Source: Stenotrophomonas maltophilia (GTDB lineage: Bacteria; Pseudomonadota; Gammaproteobacteria; Xanthomonadales; Xanthomonadaceae). From it: DNA of 64,000 nt. The DNA lies in NCBI RefSeq assembly GCF_039555535.1, contig NZ_CP154630.1, positions 3,299,001-3,363,000 of the forward strand. The letters run 5' to 3'. This document shows positions 1 through 64,000 of this stretch, piece after piece. How positions within the stretch are numbered: the first letter of the stretch is position 1; each line of letters begins with the position of its first letter. The notes beneath the pieces are model-generated. The model had not been told where the DNA came from, made no database searches, and saw nothing but the letters and a program-made list of their open reading frames with translations. The translations under genes and the position numbers were made by a program.

Positions 1-621
1 CTGCTGCGCATCTTCAACCGCATCTACGCGCTGTACCCGAAGCTGGAAGCGCGCGGTGAAGTGCTGCTGGACGGCGAGAACATCCTGTCGCCGAAGTACC
101 CGATGAACCGCCTGCGCAGCAAGGTCGGCATGGTGTTCCAGAAGCCGGTGCCGTTCCCGATGACCATCTTCGAGAACGTGGCCTACGGCATCCGCCACCA
201 CGAGAAGCTGAGCAAGGCCGACATGGCCGACCGCGTCGAGCAGGCGCTGCGCCAGGGCGCGCTGTGGGACGAAGTGAAGGACAAGCTGGGGCAGAGCGCG
301 CTGGGCCTGTCCGGTGGCCAGCAGCAGCGCCTGTGCATCGCCCGTGCCGTGGCCCTGCGCCCGTCGGTGCTGCTGCTGGACGAGCCGACCTCGGCGCTGG
401 ACCCGATCTCGACCAGCCGCATCGAGCAGCTGGTGGAAGAGCTCAAGCACGAGTACACCATCGTCATCGTCACCCACAACATGCAGCAGGCCGCGCGCGT
501 GTCCGACTACACCGCCTTCATGTACCTGGGTGACCTGATCGAGCACGACCGCACCGAAGTGATCTTCTCGCAGCCGTCGCAGCGGCAGACCGAGGACTAC
601 ATCACCGGTCGCTTCGGCTGA
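1..621 (+). CDS. pstB: Phosphate ABC transporter ATP-binding protein (5' end cut by window)
   Basis: PstB is the ATPase of the high-affinity phosphate importer PstSCAB and works on the cytoplasmic side of the inner membrane. The frame is open from base 1, so the start and the Walker A motif lie upstream of the window. What remains shows the Q-loop region ([16 protein letters not shown]), the ABC signature [14 protein letters not shown], Walker [13 protein letters not shown] and the switch histidine in VTHNMQQA. phoU follows 65 bases after the stop, the usual pst-phoU order, so both are probably under PhoB control through a promoter outside the window. Nothing looks broken. Confidence 0.96.
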
Positions 622-686
622 TCGACGCTGTTCCTTCGACATATGTCCCAGCCAGGCATGGCCTGGCTCTACCCGGATTGCAGACC

Positions 687-1394
687 ATGAATCTTCCCAA
701 CGACCACATCGTCAAGAGCTACGACGAAGAGCAGCAGCGCCTGGTGGCCGAAATCGTGCGCATGGGCGAAATGGCCGTCGCCCAGCTCGAAGCGGCGATG
801 GACGTGATCGAAAAGCGCGACGAGAACGCTGCCCATCGCATCATTGCCAATGATGAAGCGATCGACGCGCTGGAACAGCAGATCAGCCACGACGTGATGC
901 GTCTGGCGCTGCGTGGGCCGATGGCGCGTGACCTGCGCGAGATCCTCGCAGGCCTGCGCATCCCGGCGGACATCGAGCGCATCGGCGACTACGCGGCCAA
1001 CGTGGCCAAGCGCTCGATCGCGCTGGGCAAGGTGCCGCCGCTGCCGCAGATCCAGGGCCTGCGTGCGCTCGGCCGCCTGGCCGCGCAGCAGGTGCGCCGT
1101 GCCATCGCCGCCTACCGCGACAACGACGCCGACGCTGCACTGGAACTGCGCGAAGACGACGCGCGCCTGGACGCGCAGTACACCGCGCTGTTCCGCGAGC
1201 TGCTGACCTACATGATGGAAGACCCGCGCAATATCACCCCGTGCACCCACCTGCTGTTCATGGCCAAGAACCTGGAGCGCGTGGGCGACCACGCCACCAA
1301 CATCGCAGAGAACGTGTGGTTCCTGGTGCACGGCGAGCAGCCGCTGCCGCCGCGTGAAAAGCGCGACGAGACCTCCAGCACCGGCCAGATCTGA
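687..1394 (+). CDS. phoU: Phosphate signalling protein PhoU
   Basis: PhoU is a cytoplasmic three-helix-bundle repeat protein that couples the Pst transporter to the PhoR kinase and keeps the Pho regulon off when phosphate is plentiful. The product is 235 residues with two PhoU repeats, the first around MGEMAVAQLEAAMDVI and a core DIERIGDYAANVAKRS, the second around MAKNLERVGDHATNIAE; both carry the acidic E/D-xxxD metal-binding pattern. The ATG at 687 was chosen because it matches the usual N-terminus; an in-frame TTG at 678 would add three residues. It is downstream of pstB and is closed by a strong terminator. Confidence 0.95.
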   Translation: MNLPNDHIVKSYDEEQQRLVAEIVRMGEMAVAQLEAAMDVIEKRDENAAHRIIANDEAIDALEQQISHDVMRLALRGPMARDLREILAGLRIPADIERIGDYAANVAKRSIALGKVPPLPQIQGLRALGRLAAQQVRRAIAAYRDNDADAALELREDDARLDAQYTALFRELLTYMMEDPRNITPCTHLLFMAKNLERVGDHATNIAENVWFLVHGEQPLPPREKRDETSSTGQI

Positions 1395-1428
1395 CGCTGC
1401 ACTGCAACAACGGAGCTGGGTCCAAGGT

Positions 1429-1462
1429 GGCCGCTGTCCTGGTGACAGCGGCCTTCTTTTTT
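1429..1462 (+). terminator. Rho-independent terminator of the pst-phoU operon
   Basis: A perfect 10-bp stem (1429-1438 with 1444-1453, loop CTGGT) is followed by a T-rich tract. It lies 35 bases after the phoU stop. Confidence 0.93.
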
Positions 1463-1651
1463 GGGGTATTCCCCCGCATTGTGGGCGCCGGGCTGGCCCG
1501 GTGCGGACCTTCCGGATGCTTCTGTAACAAACCTCACGAAAATTTGAGTTCTTGGCGAGGATTCGTTGAGTAGGATCGCTGCACCATCGTTTCCACCGGC
1601 ATCCCTGCCGGCCACCCGGGCACCCGCCCACACCACCCAGGAGCACGACCG

Positions 1652-2008
1652 ATGAGCAGTTCCAACAAGACCCTGTCCCTGCTGACTGCTACCGCCCTGG
1701 CCGCCGGCCTGGGCATGACCGCCAGTGCCTCGGCCCTGAGCATGAGCGACCTCGCCCAGGGCTACCTGGTGGCCGGACAGGCAGCCAAGGCCAGTACCGA
1801 CGCCAAGGCCGCCGACACCAAGATGGCCGCTGACGCGACCAAGCATGCCGAAGGCAAGTGTGGTGCCGACGGCAAGACCGCCGAAGGCAAGTGCGGTGCC
1901 GACAAGGGCAAGGCTGCCGGTGCGGCAGCAGGCGCCAAGGCCAAGACCGGCGACAAGAAGGCGGCCGAAGGCAAGTGTGGCGAAGGCAAGTGCGGTGGCA
2001 AGCACTGA
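1652..2008 (+). CDS. Bufferin/HvfA-like RiPP precursor with four EGKCG motifs
   Basis: This 118-residue protein has a signal peptide (about residues 1-28, [13 protein letters not shown] core) and a Lys/Ala/Gly-rich body. Its only four cysteines sit in four EGKCG motifs at residues 67-71, 78-82, 106-110 and 111-115. This is the pattern of the HvfA/bufferin (BufA) precursors, whose EGKCG cysteines are modified by an MNIO (DUF692) enzyme into oxazolone/thioamide or thiooxazole groups that bind copper. It is followed by overlapping DUF692, DUF2063 and DoxX genes, the full partner set. The exported product is therefore inferred to be a periplasmic, copper-chelating modified peptide. The ATG follows a GAGCACGACCG spacer; no clear sigma-70 or ECF promoter could be fixed in 1463-1651. 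Gene name would be hvfA/bufA. Confidence 0.88.
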
Positions 2009-2870
2009 CGTCCGCGCCAGCGTCGTCAACCCGCGGTTGCCGCTTCGTGCGGCGGCCGCAGGGTTGGGGCTGCGCCGGGCGCTGCTGCAGGAGCTGCGCG
2101 ATGCACCGGCCGGCGATTTCGATTTCCTCGAATGCGCGCCGGAGAACTGGATCCATGTCGGCGGCCCCGCCGGTGACGCGCTGGCCGAGCTGGCGCAGCG
2201 CCATCCGCTGAGCTGCCACGGCCTGTCGTTGTCGCTGGGCGGCAGTGCGCCACTGGATACGCAGCTGTTGGAGCAGGTCGGTCAGTTCCTGGAAAAACAC
2301 CGCGTGCCGCTGTACAGCGAACACCTGAGCTACTGCAGCGACGACGGCCACCTGTACGACCTGCTGCCGATTCCGTTCACCGATGAAGCAGTGCACCATA
2401 CCGCCGCGCGCATCGCCCAGGTGCAGGACCTGCTGGCCCGCCGCATCGCGGTGGAGAACGTCTCCTACTACCTGGCGCCGGAGCCGGCGATGGACGAGCT
2501 GGCCTTCACCAATGCCGTGCTTGCCGAAGCCGACTGCGACCTGCTGCTGGACGTCAACAACGTCTACGTCAACGCCTGCAACCATGGTTACGACGCCGAC
2601 GCGTTCATCGCTGGCCTGCCCGCAGACCGCATCGTCTGCCTGCACGTGGCCGGGCACCTGGATGAAGCGCCGGACCTGAAGATCGATACCCACGGCAGTG
2701 CGGTGATCGACCCGGTCTGGGCGCTGCTGGCGCGCACCTATGCGCGCATCGGCGCTCGCCCCACCCTGCTCGAGCGCGATTTCAATTTCCCGCCCTACGC
2801 CGAGCTGCGCGGCGAACTGCAGACCATCCGCCGCCTGCAGGCCGTGCACGCGGAGGCTGCATATGGCTGA
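1995..2870 (+). CDS. DUF692 multinuclear iron-dependent oxidase (MNIO), bufferin-modifying enzyme
   Basis: MNIO enzymes are TIM-barrel proteins with two or three iron ions that rebuild cysteine residues of RiPP precursors. The 291-residue product shows the family's order of metal-ligand segments: [55 protein letters not shown] and LLERDFNFP. The GTG at 1995 was chosen: it overlaps the precursor's stop by 14 bases and gives the usual family length, and the open frame upstream only reads through the precursor gene. This suggests translational coupling. The next gene overlaps by 8 bases. Corresponds to HvfB/BufB; substrate inferred from the upstream EGKCG protein. Confidence 0.9.
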
Positions 2871-3618
2871 TACCCCCGACACGCTGCGAGCGCAGCAGTA
2901 CGCGTTCACCGCACACCTGCGCGATCCACAGGCGGTGGCTGCACCGGCCGGGCTGGAACCGCGCCGCGTCGCGGTGTACCAGCGGCTGCTGTTCAACAAC
3001 CTGCTCGGCCTGTTGAGCAACGGCTTCCCGGTCTGCGTGCGCCTGCTCGGCGAACCGGCCTGGAGCACGCTGGTCCGCCACTACTTCGCCACGCATCGCT
3101 GCCAGACGCCATTGTTCACCGAACTGGCTGTTGAATTCGTGCAATGGCTGCATGCGCAGCCGCAGCTGCCACACCCGGCGCTGGCCGAGCTGGCCCACTA
3201 CGAGTGGGTGGAAACCGCGCTGTACCAGCTGGACGCCGGGCCGCTGCCGGTCGCGGCGGACATCGACCCGCTGCGGGTGCCGCTGCAACGCTCACCACTG
3301 GCCTGGCCGTTGCTGTACCAGTGGCCGGTGCACCGCCTCGGCGCCGAGGATGCACCCACCGAGCCACCAGCCGAGCCGACGGGCCTTCTTGTGCGCCGCG
3401 ATGCCGACGGCGAGGTGCGGTTCGCCACGCTCAGCCCGCTGGCGGTGTACCTGCTGTCCAGCATCGGCGAACACCCTGGCCTCGATGGCCGCAGCTACCT
3501 GCAGCAGCTGGCCGCGGCGCATGGGTTGGCCGAGGACGCCTTGGCCGGACCCGGTGCCGCGTTGCTGCAGCAGTTCCTGCAGGCCGGCGTGATCGGCCCA
3601 CTGCCGGCCCCCGGCTGA
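2863..3618 (+). CDS. DUF2063 partner protein of the MNIO enzyme (HvfC/BufC-like)
   Basis: Proteins of this family combine an N-terminal DUF2063 domain with a winged-helix/RRE-like C-terminal part and deliver the precursor peptide to the MNIO enzyme. The 251-residue product starts [20 protein letters not shown] and contains the typical [19 protein letters not shown] stretch near residues 40-58. Later comes [17 protein letters not shown], the position of a small recognition domain. The ATG at 2863 overlaps the stop of the MNIO gene (ATATGGCTGA), so the two are translated together. Role is inferred from family and neighbours. Confidence 0.85.
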
Positions 3619-3644
3619 CACCCCCTTCCCCCGGAGATCCACCG

Positions 3645-4166
3645 ATGAAGCTTCCGACCCTGGCCACCGCGCGTGGCCAGCTGGACCGTCTCGCCCCCTG
3701 GTTGGCCCCGCTCGGCCTGCGCCTGCTGCTGGCCTGGGAATACTTCGAATCCGGCCGTGAGAAGCTGCACGGCCAGAACTGGTTTGCCGACCTGCAGGAT
3801 GCCTTCCCGTTCCCGTTCGACCAGTTGCCGGCAACGCTGAACTGGCAGCTGGCGACCTGGTTCGAGCTGGTCGGCGCTGCTTGCCTGCTGTTCGGCTTCG
3901 GCACCCGATTTGCCGCCGCCAGCCTGCTGGTGCTGACAGTGGTGGCCACCTATGCGGTGCATTGGCCGATGGAGTGGAACTCGCTGGCCGACCTGGCCAT
4001 GGGGTATGCGATCAGCGACCAGGGCTACGGCAGCTTCAAGCTGCCGGTGCTGTTCATGGCGATGCTGCTGCCACTGCTGTTCACCGGCCCCGGCAAGCTG
4101 AGCGTGGATGCGTGGTTGGCGCGTTGGTCTCCCTCGGCCAGGCCTGCGCGGCCGACAGTCCGGTAG
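3645..4166 (+). CDS. DoxX-family membrane protein of the bufferin operon
   Basis: This 173-residue protein has four hydrophobic segments (about residues 22-32, 70-95, 98-112 and 125-150) and the DoxX pattern [20 protein letters not shown] near the N-terminus. DoxX proteins are the usual fourth member (BufD/HvfD position) of bufferin operons; their exact job is not settled, with redox or transport support as the main ideas. It is 26 bases after the DUF2063 gene and has a good ribosome binding site (CGGAGA). Its TAG stop is formed by the GTAG edge of a palindromic repeat. Confidence 0.85.
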
Positions 4167-4266
4167 ATGCCGACCTTGGTCGGCGCGCACCGTGCCAACC
4201 AAGGTTGGCACCCAACGGAATCCTGAGCGCGCGGTGGCCCGGTAGGTGTCGACCTTGGTCGACACA
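4163..4266. repeat. Cluster of three SMAG-like GTAG palindromes
   Basis: Three short hairpins stand in a row: GCCGACC/GGTCGGC at 4169-4184, GTGCCAACC/GGTTGGCAC at 4192-4211 and GTGTCGACC/GGTCGACAC at 4247-4266. Two are preceded by GGTAG. Such GTAG-headed palindromes are the SMAG repeats of Stenotrophomonas. They separate the bufferin operon from rnt and may stabilise or end transcripts. Confidence 0.8.
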
Positions 4267-4326
4267 CGCCCGCGCAGGGAACGCATGCACCGAAGGCTGG
4301 CCGGGCGCTCAGGGTCGCTCTGCTAG

Positions 4327-4986
<660 letters not shown>

Positions 4987-5127
4987 GACAGCCAACGGCG
5001 GCGCCCCTCGTGGTGGGGTGAGGCATCCCGGTTGAGGCCGGGCAGGGTGGGCGCCACGGAAAGATCAGAAAAAACGAAGTCAGAAGCAGCGGGTCGCGCG
5101 GCAGATCCACGCCATGCGCGGATGAAT

Positions 5128-8100
5128 TCAGCCGATGCTCGTGCGATCGCGGCCGTCGCTCTTGGCGCGGTACAGCGCGCGGTCTGCGCGCTGGTACAGC
5201 AGCGCCGGGGTGCGGTCATCGGCATCCAGTTCCACCAGGCCTGCACTGAAGGTCACGCGCAGGCCCGCTACACCGGCCCAGTCGGGGTGGTCATGGAACA
5301 GGCCACGCAGGCGCGCGCACAGCTGCGCGGCTTCTTCCAGGCGGGTGTCGTTGAGCAGCAGCGCGAACTCCTCGCCACCGGTACGCGCGGGCAGGTCCGA
5401 GTCGCGGCAGGCCGCGGCGATCAGCCTTGCCACCTGCACCAGCACAGCATCGCCAATGCTGTGGCTGTGCCGGTCGTTGACGTCCTTGAAGTGGTCGATG
5501 TCCAGCACCACCAGGCACAGCGGGTGGCCGCTGCGCTGTGAACGGGCGAAATCGCGCGCCAGCGTTTCGTCGAAGGCACGGCGATTGGCCAGCCCGGTCA
5601 GCGCATCCTCGCGCGCCTGACGCTCGAAAGCCTCGGCCTGCCGTGCAAGGCGCTCGGCCAGCTCGGTCTTTTCCTGGTTCAGTGCCTGCAGGTGCACGGT
5701 CTTGGCCTGCAGGTCGAAGGTTGCCTCGTCCACGCGCCGTGCCAGGCGCAGGTTGCTGGCCTTCAGCTGCTGCAGCAGCAGGCGGTACAGCACAACCAGC
5801 CCGGCCAGCAGCAGCAGCCCGCCCAGCACCTGCACGCTGCGGCGCTGCCACCAGAACGGCTCCACCGTGAAGCTCCACACGGCTTCCTGCTGGCCCCAGG
5901 CCCCGCCCGGATGCGCCGCCGACACGTGCAGGGTGTAGTCACCTGGAGGCAGGCCGACGAACTCGACGCTGCGCTGTGGGCCGCGCTCGACCCAGCCGGT
6001 GTCCAGGCCATCGAGCCGCGTGCGATAGCGGATCCGGTCCGACATCAGGTAACTCAGGCCCACATAGCTCACCGCCAGACGTCGGCCACCGGGAATGTAG
6101 TTGCGATCCGGGCCCTCCCAATGCACGGGGGCGCCATCCACCTGCACGCTCTCGATCGCTGCCGGCGGTGAAGGACGCTCACGGAAACGCTGCAGGCGCT
6201 GCGGGTCGACGGTGCTCAGTCCACCGGCGGTGACCACCCAGAACGTGCCGTCCTGGCGCAGGATCGCCGAGGGTCCGGAGCTGCCGTTGGCCTGTGCGTT
6301 GGCCATGCCGTCGATCTCGTTGTAGCGCTCCACCACTACCCGCGGTGCGCGGCCATCGGCCACGGCGTTGAGGGTGGCCATGTCGGTACGCAGCACGCCA
6401 CGGTTGCTGCTGATCCACACATTGCCCAGGCGGTCCGGCACCAGCTGGAACACTGCATCCACCGGCATGCCCTGCTCCAGGCCGACGCGTGCCAGTTTTC
6501 CGTCGCGCCAGCGGTACAGGCCGCGGTCGCTGCTGACCCACATCGCATCGCCCAGCTGATGGAAGCCGAACACACTGCGGCCCCCGCCCATCGGTGCCAG
6601 GTCGATCGACTGCACGTGGTCGCCACGCAGCACGCGGATGCCCTCGATGGTGCCGATCCACAGATTGCCTTGGTGATCATGCTCGAGTGCGGTGATCAGG
6701 CCACTGGGCATGCCCACAACGTTTGATACCTGCACGCGGTCGCCGTCGATGCGGACTACGCCCTTCTGCGTGCCTGCCCAGACCACGCCCTGCGGGTCCA
6801 CGCTGATCGCGCGGATGTTGCCGCCCGGCATGCCATCGGCGGCGGCATAGTTGTGCCGCAGCCGGCCATCGCGGCCAAGACGGTAGACACCATCGCCAAA
6901 CGTTCCGACCCACAGGTCACCGTCCGGGCCCTGCGCCAGGCTGAGCACCGAAGGTGCCTTGCCGCCGCGGTTGTGCAGCGGCATTGCGCGGAAGCGGCCA
7001 TCGGCGGTCTGCAGATCCAGGCCACTGGCGCTGCCGACCCACAACTGGCGGTCGCGGTCCTCCAGCACCGTGCGCACATAGTCGCCACTGAGACCATCGC
7101 GCTCGGTGTAGCTGCTGAACAGGGTTTCTCGCAGGCGGTACAGGCCACCGTTGGCCCCCACCCAGATGCTGCCTTCGGCATCCTCGCGCAGGCTGACAAC
7201 GCGCCCGCCCGGCAGGTTCAGGCCGGCCGGCAACCGCTCCAGCCCATGCGCCGAGATCCGCAGCAGGCCCTGGTTCTCGGTTCCCAGCCACAGGTCGCCG
7301 TGCCGGTCCTGCAGCATCGAGGTCATGTGCAGCTGTCCCGGCAGCCGGTGCACCAGCACCAGCTGATCGTCCTCCACGCGGTACAGGCGCTCGCCGGCGA
7401 CGATCCACAGCGCGCCATCCGGCGCCCGGTACGGCCATGACAGGCCCGTGCCGGCACCCAGGCCCCACGCCGCGGGTGCGCGCTTGAGCACGCCGTCGTT
7501 GTCGCGCAGCACCAGCCCGTCCAGCGTGCCAACCCAGACCCGGTCCTGCGCATCGACCACCAGCTTGGTGAAGCTCATCGCCATCGGCAGGTCGGCCGCC
7601 GGTGCCTGGTAGACGATGCCCTTGTCCGGCGTCAGATAGCCGATGCCCTTGCCTTCGTACAGCAACCACAGGCGCCCCTGGCTGTCCATCTGCATGGACT
7701 GGATCAGCACCTGCGGGGTGTCGGCCTGATGCTCCCAGACCCGCCACTGGCCGTCGTTGCCGCGATGGCTGACATTACCGCGCGAATCACTGATCCACAG
7801 CCCACCCTGCCGATCCACCAGCAGTGCGCCGATGCCGTTGTCGCGCAGCCCCGGGCGGGTGCTGCGGTCGAACACGGTGAAATCCAGGCCGTTGTAGCGC
7901 ACCAGGCCTTCCCAGGTGGCAAACCACAGATGCCCCTCGGGGGTCTGCGCGATATCGCGCAGCGAGTTGTGCGGCAGGCCATTGCGCGAGGTCCACACAT
8001 CGATGGCGTAGTCGCGCAGGGTCGGTGCTCCCTCCTGCGCGGCCAGCGGCAGCGCCAGGACAAGCAACAGCCACAGCAGGCCGCGCTGCAGCGCCTGCCT

Positions 8101-8154
8101 GGCTTTCGAAACGCGGCGCTCCACCCAGCACCCGTTGTCCCCTGGCCTGCCCAT
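5128..8154 (-). CDS. Membrane diguanylate cyclase with two-component-regulator-type propeller sensor
   Basis: This 1008-residue protein would make cyclic di-GMP in response to a periplasmic signal. In order it shows a signal sequence (about residues 22-40), a long region of Reg_prop repeats (LWFATWEGLVRYN and LWVGTLDGLV types) predicted to form two beta-propellers, a Y_Y_Y domain near residues 690-770, one membrane helix around VQVLGGLLLLAGLVVLYRLL, a coiled coil and a GGDEF domain. The active site is intact (GGEEF, residues 926-930), and an inhibitory I-site RDSD sits exactly five residues upstream (917-920), so product feedback is expected. It lies 177 bases downstream of the kinase gene on the same strand. 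The ligand is unknown. Confidence 0.92.
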   Translation of the reverse strand: MGRPGDNGCWVERRVSKARQALQRGLLWLLLVLALPLAAQEGAPTLRDYAIDVWTSRNGLPHNSLRDIAQTPEGHLWFATWEGLVRYNGLDFTVFDRSTRPGLRDNGIGALLVDRQGGLWISDSRGNVSHRGNDGQWRVWEHQADTPQVLIQSMQMDSQGRLWLLYEGKGIGYLTPDKGIVYQAPAADLPMAMSFTKLVVDAQDRVWVGTLDGLVLRDNDGVLKRAPAAWGLGAGTGLSWPYRAPDGALWIVAGERLYRVEDDQLVLVHRLPGQLHMTSMLQDRHGDLWLGTENQGLLRISAHGLERLPAGLNLPGGRVVSLREDAEGSIWVGANGGLYRLRETLFSSYTERDGLSGDYVRTVLEDRDRQLWVGSASGLDLQTADGRFRAMPLHNRGGKAPSVLSLAQGPDGDLWVGTFGDGVYRLGRDGRLRHNYAAADGMPGGNIRAISVDPQGVVWAGTQKGVVRIDGDRVQVSNVVGMPSGLITALEHDHQGNLWIGTIEGIRVLRGDHVQSIDLAPMGGGRSVFGFHQLGDAMWVSSDRGLYRWRDGKLARVGLEQGMPVDAVFQLVPDRLGNVWISSNRGVLRTDMATLNAVADGRAPRVVVERYNEIDGMANAQANGSSGPSAILRQDGTFWVVTAGGLSTVDPQRLQRFRERPSPPAAIESVQVDGAPVHWEGPDRNYIPGGRRLAVSYVGLSYLMSDRIRYRTRLDGLDTGWVERGPQRSVEFVGLPPGDYTLHVSAAHPGGAWGQQEAVWSFTVEPFWWQRRSVQVLGGLLLLAGLVVLYRLLLQQLKASNLRLARRVDEATFDLQAKTVHLQALNQEKTELAERLARQAEAFERQAREDALTGLANRRAFDETLARDFARSQRSGHPLCLVVLDIDHFKDVNDRHSHSIGDAVLVQVARLIAAACRDSDLPARTGGEEFALLLNDTRLEEAAQLCARLRGLFHDHPDWAGVAGLRVTFSAGLVELDADDRTPALLYQRADRALYRAKSDGRDRTSIG

Positions 8155-8331
8155 CAGCTCGGCGGCAGTGGCCGGTGGCGGCTGCAGGGCATGGCAGCAA
8201 GCGGGAACGACCGGGCAACGCGGAACAGCGTGCCGGCAGGAACAGGCTGACTCATCGGGGAGAAACTGGGGAGATGCGCAGATGATAGGCCAAACCCTGG
8301 CCCCGGCGTCATCACCGTGCGGCCGGCAGGC

Positions 8332-9741
8332 TCAGCCGGCCCGGCCTGGCGGCACCACCTGTGCACTGGCCGGCCACTGCACTACCGCCTCCAGCCCGCC
8401 TTCGGCGCGGTTGCGCAGCCACAGCCGCGCGCCATCCTTTTCGGCCAGGGCGCGGGCGATGGTCAAGCCCAGACCGGCGCCGCCGGTTTCGCGCGAACGC
8501 GAGGTCTCCACCCGCACGAACGGATCGAACACGGCTTCCAGCTGATCCTCGGCCAGGCCCGGGCCATCGTCGGACACCATCGCCGTGATCGCGCCGCCGC
8601 TGCGCTCCACCCGCACGCGCACGCGGTGGGCATACATCACGGCGTTGTCCACCAGGTTGGAGAACAGCCGGTGCATGGCCAGCGGGCGCAGCATCAGCAC
8701 CGCACCGGTGCCACCTTCGAAGACCACGTCGGCACCGCCCTCGGCGGCGTCTTCCACGATGCTTTCCAGTAACGAATCCAGATCCAGCGCGGCGCGCTGC
8801 TCGGCGCTCTCTGCGCTGCGGGCCAGCTCCAGGCCTTCGCGCACCAGTGCCTGCATCGCCGCCAGATCGCCGATCAGGCGTTCGCGCAGCACCTCGTCGC
8901 TGACGTTCTCCAGGCGCAGGCGCAGGCGGGTCAACGGGGTCTGCAGGTCGTGGGTAATCGCCGCCAGCATCTGCGTGCGTTCGGCCAGGTGCCGCTGCAG
9001 GCGGTGCTGCATGGCATTGAAGGCCTCGGCGGCGCGCTGCACCTCGCGCGGTCCGCGCAATGGCAGTGGATCGCGCTGCAGATCGTCGCCGAGATCCTCG
9101 GCGGCGGCCGCCAGCTCCTGCAGCGGCGCGCTGGCCATGCGCGCGACGATGTAGGCCAGCACGGCGATGGCCAGCACCAGCAGGGTCAGGAACCACGGGT
9201 CCACGGCCAGAATGCCGTTGTGGGCCACCGCCGGCGAATCCAGCGCCAGCTTCAGCAGCGTACCGTCGTTGAGCGTCACGTCGACCGCGCGGCACTTGGG
9301 CGGAATGAAGGCCGGATCGCGCTCACGCGGATGCCGCCGGTGCCCGGGCGGAGGCGGCGGCAGCAGATCCTGCAGCTTGGGAATGCAGGAACGGAACGAA
9401 GTGAAGTGCACGTGCGCGCGCGACACCGGGCCGGGCCGGTCATCCAGGACTTCCATCAGTGCGGTATCCGCCCGCCCCAGGCGCGCGCCGGGCTGCAGCG
9501 CACGCACGCTGGGCCCACCGACCTCAAGCAGGCGCTCACGCAGTTCGGGATTGCCATCGAGCAGGTTGACGTAGCCCTGCAGGCGGTCGGCAATGCGGTT
9601 CAGGTTCTGCCGCTCGAACTCCTGCTGGCGTTTGGACGTAGCCAGCATGGTCGCGCCGATCGCAGCCACGCTCATGCCCAGCAGCAGGATGACGAACAAC
9701 CGCCCGACCATCGAGGACAGGAAATGGCGCAGGCGCTTCAT
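8332..9741 (-). CDS. Sensor histidine kinase (EnvZ/CpxA type), MacS-like
   Basis: The 469-residue membrane kinase has a first membrane helix at about 15-34, a periplasmic sensor part with a PPPPPGHRRH stretch at 128-138, a second helix at about 182-200, a HAMP segment, a HisKA box with the phosphorylated histidine H264 (ITHDLQTPLTRL) and an HATPase_c domain (NLVDNAVMYA, DDGPGL, GAGLGLTIA). The gene starts 6 bases after its response regulator and forms one operon with it. The pair is divergent from macABC, so it is the likely counterpart of the MacRS system described beside macABC in S. maltophilia. The signal is not known from sequence. Confidence 0.92.
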   Translation of the reverse strand: MKRLRHFLSSMVGRLFVILLLGMSVAAIGATMLATSKRQQEFERQNLNRIADRLQGYVNLLDGNPELRERLLEVGGPSVRALQPGARLGRADTALMEVLDDRPGPVSRAHVHFTSFRSCIPKLQDLLPPPPPGHRRHPRERDPAFIPPKCRAVDVTLNDGTLLKLALDSPAVAHNGILAVDPWFLTLLVLAIAVLAYIVARMASAPLQELAAAAEDLGDDLQRDPLPLRGPREVQRAAEAFNAMQHRLQRHLAERTQMLAAITHDLQTPLTRLRLRLENVSDEVLRERLIGDLAAMQALVREGLELARSAESAEQRAALDLDSLLESIVEDAAEGGADVVFEGGTGAVLMLRPLAMHRLFSNLVDNAVMYAHRVRVRVERSGGAITAMVSDDGPGLAEDQLEAVFDPFVRVETSRSRETGGAGLGLTIARALAEKDGARLWLRNRAEGGLEAVVQWPASAQVVPPGRAG

Positions 9742-9747
9742 GGCGGC

Positions 9748-10476
9748 TTATTCCAGGTTCACCGAGGAGGCCAGTACGTAGCCTTCGTTGCGCACAGTCT
9801 TGATCAGGCCATCCGGGCCACCATCATCGCCCAGCTTGTTGCGCAGGCGGCTGACCTGCAGATCGATCGCGCGGTCCTGCGCCTCATAGTTGCGGCCACT
9901 GCTGAGCGCGACCAGCTGCTCGCGCGACAGCACCTTGTTGGCATGCGCGATGAACACCCGCAGCAGGCGGAACTCGGCGCCGGACAGCACCACCACGCGA
10001 TCGTCCGGGTCCACCAGGTGGCGATGCTCCAGATCGAACACCCAGCGCGAGAAGCGCGCGCGGCGCACCGCCAGGGGCTCGAGATTGGCCGGCAGCGCCT
10101 CGGTCCGGCGCAGCACGTTGCGGATGCGCGCCAGCAGCTCGCGCGGTTCGAACGGCTTGGCCAGATAGTCGTCGGCGCCCATTTCCAGGCCCAGCACGCG
10201 GTCGATCGGCTCGGCGCGCGCGGTCAGCATGATCACCGGCGTGTTCGATCGTGCGCGCAGGTCGCGGCACAGGGTCAGGCCATCCTCGCGCGGCAGGTTG
10301 AGGTCGAGCACGATCAGATCCACGTGCTCGCGGTCCAGCAGCTGGCGCATGGCAGTGCCATCGGCGGCGGTGCTCACCTGGTAACCGGCACGGCCGAGCT
10401 GCTCGGCCAACAGGGTGCGGATGTCGTTGTCGTCGTCGACGATCAGCAGTCGATGCATCGTGTTTTCAGTCTCCAT
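9748..10476 (-). CDS. OmpR/PhoB-family response regulator, MacR-like
   Basis: The 242-residue DNA-binding regulator has a receiver domain (acidic pocket LLIVDDDND, phosphoacceptor D58 in IVLDLNLPRED, Thr in IMLTARAE, Lys in DYLAKPF) and an OmpR-type winged helix (LSGAEFRLL, LSREQL, AIDLQVSRLRNKL). A second ATG six codons in (10458) would give a start MHRLLIVDD, which is equally plausible. It is the first gene of the kinase operon and diverges from macA across about 200 bases, where its own and macA promoters must lie. Confidence 0.93.
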   Translation of the reverse strand: METENTMHRLLIVDDDNDIRTLLAEQLGRAGYQVSTAADGTAMRQLLDREHVDLIVLDLNLPREDGLTLCRDLRARSNTPVIMLTARAEPIDRVLGLEMGADDYLAKPFEPRELLARIRNVLRRTEALPANLEPLAVRRARFSRWVFDLEHRHLVDPDDRVVVLSGAEFRLLRVFIAHANKVLSREQLVALSSGRNYEAQDRAIDLQVSRLRNKLGDDGGPDGLIKTVRNEGYVLASSVNLE

Positions 10477-10679
10477 GGCGCGATCATCCCGTGTCGGCAG
10501 CTGAACCGCATCCGGGGCAATGCGTACCAGTGTATCCAGCCGGGGGCGGGATACCTGTGGTTACGCGTATTCACCGACAGTGTTACATAGAGACATACCC
10601 CGAGGATTGAGCCGCCCATCGCCCGGTCTTCACAATGCCCACCAACGCCGCCACCGCGGCCCGAGAGTGAAGCCACGAC

Positions 10680-11918
10680 GTGACGTTCCGCCTGTTGCCC
10701 GCGACCCGCCGGGGTCGCCTGATACTGATCGCCCTGCTTGCCCTGATCGTTGCCGTGGCCGCCTGGTGGCTGCTTCGCAAGCCCGCCGCCCCGGCCGTGG
10801 CGACCACCCCGGTCAGCCGCGGCGACATCGAACAGACCGTGGATGCCACCGGCGTGATCGACGCCTACAAGCTGGTCAGCGTGGGTGCGCAGGCCTCGGG
10901 CCAGATCAAGTCGCTGAAGGTGCAGCTGGGCGACACGGTGAAGGAAGGCGACCTGATCGCCGAGATCGACGCCACCACCCAGCAGAACCAAGTGCTCAAC
11001 GCGCAGGCCTCGCTGGACCAGGTCACCGCCCAGCGCGCCGTGCAGCAGGCCACCCTGCGCCAGGCCGAACTGGAGTTCGCGCGCCAGCAGCAGATGCTGG
11101 CCGCCGAAGCCACCTCGCGCCAGGAATATGATGCCGCCGAGGCCCAGCTGAAGACCGCCCGCGCCCAGTTGCAGTCCTACGAGGCGCAGATCAAGGGTCG
11201 CCAGACCGAACTGGGCACCGCCCGCGCCAACCTGGCCTACACCCGCATCACCGCGCCGATGGATGGCACGGTGGTGGCGGTGGTGGCCGAGGAAGGCCGC
11301 ACCGTGAACGCCAACCAGACCGCGCCCACCATCGTGATGCTGGCGCGGCTGGACGTCGTCACCGTCAATGCCGAGATCTCCGAGGCCGACGTGGTCAAGA
11401 TCAAGGCCGGCATGCCGGTGTACTTCACCACCCTGGGTGACCCGGACCGCAAATACCACGCCACCCTGCGCCAGATCAATCCGGCGCCGGCCTCGATCGC
11501 CAACGAGAACTCCTCCAGTTCCAGCAGTTCGTCCAGCTCCAGTTCCAGCAGCGCGGTCTACTACAACGCGCTGTTCGACGTGGAAAACCCGGACGGCACG
11601 CTGCGCATCGACATGACCGCGCAGGTCTCGGTACTGCTCAAGCAGGCCAAGAACGTGCTGATGGTGCCGGCGGTAGCGCTGGGGCCGAAGCGCCGTGGCG
11701 ATGAGCGCATGGTGCGGGTGCTGGATGACAAGGGCCAGCCGCAGCCGCGCAAGGTGACGGTCGGCATCAACAACGGCGCCTCGGCAGAAATCCTGTCCGG
11801 GCTGAAGGAAGGCGAGCGCGTGGTGGTCGGCGAGGCCAATGCGGCTGCGGCCGGTGGCGGCAGCCGTGGCGGCATGCAGATGCGGGTCGGCGGCCCGGGC
11901 ATGGGTCCGCGCCGATGA
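10680..11918 (+). CDS. macA: MacA-type periplasmic adaptor of an ABC tripartite efflux pump
   Basis: MacA links the inner membrane ABC protein MacB to an outer membrane channel and stimulates MacB ATPase. The 412-residue protein has an N-terminal anchor helix (about residues 12-31), a split lipoyl domain ([19 protein letters not shown] and [10 protein letters not shown]), a long coiled-coil hairpin between them, and beta-barrel and membrane-proximal domains. Residues 278-291 are fourteen serines in a row, written with mixed TCC/AGT/AGC/TCG codons. The start is GTG at 10680. A weak promoter, TTGAGC (10607) and CACAAT (10631), is possible. macB overlaps its stop by 4 bases. Confidence 0.94.
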
Positions 11919-13873
11919 GCACGACGGCGCCGCTGCTGCGCCTGCGCGACCTGCGACGCGAATTCCCGGCTGGCGATGACGTCATCGCCGTACTGCGTGA
12001 CGTCAACCTGGATATCCACGCCGGCGAGATGGTGGCGATCGTCGGCCAGTCCGGCTCGGGCAAGTCGACGCTGATGAACATTCTCGGCTGCCTCGACCGC
12101 CCTACCCGCGGCAGCTACCAGGTGGCCGGGCGCGAAACCGGCAGGATGGAGCCGGACGAACTGGCCGAACTGCGCCGCGAGCATTTCGGCTTCATCTTCC
12201 AGCGCTACCACCTGCTGGGTGACCTGGACGCGCGTGGCAACGTGGAAGTCCCCGCGGTGTATGCCGGCAGCCCCGGCCCGGTGCGCAACGCGCGCGCCGA
12301 ACAGCTGCTGCAGCGGCTGGGCCTGGGTGATCGCATGCACCACAAGCCGGGCCAGTTGTCCGGCGGCCAGCAGCAGCGCGTATCGATCGCGCGTGCGCTG
12401 ATGAACGGCGGCGAGGTGATCCTGGCCGACGAACCGACCGGCGCGCTGGACACGAAATCCGGCGAAGAAGTGATGGCGATCCTCGGGGAGCTGCATGCCG
12501 AAGGCCACACCATCATCATCGTCACCCACGACATGAGCGTGGCCCAGCACGCGCAGCGCATCATCGAGATCCGTGATGGCGAGATCATCGCCGACCGCGC
12601 CAACCCGGAGGCACCGACCTACCGTGCGCAGCGCGAAGCCAGCACCGGCGTTGCCCACGGCAACAGCTGGCGGGCGGCCCGGGATCGTTTCACCGAAGCG
12701 TTCCGCATGGCCCTGCTGGCGATGAACGCGCATCGGCTGCGCACCTTCCTGACCATGCTCGGCATCATCATCGGCATTGCCTCGGTGGTCTCGGTGGTGG
12801 CGCTGGGCAACGGCTCGCAGCAGCAGATCCTGCAGAACATCAGTGCGCTGGGCACCAACACCATCGACGTCTATCCCGGCCGCGGCTTCGGCGACATGCG
12901 CTCGGCCCGCGTGCAGACCCTCAAGGCCAGCGATGCCGATGCCCTGTCCCGGCAGAGTTATGTGGACAGCGCCACGCCCAGCGTGTCCAGTTCGGTCACC
13001 GCGCGCTACCGCAACCAGTCGTCCACCGCGCAGGTCAGCGGTGTCGGCGAGCAGTTCTTCCGGGTCAAGGGCGTGAACCTGCTCAGCGGCAGCTTCTTCG
13101 ATGCCGATGCGGTGAAGGGCCTGGGCCAGGTGGCGGTGATCGATGAGAACACCCAGACCCAGTTCTTCCCCGATGTCGATCCGATCGGCCAGGTGATCCT
13201 GCTCGGCAACGTGCCGGCACGCGTGGTCGGCGTGGCCAAGCGGCAGAGCTTCGGCTTCGGTGGCAGCACCAGCCTCAGCGTATGGGTGCCCTACACCACG
13301 GTGATGTCGCGCATGCTCGGCCAGAGCCACGTCTCCAGCATCACCGTACGCGTGGACGACAGCACGCCGATGGATGCCGCACAGGAAGCGATCACCCGCC
13401 TGCTGACCCTGCGCCACGGCACCGAGGATTTCTTCCTCAGCAACAGCGCCGAGATCCGCGAGACCATCGAACAGACCACGCGCACGATGACCCTGCTGAT
13501 CGGCGCCATTGCCGCCATCGCGCTGCTGGTCGGCGGCATCGGCGTGATGAACATCATGCTGGTGTCGGTGACCGAGCGAACGCGCGAGATCGGCGTGCGC
13601 ATGGCCGTGGGCGCACGGCAGAGTGACATCCGCCAGCAGTTCCTGATCGAAGCGGTACTGGTGTGCCTGCTCGGTGGCGTACTCGGCATCGGCCTGGCCT
13701 TGCTGCTGGGCTCGATGATCGGCCGCTTCGCCAGTGACTTCCAGGTGCTGTTCTCCACCGCTTCGATTGTTGCCGCGTTCGCCTGCTCGACCCTGATCGG
13801 CGTGGCGTTCGGCTTCCTGCCCGCGCGCAATGCCGCGCAGCTCGACCCGGTCGAGGCCCTGGCCCGCGAATGA
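11915..13873 (+). CDS. macB: MacB-type ABC transporter, ATPase fused to permease
   Basis: MacB is a half-size exporter that drives efflux of macrolides, peptides or envelope molecules through MacA and an outer membrane factor. The 652-residue protein has an N-terminal nucleotide-binding domain with Walker A GQSGSGKS (44-51), signature [14 protein letters not shown] and Walker [14 protein letters not shown] membrane helix follows near residue 275 ([20 protein letters not shown]), then a large periplasmic domain and three C-terminal helices (FtsX-like, [21 protein letters not shown]). It overlaps macA and macC by 4 bases each (ATGA), so the three are co-translated. Confidence 0.95.
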
Positions 13874-15309
13874 CGATGATGACCCGACTGCCCTTCCCCG
13901 CTCCCTCGCGCCTGCTGCTGGCCGGCGCTGTCCTGCTCGCCCTGTCCGCGTGTGCCTCGGTGGGTCGCTATCCGGTGCAGGACCCCGACGTGGCGGCCAG
14001 CTACGGGCGTGGCGATGCCACGCTCAATGCACCGGCCGACGACCCGCGCAGCAGCCTGGATACCCCCGGCCGCGACATCCGCCAGGACACCTGGTGGACC
14101 GGCTTCGGCGATGAGCGGCTGGACCGTCTGGTGGCCCGCGCGCTGGTCGCCAACAGCGACCTTGCCGCCGCCGGCCTGGCCGTGCAACGCTCACGCCTGC
14201 AGGCCGGGCTGGCCAGCAACGCGCTGTGGCCGCAGCCTTCTTCGTCCGGCGTAAGCGGTAATGCCAGCCGCGCCACCGACCAAGCCGACGACTGGCGCCG
14301 CAGTTATTCCACTGGCGTCTCGCTGGGCTGGGAGGTCGATCTGTGGGGCCGCCTGCGCACCCAGCGCGACATCGCCCGCTGGGAAGCCCAGGCCAGCGAG
14401 GAAGACCGGCAGAACACCGCGCTGCTGGTGATCAGCGACACCATCACCCAGTACTGGAACCTGGCCTATCTCAACCAGTCGATCGCCACCGGGCAGGCCA
14501 ACCTGGAGCGGCTCGAACGCACCCGCGAACTGGTGCAGGCGCGCTTCGATGCCGGTGCTGTGTCGCGCCTGGAAGTGCGCCAGGCACTGCAGAACCTGCA
14601 GTCGCAGCGGTCCTCGCAGAGCGCGCTGGAACAGCAGCGGGTGGAGGTGCGCAATGCGCTGACCGTGCTGCTGGACGGCACGCCGTGGCCGCAGCAGGAC
14701 GAGCCGCAGGACCTGCTGGGCGCACACAGCCCGGGCATCAGCGAAGGCCTGCCGGCCGACCTGCTCGGCCGCCGTCCCGACCTGCGCGCGGCCGAACTTC
14801 GCCTGCGCAACAGCCTGAAGACCATCAAGGTGACCGCCACCCAGTACTACCCCGCGTTGAGCCTGACCGGCAGCCTCGGCTCCAGTGCAACCTCGCTGGG
14901 TGATGTGCTGCGCAACCCGGTGGCCACGCTCGGCGCGGGCCTGTCGCTGCCGTTCCTCAACCTGCAGCGCGCGCAGCTGGATACGGATATCGCCGGCACC
15001 GCCTATCAGATCGCCGCCACAAACTTCCGCAAGACGCTGTACACCGCGCTCTCGGAAGTGGACAACGCGTTGTCCGCGCGCGAACAGCTGGCACGCCAGG
15101 TGGCGGCCTCGCAGGCCTCGTACGACGAAGCGGTGGAAGTGGAGCGCGCGCAGGAAGTGCGTTACCGCGTGGGCGCCACCGACCTGCGCACCTGGCTGGA
15201 AGCGCAGCAGACCCGGCGCGATGCCGAGCTGTCGCTGGCGCGCGTGCGCCAGGGGCAGCTGAATAACGACGTCACCCTGTTCAAGGCGTTGGGCGGCAGC
15301 GCGGGGTGA
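13870..15309 (+). CDS. macC: Outer membrane efflux lipoprotein of the NodT family, MacC
   Basis: This is the TolC-like outer membrane channel dedicated to the MacAB pump. The 479-residue protein has a lipoprotein signal ending in LSAC (cysteine near residue 28) and two OEP repeats, with the NodT signatures [43 protein letters not shown] and [17 protein letters not shown]. Three ATGs lie at 13870, 13876 and 13879; the first overlaps macB's stop. An own channel gene in the operon is the feature that distinguishes this pump from E. coli MacAB, which borrows TolC. Confidence 0.94.
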
Positions 15310-15320
15310 AGCAGCGAGAG

Positions 15321-15467
15321 CGCCAACCAAGGTTGGCGACTACCGGGCAGGTGTCGACCTGGGTCGACACGCTACTTCTGTAGAGCCGAGCCCATGCTCG
15401 GCTGCTTTCTGATCGGGAAGACGCGCCCGCGCTGCGCGCGACAGCCGAGCGTGGGCTCGGCTCTACA
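15321..15467. repeat. SMAG repeat cluster with a facing pair
   Basis: Two single hairpins (GCCAACC/GGTTGGC at 15322-15337 and GTGTCGACC/GGTCGACAC at 15351-15370) precede a pair of facing elements. In the pair, TGTAGAGCCGAGC at 15379 reads back as GCTCGGCTCTACA ending at 15467. It fills the space between the convergent macC and rlmB and could act as a two-way transcript end. Confidence 0.82.
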
Positions 15468-15481
15468 AGACCGCTGGCGGA

Positions 15482-16225
15482 TCAACCGCGCTGGCGCACG
15501 GCCTCGAACAGGCTGACGCCGGCAGCGACCGAGACATTCAGGCTCTCGATCTCGCCCGGCATCGGGATCTTGACCAGGCCATCGCAGTTCTCGCGGGTCA
15601 GGCGACGCAGGCCATCGGCCTCGCCACCGAGCACCAGGGCGATGTTGCCCTTCAGGTCCAGCTGGTACAGCGAAGCGGTGGCTTCACCGGCCAGGCCATA
15701 GATCCACACGCCCAGCTTCTGCAGGTCCTTCAGGCAGCGCGACAGGTTGGTCACCGCCACCACCGGGATCAGATCGGCGGCACCGGCCGAGGTCTTGCGC
15801 ACGGTGGCATTGACCGTAGCCGACTTGTCCTTGGGGATGATCACGGCGGTCGCACCGGCCGCAGCGGCCGAGCGCAGGCAGGCGCCGAGGTTGTGCGGGT
15901 CCTGCACTTCGTCCAGCACCAGCAGCAGGGCCTTGCCTTCGGCTGCGGTGACCAGGCCTTCCAGCTCGTTCTCGCTGTAGGTGCGGGCAGCAGCATAGCG
16001 CGCGGCCACGCCCTGGTGGCGCACCGAACCGCCCACGCCATCCAGCGCCTGACTGTTCACCTTGCGCACGTCGATGCCCTTGCGGCGGGCATTTTCCTCG
16101 ATCTCGGTCAGGCGCGGGTTCTTCGCACCGGCCTCGACCAGCACTTCGCGGACGTTCTCGGCGTCGTTCTCGATGGAGGAGGCGACGGCGTTGACGCCGA
16201 CGATCCACTGGCTGTTCTTGCTCAT
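15482..16225 (-). CDS. rlmB: 23S rRNA (guanosine-2251-2'-O)-methyltransferase RlmB
   Basis: RlmB methylates the ribose of G2251 in the peptidyl-transferase P-loop of 23S rRNA. The 247-residue protein has an N-terminal L30e-like substrate-binding domain (WIVGVNAVASSIE) and a SPOUT domain with the three expected motifs: LVLDEVQDPHNLGACLRSA, ALVLGGEADGLRRL and IPMPGEIESLNVSVAAGVSLFEAVRQR. Length matches the family. It lies downstream of rnr on the same strand with a GFA-family gene between them; in E. coli rnr and rlmB are direct neighbours, so this spacing suggests an insertion. Confidence 0.95.
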   Translation of the reverse strand: MSKNSQWIVGVNAVASSIENDAENVREVLVEAGAKNPRLTEIEENARRKGIDVRKVNSQALDGVGGSVRHQGVAARYAAARTYSENELEGLVTAAEGKALLLVLDEVQDPHNLGACLRSAAAAGATAVIIPKDKSATVNATVRKTSAGAADLIPVVAVTNLSRCLKDLQKLGVWIYGLAGEATASLYQLDLKGNIALVLGGEADGLRRLTRENCDGLVKIPMPGEIESLNVSVAAGVSLFEAVRQRG

Positions 16226-16318
16226 GCGGGCGGGGACCGGAAAGGGGGTGGCTATGGTAGAGCATCGGCGGCGGCCGCGCTTCGCGCTCGCCGGGCATGG
16301 CCCGGCGCTACCCGCCTT

Positions 16319-16813
16319 TCACCCTTCGGCTGAACGGCTGCGCGGCGGCCAGTGCGGCGTGTCGTGGTCCGGGTGCTGATGGGACACGATGGTAGCCAGG
16401 AACTCCAGCGCCGCGATGTCTTCCTCGGTACGACGGGCCGGCAGGCTGGCCAGCGTATCGACAAACGGCAGCTTGCGCTCGACTCCGTACTGGATCGTCG
16501 GCGGCAGGCGCTCGGGTTCGTCAAAGGCACCGGCGGCCACCGCCACGCCGTCCGGCGCCTCGTAGGTCAGCGGCGTGCCGCAGTCGGCGCAGAAGCCACG
16601 CCGCACCACGTTGGACGACTGGAAATAGCGCGGCTGGCCGCGGGTCCAGCTGAACTGCACGCCGCGCACGGATACCAGCGGCGCGTAATAGGCACCGAAC
16701 GCCTTCTGGCACATCCGGCAATGGCAGATCGAGCTGTCGGTCAGCGCACCGCGCGCCTGGAAGCGGATCGCGCCGCACTGGCAGCCGCCGCTGTATTCGG
16801 GTTGGCCTTACAT
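16319..16813 (-). pseudogene. GFA-family zinc protein gene with a stop at codon 2
   Basis: The frame encodes a GFA (glutathione-dependent formaldehyde-activating-like, centromere protein V fold) zinc protein with all zinc sites: GGCQCGAIRF, SSICHCRMCQ and FCADCGTPLTY. The only well-placed start is the ATG at 16813, eight bases after a perfect GGAGG, but the next codon is TAA (16810-16808), directly followed in frame by the conserved N-terminus. The next in-frame ATG, at 16714, would drop the first two zinc motifs. No normal start codon lies between. Either a CAA-to-TAA change has silenced it, a rare start (CTG or ATC) is used, or the base is a sequencing error. The remaining frame to 16319 is intact, so any loss is recent. 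Confidence 0.7.
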
Positions 16814-16834
16814 GGTGCGTTCCTCCGAAACGTC

Positions 16835-16890
16835 GTGCCAACGCACGGTTGGCACCTACCGGGTGAGGTGGGGGCCGACCGTTGGTCGGC
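16835..16890. repeat. SMAG-like palindromes between rnr and the GFA gene
   Basis: Two hairpins, GTGCCAAC/GTTGGCAC at 16835-16855 (followed by CTACC, the complement of the GTAG edge) and GCCGACC/GGTCGGC at 16874-16890, face each other. They lie between the rnr stop and the GFA ribosome binding site. Confidence 0.78.
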
Positions 16891-16900
16891 ACGCCTTTCA

Positions 16901-19366
16901 TCAATATTGCTTCTTGGTGCGCTTGGCCGGCTTGCCACGCTCGGGCAGCGGCGGCAGGCCATCGCCTTCGTCCTCGCCCTTGTGCTCGACCAGGCGGAAA
17001 TCGATCTTGCGCTCTTCCATGCTGGCCTTCAGTACCAGGATGCGCACGCGGTCGCCCAGGCGGTAGCTGCTGCCGCGGCGTTCGCCGGTCAGCGTCTTGC
17101 GGGTGGCGTCGAACTTGTAATAGTCCTGCGGCAGTTGGGTCACGTGCACCAGGCCCTGCACCTTCGACTCGTCCAGTTCCACGAACAGGCCGAAGCTGGT
17201 TACGCCGCTGATCACGCCGTCGAACTGGCCGCCCACATGCTTTTCCATCCACGCGGCGCGGTAGCGCTCGTCCACCTCGCGCTCTGCCTCGTCGGCACGT
17301 CGCTCGCGTTCGGAACATTGCAGTGCCAGCGCGGCCATCTCGCGGGCGTTGTAGGTGAACTTGTCCAGCGGCTTGCCGGACAGTGCGTGCTTGATCGCGC
17401 GATGCACCAGCAGATCGGGGTAGCGGCGGATCGGCGAGGTGAAATGCGCGTACGCCTCCAGCGCCAGGCCGAAGTGGCCGTGATTCTCCGGGCTGTAGAT
17501 CGCCAGGCTCTGGCTGCGCAGCAGCACCGATTCCAGCAGCGTGGCATCGGGGCGGTCGCGGATCTTCTTCAGCAGCTTGGTGTAGTCACCCGGGCGCACC
17601 TTCGACCACGGCGGCAGGCTCAGCTTGAACTCCTTGAGGAATTCCAGAAGGTCGGCGTACTTGGTTTCCGGCGGCTTCTCGTGGATGCGGTACGGGGCCG
17701 GCACGTGGCGCGACAGCAGGTACTTCGCCGCCTCGACGTTGGCCGCGATCATGCATTCCTCGATCAGCTTGTGCGCGTCGTTGCGCACCAGCATGCCGGC
17801 CTGGGTGACTTCACCGCGGTTGTCCAGCACGAAGCGCACTTCACTGCTTTCGAACTCGATGGCACCGCGCTTGGTGCGCGCCTTGGACAGCACCTTGTAC
17901 AGCTGGTGCAGGCGCTGTACCTGCGGCAGCAGGTCGCCCATCCAGGCTTTGGTATCGGCATCGTCCTCGCCCACCGCCTTCCACACCTGGGTGTAGGTCA
18001 GGCGCGCGTGCGAGTTCATCACCGCTTCGTAGAAGCGCGAATGCGTGACCAGGCCGTCGCGGTCGATCTGCATGTCGCAGACGAAGCACATGCGGTCGAC
18101 CTTCGGCATCAAAGAGCAGATGCCGTTGGACAGCGTCTCCGGCAGCATCGGCACCACGAAGCCCGGGAAATACACCGAGGTCGCGCGCTTCTGCGCTTCC
18201 TCGTCCAGCGGCGTGCCGGGGCGAACGTAGTTGGATACATCGGCAATCGCCACCACCAGGCGGAAGCCATCGGCATTCGGTTCGCAGTACACCGCGTCGT
18301 CGAAGTCCTTGGCATCTTCACCATCGATGGTCACCAGCGGCGTGCTGCGCAGGTCGACGCGGTCGCCGATCATCGCCGGCTCGACCACCATCGGCACCGA
18401 CGCGGCTTCGTCCAGCACTTCCTGCGGGAACTCGAACGGCAGTTCGTGGCCGTGGATCGCGGTTTCCACCACCAGCGAGGCGGTCAGCTTGTCGCCGAGC
18501 ACGGCGATGATGCGGCCGATCGGCGGACGGCGGCTGTCCGGCGCCTGGGTCAGCTCGCAGACCACCAGCTGGCCGTCACGCGCGCCACCGGTCTGGTCCG
18601 GCGGCACCTGCACGTTGCGCTGCACGCGCTTGTCGTCGGGCACCACGTAATTGATACCCATCTCGATGCTGAAGCGGCCGATCAGGCGGGTCATGCCGCG
18701 TTCGAGCACGCGTGCAATGCTGCCTTCGCGACGGCCACGGTGGTCGATGCCGGTCACGCGGGCCAGCACCTTGTCGCCGTGCATCACCTTGCGCATTTCA
18801 TACGGCGGCAGGAACAGATCATCGCCACCCTCGACCGGGCGCAGGAAGCCGAACCCTTCCGGGTTGGCGATCACCACGCCGGTCACCAGGTTCAGGGTCT
18901 GGATCGGGGCGAAGCCGCCACGGCGGTTCTGCACCAGCTGGCCATCACGGACCATGGCGCCGAGCCGGCGCGACAGCGCCTCGGCACGGTCCGGCGCGGT
19001 CAGTCCCAGGCGTGCGCCCAGTTCCTCGGCGGTCTGCGGCCCTTCGCAACGCTCCAGCAGGGCCAGGATGGCCTCGCGGCTGGCGATGGGCTGTTCGTAT
19101 TTCTCGGCTTCGCGCGCGGCATAGGGATCGTCGATCACCTTGCCGGTCGGCGGCAGCTTACGGCCCGGCGCCGGGCCGGGGGCAGTGGCATCGGTATTGC
19201 GGACCTTGCGGCCGCGCGGCGGTGCGCCGCCTTCATTCAATTCGGGGAACCAGCCCGGCAACGGCTTGCCCGGCTTGGTGATGCGGGCTGCGCCCGCCTT
19301 GGCGCCCTTCTTTGGGGCCTGGCTGCGGGAATTGCTCCCGCCCTTGCTTGGTTTTTTGGTAGTCAT
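16901..19366 (-). CDS. rnr: Ribonuclease R
   Basis: RNase R is a processive 3'-5' exoribonuclease that degrades structured RNA and takes part in rRNA quality control and trans-translation. The 821-residue protein has a Lys-rich N-terminus, a winged-helix domain (SREAILALLERCEGPQTAEE), cold-shock OB domains, the RNB catalytic domain with TIDGEDAKDFDDAVY (catalytic acidic cluster), an S1 domain (DGVISGVTSFGLFVEL) and a Lys/Arg tail ending KRTKKQY. The ATG at 19366 (MTTKKPSKGG) was chosen over more upstream codons because the preceding frame reads non-conserved sequence into the tRNA promoter. Confidence 0.95.
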   Translation of the reverse strand: MTTKKPSKGGSNSRSQAPKKGAKAGAARITKPGKPLPGWFPELNEGGAPPRGRKVRNTDATAPGPAPGRKLPPTGKVIDDPYAAREAEKYEQPIASREAILALLERCEGPQTAEELGARLGLTAPDRAEALSRRLGAMVRDGQLVQNRRGGFAPIQTLNLVTGVVIANPEGFGFLRPVEGGDDLFLPPYEMRKVMHGDKVLARVTGIDHRGRREGSIARVLERGMTRLIGRFSIEMGINYVVPDDKRVQRNVQVPPDQTGGARDGQLVVCELTQAPDSRRPPIGRIIAVLGDKLTASLVVETAIHGHELPFEFPQEVLDEAASVPMVVEPAMIGDRVDLRSTPLVTIDGEDAKDFDDAVYCEPNADGFRLVVAIADVSNYVRPGTPLDEEAQKRATSVYFPGFVVPMLPETLSNGICSLMPKVDRMCFVCDMQIDRDGLVTHSRFYEAVMNSHARLTYTQVWKAVGEDDADTKAWMGDLLPQVQRLHQLYKVLSKARTKRGAIEFESSEVRFVLDNRGEVTQAGMLVRNDAHKLIEECMIAANVEAAKYLLSRHVPAPYRIHEKPPETKYADLLEFLKEFKLSLPPWSKVRPGDYTKLLKKIRDRPDATLLESVLLRSQSLAIYSPENHGHFGLALEAYAHFTSPIRRYPDLLVHRAIKHALSGKPLDKFTYNAREMAALALQCSERERRADEAEREVDERYRAAWMEKHVGGQFDGVISGVTSFGLFVELDESKVQGLVHVTQLPQDYYKFDATRKTLTGERRGSSYRLGDRVRILVLKASMEERKIDFRLVEHKGEDEGDGLPPLPERGKPAKRTKKQY

Positions 19367-19451
19367 CGCCCTACATGGTAGCCGTTGATGGCGTGCAGAA
19401 CGGGTCAGCGCCCGCCTTGGAGGCGTTGGATTAATAAATTTCAGAAAGTCG

Positions 19452-19480
19452 TTGACAGTCCCCGGATTCATCTTCACAAT
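19452..19480 (+). promoter_or_regulatory. Sigma-70 promoter of tRNA-Leu copy 1
   Basis: TTGACA (19452-19457), a 17-base spacer and CACAAT (19475-19480) stand 14 bases before the tRNA. The other two tRNA-Leu copies have the same arrangement. Confidence 0.85.
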
Positions 19481-19494
19481 TGCGCCTCTGGAAC

Positions 19495-19579
<85 letters not shown>

Positions 19580-19590
19580 ACGAAAAAACT

Positions 19591-19615
19591 CCTCGCTTCG
19601 GCGAGGATTTTTTTT
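19591..19615 (+). terminator. Terminator after tRNA-Leu copy 1
   Basis: Stem CCTCGC/GCGAGG with a TTCG tetraloop is followed by ATTTTTTTT, 11 bases after the tRNA. Confidence 0.92.
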
Positions 19616-19634
19616 GCCCGCGATTTGGCGTCGA

Positions 19635-19728
19635 GGGTCGGATCGCTTTCCGCGAGGCAAAGGGCTCTGACCCCGACACCAGCCCTTGGGGTCAGAGCCA
19701 CTTTCGCACGCGAAACGGGTTCCGACCC
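19635..19728. repeat. Nested palindrome between two tRNA-Leu genes
   Basis: An inner perfect 12-base inverted repeat, GGCTCTGACCCC (19663-19674) with GGGGTCAGAGCC (19688-19699), lies inside an outer pair GGGTCGGA (19635) and TCCGACCC (19721). The GGGTCAGAGCC word differs from the SMAG family and looks like a second repeat family. It fills the space between the first terminator and the second tRNA promoter. Confidence 0.75.
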
Positions 19729-19745
19729 CGGCCCTGCAAAAAGTA

Positions 19746-19774
19746 TTGACACCCCCGTCACAGCACCCCATAAT
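19746..19774 (+). promoter_or_regulatory. Sigma-70 promoter of tRNA-Leu copy 2
   Basis: TTGACA (19746-19751), 17 bases, CATAAT (19769-19774), 13 bases before the tRNA. Confidence 0.85.
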
Positions 19775-19787
19775 CTCGCTCCTCGAC

Positions 19788-19872
<85 letters not shown>

Positions 19873-19885
19873 CGTCGAGAATGAG

Positions 19886-19910
19886 AAAAACCCGCGAAAG
19901 CGGGTTTTTT
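19886..19910 (+). terminator. Terminator after tRNA-Leu copy 2
   Basis: AAAAACCCGC/GCGGGTTTTTT hairpin with GAAA loop. The A-rich 5' side also gives a T tract on the minus strand, so it can end the minus-strand TSUP gene as well. Confidence 0.9.
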
Positions 19911-19928
19911 CATGCCCGGAATCCGGCA

Positions 19929-20675
19929 TCAGAACAGCGGCCGCAACACCAGTTCCAGCCCAAGCAGCAGCAGGAACCCGAGGAAACAGGCGCGGAACAC
20001 CCGTGCGCTGATGCGCTGCCGGATCACTTGGCCCAGCCACATGCCCAGCAGCGCCGGCACCACCGCCAGCGCACTCAGGCCCAGCTGCTGGATGCCGAAT
20101 GCACCGTGCATCACCAGTCCGGTGGTCAGCGAAATCGTTGACACGGTGAACGCCAGCCCCAGCGCCTGCACCAGTTCCTCGCGCTGCAGCCCCAGCGACT
20201 GCAGGTACGGCACCGCCGGCATCACGAACACACCCGTCGCACCGGTGACCACGCCCGACAGCGCACCGACCAGCGGCCCCAACCAACGCTCGCGCCGCTG
20301 CGGCACGCGGAACACCGGCGCCAGCAGCGCATAGGCCGCATAGACCACCAGGGCCAGGCCCAGGGCAACGCGCGACCCGGTGCGGTCGACCCGCACCAGC
20401 AGCGCTGCCGAAGCCAGGGTCACCACCACCACTGCCAGCATCATCGGCCACAGCCGCCGCACGATGCCGCCCAGCGACGGACCGGACACCAATTGCCACG
20501 CGTTGGTGACGAAGGTGGGAATGAACAGCATCGATGCGGCCGCCACCGGCGACAACGCGCCGCCCAACAGGCCCATCGCCACCGTCGGCAGCCCCATGCC
20601 GGTCACGCCCTTGACCACGCCGGCCAGCACGAACACCACCACCAGCAACCCATAGAAGTACATCGCCTCGTTCAT
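19929..20675 (-). CDS. TSUP (TauE/SafE) family membrane transporter
   Basis: TSUP proteins export sulfonates, sulfite or other organic anions; the substrate cannot be read from sequence. The 248-residue product has about eight membrane helices in two similar halves, each opening with a Gly-rich turn (GVVKGVTGMGLPTVAMGLLGG and ALSGVVTGATGVFVMPAVPY). The ATG at 20675 was chosen because it directly precedes the first helix; the open frame further upstream is Arg-rich and overlaps the divergent promoter region. It diverges from a LysR gene, its likely regulator. Confidence 0.88.
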   Translation of the reverse strand: MNEAMYFYGLLVVVFVLAGVVKGVTGMGLPTVAMGLLGGALSPVAAASMLFIPTFVTNAWQLVSGPSLGGIVRRLWPMMLAVVVVTLASAALLVRVDRTGSRVALGLALVVYAAYALLAPVFRVPQRRERWLGPLVGALSGVVTGATGVFVMPAVPYLQSLGLQREELVQALGLAFTVSTISLTTGLVMHGAFGIQQLGLSALAVVPALLGMWLGQVIRQRISARVFRACFLGFLLLLGLELVLRPLF

Positions 20676-20773
20676 GCCGCCATTGGAGCGGCCGCGGCAA
20701 CGGCGCACAATGCGGCTTTGCGGCCCCACCCTTCGGACCAGCCGAAGGCAGCCGCCCTGCCGAGGTCATTCCC

Positions 20774-21667
20774 ATGCGACTGGACATTGCCGATCTGCGC
20801 CTGTTCCTGGCCGTCGCCGACGCGGGCAGCATCACCGCCGGTGCGGCACAGGCCAACCTGGCCCTGGCATCGGCCAGTGAACGCCTGCGCGCCATCGAAG
20901 CCGATGCCGGCAGCACGCTGCTGGACCGGCATCCACGCGGGGTAAGCCTGACCGAAGCCGGTGCCGCCCTCGCCCACCATGCGCGCTTGATCGTGCAGCA
21001 GCAGACGCAGCTGCGCGGCGAGCTGCAGGCATTCGCACAGGGCGCGCGCGGCACCCTGCACCTGTATGCCAATACCGCTGCGCTGACCAACTACCTGCCC
21101 TCGCGCCTGGCACCGTGGCTGGCCCAGCGGCCACGGCTGCGGGTGGAACTGCACGAGCGCACCAGCAACGAAGTCGTGCGCGCACTGCGCGCCGGGCAGG
21201 CCGAGGCCGGCATCATCAGCGACGCCGTGCCGGCCGAGGGACTGCAGCGCCATGTGGTGGCCGAAGATCCGCTGGTGATGCTGTTGCCGGGCCACCACCG
21301 TTTCGCCCAGCGCCGCAGCGTGTCCTTCGCCGATGTGCTGGGTGAAACTTTCGTCGCGCTGGCCGACGGCAATGCCCTGCAGACCTACATCGAAGAACTG
21401 GCCGCTGCCGCCGGTCGCGTGCTGGATGTGCGCATCCGCATGAAAACCTTCGAGGGCCTGTGCACGATGGTCGGCCACGGCATCGGCGTGGGCATCATGC
21501 CGCGCACGCTGGCCCGGCAACACCGGCGCAGCACCGGCACCGTTGCAGTTCCACTGGAAGATGCCTGGGCACAGCGTCGTCTCTGCGTGTGCATTGCCGA
21601 CGCGCAGGCACTGTCAGCACCGATGCGCAGCCTGCTGCAGCACCTGGGCGTTCGCACTGAAAAATAA
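20774..21667 (+). CDS. LysR-family transcriptional regulator
   Basis: The 297-residue product has the N-terminal LysR helix-turn-helix (LRLFLAVADAGSITAGAAQANLA, then SASERLRAIEADAG and LLDRHPRGVSLTEAG), a linker helix and a periplasmic-binding-protein-like effector domain (RLRVELHERTSNEVVRAL, GLCTMVGHGIGVGIMPR). It is 98 bases from the divergent TSUP gene, the classic arrangement for a regulator of a neighbouring transporter. The effector is unknown. Confidence 0.9.
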   Translation: MRLDIADLRLFLAVADAGSITAGAAQANLALASASERLRAIEADAGSTLLDRHPRGVSLTEAGAALAHHARLIVQQQTQLRGELQAFAQGARGTLHLYANTAALTNYLPSRLAPWLAQRPRLRVELHERTSNEVVRALRAGQAEAGIISDAVPAEGLQRHVVAEDPLVMLLPGHHRFAQRRSVSFADVLGETFVALADGNALQTYIEELAAAAGRVLDVRIRMKTFEGLCTMVGHGIGVGIMPRTLARQHRRSTGTVAVPLEDAWAQRRLCVCIADAQALSAPMRSLLQHLGVRTEK

Positions 21668-21680
21668 GTGTGAAATTGTG

Positions 21681-21709
21681 TTGACACATCGGCGTGCTTA
21701 CCGCACAAT
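21681..21709 (+). promoter_or_regulatory. Sigma-70 promoter of tRNA-Leu copy 3
   Basis: TTGACA (21681-21686), 17 bases, CACAAT (21704-21709), 14 bases before the tRNA and starting 13 bases after the LysR stop. Confidence 0.86.
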
Positions 21710-21723
21710 TTCTCTCCTGAGTC

Positions 21724-21808
<85 letters not shown>

Positions 21809-21823
21809 TGACTCAAGATGATC

Positions 21824-21846
21824 AAACCCGCGAAAGCGGGTTTTTT
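21824..21846 (+). terminator. Terminator after tRNA-Leu copy 3
   Basis: AAACCCGC/GCGGGTTT stem with GAAA loop and six T bases; nearly the same hairpin as after copy 2. Confidence 0.92.
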
Positions 21847-21965
21847 CGTTTCTGCAGTCCCCGTCGACCTGGATTGACAGCGCGCCCATCCTGAGCGCCT
21901 GCAACTGATTCAAGTCCGCCCATCCGGTACCGATATGGAAGGCAGGACCGTGAACATCTGGGCTT

Positions 21966-22751
21966 ATGGACAAGGCAAAGAAAGACCCGATCACACTGGA
22001 TGTTGCCTCGCTCTTCAACGAGATGAAGGAATTTGATGGCGCTTATGTGAAAGCGCGCAAGGCACACTCCCCTCCGATCCTCAGCGATACGGTACTGGTC
22101 GCCCTCGGAATCGCGCTCGCCGTCCTGCTGACCGTGATCGCAATGGCCGCCATCATCAAGCAATTTGCGTATGAAGGCGACCAAACCTTCTGGAATCCCA
22201 TGGGTCTGGGATTCATGATTTTCCTTGTGGTCCTCGCGCTGCTCTGGGCAGTCTGGTTCGCACTGGATGCCGTTCACTCGGCATTGACGATGTATCGCAC
22301 ACGACTGACAGGTATCGATCAAGCACTCCGCCGCGACGATTGGGTCGCTGCCGCACTTCAGGAGCGGATCTACAGTGCGCAGAAGCAAGCAGCGAATGGC
22401 AAGGCTTCCTCGCCCATGGAGCCCGCCGGGACATGCGCGCGTTTGCAGCAATTGATCCGCCACCTGCAGTCGGAATGCCGAGTCCGCTTGGCACGTGCCA
22501 ATACTGGAGGTCTACTGGGCGCAATGGCGGGCTTGATCATCACCGGGTCGGATACGGCGCAGAAGCTCATGCAGATCAAAGTGCCGATCGAGGTCCCCTC
22601 CTACACTGTGGCACTGGCCATCGGAATCATGCTTGGCGCAATCCTCCAAACCTACTTCGCCGCCAGACTCTCACGACTGGCGGAACTGCTGGAACGGGTC
22701 GTACTGGGCCTTCAGTCGCATTCATCGGCCAGCGCGGGCCAAAGCCGATAG
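21966..22751 (+). CDS. Unrecognised membrane protein, atypical composition
   Basis: I do not recognise this 261-residue protein. It has a polar N-terminus, two membrane helices (about residues 43-66 and 78-103), a basic cytosolic stretch with likely coiled coil (about 105-175, many Arg/Gln), a GLLGAMAGLIITG segment near 183 and a last helix near 212-232, ending in another amphipathic stretch. The two-plus-two helix layout with a long cytosolic middle is only loosely reminiscent of scaffold or channel proteins. Its codons use far more A/T in third positions than neighbouring genes. It sits directly after the third tRNA-Leu and has no partner gene, which fits a horizontally gained single gene. 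Confidence 0.75.
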   Translation: MDKAKKDPITLDVASLFNEMKEFDGAYVKARKAHSPPILSDTVLVALGIALAVLLTVIAMAAIIKQFAYEGDQTFWNPMGLGFMIFLVVLALLWAVWFALDAVHSALTMYRTRLTGIDQALRRDDWVAAALQERIYSAQKQAANGKASSPMEPAGTCARLQQLIRHLQSECRVRLARANTGGLLGAMAGLIITGSDTAQKLMQIKVPIEVPSYTVALAIGIMLGAILQTYFAARLSRLAELLERVVLGLQSHSSASAGQSR

Positions 22752-22803
22752 CCCGTAGCATGCATTTCAGGTGTGACGGCCGCCACGACACCCCTCAAAC
22801 AAA

Positions 22804-22825
22804 AACCCCGCCTTGCGGCGGGGTT
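22804..22825. terminator. Bidirectional terminator, strongest for emrB
   Basis: Stem AACCCCGCC/GGCGGGGTT with TTGC loop. On the minus strand it is followed by TTTTTG, giving a good terminator for the emr operon; on the plus strand the tract is only TTCTTG. Confidence 0.88.
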
Positions 22826-22850
22826 CTTGCATTTCAACGGCAATGATCGA

Positions 22851-24437
22851 TCAATGGCCGCCGGCAGACGCCGCACCCGCACCCGCGCCGAACGGTGGTT
22901 TGGCCAGCCACAGGAACGTGATGATCGCCAGGAAGATCCAGCCCAGCAGGAAGAAGATGTCGTTGAAGCCCATCTGCGAAGCCTGGTGGTTGATCATGTT
23001 GTTCAGCACCGCTGCACCGTTCTGCAGGTTGCCCTGCCCCATCGCGGTCACCTGGTCCTGCATGCCCGGCTGATAGGCCGAGATGTGCTCGGTCAGATCC
23101 GCATGGTGCACCTGGGTACGACGCGCCCACAGCCACGTGGTCAGCGATGCTGCGAAGCTGCCGCCCAGCGTACGCAGGAAGGTGGCCAGGCCGGAACCCG
23201 CCGCGATCTCGCGGCCATCCAGGTCCGACAGCAGGATCTGCAGCACCGGCATGAAGAACAGCGCCACGCCGATGCCCATGATCAGCTGCACGCCGGCCAC
23301 GTGCATGTAGTCCACCTGCAGGTTGAAGTTCGAGCGCAGGAAGCTGGTCATCGACAGCACGATGAAGGCGATCGTGGCCAGCATGCGCATGTCGAAGCGC
23401 GATGCGTACTTGCCCACGAACGGGGTCATGATCACTGGCAGGATACCGATCGGCGCGGTCGCCAGGCCCGCCCAGATCGCGGTGTAGCCCATGTCACGCT
23501 GCAGCCACTGCGGGATCAGCAGCGCCACGCTGAAGAACGCCGCATAGGCCACCACCATCGCCAGCGTGCCTGCGCGGAAGTTTCGATGCCGGAACAGCTT
23601 GAGGTCGACGATCGGATCCTTGTCGGTCAGCTCCCAGATCAGGAAGACCGTCAGCGTCACCACTGCCACGCAGGCCAGCACCACGATCTTCATCGACGAG
23701 AACCAGTCCTCGTCATTGCCCAGATCGAGCACCAGCTGCAGCGCGCCGACACCGATCACCAGGGTGACCAGGCCGACATAGTCCATCTTCGGCTTCTCGA
23801 TCTGCTCCGGGCGCCCCTTCAACTGGTTGCCCACCACCAGCGCGGCAAAGATGCCCAGCGGCACGTTGATCAGGAAGATCCACTCCCAACTGTAGTTGTC
23901 GGTGATCCAGCCACCGAGGATCGGGCCGCAGATCGGCGCCACCACCGTGATCATCGCCAGCAGCGCCAGCGCCTGCCCGCGCTTCTCGCGTGGATAGATC
24001 GAGACCAGCAGCGACTGCGTGATCGGATACATCGGGCCGGCCACGAAGCCCTGCAGCGCGCGTGACAGCACCAGCATGCCCATGCTCTGGGCCAGGCCGC
24101 ACAGCAGCGAGGTGATGACGAAGGCCAGCGTGGCCCAGACGAACAGCTTGCGTTCGCCGAAGCGGCGGCTGAGCCAGCCGGTCAGCGGCAGCGCGATGGC
24201 CGTGCTGACCGCGAACGAGGTGATGACCCACGTCGCCTGCTGCGAACTGGCGCCGAGATTACCGGCGATGGTCGGCAGCGAGACGTTGGCGATGGTGGTG
24301 TCGAGCACCTGCATGAACGACGCCATCGCCAGGCCCACGGTGCACAGGGCGACGCTGGGCGGCAGGAATCCGGAGGCCGCTCCCGGCGCCGCCGGTGCGC
24401 CCGGAGCGCCGGGCGCGGCTGGAGCTTGTGCGGACAT
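22851..24437 (-). CDS. emrB: MFS drug:H+ antiporter EmrB (DHA2 family, 14 helices)
   Basis: EmrB is the inner membrane pump of an MFS tripartite efflux system for hydrophobic agents. The 528-residue protein has a Pro/Ala/Gly-rich N-terminal tail and 14 hydrophobic segments with DHA2 motifs: LDTTIANVSLPTIAGNLGAS in helix 1, the LSRRFGERK loop of motif A, and GPILGGWITDNYSWEWIFLINVP of motif C. It is the last gene of the operon, 7 bases after emrA. Confidence 0.94.
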   Translation of the reverse strand: MSAQAPAAPGAPGAPAAPGAASGFLPPSVALCTVGLAMASFMQVLDTTIANVSLPTIAGNLGASSQQATWVITSFAVSTAIALPLTGWLSRRFGERKLFVWATLAFVITSLLCGLAQSMGMLVLSRALQGFVAGPMYPITQSLLVSIYPREKRGQALALLAMITVVAPICGPILGGWITDNYSWEWIFLINVPLGIFAALVVGNQLKGRPEQIEKPKMDYVGLVTLVIGVGALQLVLDLGNDEDWFSSMKIVVLACVAVVTLTVFLIWELTDKDPIVDLKLFRHRNFRAGTLAMVVAYAAFFSVALLIPQWLQRDMGYTAIWAGLATAPIGILPVIMTPFVGKYASRFDMRMLATIAFIVLSMTSFLRSNFNLQVDYMHVAGVQLIMGIGVALFFMPVLQILLSDLDGREIAAGSGLATFLRTLGGSFAASLTTWLWARRTQVHHADLTEHISAYQPGMQDQVTAMGQGNLQNGAAVLNNMINHQASQMGFNDIFFLLGWIFLAIITFLWLAKPPFGAGAGAASAGGH

Positions 24438-24444
24438 GGCGACC

Positions 24445-25626
24445 TCAGCCCGCCTTCGCCTGCTGCTGCGGCAGGTTGCCCTGGATGATCGTGTGGATCA
24501 CCTCGTCGGCATCATGCAGCTGCTTGGCATACACGTCGGTGTCGAACACCGTGCCCTTGGCCGGGGTGCTCGGCAGCACTTCACCCTTCTGGTCGCGCAG
24601 GCTCACTTCAGCCTTCATCGACAGGCCGATGCGCAGCGGGTGTTCGGCCAGCTGCTTGGCATCGATGGCGATGCGCACCGGCACGCGCTGCACGATCTTG
24701 ATCCAGTTGCCGCTGGCGTTCTGCGCCGGCAGCAGCGAGAACGCCGAACCGGTGCCCAGGCCCAGGCTCTGGATGCGGCCCTTGTACTTCACGTCACCGG
24801 CATACAGGTCCGACTTCAGCTCCACTTCCTGGCCCAGGCGCATGTGGCGCAGCTGGGTTTCCTTGAAGTTGGCCTCGACCCACATCTGCTCGGTCGGCAC
24901 TACCGCCATCAGCGCGTTGCCCGGCTGCACGCGCTGGCCGACCTGCACCGAACGACGGGCGACGTAGCCGGTGACCGGCGCGACGATGCCGGCGCGGGCG
25001 TTGTTGAGGAAGGCCTGGCGCAGCTGCGCGGCTGCCGCCTGCACGTCCGGCTGGGTGGCGATCACGGTGTCGTCGACCAACGCGCGGTTGCGTTCGACGG
25101 TCTCGCGCGACCCGGCAACGGCCGCTTCGGCCGCAGCCAGCTCATCGCGGGCGTGGGCCAGTTCTTCGTTGGAGATGGCGCCGGTGGCGGCCAGGTCCTT
25201 GCGGCGGGCGAAGTCATCACGCACGCGCTTCAGGGTCACCTGGCGCGCGTTCAAGTCCGCCTGCGCGCCTTCCACGCTGCGGTACAGGCCACGGGTCTGG
25301 CGCACGGTCTTGGCCAGGTTGGCTTCGGCCTGCTGCAGCGCCACCGAGGTGTCGGACGGGTCCAGCTGCACCAGCAGCTGGCCGCGCTCCACGCGCATGC
25401 CGTCATCGGCGTTGATGGCGACCACGGTACCGGCCACCAGCGGGGTGATCTGCACTTGGTTGCCCTGCACGTAGGCATCGTCGGTCTCTTCGAACCAACG
25501 ACCGAACATGAAGTACCACAGCGCCAGCGCGGCAAGCAGCAGCACGACGATCACGAACAGGCCGCGCAGCAGGTTGCCACGGCGGTTGGAGGCGGCCGGG
25601 GCCGCGGTGTCTTGGGTCTGGCTCAT
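24445..25626 (-). CDS. emrA: Membrane fusion protein EmrA
   Basis: EmrA bridges EmrB to the outer membrane channel. The 393-residue protein has one N-terminal helix (about 22-43, GLFVIVVLLLAALALWYF), the EmrA signature TDDAYVQGNQVQITPLVAGTV starting near residue 48, a long coiled-coil hairpin, and the second lipoyl half (APVTGYVARRSVQVGQRVQPG). Two short gaps, 11 bases from emrC and 7 to emrB, show operon transcription. Confidence 0.94.
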   Translation of the reverse strand: MSQTQDTAAPAASNRRGNLLRGLFVIVVLLLAALALWYFMFGRWFEETDDAYVQGNQVQITPLVAGTVVAINADDGMRVERGQLLVQLDPSDTSVALQQAEANLAKTVRQTRGLYRSVEGAQADLNARQVTLKRVRDDFARRKDLAATGAISNEELAHARDELAAAEAAVAGSRETVERNRALVDDTVIATQPDVQAAAAQLRQAFLNNARAGIVAPVTGYVARRSVQVGQRVQPGNALMAVVPTEQMWVEANFKETQLRHMRLGQEVELKSDLYAGDVKYKGRIQSLGLGTGSAFSLLPAQNASGNWIKIVQRVPVRIAIDAKQLAEHPLRIGLSMKAEVSLRDQKGEVLPSTPAKGTVFDTDVYAKQLHDADEVIHTIIQGNLPQQQAKAG

Positions 25627-25637
25627 GGCAGGGGTCT

Positions 25638-27131
25638 TCAGGAATGCGAGGAATCGGAATGGGAGGCGATCGGTGCGCGGTCGGCGTCAGCGGGCTGGAA
25701 ACCACCACCCAGCGCCTTGCTCAGGCGCACCGAAGTCTGCACCTGCTGCGACTGCAGGCCGGCCAGCTGCTGCTGCGACTGCAGCAGGGTGGACTGCGCG
25801 GTCAGCACGTCCAGGTAGCTGCCGATGCCGGCGCGGTAACGCTGCCGGGCCAGGTCGAAGGCCGAGCGGGCGGTGTCCACCGCCTGCTGCTGCGAGTGCG
25901 CCTGCTGCGCCAGCGAGCGCACCGCATTGACCTGGTCGGCCACGTCGCGCAGCGCGTCGAGCACGGCCTGGTTGTAGTTGGCCACCGCCAGGTCGTACTG
26001 CGCATCGGTGTTGGCCAGGTTGGCACGCAGCTTGCCGCCTTCGAAGATCGGCAGGCTCAGCGCCGGGCCGATGTAGGCGAAGGTGGAGCTGCTCTTCAGC
26101 AGGTCACCCACGTTCGGGGCGACCACGCCAGCCAGCGCGGTCAGGTTGAAACTCGGGTAGAACTTGGTCCTGGCCACCTTGATCTGCTTGTCGGCTGCTT
26201 CCACGCGCCAGCGTGCGGCAACAATGTCGGGGCGACGGCCCAGCAGTTCGCTGGGCAGCACGCCCGGCAGCTGCAGCGCCAGCGGGTTCAGCGGCTGCGG
26301 GCGCTGGATCGACAGGCCACGGTCCGGGCCCTTGCCGACCAGCGCGGCCAGTGCGGTGCGGGCCGCGTCGATGCGCTGCTGCGCGGCCTGCACCTGCTGC
26401 TGCGCGGCCGGTACGCGAGCCTCGGCCTGGCGCACCTGCAGGTCGCTGTCGATGCCGGCACTGCGGCGCTGGCGGGTCAGCTCCAGCGACTTCTGCGAAC
26501 GGGTCAGCTCTTCCTCGGCCACGTCATTGAGCTGCCACGCATAGGCCAGGTCGGCATAGGCCTGGGTGATGCCGGTGGACAGGTTCAGGCGGGCGGCCTG
26601 GGCTTCGACGGTGGCGGCGTGGGCACCATCCACGGCGGCTTCCCAGGCAGCGCGCTTGCCGCCCCACAGGTCCACGCCGTAGCTGAAGTCGAAGGCGACC
26701 TGGCTGCTGCCGCCGTAGCGGCCACCCATTTCGCTGCCGACCATCGACTCAGGCAGGCGCAGGCCGGTGTAGCCGCCGGACACCGACAGGCTGGGCAGCT
26801 GGTCAGCGCGCGCGGTACCGACCTGGGCCTGGGCCTGGCGCAGGCGCGCGTCGGCGGCGTCCAGGCTCGGATGACCGGCCAGGCCCTCGGCAACCAGCGC
26901 GTCCAGCTGCGCATCGCCCAGCGCCTTCCACCAGTCCTGCGCCGGGAAGCCGGTGGCGCTCAGGTCGGTGTCGGCCAGGGTGCGTTCGCTGTGCAGGCTG
27001 TCCACGTCTAGCACGTGGCCCTGCGGGGTGAGGCCACGGCTGCTGGCGCAGGCGGCCAGGGCCAGGGCCAGCGCTGACACCAGCAGCGCGCGCCCGGACC
27101 GGCGGAGAGTGGGATGCGGGATCGGGTTCAT
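25638..27131 (-). CDS. emrC: Outer membrane efflux lipoprotein EmrC (NodT family)
   Basis: This is the operon's own outer membrane channel, the feature that makes EmrCAB of Stenotrophomonas self-contained. The 497-residue product has a lipobox (ALAACASS, Cys near residue 28), the WWKALGDAQLDALVAEGL opening, VDLWGGKRAAWEAA and the GVLPSELLGRRPDIVAARW motif. The ATG at 27131 overlaps the emrR stop by four bases (ATGA), which fixes the start; the frame further upstream is shadow. Confidence 0.93.
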   Translation of the reverse strand: MNPIPHPTLRRSGRALLVSALALALAACASSRGLTPQGHVLDVDSLHSERTLADTDLSATGFPAQDWWKALGDAQLDALVAEGLAGHPSLDAADARLRQAQAQVGTARADQLPSLSVSGGYTGLRLPESMVGSEMGGRYGGSSQVAFDFSYGVDLWGGKRAAWEAAVDGAHAATVEAQAARLNLSTGITQAYADLAYAWQLNDVAEEELTRSQKSLELTRQRRSAGIDSDLQVRQAEARVPAAQQQVQAAQQRIDAARTALAALVGKGPDRGLSIQRPQPLNPLALQLPGVLPSELLGRRPDIVAARWRVEAADKQIKVARTKFYPSFNLTALAGVVAPNVGDLLKSSSTFAYIGPALSLPIFEGGKLRANLANTDAQYDLAVANYNQAVLDALRDVADQVNAVRSLAQQAHSQQQAVDTARSAFDLARQRYRAGIGSYLDVLTAQSTLLQSQQQLAGLQSQQVQTSVRLSKALGGGFQPADADRAPIASHSDSSHS

Positions 27132-27571
27132 GGGGTCGTCAGTGAATCGCGGATTCGGGTAAGGAGGGACAGCAGCAGCGTGCGCTCGTCGGTGGAAAGA
27201 TCGCGCAAGGCGTAATCCATCACCGCGTCGCCGCGCAGCTTCAGCCGCGCCCACAACGCGCGGCCTTCATCGGTCAGCACGATCTGCAGCGCGCGGCGGT
27301 CCTGCGCATGCGGTTCGCGGCGGACGCAGCCCAGCGCCTCCAGCTTGTCCAGCAGGCGGGTGACCGCGCTGGGCACCTGGTCGATGGCCTGGGCCAGCTC
27401 GTTGGCGGTGCACGGGGCCATGTGCGAAAGCACCTTCAGCCCGATGTAGTGGGTGAAGCCGATACCCAGATCTTCTTCGGCCATGGACGCGTCGAGTTGC
27501 CGGACCAGGCCGTCGCGCACCTGGCGCAGCAGCAGGCCGAAGCTGGGGGGAGTGGTTGCAGGACAGATCAT
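27128..27571 (-). CDS. emrR: MarR-family repressor EmrR
   Basis: MarR-type regulators repress efflux operons and release DNA on binding a substrate. The 147-residue protein has the family's winged helix: TANELAQAIDQVPSAVTRLLDKLEALGCVRRE, followed by the wing QDRRALQIVLTDEG. The ATG at 27571 gives normal family length; upstream frame has no conserved sequence. It is first in emrR-C-A-B, and a palindrome 24 bases upstream of its start is a good candidate for its operator, implying autoregulation. Confidence 0.93.
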   Translation of the reverse strand: MICPATTPPSFGLLLRQVRDGLVRQLDASMAEEDLGIGFTHYIGLKVLSHMAPCTANELAQAIDQVPSAVTRLLDKLEALGCVRREPHAQDRRALQIVLTDEGRALWARLKLRGDAVMDYALRDLSTDERTLLLSLLTRIRDSLTTP

Positions 27572-27594
27572 GGGGGAGCATTCTCTTCCAAAAA

Positions 27595-27618
27595 AAATAT
27601 TTCTCAATGGAAATATTT
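27595..27618. promoter_or_regulatory. Candidate EmrR operator
   Basis: A perfect 9-base inverted repeat AAATATTTC (27595-27603), six bases, GAAATATTT (27610-27618) stands in an unusually AT-rich patch between emrR and the divergent AraC gene. Spacing and symmetry fit a MarR-type dimer. It may control both directions. Confidence 0.68.
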
Positions 27619-27743
27619 GATCTGGCATCGAATGCTGTGTTGCAGCAGTGGGCTGGATCAGTGACGGCGCACACCTTAATGGCCCGCTCAGCTGGCCCGG
27701 TAGTACAATTAAGCCAATGGATGACACATTTCAGCCAGCGGAT

Positions 27744-28625
27744 ATGATGAACAAGGCAGAAATCCCCCCTCCGAAACGCCTGCTGCGTGACGACGCACTG
27801 GACTGGTTCGAGCGCAACGACGGCCCGCCGGTGGTCGCCTTCCGCTTCGACAGCCCCCTCGGCCTGGTCCGGGAAGTGGACTGGCACCACCACCAGCGCG
27901 CCCAGCTGATCTGCGTCGAACGCGGCCTGCTGACCACCCGCACCTCGCACGGGACGTGGTCGCTGGCGCCGGGCTCGGCCGGCTGGATGCCGCCGCTGGA
28001 GCCGCATACGGTGACCCTGGACGGTCCGCTGCGTGGCTGGGGCATGGCGCTGGCCGCACCGGCCTGCGCCACCCTGCCCGCCGATCCCTGCGTGCTGGGC
28101 CTGTCCAAGCTGGCGCAGGCGCTGGCCGACCGCATCTGCGAATGGCCGCTGGGCTACGACACCACGCCCGAGCGCCAGCACATCATCGACGTGCTGCTGG
28201 ACGAGATCCGCACTGCGCCGCGCCAGCGCATGCACCTGCCGATGCCGCATGACCGGCGCCTGCTGAAGATCGCCTCGCAGCTGCTGGCCGACCCGTCCGA
28301 CGAGCGCAGCCTGGCCGAATGGGCGCACTGGGCCGGCCTGTCGCCGCGCAGCCTCACCCGCCACTTCCGCGACGAGACCACGCTCAGCTTCGCCCAGTGG
28401 CGGCAGCAGGCCCGGCTCTCCGAAGCCCTGCGCCAGTTGACCGATGGCCGCAGCGTGGCCGACATCGCCCACGCACTGGGCTTCAGCAGCGCCAGCGCCT
28501 TCGTCACCGTGTTCCGCCGCCACTTCGGGCTGCCGCCCGGGCGCTACCTGGCGCGGGCCGGGCATGGCCTGGAAACCGGGCTGGACCCTGCGCGCGGCTT
28601 GGCATCCCCCGCCGCATCCGGATAA
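27744..28625 (+). CDS. AraC-family regulator with cupin-like sensor domain
   Basis: The 293-residue product has an N-terminal cupin-like domain (WHHHQRAQLICVERGLLTT, LAPGSAGWMPPLEPHTV) of the AraC_binding/RmlC type and a C-terminal pair of helix-turn-helix motifs (SLAEWAHWAGLSPRSLTRHFRDE and SVADIAHALGFSSASAFVTVFRRHFG). Three in-frame ATGs, 27717, 27744 and 27747, are possible; 27744 has the better preceding purine stretch. It diverges from emrR and may respond to an emr-related compound, though that is only inferred from position. Confidence 0.87.
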   Translation: MMNKAEIPPPKRLLRDDALDWFERNDGPPVVAFRFDSPLGLVREVDWHHHQRAQLICVERGLLTTRTSHGTWSLAPGSAGWMPPLEPHTVTLDGPLRGWGMALAAPACATLPADPCVLGLSKLAQALADRICEWPLGYDTTPERQHIIDVLLDEIRTAPRQRMHLPMPHDRRLLKIASQLLADPSDERSLAEWAHWAGLSPRSLTRHFRDETTLSFAQWRQQARLSEALRQLTDGRSVADIAHALGFSSASAFVTVFRRHFGLPPGRYLARAGHGLETGLDPARGLASPAASG

Positions 28626-28685
28626 TCACAGGATTGCGAGCGGCGACCGCCGTCGCCGCCTCCCGACAACAGGTAACAACGCCGC

Positions 28686-30929
<2,244 letters not shown>

Positions 30930-30952
30930 GGGCTGGGGCCCTGCCCTGGTGG

Positions 30953-30972
30953 GTGTCAACCTTGGTTGACAC
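30953..30972. repeat. SMAG-like hairpin after parC
   Basis: GTGTCAACC and GGTTGACAC form a 9-bp stem around TT, 23 bases after the parC stop and before the terminator. Confidence 0.7.
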
Positions 30973-30993
30973 GCCTTGCCGGGGATCAGACAC

Positions 30994-31023
30994 GAAAAAG
31001 CCGGGGCAATCCCCGGCTTTTTC
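30994..31023. terminator. Bidirectional terminator after parC
   Basis: A perfect 13-bp stem, GAAAAAGCCGGGG and its complement, with loop CAAT. A tract on one side and T tract on the other make it work in both directions (parC on plus, bfr on minus). Confidence 0.93.
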
Positions 31024-31104
31024 GTTGTCGGCTGGCGGGCGGTGGAGCAGCTGGCGGGCGAAGGCTGGCTGGCGGTGCGCCGGTGCTGGCGGGCGACAGA
31101 ACGT

Positions 31105-31165
31105 TGTAGAGTCGAGCCATGCTCGACTCGGATCCAACAGCAGCCGAGCATGGCCCGGCTCTACA
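31105..31165. repeat. Facing pair of SMAG repeats
   Basis: TGTAGAGTCGAGCCATGCTC starts the first element and AGCCGAGCATGGCCCGGCTC-TACA ends the second; the arms pair across the whole 61 bases. It is 15 bases downstream of the bacterioferritin stop. Confidence 0.8.
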
Positions 31166-31180
31166 GAGAGCGGTGCCGGC

Positions 31181-31669
31181 TCAGTGCGCCGGGGCGCCGC
31201 TGCCGTCGATCTTGCTCAGCTGGTACAGCTCCAGGCCGATGCGCTTGATCAGGCCGAGCTGCTGTTCCAGCCACCAGGCGTGGTCTTCTTCGGTGTCCTT
31301 CAGCTGCGCCAGCAGGATGTCGCGGCTCACGTAGTCGCCGTTCTCCTCGCACAGCTTCATGCCGGCGGCGAGATTGTTCCGAACGGCGTATTCAGTGTCG
31401 AGATCCTTCTGCAGCATCTCTTCCACAGTCTTGCCCGGCTCGGTGGCATGCGGGCGCATGTCCGGGTCGCCGCCCAGGAACAGGATCCGGCGCAGCAGCG
31501 CATCGGCGTGCTGGGTTTCCTCTTCCATCTCGTGGTTCAGGCGTTCGTACAGCGCGAACAGGCCCTGATCCTCGTAGCGGCGGGAATGGATGAAGTACTG
31601 GTCGCGGGCAGCGAGCTCGCCGCGCAGCAGTTCCTTCAGACAGGCGATGACGTCCGGGTTGCCTTTCAT
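31181..31669 (-). CDS. bfr: Bacterioferritin-like ferritin lacking the haem methionine
   Basis: Ferritin-like shells oxidise and store iron. The 162-residue four-helix protein has the full ferroxidase set E18, E51, H54, E93, E127 and H130 ([26 protein letters not shown]). Residue 52, which is the haem-binding methionine in E. coli Bfr, is threonine here ([11 protein letters not shown]), so this subunit should not bind haem between dimers by the usual route. It is therefore closer to the haem-free bacterioferritin/ferritin subunits known from Pseudomonas. Start ATG at 31669 has a purine-rich site GGAGCCCCCCC just upstream. It stands alone, divergent from the acylase gene. Confidence 0.9.
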
Positions 31670-31793
31670 GGGGGGGCTCCTGTGAATCGATGTGGCATAG
31701 GGTGCCGCATTTCAGAATACGGTGATCTAATCGGAATCAGTCGCAGTTGCGCCTGCGGCTACAATCGGCCCACGAGTTCGGAAAGGACGTGCG

Positions 31794-34121
31794 ATGCGAC
31801 GTACATGGCGTTGGGTGCTGGGCGTATTGATCGCCATCGTCCTGGTCACCGCCCTGGTGCTGTGGCTGCTGCTGCGCGGCAGCCTGGCCGACCTGGACGG
31901 CGAGCATGCGCTGCCGGGGCTGGCCAAGCCGGTCACCCTCGAACGCGATGCGCTGGGCGTGGTGACCATCACCGCCGCCAGCCAGGCCGACGCGATGCGC
32001 GCATTGGGTCGCGTGCATGCGCAGGAACGTTATTTCGAAATGGACCTGATGCGCCGCAGTGCCGCCGGTGAGCTGTCGGCGCTGTTCGGGCCGAAGGCCA
32101 TCGACGCCGACAAGCGCATGCGCGTGCATCGGCTGCGCGCGCGCACCGAGGCGAACATGCAGGCTGCACTGGGCGACAACATCGAAGCCGTGAGCGCCTA
32201 CGTCGGTGGGGTCAATGAAGGCCTGGCCGATCTCTCCGTGCGCCCGTGGGCCTACCTGCTGCTGCGGCAGTCACCGCAACCGTGGAAGGCCAGCGACAGC
32301 GTGCTGACCGGGCTGGCCATGTACGCCGACCTGCAGGACCCGGGCAACCAGACCGAGCTTGCACTGAGCCGCATCCGCGCAGTGGTGCCGTCCGCGCTGT
32401 ACGCGCTGATCGCCCACGACGGCACCGAATGGGATGCACCGCTGTTCGGCGAACCGACCGGCAACGCCACGCTCCCCGATGCCAGCCAGCTCGACCTGCA
32501 CACATTGAAGGGAAAATCCGGCACCGCGCAGGAAGAGGCGGACGCTGTCGGCAGCAACAACTTCGCGGTGGCGGGGGCGCTTACCGCCGATGGCCGCGCT
32601 ATCGTCGCCGACGACATGCACCTGGGCCTGCGCGCACCGGGCCTGTGGTTCCGCGTGCGCCTGCGCTACCCCGACCCGCAGGCTGCCGGCGGCCAGGTCG
32701 ACGTCACCGGCTTCTCGCTGCCCGGCCTGCCGGCCGTGATCGTCGGCAGCAACGGGCACGTGGCCTGGGGCTTCACCAACAGCTACATCGACACGGCGGA
32801 CTACCGGACTGAACCGGCCAACGCCGCCGCGACCGTACATGAAGAACGCATCACCGTAGCCGGCCGGGCCGACGTGGTGTTCCCGGTGCGCGAAACCGCC
32901 TGGGGCCCGATCCTGCACACCCATGCCGATGGCCGCAGCGACGCGCTGCGCTGGGTCGCCCATCTGCCGGGCGCGGTACGGCTGGACTTCAGTGACCTGG
33001 CCCGCGCTGGCGATCTGGACGCGGCCCTGCGGTTCGCCGACCACGCCGGCATTCCCGCGCAGAACCTGGTGGTCGGCGACCGCAGCGGACGCATCGCCTG
33101 GCGCCTGATCGGCGCCCGCCCGGACCGCGGTCCGGGCTGTGCACCGGCCGGCTTCACGGCCACCAGCAACCAGGACTGCGCCCCCTGGCCGATCCGCAGC
33201 GATGCCTCGCCGGCACTGATCGACCCACCCAACCATCGCCTGTGGACCGCCAACGGCCGCGTCCTCGACGGCGAGGCACTGGCCAGTGTCGGCAACGGTG
33301 GTTATGACCTCGGCGCTCGTGCGCGGCAGATCCGCGACCTGCTGGCGATCCAGGAGCGCTTCGACGAACACGACCTGCTTGCGATCCAGCTCGACGACCG
33401 CGCGGTGTTCCTGCAGCGCTGGTGGGCACTGCTGCACGACGTCATCGAACGCAGTGACGATCCCGCGCTGAAGCGATTGAAGGCGGTCAGCCATCAGTGG
33501 GGCGGGCGCGCTTCCGCCAACTCGGTCAGCTACCGGGTGGTGCGCGAGTTCCGCACGCAGGTGATGGAGACGCTGTCCGATGCGCTGCTGGCACCGGCCA
33601 ATGCGCAGCTGGGTGAGGACTACCTCGATCCGCGCCTGGCGCAGCTGGAAGGCGTGGCCTGGCCGATGCTGCAGCAGCGCCCGGCCAACCTGCTGCCGCC
33701 AGCGTTCGACAGCTGGGATGCGCTGCTGATCGATGCAGCACGTCGCACGGAAGCCGAGCTCTCCAGGCAAGGCCCACTGGCCAAGCGCACGTGGGGGGAA
33801 CGCAATACCGCGGCAATCTGCCATCCGATCGCACGCGCGCTGCCGGAGTTCGCCAAGCGCTGGCTGTGCATGCCGGCCGACCGCCTGCCTGGTGACCGCG
33901 ACATGCCGCGGGTGCAGACGCCGAACTTCGGTGCTTCCGAGCGCATGGTGGTATCGCCCGGCCACGAGGCCGACGGCATCGTGCACATGCCCGGCGGCCA
34001 GAGCGGGCATCCCCTGTCTCCGTACTGGGGCGCCGGCCACGAAGACTGGGTGCATGGCCGCCCGACCCCGTTCCTGCCCGGCAAGGCGCAGCACACCATG
34101 ACGCTGGTGCCAGCGCGCTGA
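31794..34121 (+). CDS. Penicillin acylase family (Ntn-hydrolase) protein
   Basis: These enzymes hydrolyse amide bonds of beta-lactams, acyl-homoserine lactones or other acyl amines after self-cleavage. The 775-residue protein has an N-terminal membrane anchor or signal (about residues 8-28), an alpha domain opening with the typical RDALGVVTITAASQADAMRALGRVHAQERYF region, and an expected cleavage site before Ser254 in VGSNNFAVAG, the nucleophile of the beta chain. The motif GLPAVIVGSNGHVAWGFTNS follows. It probably acts in the periplasm. The true substrate cannot be told; quorum-signal acylases share this design. It is divergent from bfr and monocistronic. Confidence 0.87.
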   Translation: MRRTWRWVLGVLIAIVLVTALVLWLLLRGSLADLDGEHALPGLAKPVTLERDALGVVTITAASQADAMRALGRVHAQERYFEMDLMRRSAAGELSALFGPKAIDADKRMRVHRLRARTEANMQAALGDNIEAVSAYVGGVNEGLADLSVRPWAYLLLRQSPQPWKASDSVLTGLAMYADLQDPGNQTELALSRIRAVVPSALYALIAHDGTEWDAPLFGEPTGNATLPDASQLDLHTLKGKSGTAQEEADAVGSNNFAVAGALTADGRAIVADDMHLGLRAPGLWFRVRLRYPDPQAAGGQVDVTGFSLPGLPAVIVGSNGHVAWGFTNSYIDTADYRTEPANAAATVHEERITVAGRADVVFPVRETAWGPILHTHADGRSDALRWVAHLPGAVRLDFSDLARAGDLDAALRFADHAGIPAQNLVVGDRSGRIAWRLIGARPDRGPGCAPAGFTATSNQDCAPWPIRSDASPALIDPPNHRLWTANGRVLDGEALASVGNGGYDLGARARQIRDLLAIQERFDEHDLLAIQLDDRAVFLQRWWALLHDVIERSDDPALKRLKAVSHQWGGRASANSVSYRVVREFRTQVMETLSDALLAPANAQLGEDYLDPRLAQLEGVAWPMLQQRPANLLPPAFDSWDALLIDAARRTEAELSRQGPLAKRTWGERNTAAICHPIARALPEFAKRWLCMPADRLPGDRDMPRVQTPNFGASERMVVSPGHEADGIVHMPGGQSGHPLSPYWGAGHEDWVHGRPTPFLPGKAQHTMTLVPAR

Positions 34122-34158
34122 CGGCGGCACCCACGTGCCCGAGGGTGCGCTGCACGCT

Positions 34159-34219
34159 GTAGAGCCGAGCCCATGCTCGGCTGCTTCTGGCGCGGAGCCG
34201 AGCATGGGCTCGGCTCTAC
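34159..34219. repeat. Facing pair of SMAG repeats
   Basis: GTAGAGCCGAGCCCATGCTC at 34159 pairs with GAGCATGGGCTCGGCTCTAC ending at 34219. It lies between the convergent acylase and antiporter genes. Confidence 0.83.
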
Positions 34220-34244
34220 GGAATGCCCTCGCCGCGCTACCGGG

Positions 34245-35627
34245 TCAGCTTCTACGCCGCTCGATCAGGTTCAACAGCGGCCCGGTCATCGCCGTGGTCA
34301 CCAGCGCCATGATCACCAGCACCGCAAACAGGCGGTCACCGAGCAGGCCCAGCTCGTAGCCCAGGTTGAGCACGATCAGCTCCATCAGGCCGCGGGTATT
34401 CATCAGCGCGCCCAACCGCCATGCCTCACGCGTGGGCATGCCGGCACTGCGCGCAGCACTGAAGGTGCCCAGCAGCTTGCCGGCCGTGGCCACCACGATC
34501 ACCACCGCGCACAGCACGATATCGCTGGCCTGCAATGCGTCGGCGCGCATCCGCAGACCGGTCATGGCGAAGAACAGCGGCAGCAGCAGCGTCACCGCGA
34601 ACGGTTCGACGCGGGCCATCAGCAGCTCGCGCAGCTGCACGTTGGACGACACCGCCACGCCCGCAGCAAAGGCACCGAACAGCGCATGGATGCCGAGCAT
34701 CTCGGTGAACAGCGCACTGGCCAGCGACAGCAGCAGGATGCCCAGCAGCCAGCGCCCTTCGCGTCCCGGCGCGATCTGCTGGCGGGCGAACCAGGGCTTC
34801 ACCAGCCCCAGCATCAACGCCACGAACGCAACCACGCACAGCAGGTTGAGGCTGGCCGGCAGCCAGCCACTCGCCTGGGCCGCGGCAACGATCAGCGCCA
34901 GCAGGCACCACGCGGTGGCGTCGCCCAAGGCGGCGCAGGCGATGGCGGTCTGGCCCAGCGATGTCTGGGTGATGCCACGGTCGGCGAGGATGCGCAGCAG
35001 CACCGGGAACGCGGTGATGCTCATCGAGATGCCGACGAACAGCGCGAACGCAGTGAAGCCCACACCTTCGGGGCCGTGCTGCGGGTACAGCCAGATCGCC
35101 AGCGCGATGCCGAGCACGAACGGCACCGCGATGCCGGCATGGCTGACCGTGAACGCAAAACGCCGTCGCCCGCGCAGCGCAGCCAGATCCAGCTCGGCAC
35201 CGGCCACCAGCAGGAACATCAGCACGCCCAGCTGGCTGAGCATGCCCAGCGGCCCCAGCGAACTGCCCGGGAACAGCGCCCCATGCAGCTGCGGCAGCAC
35301 GCTGCCCAGCACCAACGGGCCCATCATCAGGCCGGCCGCCATCTCGCCGATCACCGCCGGCTGGCCCAGCCGCTTCAGCAGTGCGCCCGCCCCCTTGGCC
35401 ACCAGCAACAGCACCAGCAACTGCAGCAGGAACAGGCCCAGCGGCGAGGCCAGATGCTGCGCCCAGCCGCCCTCTGCCACAGCCGTAGCGCGGGCAACCG
35501 CAGCGGGTGCAGCAGGGCCAGCGAAGCGTGCCAGCAGTACACCGGCAAGCAAGGGCAGCGCGGCCCATGCCAGATAGCGCCATCCCCACTTCATCGGCGG
35601 CCGTTGGCTACCGCGCGGTACGTCCAT
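34245..35627 (-). CDS. CPA2-family cation/proton antiporter (Kef/NapA type)
   Basis: The 460-residue membrane protein has about 12-13 helices with Na_H_Exchanger features: LLVAKGAGALLKRLGQPAVIGE, MAAGLMMGPLVLGSVLP and, near the middle, a conserved SITAFPVLLRILAD followed by CAALGDATAW. It lacks the C-terminal TrkA_N/RCK domain of full KefB/KefC, so it is either a NapA-like Na+/H+ exchanger or a K+/H+ antiporter without the nucleotide switch. The ATG at 35627 was chosen because GGGGA stands six bases before it; an ATG two codons earlier is too close. It is downstream of asnB on the same strand, about 100 bases away. Confidence 0.87.
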   Translation of the reverse strand: MDVPRGSQRPPMKWGWRYLAWAALPLLAGVLLARFAGPAAPAAVARATAVAEGGWAQHLASPLGLFLLQLLVLLLVAKGAGALLKRLGQPAVIGEMAAGLMMGPLVLGSVLPQLHGALFPGSSLGPLGMLSQLGVLMFLLVAGAELDLAALRGRRRFAFTVSHAGIAVPFVLGIALAIWLYPQHGPEGVGFTAFALFVGISMSITAFPVLLRILADRGITQTSLGQTAIACAALGDATAWCLLALIVAAAQASGWLPASLNLLCVVAFVALMLGLVKPWFARQQIAPGREGRWLLGILLLSLASALFTEMLGIHALFGAFAAGVAVSSNVQLRELLMARVEPFAVTLLLPLFFAMTGLRMRADALQASDIVLCAVVIVVATAGKLLGTFSAARSAGMPTREAWRLGALMNTRGLMELIVLNLGYELGLLGDRLFAVLVIMALVTTAMTGPLLNLIERRRS

Positions 35628-35728
35628 GAACATTCCCCAATGTGCAGGGCGCCGATGATACGTCGCAAAAAGGGGACGGAGGGGACTAAGTCCTCCTTGT
35701 GCTCGCCGGTCATGGCCCGGCGGAAGCA

Positions 35729-37420
35729 TTACGCCAGGGCTTGTTCGTGCACGCCGGCGATCGCGCGTCCGGAAGGGTCGGCCGCCGCCGCGAAGCTGGC
35801 ATCCCAGGCGATCGCCGCCGGCGAGGAACAGGCAATCGATTTGCCGCCCGGCACGGTCTCGGCCGCCGCGCGGCTCGGGAAGAACTGCTCGAACAGGTGG
35901 CGGTAGTAGTACGCCTCCTTGGTCTGCGGCGGGTTGTGCGGGAAGCGCTTGTCGGCGGCCGCCAGCACACGATCGCTCACCTGCGCTTCGGCATGCGCCT
36001 TCAGCCCATCGATCCAGCCGTAGCCGACGCCATCGCTGAACTGCTCCTTCTGCCGCCACAGGATGCTGTCCGGCAGGTAGCCATCGAACGCCTCGCGCAG
36101 CACCGCCTTCTCGATGCGACGGCCACCGAACCCGGCACCGACCATCTTGTGCGCGGCATCGAAGCGCATCGCCACGTCGAGGAATTCACGATCCAGGAAC
36201 GGCACGCGCGGCTCCACGCCCCAGGCCATCATCGATTTGTTGGCACGCAGGCAATCGTAGTTGTGCAGGGCGTCGAGCTTGCGCACCAGCTCGTCGTGGA
36301 ATTCGCGCGCATCCGGCGCCTTGTGGAAGTACAGGTAACCACCGAAGATCTCGTCGCTGCCTTCGCCGGACAGCACCATCTTCACGCCCATCGCCTTGAT
36401 CCGCCGCGCCAGCAGGAACATCGGCGTCGACGCGCGGATGGTGGTGACGTCGTAGGTTTCGATGTGGCGGATCACTTCCGGCAGCACGTCCAGGCCTTCT
36501 TCGAAGGTGTATTCGAACCCGTGGTGCACAGTACCCAGCGCTTCGGCAGCAACCGCGGCAGCGGCCAGATCGGGGGATCCCTTCAGCCCGATCGCGAACG
36601 AGTGCAGGCGCGGCCACCAGGCTTCGGTCTGCCCGCCGTCCTCGATGCGACGGCGCGCGTAGCGTGCGGCCACGGCGGCCACCAGCGATGAATCCAGACC
36701 ACCGGACAGCAGTACGCCATACGGCACGTCGCTCATCAGCTGGCGCTCCACGGCGTGCTCGAAGGCCTGCCGCAGTTCGGCGAGGTCGGCCTGGCGGCCC
36801 TGCACATCCGCATACTCACGCCACGGCTGCTGGTAGTAGCGCACCAGTTCACCACTGGCGCTGTCGAAATAGTGGCCCGGCGGGAACTGCGCGACATCGG
36901 CGCAGGAATCGACCAGCGCCTTCATCTCCGAAGCCACGCGCAGGCGCCCCTGCGCATCGTGGCCCCAGTACAGCGGCACCACGCCGACCGGGTCGCGCGC
37001 CACCAGCACGCGGCCGCTGTCACGGTCCCACAGCGCAAAGGCGAAGATGCCGTTGAGCTGCTCCAGCCACTGCGCCGGCGATCCGCCCTGGCGGTACAGC
37101 GCGTTGATCACTTCGCAGTCCGAGCCGGTCTGGAAGTCGTAGGCGGTGGTCAGCGCGGCCTTCAGTTGCTGGTGGTTGTAGATTTCGCCGTTCACCGCCA
37201 GCGCCAGCTGGCCGTCGGCAGACAGCAGCGGTTGCGAGCCGCCGGCCGGATCGACGATGGCCAGCCGCTCGTGGACCAGCAATGCGCCTTCGTCCAGGTA
37301 CACGCCGCTCCAGTCCGGGCCACGGTGGCGCTGGCGCTGCGACAGTTCCAGCGCGTGCCGGCGCAGGGCGGGAAGATCGTCACCGGCCTGCAGGCCGAAG
37401 ATTCCGAAGATCGAACACAT
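35729..37420 (-). CDS. asnB: Asparagine synthase (glutamine-hydrolysing)
   Basis: AsnB makes asparagine from aspartate, glutamine and ATP in the cytoplasm. The 563-residue protein starts MCSIFGIFG, so Cys2 is the N-terminal nucleophile of the glutaminase domain. NGEIYNHQQL and GSDCEVINALY belong to the same domain. The synthetase domain has the PP-loop LLSGGLDSSLVAAVAARYA near residue 230 and VLSGEGSDEIFGGYLYF. The ATG at 37420 is fixed by Cys2. Upstream are an Asn-rich leader peptide and a strong terminator with an alternative partner strand, so expression is probably set by charged tRNA-Asn through attenuation. Confidence 0.96.
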   Translation of the reverse strand: MCSIFGIFGLQAGDDLPALRRHALELSQRQRHRGPDWSGVYLDEGALLVHERLAIVDPAGGSQPLLSADGQLALAVNGEIYNHQQLKAALTTAYDFQTGSDCEVINALYRQGGSPAQWLEQLNGIFAFALWDRDSGRVLVARDPVGVVPLYWGHDAQGRLRVASEMKALVDSCADVAQFPPGHYFDSASGELVRYYQQPWREYADVQGRQADLAELRQAFEHAVERQLMSDVPYGVLLSGGLDSSLVAAVAARYARRRIEDGGQTEAWWPRLHSFAIGLKGSPDLAAAAVAAEALGTVHHGFEYTFEEGLDVLPEVIRHIETYDVTTIRASTPMFLLARRIKAMGVKMVLSGEGSDEIFGGYLYFHKAPDAREFHDELVRKLDALHNYDCLRANKSMMAWGVEPRVPFLDREFLDVAMRFDAAHKMVGAGFGGRRIEKAVLREAFDGYLPDSILWRQKEQFSDGVGYGWIDGLKAHAEAQVSDRVLAAADKRFPHNPPQTKEAYYYRHLFEQFFPSRAAAETVPGGKSIACSSPAAIAWDASFAAAADPSGRAIAGVHEQALA

Positions 37421-37501
37421 GGCGGAGCTCCTGTTGGGGGATTTCACGAGGGGAAGGTGTTCGACCGGCCATCCAGGCCCGGGAAGGCTGCGCCCGGGCA
37501 C

Positions 37502-37532
37502 AAAAAAACCCGCATCGGCCGATGCGGGTTTT
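37502..37532 (-). terminator. Attenuator terminator of the asnB leader
   Basis: On the minus strand AAAACCCGCATCGG is followed directly by its complement and seven T bases, 82 bases before asnB. The 5' arm can instead pair with an identical-to-3'-arm copy, CGGCCGATGCGGG, inside the leader peptide gene at 37590-37578 (13 bases). Pairing was read by eye; no folding was run. Confidence 0.85.
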
Positions 37533-37557
37533 CTGGTGTCCGGGCGTGTGTTGCTGT

Positions 37558-37659
37558 CTATCTACCCAGGGCGCAGTCCCGCATCGGCCGCGCACGATTA
37601 TTCGCGCGCAGATTATTGCGGTTGTTGTTATTGACGGCGGTGGCCAGGCGGATCGACAT
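37558..37659 (-). CDS. Candidate asparagine leader peptide for asnB attenuation
   Basis: This 33-residue reading frame begins MSIRLATAV and then runs NNNNRNNLRANN, so eight of twelve residues in this stretch are asparagine; it ends at TAG 25 bases before the terminator stem. The AAT pair at codons 20-21 forms the loop of a possible 9-bp hairpin (CTGCGCGCG at 37611-37603 with CGTGCGCGG at 37596-37588). Codons 24-27 (37590-37578) match the terminator's 3' arm, so a ribosome stalled for Asn-tRNA could expose the antiterminator. No strong ribosome binding site is visible (GGTCGATCCC precedes the ATG), and the open frame continues upstream, so the start is uncertain. Arrangement is that of his, trp and leu leaders. 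Confidence 0.72.
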   Translation of the reverse strand: MSIRLATAVNNNNRNNLRANNRARPMRDCALGR

Positions 37660-37750
37660 GGGATCGACCGTACCCCGGTTTCCGGCGCGGCGCAACAGTT
37701 GCGTTGGCAACCACGCGTGAAGCGCATAATGGCGCGCCCAGCAATGTGTA

Positions 37751-38635
37751 ATGGAAATGCAACACCGCACTGGATGCACTGCCGTACTGGCCGCCCTGCT
37801 CTGCCTGGGCCTGGCGGCCTGCCATACCCTGTCCCCGCCCTCCAGGCTGCCGCCCGCGCAGCAGCAGGCCCTGGAACAGCGCGGCAGCGACGGCAGCTTT
37901 GACGGCGCCTGGGATACCGCAGAGACCTTCGAGCGCTTCAACGACCCGCGCGCGATCGCCTACTACGAGCGTGCCGCTGCGGCCACGCCCTGGACCTTCC
38001 ACAACACCAAGGCGGAAGAAGCACTGGGCCGGATCTGGACCTTCGGCACGCTGCGGCATGCCGACAGCCCCCGCATCGATCCTGCACCGGTGCTGCGCGC
38101 TTCGTGGCGACGCGGCGAGCGCGCCTACCTGGCTGCGGCCAACCACGGCAATCCCTACGCGTTCCACGACTTGGCTGCAGCCTATCGCCAGCAGGGCGAC
38201 GCACAGCAGGCCCTGCGCTGGGACCTGCGCGCGATGATCCATCACCGCTATCCAAGCCGTTCCTCGCGACTGCCGGATGCAGTGGCCGCGAAGGCCGGCA
38301 CCGTGCACCCGCTGGTCGCCCACCTGCAGCGTCGCGCGGCGCGTGGCGATGCCGAGGCGCAGGTGGATCTGGGCGCGCTGCTGGAACGCGGCGTGGGCGT
38401 GCCGAGCGATCCGGCACATGCGTTGCAGCTGTATCAGCGTGCCGGGGAACAGGGCAATGTGTTCGGCCAGTACTTTGCCGGGCTGCTGCTGGGCCGGAGT
38501 GCGCCGGGCGTGGAGAAGGACACCGAGGCGGCGGCACGCTGGTTCGCGAAGGCCGAAGCGCAGCACTTCTACATGGCGGCGCCCAGCTACTGGAAAAAAG
38601 CGGTCGAGCCGCCGTTCTTCCTTTTTTCGGAATAG
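37751..38635 (+). CDS. Sel1-repeat (TPR-like) lipoprotein
   Basis: The 294-residue protein carries a lipoprotein signal with lipobox GLAACHTL (Cys near residue 24). Three helical hairpin repeats of the Sel1/TPR type follow: ASWRRGERAYLAAANHGNPYAFHDLAA, AARGDAEAQVDLGALLERGVGVPSDPAHA and RAGEQGNVFGQYFAGLLLGRS-A. Sel1 repeats bind proteins; no target is evident. It is divergent from the asnB leader and stands alone. The ATG at 37751 or six bases later (37757) may be used. Function unknown. Confidence 0.82.
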   Translation: MEMQHRTGCTAVLAALLCLGLAACHTLSPPSRLPPAQQQALEQRGSDGSFDGAWDTAETFERFNDPRAIAYYERAAAATPWTFHNTKAEEALGRIWTFGTLRHADSPRIDPAPVLRASWRRGERAYLAAANHGNPYAFHDLAAAYRQQGDAQQALRWDLRAMIHHRYPSRSSRLPDAVAAKAGTVHPLVAHLQRRAARGDAEAQVDLGALLERGVGVPSDPAHALQLYQRAGEQGNVFGQYFAGLLLGRSAPGVEKDTEAAARWFAKAEAQHFYMAAPSYWKKAVEPPFFLFSE

Positions 38636-38744
38636 TAGAGCCGGGCCGTGCTCGGCTGCTTCTGCCGGTAGACACCAGCCGAGCATGGCTCGGCTCTACA
38701 GGGATGCAGCCCCGGCGGGGGGCGTGCCGACCAACGGTCGGCAC
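38635..38744. repeat. SMAG repeats between the Sel1 gene and dapE
   Basis: A facing pair runs from GTAGAGCCGGGCC at 38635, overlapping the stop codon of the Sel1 gene, to GGCTCGGCTCTAC at 38699. A single hairpin GTGCCGACC/GGTCGGCAC follows at 38724-38744. The genes on both sides are convergent. Confidence 0.8.
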
Positions 38745-38767
38745 CCACCATTCCCACCTCACCGTCC

Positions 38768-39895
38768 TTACACCAGCAGCCGTTCCACCAGCCGCTGGTA
38801 CAGCCCGGGCAGTGCTTCCAGTTCGTCCACGCGCACGTTCTCGTCCACCTGGTGGATGCTGGCGTTGACCGGTCCTACTTCGATGCACTGCGCACCCAAG
38901 GGTGCGATGAAGCGCGCATCGGAGGTACCGCCGCCGGTACTTTCTTCCGGCGCGCGGCCGATGTGCTCGGCCAGCACTGCGCGTGCAGCGGCGCGCAGCG
39001 TGCCTTCCGGGGTGTAGAACGGCTCGCCGCTACGGTGCCACTTCAGCGTGTACTGCAGGCCATGCCGGTCCAGCAGTGCGGCGATCTCTGCTTCCAGCTT
39101 CGGCGCGTCCCAATGCGGGTTGTAGCGGAGGTTGAAATCCACTTCGAGCTCGCCGGGAATCACGTTGTTGGCACCGGTGCCGGCGTGGATGTTGGAGATC
39201 TGCAGGCTGGTCGGCGGGAAGCTCTCGTAGCCGTCGTCCCAGCGTCGCGCACTCAGTTCGGCCAGTGCCGGCGCCGCCTGGTGGATCGGATTGCGCGCTT
39301 TCTCCGGGTACGCCACATGCCCCTGAACGCCCTGCACGCGCAGCTTGGCGGACAGGCTGCCGCGGCGGCCCACGCGCAGCAGGTCGCCCAGCGTCGCGGT
39401 CGATGACGGCTCACCGGTGATGCACCAGTCGATGCGCTGCCCCCGTGCGGCGAACAGGCGTGCAACGTGGCGCACGCCATCGATGGCATCGCCCTCCTCG
39501 TCGCTGGTCAGCAGTACCGCCAGCGTGCCGGGATGATCGGGATGCGCGGCGACGAACTGCTCGGCGGCGACCACGAACGCAGCCACGCTGCCTTTCATGT
39601 CGGCAGCACCGCGCCCATACAGCACGCCATCGCGGATCTGTGGGGTGAACGGGTCGCTGGTCCAGGCTTCGCGCGGGCCGGTTGGCACCACGTCAGTGTG
39701 GCCCAGCAGGACCAGTACCGGTGCGCCCTGGCCATGGGTCGCCCACAGATTGTCGACATCGCCCAGGCGCAGGTGGTCACAGTGGAATCCAGCCTGCTTC
39801 AGCCGCGCCGCCAGCAGCGCCTGGCAACCCGCATCGTCCGGCGTCACCGAAGGCCGTGCGATCAGCTCGCAGGCCAGGTCAAGGACGGTACTCAT
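38768..39895 (-). CDS. dapE: Succinyl-diaminopimelate desuccinylase
   Basis: DapE is a di-zinc M20 hydrolase that removes succinate from N-succinyl-LL-diaminopimelate, a step to lysine and peptidoglycan. The 375-residue protein has zinc-binding [18 protein letters not shown] and [11 protein letters not shown], the dimerisation domain and the final [10 protein letters not shown] histidine. Its ATG overlaps the yffB stop (ATGA). It is the last gene of the map-glnD-dapD run, so two steps of the succinylase pathway, dapD and dapE, are in one operon. Confidence 0.96.
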
Positions 39896-40257
39896 GCGTC
39901 GCCCAGGCCGAAGCGGGCCTTGAAGCCGTTGTCACTGAAACCCTGGCTGGCCTTGCCATCGGCGGTGACCACCAGCGGGCGCTTGATCAGCTGCGGGTAC
40001 TCGCGCAGCAGCAGCTTCCACTCGGCCTCGGAATCGGCGGCCTTGCGGTTGTCCGGCAGCTGCCGCCAGGTGGTGGAGGACTTGTTGACCATCGCCGCCA
40101 GCCCCCCCAGCTGCGCGGCCCATTCCAGCAGCATTTCCGGGCTGGGTTTGTTCTCGCGGTAATCGACGAAGGTGTACGGCACGCCGAAGCGGTCGAGCCA
40201 CTTGGTCGCCTTCTTGCAGGTATCGCAGTTCTTCAAACCGTAGACAGTGGTGCTCAT
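39892..40257 (-). CDS. yffB: ArsC/Spx-family thioredoxin-fold reductase-like protein
   Basis: The 121-residue product has the ArsC-family fold with [17 protein letters not shown] at residues 5-21 (redox Cys of the first loop) and [15 protein letters not shown] near the end. YffB proteins resemble arsenate reductases but probably act as glutathione-linked reductases; the substrate is not known. In E. coli yffB also precedes dapE, so the neighbourhood is conserved. The ATG at 40257 was chosen; another is two codons upstream. Its start lies inside the 3' end of the preceding gene? No: it begins 37 bases after that gene's stop at 40295. Confidence 0.87.
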
Positions 40258-40294
40258 GGCCATCTGTGATGCTGGAAAACAGGGGTCCAGAATC

Positions 40295-41161
40295 TCACAA
40301 CAGGCGCTCGGACACGACCCGGAACGGCACTCTCGGCAAGCGGAAGACCAGGCCCGATTCAAGCGCCACGCCCATCGCCTGCAGGCGCGGGCAGTGCAGC
40401 TCGCCCGACAGGCGCAGCGGCTGCAGGCTGCCGATGTCCACCGGCAGCGCGATGCGGGTACTGGCCCAGTACTGATCGCAGGTGCGGGCGATGGCTTCGT
40501 CCTGGCAGGTCAGGAAGCGCAGCAGGGCCTGACGGCCACCGAACGCCGCCGACCATGCGTCGTGCCGCCAGCCATCGGCTGCCTGCCACTGCAGTCCCAA
40601 CGCGGGTGCACTGCCCTGCCCGCCTTCAATCAGCGTGTGGCCACGACCCGAGGCATCCAGCACATGTTCGAAGCGGATGGAAAGATGGGGTTGCATGGCA
40701 TCGCTGAACGCGCGCGCGCCAGCGACGAAGGCCAGCTGGTCCATCACATTGCGATCAAACAGCACCACCGGTGTGCCTTCCGGATCGTCGTCGCGGCGCA
40801 GGTACCAGCGCCAGTTGCTCTGCCGCGGCGACGGCATCAGCGCGCGCAGCGGCCCGGCCAGCGCGGGCCCGAAGTGCCCGTGACGGTAGCTGAGGATGGT
40901 GTACGGCGTGCGCCCGGCATGCACCACGTAGTGATGGCCCGGTGGCGGCAACGGTGCATGGCGCACGTCGACCCACCAGCTCGCGTAGACCACGTCGCGC
41001 ACATCGCTGGCCAGCGCTGGCATCGGCCAACGCCGTGACAGCGCGCGACGCAGCCGGCTCCAGCGGGATGCATGCAGCAGGCGCGGCAGCATCCGTCCGA
41101 ACGCGGTGTCGGACGGATGCCGGTAGATCGCGGACTGCGCCAGGTCTTCCGGCGCAGCCAC
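40295..41161 (-). CDS. Uncharacterised protein, weakly DUF2071-like
   Basis: The 288-residue product has no clear functional motif. The stretch VVHAGRTPYTILSYRHGHFGPALAGPL, then SNWRWYL and NVMDQLAFVAGARAFSDAM, resembles DUF2071/acetoacetate-decarboxylase-fold proteins, but only by eye. No signal peptide or membrane helix is seen. A GTG start at 41161, two bases after the dapD stop, is likely given the tight spacing; there is no ATG before residue 24. It is sandwiched between dapD and yffB, so it shares their transcript. Confidence 0.7.
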   Translation of the reverse strand: MAAPEDLAQSAIYRHPSDTAFGRMLPRLLHASRWSRLRRALSRRWPMPALASDVRDVVYASWWVDVRHAPLPPPGHHYVVHAGRTPYTILSYRHGHFGPALAGPLRALMPSPRQSNWRWYLRRDDDPEGTPVVLFDRNVMDQLAFVAGARAFSDAMQPHLSIRFEHVLDASGRGHTLIEGGQGSAPALGLQWQAADGWRHDAWSAAFGGRQALLRFLTCQDEAIARTCDQYWASTRIALPVDIGSLQPLRLSGELHCPRLQAMGVALESGLVFRLPRVPFRVVSERLL

Positions 41162-41163
41162 CT

Positions 41164-42225
41164 TCAGTCGGCCAGGCCGCGCAGCAGATCGTTGACGCTG
41201 GTCTTGCTGCGGGTCTTGGCATCGACCTGCTTGACGATCACCGCGCAGTACAGCGAGTGGGTGCCGTCCTTGCTCGGCAGCGAGCCGGATACCACCACGC
41301 TGTACGGCGGGATGTAGCCGTAGCTGATCTCGCCGGTGGCGCGGTTGTAGATGCGGGTGCTCTGGCTGAGGAACACGCCCATGCCGATCACGCTGTGGTG
41401 GCCGACCACCACGCCTTCCACCACTTCCGAACGCGCGCCGATGAAGCAGTGGTCTTCAATGATGGTCGGGCTGGCCTGCAGCGGTTCCAGCACGCCGCCG
41501 ATACCGGCACCGCCGGACAGATGGCAGTGCTGGCCGATCTGCGCGCAGGAACCAACGGTGGCCCAGGTATCGACCATGGTGCCTTCACCGACATAGGCGC
41601 CGATGTTGGTGAAGCTCGGCATCAGCACCACGTCCTTGCCGAAGTACGTACCGCGGCGGGCAATGGCGCCCGGCACCACGCGCACGCCACCACGACGGAA
41701 CTTCGCTTCGTCATAGCCGGCAAAACGCGATTCGACTTTGTCCCAGAACGGCGCCGGGCGCGCATCGACCACGGCCATGTCGTTGACGCGGAAGTACAGC
41801 AGCACCGCCTTCTTCAACCACTCGTTGACCTTCCAGCCACCATGGCCGTCCGGTTCGGCAACGCGGAATTCCCCGCTTTCCAGGCCATCGATCACACGGT
41901 TGACCAGCGGCCTGGTCGAGCCTTCCAGTTCGTGCAGGGTCAGCGTGGCGCGGCGTTCGAAGGCACTTTCGATGCCGAACTTCAGTTCTTCCACGCCCGG
42001 CGTGGCCGGCTTGCGCAGCGATTTGCGGGCGATGGTTTCGGCGCGTGCGGCTTCGGCACTCTTGGCCGGGGCCTTCTTCGGTGCCGCCACCTTCTTCGCC
42101 GGCGCCTTCACCGCTGCGGCTTTCTTCGGCGCAGCCGCCTTCTTCGCGGCCGGCACGGCGGCAGTTTTTTTGGCCGCTGCGCTATTGGCGGTGGCAGCAG
42201 TCTTCTTAACAGGCTTGGTGGCCAT
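41164..42225 (-). CDS. dapD: Tetrahydrodipicolinate N-succinyltransferase with long Lys/Ala/Pro N-terminal tail
   Basis: DapD succinylates tetrahydrodipicolinate, a left-handed beta-helix trimer enzyme of lysine and diaminopimelate synthesis. The body is well conserved: [59 protein letters not shown] and [16 protein letters not shown]. The first 70 or so residues are an extra tail of AAKK, APKK and APAK units, like a histone H1 tail, absent from the 274-residue E. coli enzyme. The ATG at 42225 overlaps the glnD stop (TGATG), which supports the long form. A GTG at 41994 would give about 276 residues, close to E. coli, and could be a second start. Confidence 0.93.
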
Positions 42226-44852
42226 CAGGCGGGGTCTCCGGCGTTTCGATCAGGGTCCAGGCAGGCCAGCATCGCGTCATGCAGCTGCTGCCGGGCAGGT
42301 TCAGTCAGGGGGAGGTCGTGTTCGTCACTGATCACGAAGGTGTCTTCGGCGCGTTCGCCGAACGTAGCAATGCGCGCATCATGCACGCGCAGGCCCTGGT
42401 TGCGCAGCACGAACGCCACGTCGGCCAGCAGGCCAGGACGGTCGGGAGCGACCAGGGCAAATCGGGTTGCGCCCGGTTCATCGCGGAACTCGATGCGCGG
42501 CGCGAAGCGGAAATGACGCAGCTGCCGCGGCACCACCCGGCGCGACGGGCGCAGGCGCGACAGGTCACCACTGAGTGCCTCGCGCAGCGCGGCCTCCAGA
42601 TTGGCACTGCTGCCATCGGCGAAGCTGTCGGCCGGGTTCACTTCGAAGGTATCGAAAATGGTGTCGGCCGGACCATCCAGCACGCGCGCGCGATGGATGC
42701 CGTAGCCCTTGCGGTCCAGGGTCATCACGATGGCGGCGAACAGGCCGTCGCGGTCCGGTGAATGTACAAACACTTCCAGTGCCGGGTCGTCGACGCTGAT
42801 GCGGCGCACCTTCACCAGCGCCTGGCCCTGTTTCACCGGTACCAGCGCGGCGGCCTGCCAGGCCAGCTGCTCCGGGCGCAGGCGGATGAAGCCTTCGTCG
42901 GGCATCACCGCGAACTGGCGGTCGATGGTGGCATCGTCGTAGCCCTGCTCGCGCACCAGCGCACGCACGCTGTCACGCGCCTCGGCCACGCGCTCGGCGG
43001 CAGGCACCGGGTGCTCAAGGCCTTCACGCAGCGCGCGCCGGGTGGCGAAATACAGGTCGGCCAACAGGCGGTCCTTCCACGCGTTCCAGAGCTTCGGGCT
43101 GGTGCCGGCGATATCGGCACAGGTCAGCAGGTACAGGTAGTCCAGCCGGTCGCGGCTGCCGACCAGGGTCGCAAAGCGATGGATCACCACCGGATCGGCG
43201 ATGTCCTGCTTCTGCGCGGTCACCGACATGCGCAGATGCTGTTCGACCAGCCAGGCCACCAGTTCGGTGTCGGAGATGCTCAGGGCATGGGTCTGGCAGA
43301 ACGCGCGCGCATCGACCGCGCCCAGTTCGGAGTGATCACCGCCACGACCCTTGGCGATGTCATGGAACAGGCCGGCCAGCAGCAGGAGCTCCGGCTTGCG
43401 CAGGCGCGGCCACACTTCATGCGCGATCGAGAAGCGCTCGTCGGCGCGGCTGCTGGCGAACTGGCCGATGTTGCGCAGGACCATCAGCGTGTGCTGGTCC
43501 ACCGTATAGACATGGAACAGGTCGAACTGCATGCGCCCGCTGACCTGGGCGAATGCCGGAATCCACTGGCCGAGCACGCCAAGCCTCGCCATGCGCGAAA
43601 GCGTATCGACCGGGCGCTGGCCACGCAGCAGGGCCAGGAACTGCTCGCGCGCGTCGGCGTCGGCCTGGTCGTAGGCCGGCAGCAGCGGCAACGATTCGGC
43701 CAGCGCGCGCGCGGTCAGCGAATGCAGGCCGCGTACCTGCGGATTGTTGGCCCAGCCGGAGAACAGCGCGAACACCTGGCCGATATCGCCGCGCGGCCAG
43801 TCAGCATCATTGGCCGCCAGGTAGCCGCGTCGCAGGGAAAAACCCACGGTCAGCGGTTCCGGCTGCGCCTCGCCATCGAACTGTTCCTCGAAGCGCTGCA
43901 GCAGGCGGTCACTGATCCGGCGCACCACCAGCGCGGCGCGGTAGAAGCCCTGCATCATCTTTTCGACACCGAGATTCTCGGCATCGTCTTCGAAGCCCAG
44001 GCGCGCGGCCAGGGTCTTCTGGTAATCGAAGCGCAACCGTTCTTCCGGGCGCCGCGCCACCAGGTGCAGCCCGAAGCGCAGACGCGCCAGCACCGCACGC
44101 TCGCGCTTCAGCGCGGCCGCTTCGTCGGCCCCCAGGTGGCCCAGGCCGACCAGCGCTTCCAAGTCGCGTACGCCAAAGGCGCGCAGCGCCATCCAGCCCA
44201 GCGTGTTGAGATCGCGCAGGCCGCCGGGGCCATCCTTGAGATCCGGTTCCAGGTTGTCGGCGGTATCGCCGAAACGCTGGTGGCGGTTGCGCAGCTCTTC
44301 CAGCTTGGCCAGGAAGAAGGCACGTGCAGGCCACAGCTCACGGTCGTCGATGGCCTCGCGCAGCGCACGGCGGGCAGTGTCCTCGGCCAGGATCGGACGC
44401 GCCTCGATCAGCGCGGTCAACACGGTCTGGTCGGCAGCAGCCTCGCGGCACTGCGCTGCACTGCGCACCGCATGGCTGACCGCCAGCCCGCAATCCCACA
44501 GCAGCGCGAACAGGCGTGCCAGTGCGGATTCGTGCGCCAACTGTGCCGGCGGGTCGCCAAACACCAGCAGGTCGATGTCCGAGCGCGGGAACAGTTCGCC
44601 GCGCCCATACCCCCCCACTGCGAACAGCGACAGGCCGCTGTCGAACGGCAGGCAGCGCTGCCAGGCCAGGCGGATCAGATGGTCGGCCGCACGCGCACGC
44701 AGCGCCAGCAGGCGCTCGATGTTGTCGCCCTGGTCGAAGCGGCGGTACAGGCGCGCGTCCGCCTGCTGCAGCGCCTGGCGCGCAGCAGCAGCCCAGTCCG
44801 GGTCGTTGAGCGACGCGGCCGGCGTGTCCAGCAGCGAACTCGCCGGCAACAT
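42225..44852 (-). CDS. glnD: PII uridylyltransferase/uridylyl-removing enzyme
   Basis: GlnD senses glutamine and uridylylates or deuridylylates PII proteins, setting nitrogen control. The 875-residue protein has a nucleotidyltransferase domain ([18 protein letters not shown]), an HD domain ([21 protein letters not shown]) for the removal activity, and two C-terminal ACT domains for glutamine ([17 protein letters not shown] and [19 protein letters not shown]). The ATG at 44852, two bases after the map stop, is the clear start. It overlaps dapD by one base, so nitrogen sensing and diaminopimelate synthesis are co-transcribed. Confidence 0.96.
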
Positions 44853-44854
44853 CC

Positions 44855-45631
44855 TCAGGAGACCTGCGACTCGCCCGGCGACAGGGTCAGCACGTCGACG
44901 CCGGTCTCGGTGACCGCGATCATGTGCTCCCACTGCGCCGACAGCTTGCGGTCCTTGGTCACCACGGTCCAGCCATCCGGCAGCACCTTGTTGTAACGGG
45001 TGCCCTCGTTGATCATCGGCTCGATGGTGAAGGTCATGCCCGGCTGCAGCACCAGGCCCTGGCCCGGACGGCCGTAATGCACCACCTGCGGCTCGTCGTG
45101 GTAGACCTTGCCGATGCCGTGGCCGCAGTACTCGCGCACCACGCTGAATCGCTCGCCTTCGGCGTAGCTCTGGATGGCATGGCCGATGTCGCCCAGGGTT
45201 GCGCCTGGACGCACCGCACGGATGCCGCGCCACATCGCTTCGTACGTGGTTTCCACCAGGCGGCGGGCCATCACCGACGGCGTGCCGACGAAGTACATGC
45301 GGCTGGTGTCGCCGTGCCAGCCATCCTTGATGACGGTCACGTCGATATTGATGATGTCGCCATCCTTGAGCACCTTCCCTTCGCTGGGAATGCCGTGGCA
45401 GATGACGTTGTTGACCGAGGTGCACACGGTCTTCGGGAAGCCGCGGTAGCCGACGTTGGCCGGAATCGCGCCCTGCACGTTCACGATGTGGTCGTGGCAG
45501 ATGCGGTCCAGCTCCTCGGTGGTGACACCGGGCTTGACGTGGGGGGTGACGATGTCGAGCACTTCACTGGCCAGGCGGCCAGCGATGCGCATCATCTCGA
45601 TTTCCTGCGGGGTTTTCAGATTCACGCTCAT
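44855..45631 (-). CDS. map: Type I methionine aminopeptidase
   Basis: Map removes the initiator methionine from new proteins. The 258-residue product has the expected metal ligands in the stretches INIDVTVIKDGWHGDTSRM, GHGIGKVYHDEPQV, FTIEPMINEG and SAQWEHMIAVTETG. The ATG at 45631 (MSVNLKTPQEIEMMR) has normal length and is upstream of glnD by two bases. In many gammaproteobacteria map sits beside rpsB and tsf; here it is divergent from a pilus cluster that separates it from them. Confidence 0.96.
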   Translation of the reverse strand: MSVNLKTPQEIEMMRIAGRLASEVLDIVTPHVKPGVTTEELDRICHDHIVNVQGAIPANVGYRGFPKTVCTSVNNVICHGIPSEGKVLKDGDIINIDVTVIKDGWHGDTSRMYFVGTPSVMARRLVETTYEAMWRGIRAVRPGATLGDIGHAIQSYAEGERFSVVREYCGHGIGKVYHDEPQVVHYGRPGQGLVLQPGMTFTIEPMINEGTRYNKVLPDGWTVVTKDRKLSAQWEHMIAVTETGVDVLTLSPGESQVS

Positions 45632-45870
45632 GGCGCCCATTATCGCCGATCCGGCTGCAATCTGAACGAACGCCACCCAACTGGCGATCCGGGGCATGCA
45701 CGGTTCCGGCAAGGAAAGTGAAAGCGTGACGTGCTCCACTCTTTCGCATGCCTATTTATCACGGATTACAGACACTTACCCGCACAAGCTGGCCCTGACC
45801 ATGATCAAAGCGGCCCTGAACGTGCCGCCTTCGCCTTGTTCAACAGACCTTCGGGTCAGGGAGGTTGTCC

Positions 45871-46401
45871 ATGCGATCCACGCTCCGCTCACCGCTCGCC
45901 TGGGCCCTGACCGGACTGTTGCTGGCCGGCCCCGCACTGGCGGCCGATACCACGACCTTCAACGTCACCCTGGTGGTCACCAAGGCCTGCACGATCACGG
46001 CCGCGGCCGCCACCAACGTTGATTTCGGCACGGCGGCTTCGACCACGGCGACCCCCACCCTGGGCCAGGGTACGGTGACCGCGCAGTGCTCGGCGCTGAC
46101 CCCGTACACGATCTCGCTGAACGCGGGCGCCAACGCCAGCACGGCCAACGACGTCACCACCCGCCGCATGAAGAACACCAATGCGGCCGTGACCGCCAAC
46201 AACTACGTCGGCTACCAGCTCTACCAGGACGCCGCCCACACCCTGGTCTGGGGCGCCACCACCGGCACCAATACCCAGGCCGGCATCGGCACCGGCCTGG
46301 CCGTGCCCTACATCGTCTACGGCCAGATCCTGAACCTGAGCACCAACAATCCGGCCACCGGCAACTACCTGGATACGGTCACCGCCACGATCACCTATTG
46401 A
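45871..46401 (+). CDS. Spore coat U domain (SCPU) pilin-like major subunit
   Basis: SCPU proteins are the subunits of Csu-type archaic chaperone-usher pili. The 176-residue product has a signal peptide (cut near residue 25, ALAADTTTF), an N-terminal strand TTFNVTLVVTKACTI and the family's C-terminal strand TATITY. A Cys pair and Gly/Thr/Ala-rich body complete it. The ATG at 45871 was chosen because GGAGG lies seven bases upstream. It is first in the operon, one base overlap (TGATG) with the chaperone gene. No sigma-70 box was identified in the 239 bases upstream. Confidence 0.87.
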   Translation: MRSTLRSPLAWALTGLLLAGPALAADTTTFNVTLVVTKACTITAAAATNVDFGTAASTTATPTLGQGTVTAQCSALTPYTISLNAGANASTANDVTTRRMKNTNAAVTANNYVGYQLYQDAAHTLVWGATTGTNTQAGIGTGLAVPYIVYGQILNLSTNNPATGNYLDTVTATITY

Positions 46402-47150
46402 TGGAGCACGCCCGCATGGCCGGACCCCGCCCGTGGCGCGCCACCGGCGTGGCGCTGCTCGCCCTGAGCCTGCTGCTCGCCACCGCCGTCGGCGCCACCA
46501 GCCTGCAGGTCGCCCCCACCAGCCTGCAGCTCGAAGCCCGCCAGCGCGCAGGCGAACTGTGGCTGACCAACAGCGGCACCTCGCCGGTCAGGCTGCAGGT
46601 GCGGGTCTTCCGCTGGGTACAGCAGGATGGCCAGGAACAACTGCTGCCCACCGATGAACTGCTGGCCACCCCTCCGATGCAGGAACTGGGCGCTGGCCAG
46701 CAGCAGCTGGTTCGGGTGATGCGCCCGAACCACGAACCGCCTGCGGCACAGCAGTACTACCGGCTGATCGTCGACGAAGTGCCTGACCTGGCGACCCGCG
46801 CCAACGGCATGCAGTTCGTGCTGCGCTATTCGATTCCGGTGTTCGTGCAACCCTCGGGGGGCAAGCTGGCCGCGCAACTCCGGGCGCACCTGGTGAAGCT
46901 GGAAGACGGACGCAACGGCGTGGAGGTGGCCAACACCGGCAACAGCTATGCACAGATCGCCGACCTCGCGCTGGGCAGCGTCCAGCGTCCGCGCATCGTG
47001 CACCCCGGCCTGCTGGGGTATGTACTGCCCGGGCAGGTGATGCGCTGGCCGATCGAGCGCACGGCCATCGACCGCGACAACGACCAGATCACGGCCAAGC
47101 TCAATGGCGAGTCGGAACAGACGCCGCTGTCGCCACCACCGGCTCGCTGA
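46401..47150 (+). CDS. Periplasmic pilus chaperone 1 (PapD-like, Csu type)
   Basis: The 249-residue chaperone folds pilin subunits by donating a strand. It has a signal peptide (LLALSLLLATAVGATS), a PapD-like N-terminal domain with LQVAPTSLQLEARQRAGELWLTN and VRLQVRVFRW, the conserved GQQQLVRVMRP and YYRLIVDEVP region, and a C-terminal Ig domain (VANTGNSYAQIADL). Start overlaps the pilin stop by one base. Family is the archaic alpha/sigma group by its pairing with an SCPU subunit. Confidence 0.88.
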   Translation: MEHARMAGPRPWRATGVALLALSLLLATAVGATSLQVAPTSLQLEARQRAGELWLTNSGTSPVRLQVRVFRWVQQDGQEQLLPTDELLATPPMQELGAGQQQLVRVMRPNHEPPAAQQYYRLIVDEVPDLATRANGMQFVLRYSIPVFVQPSGGKLAAQLRAHLVKLEDGRNGVEVANTGNSYAQIADLALGSVQRPRIVHPGLLGYVLPGQVMRWPIERTAIDRDNDQITAKLNGESEQTPLSPPPAR

Positions 47151-49536
47151 GGCGTTGATGGGCGCGCTGTTGGCTGCTCTGGCTCCTGCGGCGACCGAGG
47201 CCGCCGATGTGTCCGGCATGGCTGCTGCCGGGGCTGCGGATGTCTCCGGTGTATCGGCCGATGCGATCCTGCCTGCGCCCACGCCCCTGACCGCCGGCCA
47301 GACGCTTTACCTGGATGTCTCGCTCAACAGCACGCCGCGCGGCCTGCTGCCGTTCACCGAAAACCGTGGCCGGCTGCAGGCCAGTCCGGACGTGCTGCGC
47401 CAGCTCGGCTTCAGCGCCCGCGGCGATGCGCCGGTCTATCTGGACCAGATCAGCGGGGCCGTGGTGCGCTACGACGCGCATATGCAGACCCTGGCCCTGG
47501 ACGTGCCACTGGACCAGCTGACCCTGCCGACCACCGTGCTCAGCCAGCCGCAGACCCGCGCACCGGCCGGCAGCGCCTCGCCCGGTCTGCTGCTGAACTA
47601 CGACGTCTATGGCAGCCGGGTCGACACGCTCGGCAACCTCAGCCTCAGCTCGGAGCTGCGCCTGTTCGGGATCGGCAACGGCACCTTCGAAAACACGGCG
47701 ATCAGCCGCCGCTACCAGCAATCCGGTGACCGCCGCTGGCGTGGTGAGAGCGTGCGCCTGGACACCCGCTGGAGCCTGGACTTCCCCGACAGGGCGATGA
47801 CCCTGGACGTCGGCGACTTCTACAGCGGTTTCGTCGACTGGACCCGCCCCGTGCGCATGGGCGGCCTGCAGATCGGCCGCAACTACGGCCTGCAGCCCTA
47901 CCGCGTGCTCACGCCCACCCCCAGCTTCCTCGGCCAGGCCGTGGTGCCGTCCACGGTCGAGCTGTACGTCGACGGCCTGCGCCAGTACAGCGGGCAGGTG
48001 CCGGTCGGTCCATTCCAGCTGGCCGCGCAACCCGGCATCAGCGGCACCGGCAGTGCACAGGTGGTGGTGACCGATGCATTCGGGCGCATGCAGACGCTGG
48101 ATTTCAGTTTCTATGGCACCCAGCAGCTGCTGGCCAAGGGCCTGTCGGACTGGTCGGTCGGCGTTGGCCACCTGCGTGAGGATTTCGGCCAGCGCTCCTT
48201 CACCTACGACGATCGCACCGTGGCCAGTGCCAGCTGGCGCGGCGGCGTCAGCGATACCTTTACCGGTGAAGCGCATGCCGAAGGCGGTGGGGGTCTGACC
48301 CAGGCCGGCATCGGCGGCTGGTGGCTGCTCGGCGGTGCGGGCGTGTTCAACGCCGCCTATGCGCACAGCGACTACCACGGCCTGCAGGGTAGGCAATGGG
48401 CACTGGGCTACAGCTGGAACAACCGCCGACTCAACGTCAATCTGCGCACCGTGCGCAGCCATGGTGATTACCGCGACCTGGGCGCACTGCAGGGCAACCT
48501 GCCGCCGAGCATCAGCGAACAGGCCACGGTCGGCGCCGATCTGCTGCGGCTGGGCACACTCAGCGCCAGCTACCTGCGACTGCGCTACCCCGACGGCGAG
48601 GACAACCGCTACGCCAGCCTGTTCTGGTCGCGCACCTGGAGCCAGCGCTGGTCGGCGTACCTGTCGGTGAACCAGAACCTGGACAAGAGCGATGACCGCA
48701 GCATCTACCTCTCGGTCACCGCCAGCCTGGGCAACAACCGCCAGGCCAGCCTGTCCAGCCAGCGCAATGGCGACAGCCAGAGCTGGGTGGCCGATGTCAC
48801 CCAGCCGGTGCCCGGCGACGGCAGCGCCGGCGGTGTCGGTTGGCGCGCGCAGGTGCGCCATGGCGAGGATGGCAATGGTGGCCTGGCCGAAGTCGGCATC
48901 CTCAATGACGTCGGTCGCTACTCATTCGGCGCCTCGCGCCAGGGCGGCCTGAACTATGCCTACGCCAGCGCCAGTGGAAGCCTGGTGTGGATGGGCGGGC
49001 ACGCCTTCGCCACCCGCGAGGTCTCCGACGCATTCGCGGTGATCAGCACCAATGGCGTCGGCGGCGTGCCGGTGCGGCTGGAAAACCGGCTGATCGGCGT
49101 GACCGATGATCGCGGCCTGCTGCTGGTCAGCCCGCTGCTGTCCTGGCAGCGCAACCGCGTCTCCATCGATACCCTGGACCTGCCTGAGGACATGCGTGCC
49201 GACCGCATCGAAGACTGGGTGACCCCACGCCAGCGCGCGGGCACGCGGGTGACCTTCGCACTGCGCTCGCGGCCTTCGCTGAGCCTGACCCTGTACGGCA
49301 TGGACGGGCAACCGCTGGAGGTCGGCAGCGAGGTGCAGCTGCCGGACGGGCGCCAGGCGCTGGTGGGCTATGACGGTCTGCTGTACCTGGAAGACGTGGC
49401 CGCCGGCAGCGTGTTGTACATCACCACCAGCCGCGGCCAGTGCCGGGTGAAGGTGCCGGACCTGCCCAAGGTGGTGGCCACCGGTGCACGCCCCAAACCG
49501 GCGCCGCTGCAGTGCATTCCGGAGGTGGCGCCATGA
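47104..49536 (+). CDS. Fimbrial outer membrane usher (Csu type)
   Basis: The usher is a 24-strand outer membrane barrel that assembles pilin-chaperone complexes. The 810-residue product has the usher N-terminal domain (LYLDVSLNSTPRGLLPF), the barrel with plug (NYGLQPYRVLTPTPSFLGQAVVPSTVELYVDGLRQ), and C-terminal domains (GGVPVRLENRLIGVTDDRGLLLVSPL). Two starts are possible: ATG 47104 overlaps the chaperone by 47 bases but supplies a basic signal n-region; ATG 47158 has a better GAGG site but a signal without charges. I prefer 47104 with doubt. Its stop overlaps the tip gene (ATGA). Confidence 0.88.
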   Translation: MASRNRRRCRHHRLAEALMGALLAALAPAATEAADVSGMAAAGAADVSGVSADAILPAPTPLTAGQTLYLDVSLNSTPRGLLPFTENRGRLQASPDVLRQLGFSARGDAPVYLDQISGAVVRYDAHMQTLALDVPLDQLTLPTTVLSQPQTRAPAGSASPGLLLNYDVYGSRVDTLGNLSLSSELRLFGIGNGTFENTAISRRYQQSGDRRWRGESVRLDTRWSLDFPDRAMTLDVGDFYSGFVDWTRPVRMGGLQIGRNYGLQPYRVLTPTPSFLGQAVVPSTVELYVDGLRQYSGQVPVGPFQLAAQPGISGTGSAQVVVTDAFGRMQTLDFSFYGTQQLLAKGLSDWSVGVGHLREDFGQRSFTYDDRTVASASWRGGVSDTFTGEAHAEGGGGLTQAGIGGWWLLGGAGVFNAAYAHSDYHGLQGRQWALGYSWNNRRLNVNLRTVRSHGDYRDLGALQGNLPPSISEQATVGADLLRLGTLSASYLRLRYPDGEDNRYASLFWSRTWSQRWSAYLSVNQNLDKSDDRSIYLSVTASLGNNRQASLSSQRNGDSQSWVADVTQPVPGDGSAGGVGWRAQVRHGEDGNGGLAEVGILNDVGRYSFGASRQGGLNYAYASASGSLVWMGGHAFATREVSDAFAVISTNGVGGVPVRLENRLIGVTDDRGLLLVSPLLSWQRNRVSIDTLDLPEDMRADRIEDWVTPRQRAGTRVTFALRSRPSLSLTLYGMDGQPLEVGSEVQLPDGRQALVGYDGLLYLEDVAAGSVLYITTSRGQCRVKVPDLPKVVATGARPKPAPLQCIPEVAP

Positions 49537-50570
49537 AGGTGCTGCTGCTCGGATTGCTGCTGGTTGCCTGCCTGCTGGCGGCCGTGCCGGCACGTGCCAC
49601 CGCGGTCTGCACCGCCATCGCCGACCCGACGCTGCCGTTCGGCAATGTGAACAGCAATGCGCCCGGCGCAACCACCGGCACGCTCAACATCACGGTGTCC
49701 TGTACCACCGCCGCGCTCAGCCTGCTGGCCACCACCGGCGTGCGGGTCTGCGTGGGCATCGGCGCCGGCAGCGGCGGCGGCAGCAGCTCCACCTGGCGCA
49801 CGATGAAGACCAGCGCCAGCGACAGCATGAATTTCCAGCTCTACAACACCTCCAACTTCAGCCAGGCAACCGGGCTGACCCCGCGCGGCACGCCGCCGGC
49901 GCAGGAACTGACCATGACCTACAACGTGCCGTTGCTGACCGGCGGCAGTGGCGCGCAGGCCACCCAGCTGTTCGCGCAGATCCCGGCCAACCAGGTGCTG
50001 GCCTCCGGCGCTTACAGCAGCACCTTCAGTGGGGCGAACGTGGTGCTGACCTGGGCCTGGAACGAAGTGCTGCTCGGCACGGCCACCGTGCCCGCCACCT
50101 GCAACGGCGGCGCCACCGGCACCAACAGCGCCAGTGCCGCCTTCAGCTTCACCGCCACCGCCGAGGTGTTGCCGCAGTGCGGGAGCTACGTCACCACCAA
50201 CATGAACTTCGGCAACGTCTCCGGCAGCATCCCCGCCAACATCGACCAGACCGCCACCTTGACCCTGACCTGCCTGAAGAACACCGCCTACCAGGTCAGC
50301 CTCAACAACGGCCAGAACAACCCCACTGCCACCAGCACGCGACGCATGGCCACCACCATCGGCGCCAGCACCTACTACCTCACCTACGAGCTGTACCGCG
50401 ATTCCACACGCACCCAGCGCTGGGGCAACACGCTGACCGTCGATACCGCCAGCGGCACCGGCACTGGCAGCGCGCAGCAGCTGACGATCTATGGCCGGGT
50501 GCCGCCGGTCACTGGCCAACCGCCGGCCGGCACCTACAACGACGTTGTGCAGGTGACGATCACCTATTGA
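49533..50570 (+). CDS. Two-domain SCPU protein, likely pilus tip adhesin
   Basis: The 345-residue protein has a signal peptide (LLLGLLLVACLLAAVPARAT), a first SCPU-like domain (CTAIADPTLPFGNVNSNAPG... with SFTATAEV) and a second (CGSYVTTNMNFGNVSGSIPAN... ending VQVTITY). This two-domain plan matches CsuE-type tip adhesins at the end of Csu operons. It overlaps the usher gene by four bases and is followed by a repeat pair, so it may end one transcription unit. Confidence 0.86.
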   Translation: MKVLLLGLLLVACLLAAVPARATAVCTAIADPTLPFGNVNSNAPGATTGTLNITVSCTTAALSLLATTGVRVCVGIGAGSGGGSSSTWRTMKTSASDSMNFQLYNTSNFSQATGLTPRGTPPAQELTMTYNVPLLTGGSGAQATQLFAQIPANQVLASGAYSSTFSGANVVLTWAWNEVLLGTATVPATCNGGATGTNSASAAFSFTATAEVLPQCGSYVTTNMNFGNVSGSIPANIDQTATLTLTCLKNTAYQVSLNNGQNNPTATSTRRMATTIGASTYYLTYELYRDSTRTQRWGNTLTVDTASGTGTGSAQQLTIYGRVPPVTGQPPAGTYNDVVQVTITY

Positions 50571-50576
50571 GTCCCC

Positions 50577-50646
50577 TGTAGAGCCGAGCCCTTGCTCGGC
50601 TGCATTTTTTGGCAGCCGGCAGGCCGAGCATGGGCTCGGCTCTACA
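50577..50646. repeat. Facing pair of SMAG repeats inside the pilus operon
   Basis: TGTAGAGCCGAGCCCTTGCT starts the left arm and GAGCATGGGCTCGGCTC-TACA ends the right arm, six bases after the tip gene. It is the only such pair inside a gene set that otherwise reads as one operon. Confidence 0.82.
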
Positions 50647-50704
50647 GTTCCGGCACATCCAGCCGATACCGCGCAGCGAGATCTTTCAGCACGGTGGTTG
50701 GCAG

Positions 50705-50950
50705 GTGGTTCGCGCAATTCTGATCGGGGCGATGCTGGTCGCCAGCACGCCCGCATGGGCTGAACCCAGTCCCGCGCCGCTGCAGATCCGCCTGACCGTG
50801 GTCGAAGCCTGTCGCGATGACCCCGGCAGCACCCACTGCCCCGCCCCCCACCAGCGCAGCGACGCACCGCAACTGCCTCCCCAGGTCCGCGAGCTCGCAC
50901 CTCCCGCCGACGACGAAGACTCGACGTCCGCCGTAACCGTCATCTACTGA
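50705..50950 (+). CDS. Very short SCPU-like protein in the pilus cluster
   Basis: The 81-residue product starts with a signal peptide (VVRAILIGAMLVASTPAWAEP, GTG start), then has a strand LQIRLTVVEAC resembling the first strand of the neighbouring SCPU pilin (TTFNVTLVVTKAC), a Pro/Asp-rich middle and a C-terminal strand TSAVTVIY resembling the family's TVTATITY ending. The body of the SCPU domain is absent. The start is uncertain: GTG at 50705 fits the signal, and an ATG further in (50732) would lose it. Its stop overlaps the second chaperone's ATG (TGATG). It may be a shrunken subunit, a donor-strand peptide or a remnant. Confidence 0.62.
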   Translation: MVRAILIGAMLVASTPAWAEPSPAPLQIRLTVVEACRDDPGSTHCPAPHQRSDAPQLPPQVRELAPPADDEDSTSAVTVIY

Positions 50951-51648
50951 TGCGGGCACTTCCGACCCTGTTGGCGATGCTGCTGGCGTGGCCTGCCGCA
51001 GCACTGGACCTGTTGCCGACCACACTGCAACTGCCCGCCGAAGGTGGCCAGGGCGAACTGTGGCTCTACAACCCCGGTCCCGGCCGCTGGCAGGGGCGGG
51101 TGCAGATCCTGGCGTGGGAACAGCAGACCGACGCCGAAGTGCTGCGCCCCACCGACCAGGTTCTCGCCAGCCCCACCCAGCTCGACATCCCGCCCGGTAT
51201 CCGCCAGCGCATCTGGCTGCTGCCACGCCAGCCGACACCCTCAGTCGGCGAACAGGCCTATCGGGTCGTCCTGGCCCCCGCTACGCCAGGCCTGCAGCGC
51301 TATTCCCTGCCGCTGTTCCGAGGGCACGCCACACCAATGGCCCAGCCGCGGCTGCATGCAGGGATCGAACCGGGCCAGTCACAGACCTTTCTGCGACTGC
51401 GAAACACCGGTACCCTGCACGCACGCCTGAACGATCTCGCCTACATCGCCAGCGACGGCCGGCGCACCCTGCTGCTGCCGGGCCTGGCCGGCTATCTGCT
51501 GGCCGGCCGTGAGCGCCGCTGGGCCCTGCCCGCCCACGCCGATGGCTACGCCGGCGGTCATTTCCAGGCCCGGCTGCAGGATGGCCGCGTGGTCGATCTG
51601 GCCGCTCCAGACCCGGCAATTGCAGCGAGCGCACCGAGCGGGCTATAA
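50950..51648 (+). CDS. Periplasmic pilus chaperone 2 (PapD-like)
   Basis: The 232-residue product resembles chaperone 1: signal peptide (LPTLLAMLLAWPAAALD), LLPTTLQLPAEGGQGELWLYNPG, VQILAWEQQ, PPGIRQRIWLLPRQ, AYRVVLAPATPG and a C-terminal Ig domain. The two copies are only moderately similar, so this is a diverged second chaperone rather than a recent duplication. Its last bases hold the -10 box of rpsB, so its end is under dual constraint. Confidence 0.85.
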   Translation: MRALPTLLAMLLAWPAAALDLLPTTLQLPAEGGQGELWLYNPGPGRWQGRVQILAWEQQTDAEVLRPTDQVLASPTQLDIPPGIRQRIWLLPRQPTPSVGEQAYRVVLAPATPGLQRYSLPLFRGHATPMAQPRLHAGIEPGQSQTFLRLRNTGTLHARLNDLAYIASDGRRTLLLPGLAGYLLAGRERRWALPAHADGYAGGHFQARLQDGRVVDLAAPDPAIAASAPSGL

Positions 51649-51868
51649 TCGACCGGATTCCTGCCGCCTGCGTGCGCGGGAGCCCGTCCACACCGGACGT
51701 CACCGGTGAATCCACACCTGCTGCCCCCATCCGTGCCGGGGTGCTCCGCAAGGAGTTCGGCCACGGAGGCAACAGGGAAGCCCAACCCCGGAACCGATCG
51801 CGCTTCCACGTGTCCCGCATACCTATCCCCGCGGGCGGAATCGCTGGTTCCATATCAGGAGTATTGCA
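51620..51868 (+). promoter_or_regulatory. Promoter and long leader of rpsB
   Basis: TTGCAG (51620-51625), an 18-base spacer and a perfect TATAAT (51644-51649) lie in the 3' end of chaperone 2. About 215 untranslated bases follow before the rpsB ATG, with a GGAG site (CAGGAG) just upstream. Such a leader on rpsB is where ribosomal protein S2 controls its own mRNA in other gammaproteobacteria; the S2 site itself was not identified. Confidence 0.72.
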
Positions 51869-52675
<807 letters not shown>

Positions 52676-52686
52676 TCCAGGCCCCG

Positions 52687-52709
52687 GGGTGGACGCCCGG
52701 CGTCCACCC
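52687..52709 (+). other. Hairpin between rpsB and tsf
   Basis: A 9-bp perfect stem, GGGTGGACG/CGTCCACCC around CCCGG, without a T run. It could reduce read-through or cause processing between rpsB and tsf. Another small hairpin (GTGACAGGACCGTGTCAC) follows at 52735. Confidence 0.55.
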
Positions 52710-52802
52710 TCCCTGCGCGCAGCCCCTTGGCGCGTGACAGGACCGTGTCACACGGGCCGGCCACCATGCCGGCCCTACCCCTTTCTTTCGTGAGGTAATC
52801 CC

Positions 52803-53678
52803 GTGGAAATCACTGCTTCCCTGGTCAAGGAACTGCGCGAGCGCACCGGCGCCGGCATGATGGAATGCAAGAAGGCGCTCACCGAAGCCAACGGCGACAT
52901 CGACGCTGCTGCTGAAGCCATGCGCAAGTCCGGCGCTGCCAAGGCCGACAAGAAGGCTGACCGCGTGGCCGCCGAAGGCCGTCTGGGCCTGGCCCAGGAC
53001 GGCGGCAAGGCCGTGCTGGTCGAAGTCAACTCGGAAACCGACTTCGTCGCCAACGATGACAACTTCAAGTCCTTCGTCAACGCCGTCGCCGCTGCCGCCC
53101 TGGCATCGGGCGCCACCGACGTGGAAGCCGTGAAGGCTGCCAAGCTGGCCGATGGCCGCACCGTTGAAGAAGCCCGCGCCACCGCCGTGCAGACCCTGGG
53201 TGAGAACATCCAGATCCGTCGCATGGTGAATGTCGACACCACCGGCAACATCGGTGCGTATGTCCACACCAACGGCAAGGTCGGCGTGCTGGTCGATCTG
53301 ATCGGCGGCGACGTCGAGCTGGCTCGTGGCCTGGCCATGCACGTGGCTGCGCTGAAGCCGCCGCACAACAAGGCTGCGGACGTTCCGGCCGACTTCGTCG
53401 AGAAGGAAAAGGAAATCGAGCTGGCCAAGATGTCCGAAAAGGACAAGGCCAAGCCGGCCGACATCCTGGAAAAGATCATCAGCGGCAAGATCAACAAGAT
53501 CGTCAGCGACGTGACCCTGTACGGCCAGACCTACGTGCTGGGCGACACCACCGTCGAGCAGGTGGTCAAGGCCGCTGGCGCCGATGTTGCTGGCTTCAAG
53601 CTGCTGATCGTCGGCGAAGGCATCGAGAAGGTGGTGGAAGACTACGCCGCCGAAGTTGCCAAGGCGATGCAGGTCTGA
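52803..53678 (+). CDS. tsf: Translation elongation factor Ts
   Basis: EF-Ts releases GDP from EF-Tu. The 291-residue product has a UBA-like N-terminal domain ([20 protein letters not shown]), the core [10 protein letters not shown] and the [22 protein letters not shown] region, and a C-terminal module with [15 protein letters not shown]. The start is GTG at 52803, preceded by TGAGGT. It is followed by a terminator, so the rpsB-tsf unit ends here. Confidence 0.97.
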
Positions 53679-53710
53679 TTCCAGCCCTCGGGCTGTGAAA
53701 CGACCAGAAG

Positions 53711-53739
53711 GAGCCGCGGGAAACCGCGGCTCTTTTTTT
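53711..53739 (+). terminator. Terminator after tsf
   Basis: GAGCCGCGG/CCGCGGCTC stem with GAAA loop and seven T bases, 33 bases after the tsf stop. Confidence 0.94.
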
Positions 53740-53953
53740 ATGTCCGGGACAACGGGAGGCCCATGCTCCACCTGTAGGCGCCCCCGCCTTCTGTGGGTGC
53801 GCACCGTTGATGCGCACACCTGCACCTTTGCGTTGCGCGCGAATCAGGCCGATACTCGGCACAGGGAATCAACAGTCATTTAGCAGGAACGAAAATCGCG
53901 GACTGTGATGCATTCCTAGGTATTCTTGTCCCAATGGAATTGAACGACCCGAC

Positions 53954-55492
53954 ATGCCTCCCGAGCTGACAGCTGCCCTGGCGCTCTGCCGCAACCTGCC
54001 CTCGCCACCCGGTATTGCCCTGCGCATCATCGAACTGGCACAGGACCCGGAAGCGGATATCGCCACCGCCGCCGACATCATCGCCATCGACATGGCGCTG
54101 AGTGCTCGCATGCTGCGCATCGCCAATTCGCCGCTGTACGCCAGCCGCCGCCGGATCGAGAACCTCGGCCAGGCGCTGACCATGCTCGGCCTGAATGCCA
54201 CGATCAGCCTCGCCCTCGGCTTCACCGTCACCGAGGGACTGACCGGCGGTACCGGCGCCGACCACGACCTGCGCCAACGCGCCTGGAAGCGCAGCATCCT
54301 CAGCGCGCTGGCCGCCAGCCAGCTGGGCCAGGCCCGCGGCCTGCGCCGGCTGGAAGAACTGATGCTGGCCGGCCTGCTGCAGGACCTGGGCGTACTGTGC
54401 CTGGCCCAGGCCGAATCGGAGCGCTACCTGCCGCTGCTGCGCAAAGCGCGCGACAACATCGATCTGGTCGCGCGCGAGCGTGACGAACTGGGCTGCAGCC
54501 ACGCCGAGGTCGGCGCCTGGGTGGCCGAGCAGTGGGGCCTGCCCCGCTATCTGGTGGAGAGCATCAGCCACAGCGAAGACCTGGACGCTGCGGAATCGCC
54601 ATTCCAGGCCTGCGTGCAGCTGTCCGGCGCGGTGGCCGACATCTGGCTGGACGATGACGCCGATGCCGCCCGCGAGCGCGCCCTGCAGCAGGTGCATGAC
54701 CGCCTTGAACTGGACAGTGCCCGCTTCGACCAGGTCCTGGCCCGCATGAGCGAGGCGCTGCCGGACATCGCCAGCCTGTTCGAGGCCGGCCTGAATTCCC
54801 CCTCGCGGGTGCGCGAGCTGATCGACCACGCGCAGGAGCTGGCAACCCTGCGCAACCTGCGCGAGCTGCAGGATGCCGACCAGGCCCGTCGCCGCGCCGA
54901 CGAATTCGAAGCCCGGGCCAAGCGCCTGGCCGACCAGGCCCATCGTGACGCCCTCACCGGCGTGCTCAACCGGCGCCAGCTGGAAGCCGTGCTGGAGCAG
55001 GAATTCCTGCGCGCCGGTCGCCAGGGCTGGCCACTGTCGGTGGCCTTCATCGACCTGGACGACTTCAAGAAGATCAACGACGCCCATGGCCACCTGACCG
55101 GCGACGAGGTGCTGCGGGCCTTTGCCGGCAAACTGCAGGGCCAGCTGCGCCACAGCGACACCGTGGCCCGCTTCGGCGGTGAGGAGTTCGTCGCGCTGCT
55201 GCCCAACACCAGCGAAACGGTGGCCCTGGACGTGATCCGCCGGGTGCTGGCCAACATCGTCGCCACGCCGATGGCCGAACTGGAAGGCGGCCCGCTGTTC
55301 GTCACCTTCTCCGCCGGCGTGGCCACCCAGGGCGGCTACGAACGCTTCGCCGACGTGCAGGACCTGCTGCGCGCCGCCGACGACGTGCTGTACCGCTCCA
55401 AGAACCTCGGCCGCAACCGGGTGATCGCGCGCTCCCCCGGCGCCCTCGGCCACGACGAGCTGTCAGCGACCGCGGGCGCCGAGCTGGGCTGA
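53954..55492 (+). CDS. HDOD-GGDEF signalling protein, predicted diguanylate cyclase
   Basis: This 512-residue cytoplasmic protein joins an N-terminal HDOD domain (residues about 10-205: [43 protein letters not shown], and a late HSEDL) with a coiled-coil linker and a GGDEF domain. GGEEF is at 408-412 and the inhibitory RHSD exactly five residues upstream (399-402), so it should make cyclic di-GMP and be feedback inhibited. HDOD is usually a scaffold without phosphodiesterase activity. It stands alone between tsf and pyrH, two genes that are direct neighbours in E. coli. Target process unknown. Confidence 0.92.
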
Positions 55493-55613
55493 ACGGGAAG
55501 CCCCGGATGACCGGGGCGGATGCCAGGATTTTGCGCCGCAGTGCACAAAACACTATGGCCTGACGCCGCATGCGCGTAGAATCGCCCGCGATTTCCACGC
55601 ACCCGAGGTCCCC

Positions 55614-56342
55614 ATGTCCAAGCTCGCCTATCGCCGCATCCTTCTGAAACTGTCCGGGGAGGCGCTGATGGGAGATGAGGACTACGGCATCGACCCGAAG
55701 ATCATCAACCGCCTGGCCCGTGAGGTCATCGAAGCCCAGCAGGCCGGTGCCGAAGTGGCGCTGGTGATCGGCGGCGGCAACATCTTCCGCGGCGCCGGCC
55801 TGGCCGCCGGTGGCATGGACCGGGTCACCGGCGACCAGATGGGCATGCTGGCCACCGTCATCAACGCCCTGGCCATGCAGGACGCGCTGGAGAAGCTCGG
55901 CGCCAAGGCGCGCGTGATGAGCGCCATCAAGATCAACGACGTGTGCGAGGACTACATCCGCCGCCGCGCCATCCGCCACCTGGAAAAGGGACGCCTGGTG
56001 ATTTTCGCCGCCGGCGTCGGCAGCCCCTTCTTCACCACAGACTCCGGTGCCGCCCTGCGCGCGATCGAGATCGGCGCCGACCTGCTGCTGAAGGCCACCA
56101 AGGTCGATGGCGTGTACGACAAGGACCCGAACAAGCACAGCGATGCGGTCCGCTTCGACAGCCTGAGCTACGACGAAGTGATCCGCCGCGGCCTGGAAGT
56201 GATGGATACCGCCGCCTTCGCACTGGCCCGCGACAGCGACCTGCCGATGCGCGTGTTCGACATGGGCCAGCCGGGCGAGCTGCTGAAGATCCTCAACGGC
56301 GAGAACATCGGCACCCTGGTCCAGGGCCGCGATCCGGCCTGA
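55614..56342 (+). CDS. pyrH: UMP kinase
   Basis: PyrH phosphorylates UMP to UDP as a hexamer regulated by GTP and UTP. The 242-residue protein has the amino acid kinase motifs [49 protein letters not shown] and [24 protein letters not shown] box at 55577 may be its -10. Next is frr, 96 bases later with its own possible promoter. Confidence 0.96.
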
Positions 56343-56438
56343 GCCTGAGCGGGCGGCGACAACCGGGCCGATTCAGGCCCGGCAGCGTCCCGTATTCGCC
56401 TATAATCGCCCGATTCCAGATACATCCAGGACCGGGCG

Positions 56439-56993
56439 ATGCTCAACGACATCAAGAACAACGCGCAGACGCGCATGGCCAAGAGCATCGACGCTCTGAA
56501 GCACACCCTCACCTCCATCCGGACCGGGCGTGCCACGCCGGCCCTGCTGGACCGCGTGACGGTCAATGCCTACGGCAACGCCAGCACCCCGCTGAACCAG
56601 GTTGCCTCGATCTCCAATGCCGACGCGCACTCGCTGCTGGTCACCCCGTTCGACAAGGGCATGATCAAGGAGATCGAAAAGGGTCTCTACAACGCCGAGT
56701 TCACTCCGAACACGCTCGGCACCGCGATCCGCATCAACATGCCGCCGCCGACCGAAGAGCGCCGCAAGGAGCTGGCCAAGCAGGTGCAGAAGGAAGGCGA
56801 AGGCGCCAAGATCGCGATCCGCAACATCCGTCAGGACGCGAACAAGGAAATCGCCAAGCTGGTCAAGGACAAAGCGATCAGCGAAGACGAAAAGAAGCGC
56901 GGCGAAGACGACATCCAGAAGCTGACCGACGCCAACATCAAGGACGTCGACAAGGTCGTCGCCGACAAGGAAAAAGAACTGCTGTCGGTCTGA
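56439..56993 (+). CDS. frr: Ribosome recycling factor
   Basis: RRF with EF-G splits post-termination ribosomes. The 184-residue product shows MLNDIKNNAQTRMAKSIDAL, SIRTGRATPALLDRVTV, TPFDKGMIKEIEKGLYNAE and the VRNIRQD-type helix IAIRNIRQDANKEI of the three-helix domain. TATAAT at 56401-56406 stands 32 bases before the start and is a likely -10, though no good -35 was found. uppS follows in five bases. Confidence 0.96.
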   Translation: MLNDIKNNAQTRMAKSIDALKHTLTSIRTGRATPALLDRVTVNAYGNASTPLNQVASISNADAHSLLVTPFDKGMIKEIEKGLYNAEFTPNTLGTAIRINMPPPTEERRKELAKQVQKEGEGAKIAIRNIRQDANKEIAKLVKDKAISEDEKKRGEDDIQKLTDANIKDVDKVVADKEKELLSV

Positions 56994-56998
56994 AGTCG

Positions 56999-57766
56999 AT
57001 GCCTTCAGTCCCGCCTCCGTTGCCGGCCGCCCTGCCCCGCCACGTTGCCATCATCATGGATGGCAACGGGCGTTGGGCACAGCAGCGCCGCCGCCCGCGC
57101 GTGATCGGCCACCGCGCCGGCGCGCGCGCGGTCAACCGCACCATCGAGCGCTGCCTTGAACTGGGCATTCCGGCGCTTACCCTGTTCGCGTTTTCCAGCG
57201 AGAACTGGGGCCGGCCGCAGGAAGAAGTCGACGCCCTGATGAAGCTGTTCCTCGGCGCGCTCGACCGCGAAGTGGACGAGCTGCACCGGCGTGGCGTGCG
57301 CGTACGCTTCATCGGCGAACGCGAGCGCTTCGGTGCCGGACTGGTCAGCCGCATGCAGCTGGCCGAGCAGCGCACCGCCGACAACACCACCCTGACCCTG
57401 TCGATCGCCGCCAGTTACGGCGGTCGCCAGGACATCGCCCGTGCCGCGCGCGCGCTGGCCACTGAAGTCGCCGCAGGTCGCCTGCTGCCCGAACAGATCG
57501 ACGAATCGCTGCTGGGCAGCCAGGTCGCCCTGGCCGACCTGCCGCCGCCGGATCTGTTCATCCGCACCGGTGGCGACACCCGCATCAGCAACTTCCTGCT
57601 GTGGCAGCTGGCCTACACCGAGCTGTGGTTCACCGAGGCGCTGTGGCCGGACTTCGATGCCGCCCTGCTGCAGCAGGCGTTGGATGCCTATGGCAGCCGC
57701 GAGCGTCGTTTCGGCCTGACCAGCGCCCAGATCGCCGCACTGGCCACCGAGACCTCCAGCCCATGA
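56999..57766 (+). CDS. uppS: Undecaprenyl diphosphate synthase
   Basis: UppS condenses eight isopentenyl units with farnesyl diphosphate to make the C55 carrier of peptidoglycan and O-antigen synthesis. The 255-residue product has HVAIIMDGNGRWAQ with Asp21, GHRAGARAVNRTIERC, FSSENWGRP and the RTGGDTRISNFLLWQLAYTEL end motif. The ATG at 56999, five bases after frr, was chosen; the upstream open frame is shadow. It overlaps cdsA (ATGA). Confidence 0.96.
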   Translation: MPSVPPPLPAALPRHVAIIMDGNGRWAQQRRRPRVIGHRAGARAVNRTIERCLELGIPALTLFAFSSENWGRPQEEVDALMKLFLGALDREVDELHRRGVRVRFIGERERFGAGLVSRMQLAEQRTADNTTLTLSIAASYGGRQDIARAARALATEVAAGRLLPEQIDESLLGSQVALADLPPPDLFIRTGGDTRISNFLLWQLAYTELWFTEALWPDFDAALLQQALDAYGSRERRFGLTSAQIAALATETSSP

Positions 57767-58599
57767 CCAAGACCCGAGTCCTCGCCGCGCTGATCATGGC
57801 GCCGGTCGCCATTGCTGCGATCCTGCTGCTGCCCACGCAATGGCTGGCCGCCGCCGCCGCCGCCGTGCTGCTGATCGGCCTGTGGGAATGGCTGAAGCTG
57901 GCCGGCATCGAAGACACCCTCGCCCGCACCGTGCTGCTGGTGCTGAACCTGCTGCTGATGGTGCTGCTGGTGTGGGCCGATGGCAGCACGCTGGTACTGT
58001 TCCAGATCACCACATTGGCGGGTGTCGCCTGGTGGCTGGCGGCGCTGGTCTGGCTGCGCTTCTTCAACTTCGGCGCACAGCCCACGGCCCCCTCGCGGAT
58101 CGTGAAGATGCTGGCCGGCACCCTGGCCATCGTCCCGGCCTGGGCAGCACTGGTGCTGATCCATGCCGGCGGTGACCCGCCGGGCAAGCAGGGTCACCTG
58201 TGGCTGCTGGCGGCACTGGCACTGGTCTGGGCAGCCGATTCGGGTGCCTATTTCGCCGGTCGTCACTTCGGCAAGCACAAGCTGGCCCCGCGCATCAGCC
58301 CCAACAAGACCTGGGAAGGCCTGTTCGGCGGCCTGCTGGCCGGTGTCGCCGTCGCCGTCGGCCTTGGTTGGCTGGCCGGCGTCGACGTCGCCCACCTGCC
58401 GGGCCTGCTGATCACCTCGGTGGTGGCGGTATTCGCGTCGGTGCTGGGTGATCTGTTCGAAAGCCTGATCAAGCGTCACGCCGGTGCCAAGGACTCGGGC
58501 CACCTGATCCCGGGCCATGGTGGCGTGCTCGACCGCGTCGACGGCGTCCTCGCCGCCGTGCCGGTGTTCGCGCTGGGCAAGGAAATCTTCGGGTTCTGA
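57763..58599 (+). CDS. cdsA: Phosphatidate cytidylyltransferase
   Basis: CdsA makes CDP-diacylglycerol, the phospholipid branch point, in the inner membrane. The 278-residue product has about eight helices and the family signature [28 protein letters not shown] near the C-terminus (residues about 235-262). Its ATG overlaps uppS by four bases and dxr starts three bases after its stop. Confidence 0.95.
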
Positions 58600-58601
58600 C
58601 C

Positions 58602-59792
58602 ATGAATGCTGTCGCAGACCTGCGCCGGGTCGCCGTATACGGCGCCACCGGCTCGATCGGTGCCTCCACGCTGGACGTGATCGCCCGCCACCCGCAGCGC
58701 TACCAGGCCACGGTGCTGGCCGCCGGCCGCCAGGTGCAGGCGCTGCTGGCGCTGTGCCGCCAGCACAAGCCCGCGCACGCGGTCATCGCCGATGAAGCGC
58801 TGTTCACCGAACTGCGCGACGGCCTGCGCGATGCCGGGCTGTCCACCGAGGCCCACGCCGGGCATGCCGCACTGGACCAGCTGGCAGCAAGCGATGCCTG
58901 CGACACCGTCGTCGCAGCCATTGTCGGTGCTGCCGGGCTGTCCTCGACCCTCGCCGCCGCTGCGGCCGGCAAGCGCATCCTTCTGGCCAACAAGGAATCG
59001 CTGGTACTGGCCGGCGAACTGCTGACCCGCACCGCCGAGCGCGCCGGCGCCGAGATCATTCCGATCGACAGCGAGCACAGCGCGATCTTCCAGTGCCTGC
59101 GTTCGCGCGACGCCAGCATCGACGGCGCCGGCGTGCGCCGGATCCTGCTGACCGCGTCGGGTGGCCCGTTCCGCGGCCGCAGCCGCGCCGAGCTGGCCAA
59201 GGTCACCCCCGCCCAGGCCGTGGCCCACCCGAAGTGGTCGATGGGCCCGAAGATCTCGGTCGATTCGGCGACGTTGATGAACAAGGGCCTTGAAGTGATC
59301 GAGGCCCACCACCTGTTCGCGGTGCCCGGCGAGCGCATCGAGGTACTGGTGCACCCGCAGAGCCTGGTGCATTCGCTGGTCGAGTTCGTCGACGGCTCGA
59401 CCCTGGCCCAGATGGGCCTGCCGGACATGCGCACCACCCTGGCGGTCGGCCTGGGCTGGCCGCAGCGCATCGAATCCGGCGTGTCCGGACTGGACCTGCT
59501 GGCGCAGGGCCGGCTGGATTTCGAGGCCCCCGACACCGACGCCTTCCCCTGCCTGGCGCTGGCCTGGCAGGCGATGCAGGCCGGCGGTACCGCCCCGGCG
59601 GTGCTGAACGCCGCCAACGAAGAGGCGGTTTCAGCATTTCTTCAGGGCCGGATCGGTTTCCTGACCATCCCGGAGCTGGTTGCTAACGCTCTTTCAACAC
59701 TGCCGACCCAGCCAGCCGATACACTGGAGGTCCTGTTGTCCGCCGACCAGCGGGCACGCCAGCTCACCCTGAACGCCATCGACGCCGCCTGA
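58602..59792 (+). CDS. dxr: 1-deoxy-D-xylulose 5-phosphate reductoisomerase
   Basis: Dxr makes 2-C-methyl-D-erythritol 4-phosphate with NADPH in the MEP isoprenoid pathway, feeding UppS two genes upstream. The 396-residue product has the NADPH motif [16 protein letters not shown] (residues 10-25), [27 protein letters not shown], the SASGGPFR-type loop [11 protein letters not shown] and [23 protein letters not shown]. Confidence 0.96.
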
Positions 59793-59847
59793 ACGACCGC
59801 CTCGCCCAGCATGACGCCGCCGCCCCTGCCCGCCACTGTGAGCCTGC

Positions 59848-61206
59848 ATGACTGACTTCATCGGATCGGTCTGGTGGATGATTGTCAGCCTCGGGCTGCT
59901 GGTCACGTTCCACGAGTTCGGGCATTACTGGGTCGGCCGCCTCTGTGGGGTCAAGATCCTGCGCTTCTCGGTCGGCTTCGGCCGCCCGCTGTGGTCGCGC
60001 CGCGACAAGCACGGTACCGAGTTCGCCATTGCCGCCATCCCGCTGGGTGGCTACGTGAAGTTCCTCGACGAACGTGAGGTCGAAGTCCATCCCCACGAGC
60101 GTGGCCAGGCCTTCAACCACAAGACCGTGTGGCAGCGCATCGCCATTGTTGCTGCAGGGCCGATCGCCAATCTGCTGCTGTGCATCCTGCTGCTGTGGGC
60201 GATGTTCGTGATCGGCAAGCAGGACTACTCGCCGACGATCGGCCGGGTTGACGGCATCGCCGCCAGTGCCGGCCTGGCCAGCGGTGACCGCGTTCTGCGG
60301 GTGGATGACCGCCAGGTCGCCACCCTGGGCGAGGCCAGCATGGCGCTGACCGCCGCCGCCATGGATCGCCGCGACGTCAAGCTTGAAGTACTCGACCCTG
60401 CGGACCAGGTGCGCGTGCGCACCCTGCCGCTGTCGCAGCTGCCCGCCGGTTTCGATGAACGACGGGTGCCGATCCTTGCCGGTCTGTATTGGCAGTCGTG
60501 GCTGCAGCCTGCGCTGGTCGACTCGCTCACCGCCGATTCGGTGGTCACCGGGCTGCTGCAGCCGGGCGACCTGATCGTCGCGATCGACGGCCAGCGCATC
60601 GACAGCGTCGACCAGGTGATCGGCCAGATCCAGGCCCTCGGCCGTGCCGGAGGCCCCGGCATGATCGAGGTCCTGCGCGGCGGTGAACGGCTGGCACTGG
60701 AAGTCACGCCCCGCCAGGGCAAGGATGGCAAGGGCAACCCGGTCTGGCAGATCGGCGTCGGCTTCCCCACCACCTACAGCCCCTCCTACGACACCCTGCT
60801 GCGCTATGGGCCGCTGGATGCCGTGACCGTCGCCGTACGTGAAACCGGCCGGCTTGCCGCCGATTCGCTGGGCATGATGGGCCGCATCGTCACCGGCAAA
60901 GCCTCGCTGCAGAACGTTTCCGGGCCCGTCACCATCGCCCGCGTGGCCAATGTCTCGGCCAAACGCGGCCTCGACTGGTTCCTGCAGTTCCTTGCCCTGC
61001 TGTCACTCAGCCTGTGCATCATCAACCTGTTGCCGATCCCGATCTTGGACGGCGGCCACCTGCTGTATTACCTTATCGAGTTGGTCAAGGGCAGCCCGCT
61101 GAGCGAGCGCGCCATCGCCGCCGGCCAATACATCGGCCTGGCGTTGCTGGCCGGGCTGATGGGGTTGGCGTTCTACAACGACATCCTCGGCCTGGTCCCG
61201 CGATGA
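59848..61206 (+). CDS. rseP: RIP zinc metalloprotease RseP
   Basis: RseP is a site-2 intramembrane protease that cleaves anti-sigma factors such as RseA after DegS-type cutting and clears signal peptides. The 452-residue product has the zinc site HEFGH at 22-26 in the first helix, two PDZ domains (DGIAASAGLASGDRVLRVDD and QPGDLIVAIDGQRI) and the third-ligand motif LLPIPILDGGHLLYY near residue 400. It overlaps the bamA frame's upstream ATG. Confidence 0.95.
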   Translation: MTDFIGSVWWMIVSLGLLVTFHEFGHYWVGRLCGVKILRFSVGFGRPLWSRRDKHGTEFAIAAIPLGGYVKFLDEREVEVHPHERGQAFNHKTVWQRIAIVAAGPIANLLLCILLLWAMFVIGKQDYSPTIGRVDGIAASAGLASGDRVLRVDDRQVATLGEASMALTAAAMDRRDVKLEVLDPADQVRVRTLPLSQLPAGFDERRVPILAGLYWQSWLQPALVDSLTADSVVTGLLQPGDLIVAIDGQRIDSVDQVIGQIQALGRAGGPGMIEVLRGGERLALEVTPRQGKDGKGNPVWQIGVGFPTTYSPSYDTLLRYGPLDAVTVAVRETGRLAADSLGMMGRIVTGKASLQNVSGPVTIARVANVSAKRGLDWFLQFLALLSLSLCIINLLPIPILDGGHLLYYLIELVKGSPLSERAIAAGQYIGLALLAGLMGLAFYNDILGLVPR

Positions 61207-61280
61207 ACTTTTCCACGTTGTTGCCGTCTACAGCGTCGGCATCCCGCACCAATGAAATCGACCTTCCTACCGGACGTGAC

Positions 61281-63644
61281 ATGACGCGACTCCCCAATCG
61301 CCGCCTGCTGGCCCTCGCCCTCGCCGCCGTCACCGGCGCTCCCGCCCTGGCCCAGGCAGCCGAGCCCTTCACTGTCAGCGACATCCGCGTCGATGGCCTG
61401 CAGCGCATCAGCTCGGGCACGGTGTTCACCTACCTGCCGGTGGAACGTGGCGAGACGATCACCGACAACAAGGTCGGCGAGACCATCCGCGCCCTGTACA
61501 AGACCGGCTTCTTCGAAGACGTGCAGCTGGACCGCCAGGGCAGCATCCTGGTGGTGACCGTCAAGGAACGCCCGGCGATCAACAAGCTGACCGTGACCGG
61601 CAACAAGGACATCAAGTCCGAGCAGCTGCTCAAGGGCCTGTCCGACATCGGCCTGACCGAGGGTGGCACCTTCGACCGCCTGAGCCTGGACCGCGTGACC
61701 CAGGAACTGCGCCGCCAGTACAACGACCGCGGCAAGTACACCGTCGAGATCACCCCGACCGTGAGCCCGCTGGACCGCAACCGCGTCGACATCGCGATCG
61801 CCATCAAGGAAGGCAAGGCGGCCAAGATCCGCCACGTCAACCTGGTCGGCACCGAGAAGTTCGAGAGCAAGGACATCCTGGAGACCTGGGAGTCCAAGGA
61901 GCACAACTGGGCGTCGTGGTACCGCCGTGACGACCAGTACTCCAAGGAAAAGCTGTCCGGCGACCTGGAAAAGCTCAACTCCTGGTACCTGGACCGCGGC
62001 TACGTCGACTTCAGCATCGATTCCACCCAGGTCTCGATCAGCCCCGACAAGCGCGACATGTTCCTCACCGCGGGCGTGACCGAGGGTGCGCAGTACAAGA
62101 TCTCCGAGATCAAGGTCAGCGGCGACACCATCCTCCCGCAGGAGGACGTCGAGCGCATGGTGATCCAGAAGTCGGGCGACACCTTCTCGCGTGCCCTGCT
62201 GGAATTCAGCTCGGACACCATCACCAACTCGCTGTCCAACATCGGCTACGCGTTCGCCAAGGTGAACCCGATCCCGACCACCAACCGCGCCGACCAGACC
62301 GTGGCCATCAACATGCAGGTCGTTCCGGGCCCGCGCGTGTCGGTGCGCCGCATCCTGTTCCGTGGCAACACCCGCACCTCCGACGAAGTGATGCGTCGCG
62401 AAATGCGCCAGTTCGAGAACAGCTGGTACTCGCAGGCCGCGATCGACCGTTCCAAGATCCGCCTGCAGCGCCTTGGCTACTTCGAGTCGGTGGACGTCGA
62501 GACCCCGGCCGTCAGCGGCAGCAACGACCAGGTCGACGTCGTCTACAACGTCAAGGAAACCACCTCCGGCAGCTTCGTGTTCGGCCTGGGCTACTCCCAG
62601 TCCTACGGCATGACCACTTCGGTGCAGCTGTCGCAGAACAACTTCCTCGGCGGCGGCAACCGCGTGTCGGTCGAAGCCTCGCGCAGCAGCTACCTGCAGC
62701 GCTACGGCTTCAGCTACACCAACCCGTACTTCACCGATGACGGCGTGTCGCTGGGCTACAACCTGTCCTGGCGTGAACTGGACTACTCCGACTTCAACAC
62801 CGCGCAGTACAACAGCACCAATGGCTCGGCGCAGGTGGTGTTCGGCGTGCCGCTGACCGAGACCGATACCGTCTCGCTGATGTTCGGCATCGACAGCAAC
62901 CAGATCACGACCTATCGTGGCTCGACCCCGGCCTCGATCATCGATTACATCGATGCGGTCGGTTCGCGCACCTTCCATGCCTGGCGCACGGAACTGGGCT
63001 GGGCGCGCGACTCGCGCAACGACTACTTCATGCCGACCCGCGGCACCTACCAGCGCGTCGGCCTGGAAACCACCCTGCCGGGTTCGACCATCGAGTACTA
63101 CAAGCTGAACTACCAGATCAGCAAGTACTGGCCGATCATGCCGTCGCTGGTGATCAACACCCGCGCCGAAGTGGGCTACGGCGACGCCTACGGCAAGGAC
63201 TACACCCGTACGATCACCAATGCCGATGGCACCACCCGTACCGTCACCGCCAGCGGCCTGCCGTTCTTCGAAAACTTCTATGCCGGTGGTACCAACTCGG
63301 TACGCGGCTTCGAGGACAACACCCTCGGTCCGCGCGAAGTGACCGACGGTTACCCGGAAGGCCAGCCGCTGGGTGGTTCGCTGAAGACCGTCGGTTCGGT
63401 CGAAGCCTACTTCCCGCGCCTGTTCGACAGCCCGTCGGCACGCGTGTCGGCCTTCGTCGACTTCGGTAACGTCTACAACGGCACCAAGAACTTCAAGGCC
63501 AACGAGCTGCGTGTGTCCTCCGGTGTCGCCCTGCTGTGGCGCGCCCCGGTCGGCCCGATCTCGATCAGCTACGCGTTCCCGCTGAAGAAGGAAGACGGCG
63601 ACAAGATCGAACGCCTGCAGTTCACGTTCGGCGGGCAGTTCTGA
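61281..63644 (+). CDS. bamA: Outer membrane protein assembly factor BamA
   Basis: BamA is the central Omp85 insertase of the BAM complex. The 787-residue product has a signal peptide (RLLALALAAVTGAPALAQAAEP), five POTRA domains (the first opening VSDIRVDGLQRISSGTVFTYLP) and a 16-strand barrel with NFFAGGTNSVRGFEDNT-type lid segment (AGGTNSVRGFEDN) and a C-terminal Phe (FTFGGQF) typical of barrel signals. The ATG at 61281 gives a normal signal; one at 61203, overlapping rseP's stop (ATGA), would add 26 residues. Confidence 0.96.
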   Translation: MTRLPNRRLLALALAAVTGAPALAQAAEPFTVSDIRVDGLQRISSGTVFTYLPVERGETITDNKVGETIRALYKTGFFEDVQLDRQGSILVVTVKERPAINKLTVTGNKDIKSEQLLKGLSDIGLTEGGTFDRLSLDRVTQELRRQYNDRGKYTVEITPTVSPLDRNRVDIAIAIKEGKAAKIRHVNLVGTEKFESKDILETWESKEHNWASWYRRDDQYSKEKLSGDLEKLNSWYLDRGYVDFSIDSTQVSISPDKRDMFLTAGVTEGAQYKISEIKVSGDTILPQEDVERMVIQKSGDTFSRALLEFSSDTITNSLSNIGYAFAKVNPIPTTNRADQTVAINMQVVPGPRVSVRRILFRGNTRTSDEVMRREMRQFENSWYSQAAIDRSKIRLQRLGYFESVDVETPAVSGSNDQVDVVYNVKETTSGSFVFGLGYSQSYGMTTSVQLSQNNFLGGGNRVSVEASRSSYLQRYGFSYTNPYFTDDGVSLGYNLSWRELDYSDFNTAQYNSTNGSAQVVFGVPLTETDTVSLMFGIDSNQITTYRGSTPASIIDYIDAVGSRTFHAWRTELGWARDSRNDYFMPTRGTYQRVGLETTLPGSTIEYYKLNYQISKYWPIMPSLVINTRAEVGYGDAYGKDYTRTITNADGTTRTVTASGLPFFENFYAGGTNSVRGFEDNTLGPREVTDGYPEGQPLGGSLKTVGSVEAYFPRLFDSPSARVSAFVDFGNVYNGTKNFKANELRVSSGVALLWRAPVGPISISYAFPLKKEDGDKIERLQFTFGGQF

Positions 63645-63753
63645 CGAACCGCCCTGCGGTTCATCAGAACTGCACGCGCATCCCTCCTATCCCCCGCGCC
63701 GTCGGCGCGCGCCCCTTAACAAAGGGGGGCTCTCCACCAGACGGAGCGCGAAG

Positions 63754-63781
63754 CGCCGGGCACTGCCCGGCGTTTTCGTTT
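63754..63781 (+). terminator. Terminator downstream of bamA
   Basis: CGCCGGGC/GCCCGGCG stem around ACT followed by TTTTCGTTT, about 110 bases after the bamA stop. Between the stop and this point no gene is seen; a weak imperfect stem (GAACCGC/GCGGTTC) lies right after the stop. Confidence 0.8.
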
Positions 63782-63861
63782 GGCCCGGATGCCGGAAACG
63801 CCCGCTCTGCTTTTGATCTTTTCTGTTTTTCCGTGGCTGGCACTCGCGCCACGCCGTCGGA

Positions 63862-63965
63862 GGTCGGACGGGGCGGGGCTGCGGGGGTGTGAGCCGCATG
63901 GATGCGGCGACCAAGGCTACATGGACGTACTTGCGCCGCCCCCCGCAGCCCCGCCCCGTCCGACC
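63862..63965. repeat. Perfect 26-base inverted repeat with structured interior
   Basis: GGTCGGACGGGGCGGGGCTG... (63862-63887) is exactly complementary to 63940-63965. The 52-base interior holds a second stem (GCCGCATGGATGCGGC, 63893-63908) and the word CATGGACGTACTTG. No gene was found in 63645-64000. The repeat may be a mobile palindrome or a large RNA hairpin. Confidence 0.8.
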
Positions 63966-64000
63966 CAGCCCATGACACTGGCTCTGCCGGCCGCGAGGGG

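Follow-up and report, generated by a model that had tools for sequence, protein, structure and literature searches.

A candidate asparagine-sensing leader-peptide attenuator in front of asnB in Stenotrophomonas and its relatives

What does a short reading frame full of asparagine codons, followed by a terminator, do in front of a gene for asparagine synthesis? The question was raised by the asnB locus of Stenotrophomonas maltophilia, in the window (the whole stretch of DNA that was analysed, 64,000 nt). A first-pass annotation had proposed that a ribosome stalled in this frame by low Asn-tRNA allows read-through into asnB. On sequence conservation and a ribosome-masking fold model, this reading of the leader as an Asn-sensing attenuator was supported and is very likely right. 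We give a classical ribosome-mediated transcription attenuator, with asparagine as its control amino acid, a probability of about 0.92.

The gene for asparagine synthase B, asnB (35729–37420; NF006949 865.4 bits, cut-off 499), lies on the minus strand, as do all features of the leader described below. It is preceded by an SD-like ribosome-binding site, AGGAG (37428–37432). The leader frame (37558–37659; ATG 37659–37657, stop 37560–37558) has 33 codons, encodes the peptide MSIRLATAVNNNNRNNLRANNRARPMRDCALGR and is conserved in 65 related loci. Its control region (codons 10–21, 37597–37632) was recognized from the sequence and from an Asn-density count. Our recount agreed with the eight Asn first reported for it, at codons 10–13, 15, 16, 20 and 21. 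The leader itself reached up to eight Asn per 14 codons; outside it, in the six frames of the 64-kb window, none of 105,552 stretches of 14 codons had at least six Asn, and two had five. The AsnRS gene and two AsnB paralogues of the genome had no Asn-dense frame within 1,500 nt (maximum 3 Asn per 14 codons).

The intrinsic terminator, AGAAAACCCGCATC-GGCC-GATGCGGGTTTTTT-T, was found at 37534–37502 (hairpin −20.3 kcal/mol) and was absent from the list produced by a simple consensus scan. Its 5′ arm is strand 3 (37521–37534); strand 4 (37502–37516) consists of the 3′ arm and the final T of the tract. The distance of 82 nt to the asnB ATG at 37420 was as first annotated, while the interval from the leader stop, given as 25 bases, measured 23 nt to the 14-base arm. 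The hairpin is not the terminator of an upstream gene, as the next gene (37751–38635) is on the opposite strand and the minus-strand dapE is farther off. Strand 2, the antiterminator half (GGCCGATGCGGG, 37578–37589), can form 12 pairs with 37528–37517 of strand 3. It belongs to a 13-base copy of the terminator 3′ arm at 37590–37578, which proved exact, and whose last 12 bases (37589–37578) pair fully with 37528–37517. A 9-bp hairpin with an AATAAT loop had been described as overlapping this copy. A hairpin does exist there, on the strand 1 side (37588–37611), but the fold gave 10 pairs and a four-base loop, with only three bases shared.

AsnRS was found above cut-off in the host genome and in 58 of 61 genomes of the order sample, and GatB had no match in the host genome. 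With AsnRS present and GatB not found, tRNA-Asn charging should depend on free asparagine. Elsewhere in the window, three tRNA-Leu(CAG) genes lie on the plus strand (19495–19579, 19788–19872 and 21724–21808), and their Rfam scores are equal.

Conservation of the leader in relatives

The first sample comprised the best 80 AsnB-relative loci of a longer list. Among these, 65 had a frame ending 18–36 nt before a GC-rich hairpin, and together with the window they formed the 66 rows analysed. Left out were L039, L044, L072–L074, L077–L083 and L085, which had no leader, as well as L045 and L084, with 60 nt and no sequence upstream, respectively. The frames had 3 to 9 Asn codons each (66 rows, window included). 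The hairpin was present in all 66 rows, and a strict scan requiring a T tract found the terminator in 60 of the 65 loci. The five that failed (L021, L050, L058, L062 and L063) had the hairpin, but the T tract after it was poor.

A tree was built with 78 proteins; the 65 leader loci, from the best 80 listed, fell into one clade of 68 rows, with a support of 100/100. The three clade members without the layout were L039, L044 and L072, from records labelled Holophagales, Rhodococcus and Deltaproteobacteria. Being nested in a Lysobacterales clade, they point to either gene transfer or mixed assemblies. The named clade loci were labelled Lysobacteraceae and Rhodanobacteraceae, and the layout recurred in Stenotrophomonas, Xanthomonas, Lysobacter, Rhodanobacter and their relatives.

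A second draw covered 121 genomes of the order, host included, with AsnB in 71. In families f1, f178 and f168, all 33 genes fetched at 74% identity or more had an Asn-rich frame ahead of them, with 3 or more Asn per 14 codons. The hairpin was found by script in 30 of these orthologues and by eye in the other 3. From the labels above, f1 and f178 would be Lysobacteraceae and Rhodanobacteraceae. The second draw overlaps the named loci, so that the two samples jointly gave 99 leaders, 97 of them distinct. Two AsnB genes that belong to f1 and f178 but are more distant (L128, L126) had no Asn-rich leader, and in f170, f171, f173, f175 and f176 no leader was found by script in 34 of 35 genes. The exception, L102 (G308:C49:28254-28914), had a four-Asn frame, a terminator 21 nt past the stop and a TTGACA box farther upstream. 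The other 17 fetched asnB genes of its family were without a leader by script, and the L102 leader would be either an independent attenuator or a retained older one.

Codons were counted in the 66 leaders from two codons ahead of the first Asn codon through the stop. We found 404 AAY versus 1 AAR in frame, and 0 and 1 AAY in the remaining two frames, and A-rich RNA alone is therefore an insufficient explanation. At least five Asn per 14 codons were reached in 55 of the 66 real upstream regions, and a maximum of four in 1,320 shuffles of them. Outside the Asn codons, the peptides were highly divergent between groups.

Alternative pairings and ribosome position

By their complementarity, the putative antiterminator (strands 2:3) and the terminator (3:4) are mutually exclusive, and strands 2 and 3 co-vary. 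The mean energy of strands 2 and 3 with their own partners was −20.80 kcal/mol, versus −17.44 for 5,000 re-pairings (minimum −18.99), in a test made without choosing the place of strand 2 by fit and with statistics that ignore kinship. In a column test, 70.7% of the 2:3 cells were paired versus at most 67.6% in 2,000 shuffles, a figure that ignores kinship as well and is favoured because strand 2 had been positioned so as to match the strand 3 of the same leader. This test used eleven columns and 55 distinct rows; L006, nearly identical to the window, was retained among the 66. Five leaders (L025, L029, L030, L031 and L042) had A for G in strand 2 and T for C in strand 3, by which the 2:3 pair stays A-U and the terminator is left with G-U. 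L013 showed 2:3 covariation at a position that is unpaired in the terminator. In 21 of the 66 leaders, strand 2 did not outperform shuffled strands of identical composition at p 0.05.

The alignment in relatives proposed with the first-pass annotation thus bore it out, with Asn codons and both alternative pairings conserved and strands 2 and 3 changing together. As far as sequence comparison goes, conservation and covariation extend to the frame with its Asn codons, to the terminator and the 2:3 pairing, and to the distances between these elements.

The proposed part of the AATAAT hairpin in the mechanism did not hold in the same way. Some local pairing of strand 2 was seen in 51 of 66 rows, a count made without a control, and in the window it involved just 4 of the 12 bases. 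The long form is limited to the Stenotrophomonas/Xanthomonas/Pseudoxanthomonas/Luteimonas side of the clade, and we rejected it as the common core of this switch. The attenuator reading stands without it, with strand 2 as the core, lying at the frame end where a translating ribosome can mask it.

In the proposed mechanism, transcription would begin at or beside the leader ATG, with the ribosome trailing the polymerase. When charged tRNA-Asn is ample, the ribosome would clear the Asn codons and cover strand 2, the terminator would form, and asnB would remain untranscribed. When charged tRNA-Asn is scarce, the ribosome would stall on the Asn codons and leave strand 2 free to capture strand 3 ahead of the synthesis of strand 4, with read-through into asnB. 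We infer the stalling, the termination and the cellular response to asparagine; the switching between terminator and antiterminator is predicted by the following model.

Bases under the ribosome were masked and the RNA was folded, either ending before strand 4 or complete. With the RNA ending before strand 4, the antiterminator formed in 57 of 66 leaders when the ribosome was on the second Asn codon, versus 8 of 66 when it was on the stop. Five other masks gave 55–57 and 3–10 of 66, respectively. By a broader measure, pairing was 0.80 on the Asn codons versus 0.43 beyond them, and the difference had the expected sign in 63 of 66 leaders. In the window, 2:3 pairing was 0.99 at codon 21, where the Asn codons end, and dropped to 0.13 at codon 22. 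It was back to 0.76 at codon 33 and to 1.00 at the stop; strand 2 is free again in the model because the window stop is farther out than in Xanthomonas. Masking near this stop would have to come from a moving ribosome or from the local hairpin. For E. coli thrL, a proven attenuator, the same model gave a value of 1.00 that fell to 0.16 at the last Thr codon. The fold check with a masked leader, also suggested at first pass, gave the predicted picture, strand 2 being free in the model on the Asn codons and covered just beyond.

Equilibrium folds of the complete RNA favoured the terminator in 52 of 66 stalled cases, and for thrL at every position, so that the choice must be kinetic and made during transcription, as for thrL. 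The window values varied with the amount of T tract and upstream RNA included. The preference for the terminator in most rows would suit an attenuator of another kind, read by a protein or a metabolite, whose Asn codons mainly couple translation instead of sensing Asn. We consider this very unlikely: no Rfam riboswitch or T-box was found at cut-off, the control codons stand for the amino acid that asnB makes, AAY outnumbers AAR by 404 to 1, and strand 2 is placed where a ribosome past the Asn codons would cover it.

Choice of Asn codon and the leader start

A predicted conserved promoter abutting the start codon and an enrichment of the rarer codon AAU, both from sequence comparison, are new beyond the first-pass annotation. 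In the window, the −35-like box TTGCGC (37690–37695) is followed after 17 nt by the −10-like box TACGGT (37667–37672), which lies 7 nt before the ATG. The two boxes match the consensus weakly (6/12), and a simple consensus scan of 37300–38100 gave no sigma-70-like promoter. Among the 97 distinct leaders, 77 had TTGC at −36 or −35 relative to the start codon, a count favoured by the choice of the start codon by promoter score, and a second TTGC cluster was found at −52 to −50 (27 leaders). A −10-like hexamer ending 6 or 7 nt before the start codon was found in 79 of the 97, which is the weaker of the two counts because the search always gave some hexamer. An SD-like motif was present before the last in-frame leader ATG in 16 of 66 rows, versus 61 of 66 before asnB. 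The RNA is predicted to start at or beside the leader ATG, as a leaderless mRNA. A transcription start downstream of 37558 had been named as evidence against the attenuator; the only conserved promoter-like spacing found in the sequence comparison is upstream, directly before the leader ATG.

The share of AAU among Asn codons was 48% in the leaders (191/396) versus 14% in their own asnB genes (73/530), at 65 loci (within L006–L076). The other two-fold NNY codons were used alike, with 19/81 in the leaders and 1764/7045 in the asnB genes. The leaders thus favour the rarer Asn codon, which is a better fit to a stalling site than to a functional peptide.

With its conserved promoter-like spacing and its terminator, the leader also looks like a complete small gene, and the frame might encode a free-standing small protein, while asnB would have another promoter, located past the terminator. 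The peptides, however, differ greatly among groups outside the Asn codons, a rare codon is favoured for Asn only, and strand 2 co-varies with strand 3. Further, in 36 of 66 rows the terminator stem and asnB are at most 55 nt apart, a tight space for a separate asnB promoter. A separate small gene is therefore extremely unlikely. That an A-rich stretch before asnB reads as Asn by accident has a negligible probability, being refuted by the AAY and AAR counts in the three frames and opposed by the shuffles and by the presence of the layout in 65 of 68 clade genes from the best 80 listed.

Within the attenuator reading, the use of AAU might itself be selected, in a leaderless attenuator that reads asparagine together with the state of tRNA-Asn and whose stalling depends on queuosine at the wobble base. 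We regard this extension as unlikely. If true, the making of asparagine would be linked to the supply of queuosine in a large part of a bacterial order.

Comparison with known systems

In Gram-positive bacteria, T-box leaders of Asn genes sense tRNA-Asn charging and control termination, and they bind the tRNA directly, without translation. The asnB leader would share with them the signal and the control of termination, and differ in reading the signal through translation. No T-box riboswitch was among its Rfam matches, and no Rfam family matched at cut-off, the scores being 22.2/55 bits for Thr_leader (terminator only) and 19.3/50 bits for Leu_leader.

The asnB leader resembles E. coli thrL (Rfam RF00506, Thr_leader) in having control codons, a strand 2 at the frame end that copies the terminator 3′ arm, and a matching drop when the ribosome position is modelled by masking. 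The two differ in that thrL has Thr and Ile codons before thrA, and the asnB leader Asn codons. The thrL terminator core GCCCGCAC/GTGCGGGC occurs also in several Lysobacter asnB leaders, and in some of them, e.g., L075, core and strand 2 are nearly letter-identical to those of thrL (L159). This likeness is probably convergence.

Searches of open-access PMC text gave no paper recognisable as dealing with an Asn leader peptide; two older surveys, Vitreschak 2004 and Lopatovskaya 2010, were outside this scope, and an earlier prediction is possible. PMC1262725 has no word beginning with “asn”, and PMC2965389 has a single one.

Two leader-peptide systems are close in type. The leaderless trp attenuator RNA of Sinorhizobium meliloti, rnTrpL/peTrpL, begins with the leader ATG (PMC7298713), and the asnB leader RNA is predicted to start likewise, at or beside its ATG. 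The trp attenuator has Trp instead of Asn codons, and a trans-acting role of RNA or peptide is not known for the asnB leader. The cysS uORF motif uORFC-8-2 of Rhodobacterales was recently proposed as a Cys leader-peptide attenuator (PMC8632094). Like the asnB leader it would respond to its own amino acid; in contrast, it has Cys codons before a tRNA synthetase gene, in another bacterial class (PMC8632094).

The asnB leader is a candidate new Rfam family, whose ~97 distinct natural variants show the joint evolution of control codons, antiterminator and terminator. It would predict how asparagine synthesis is controlled in Stenotrophomonas, Xanthomonas and relatives. We file it as a putative member of a known switch type, the ribosome-mediated attenuator, with a new amino acid: asparagine would join those read through leader-peptide attenuation.
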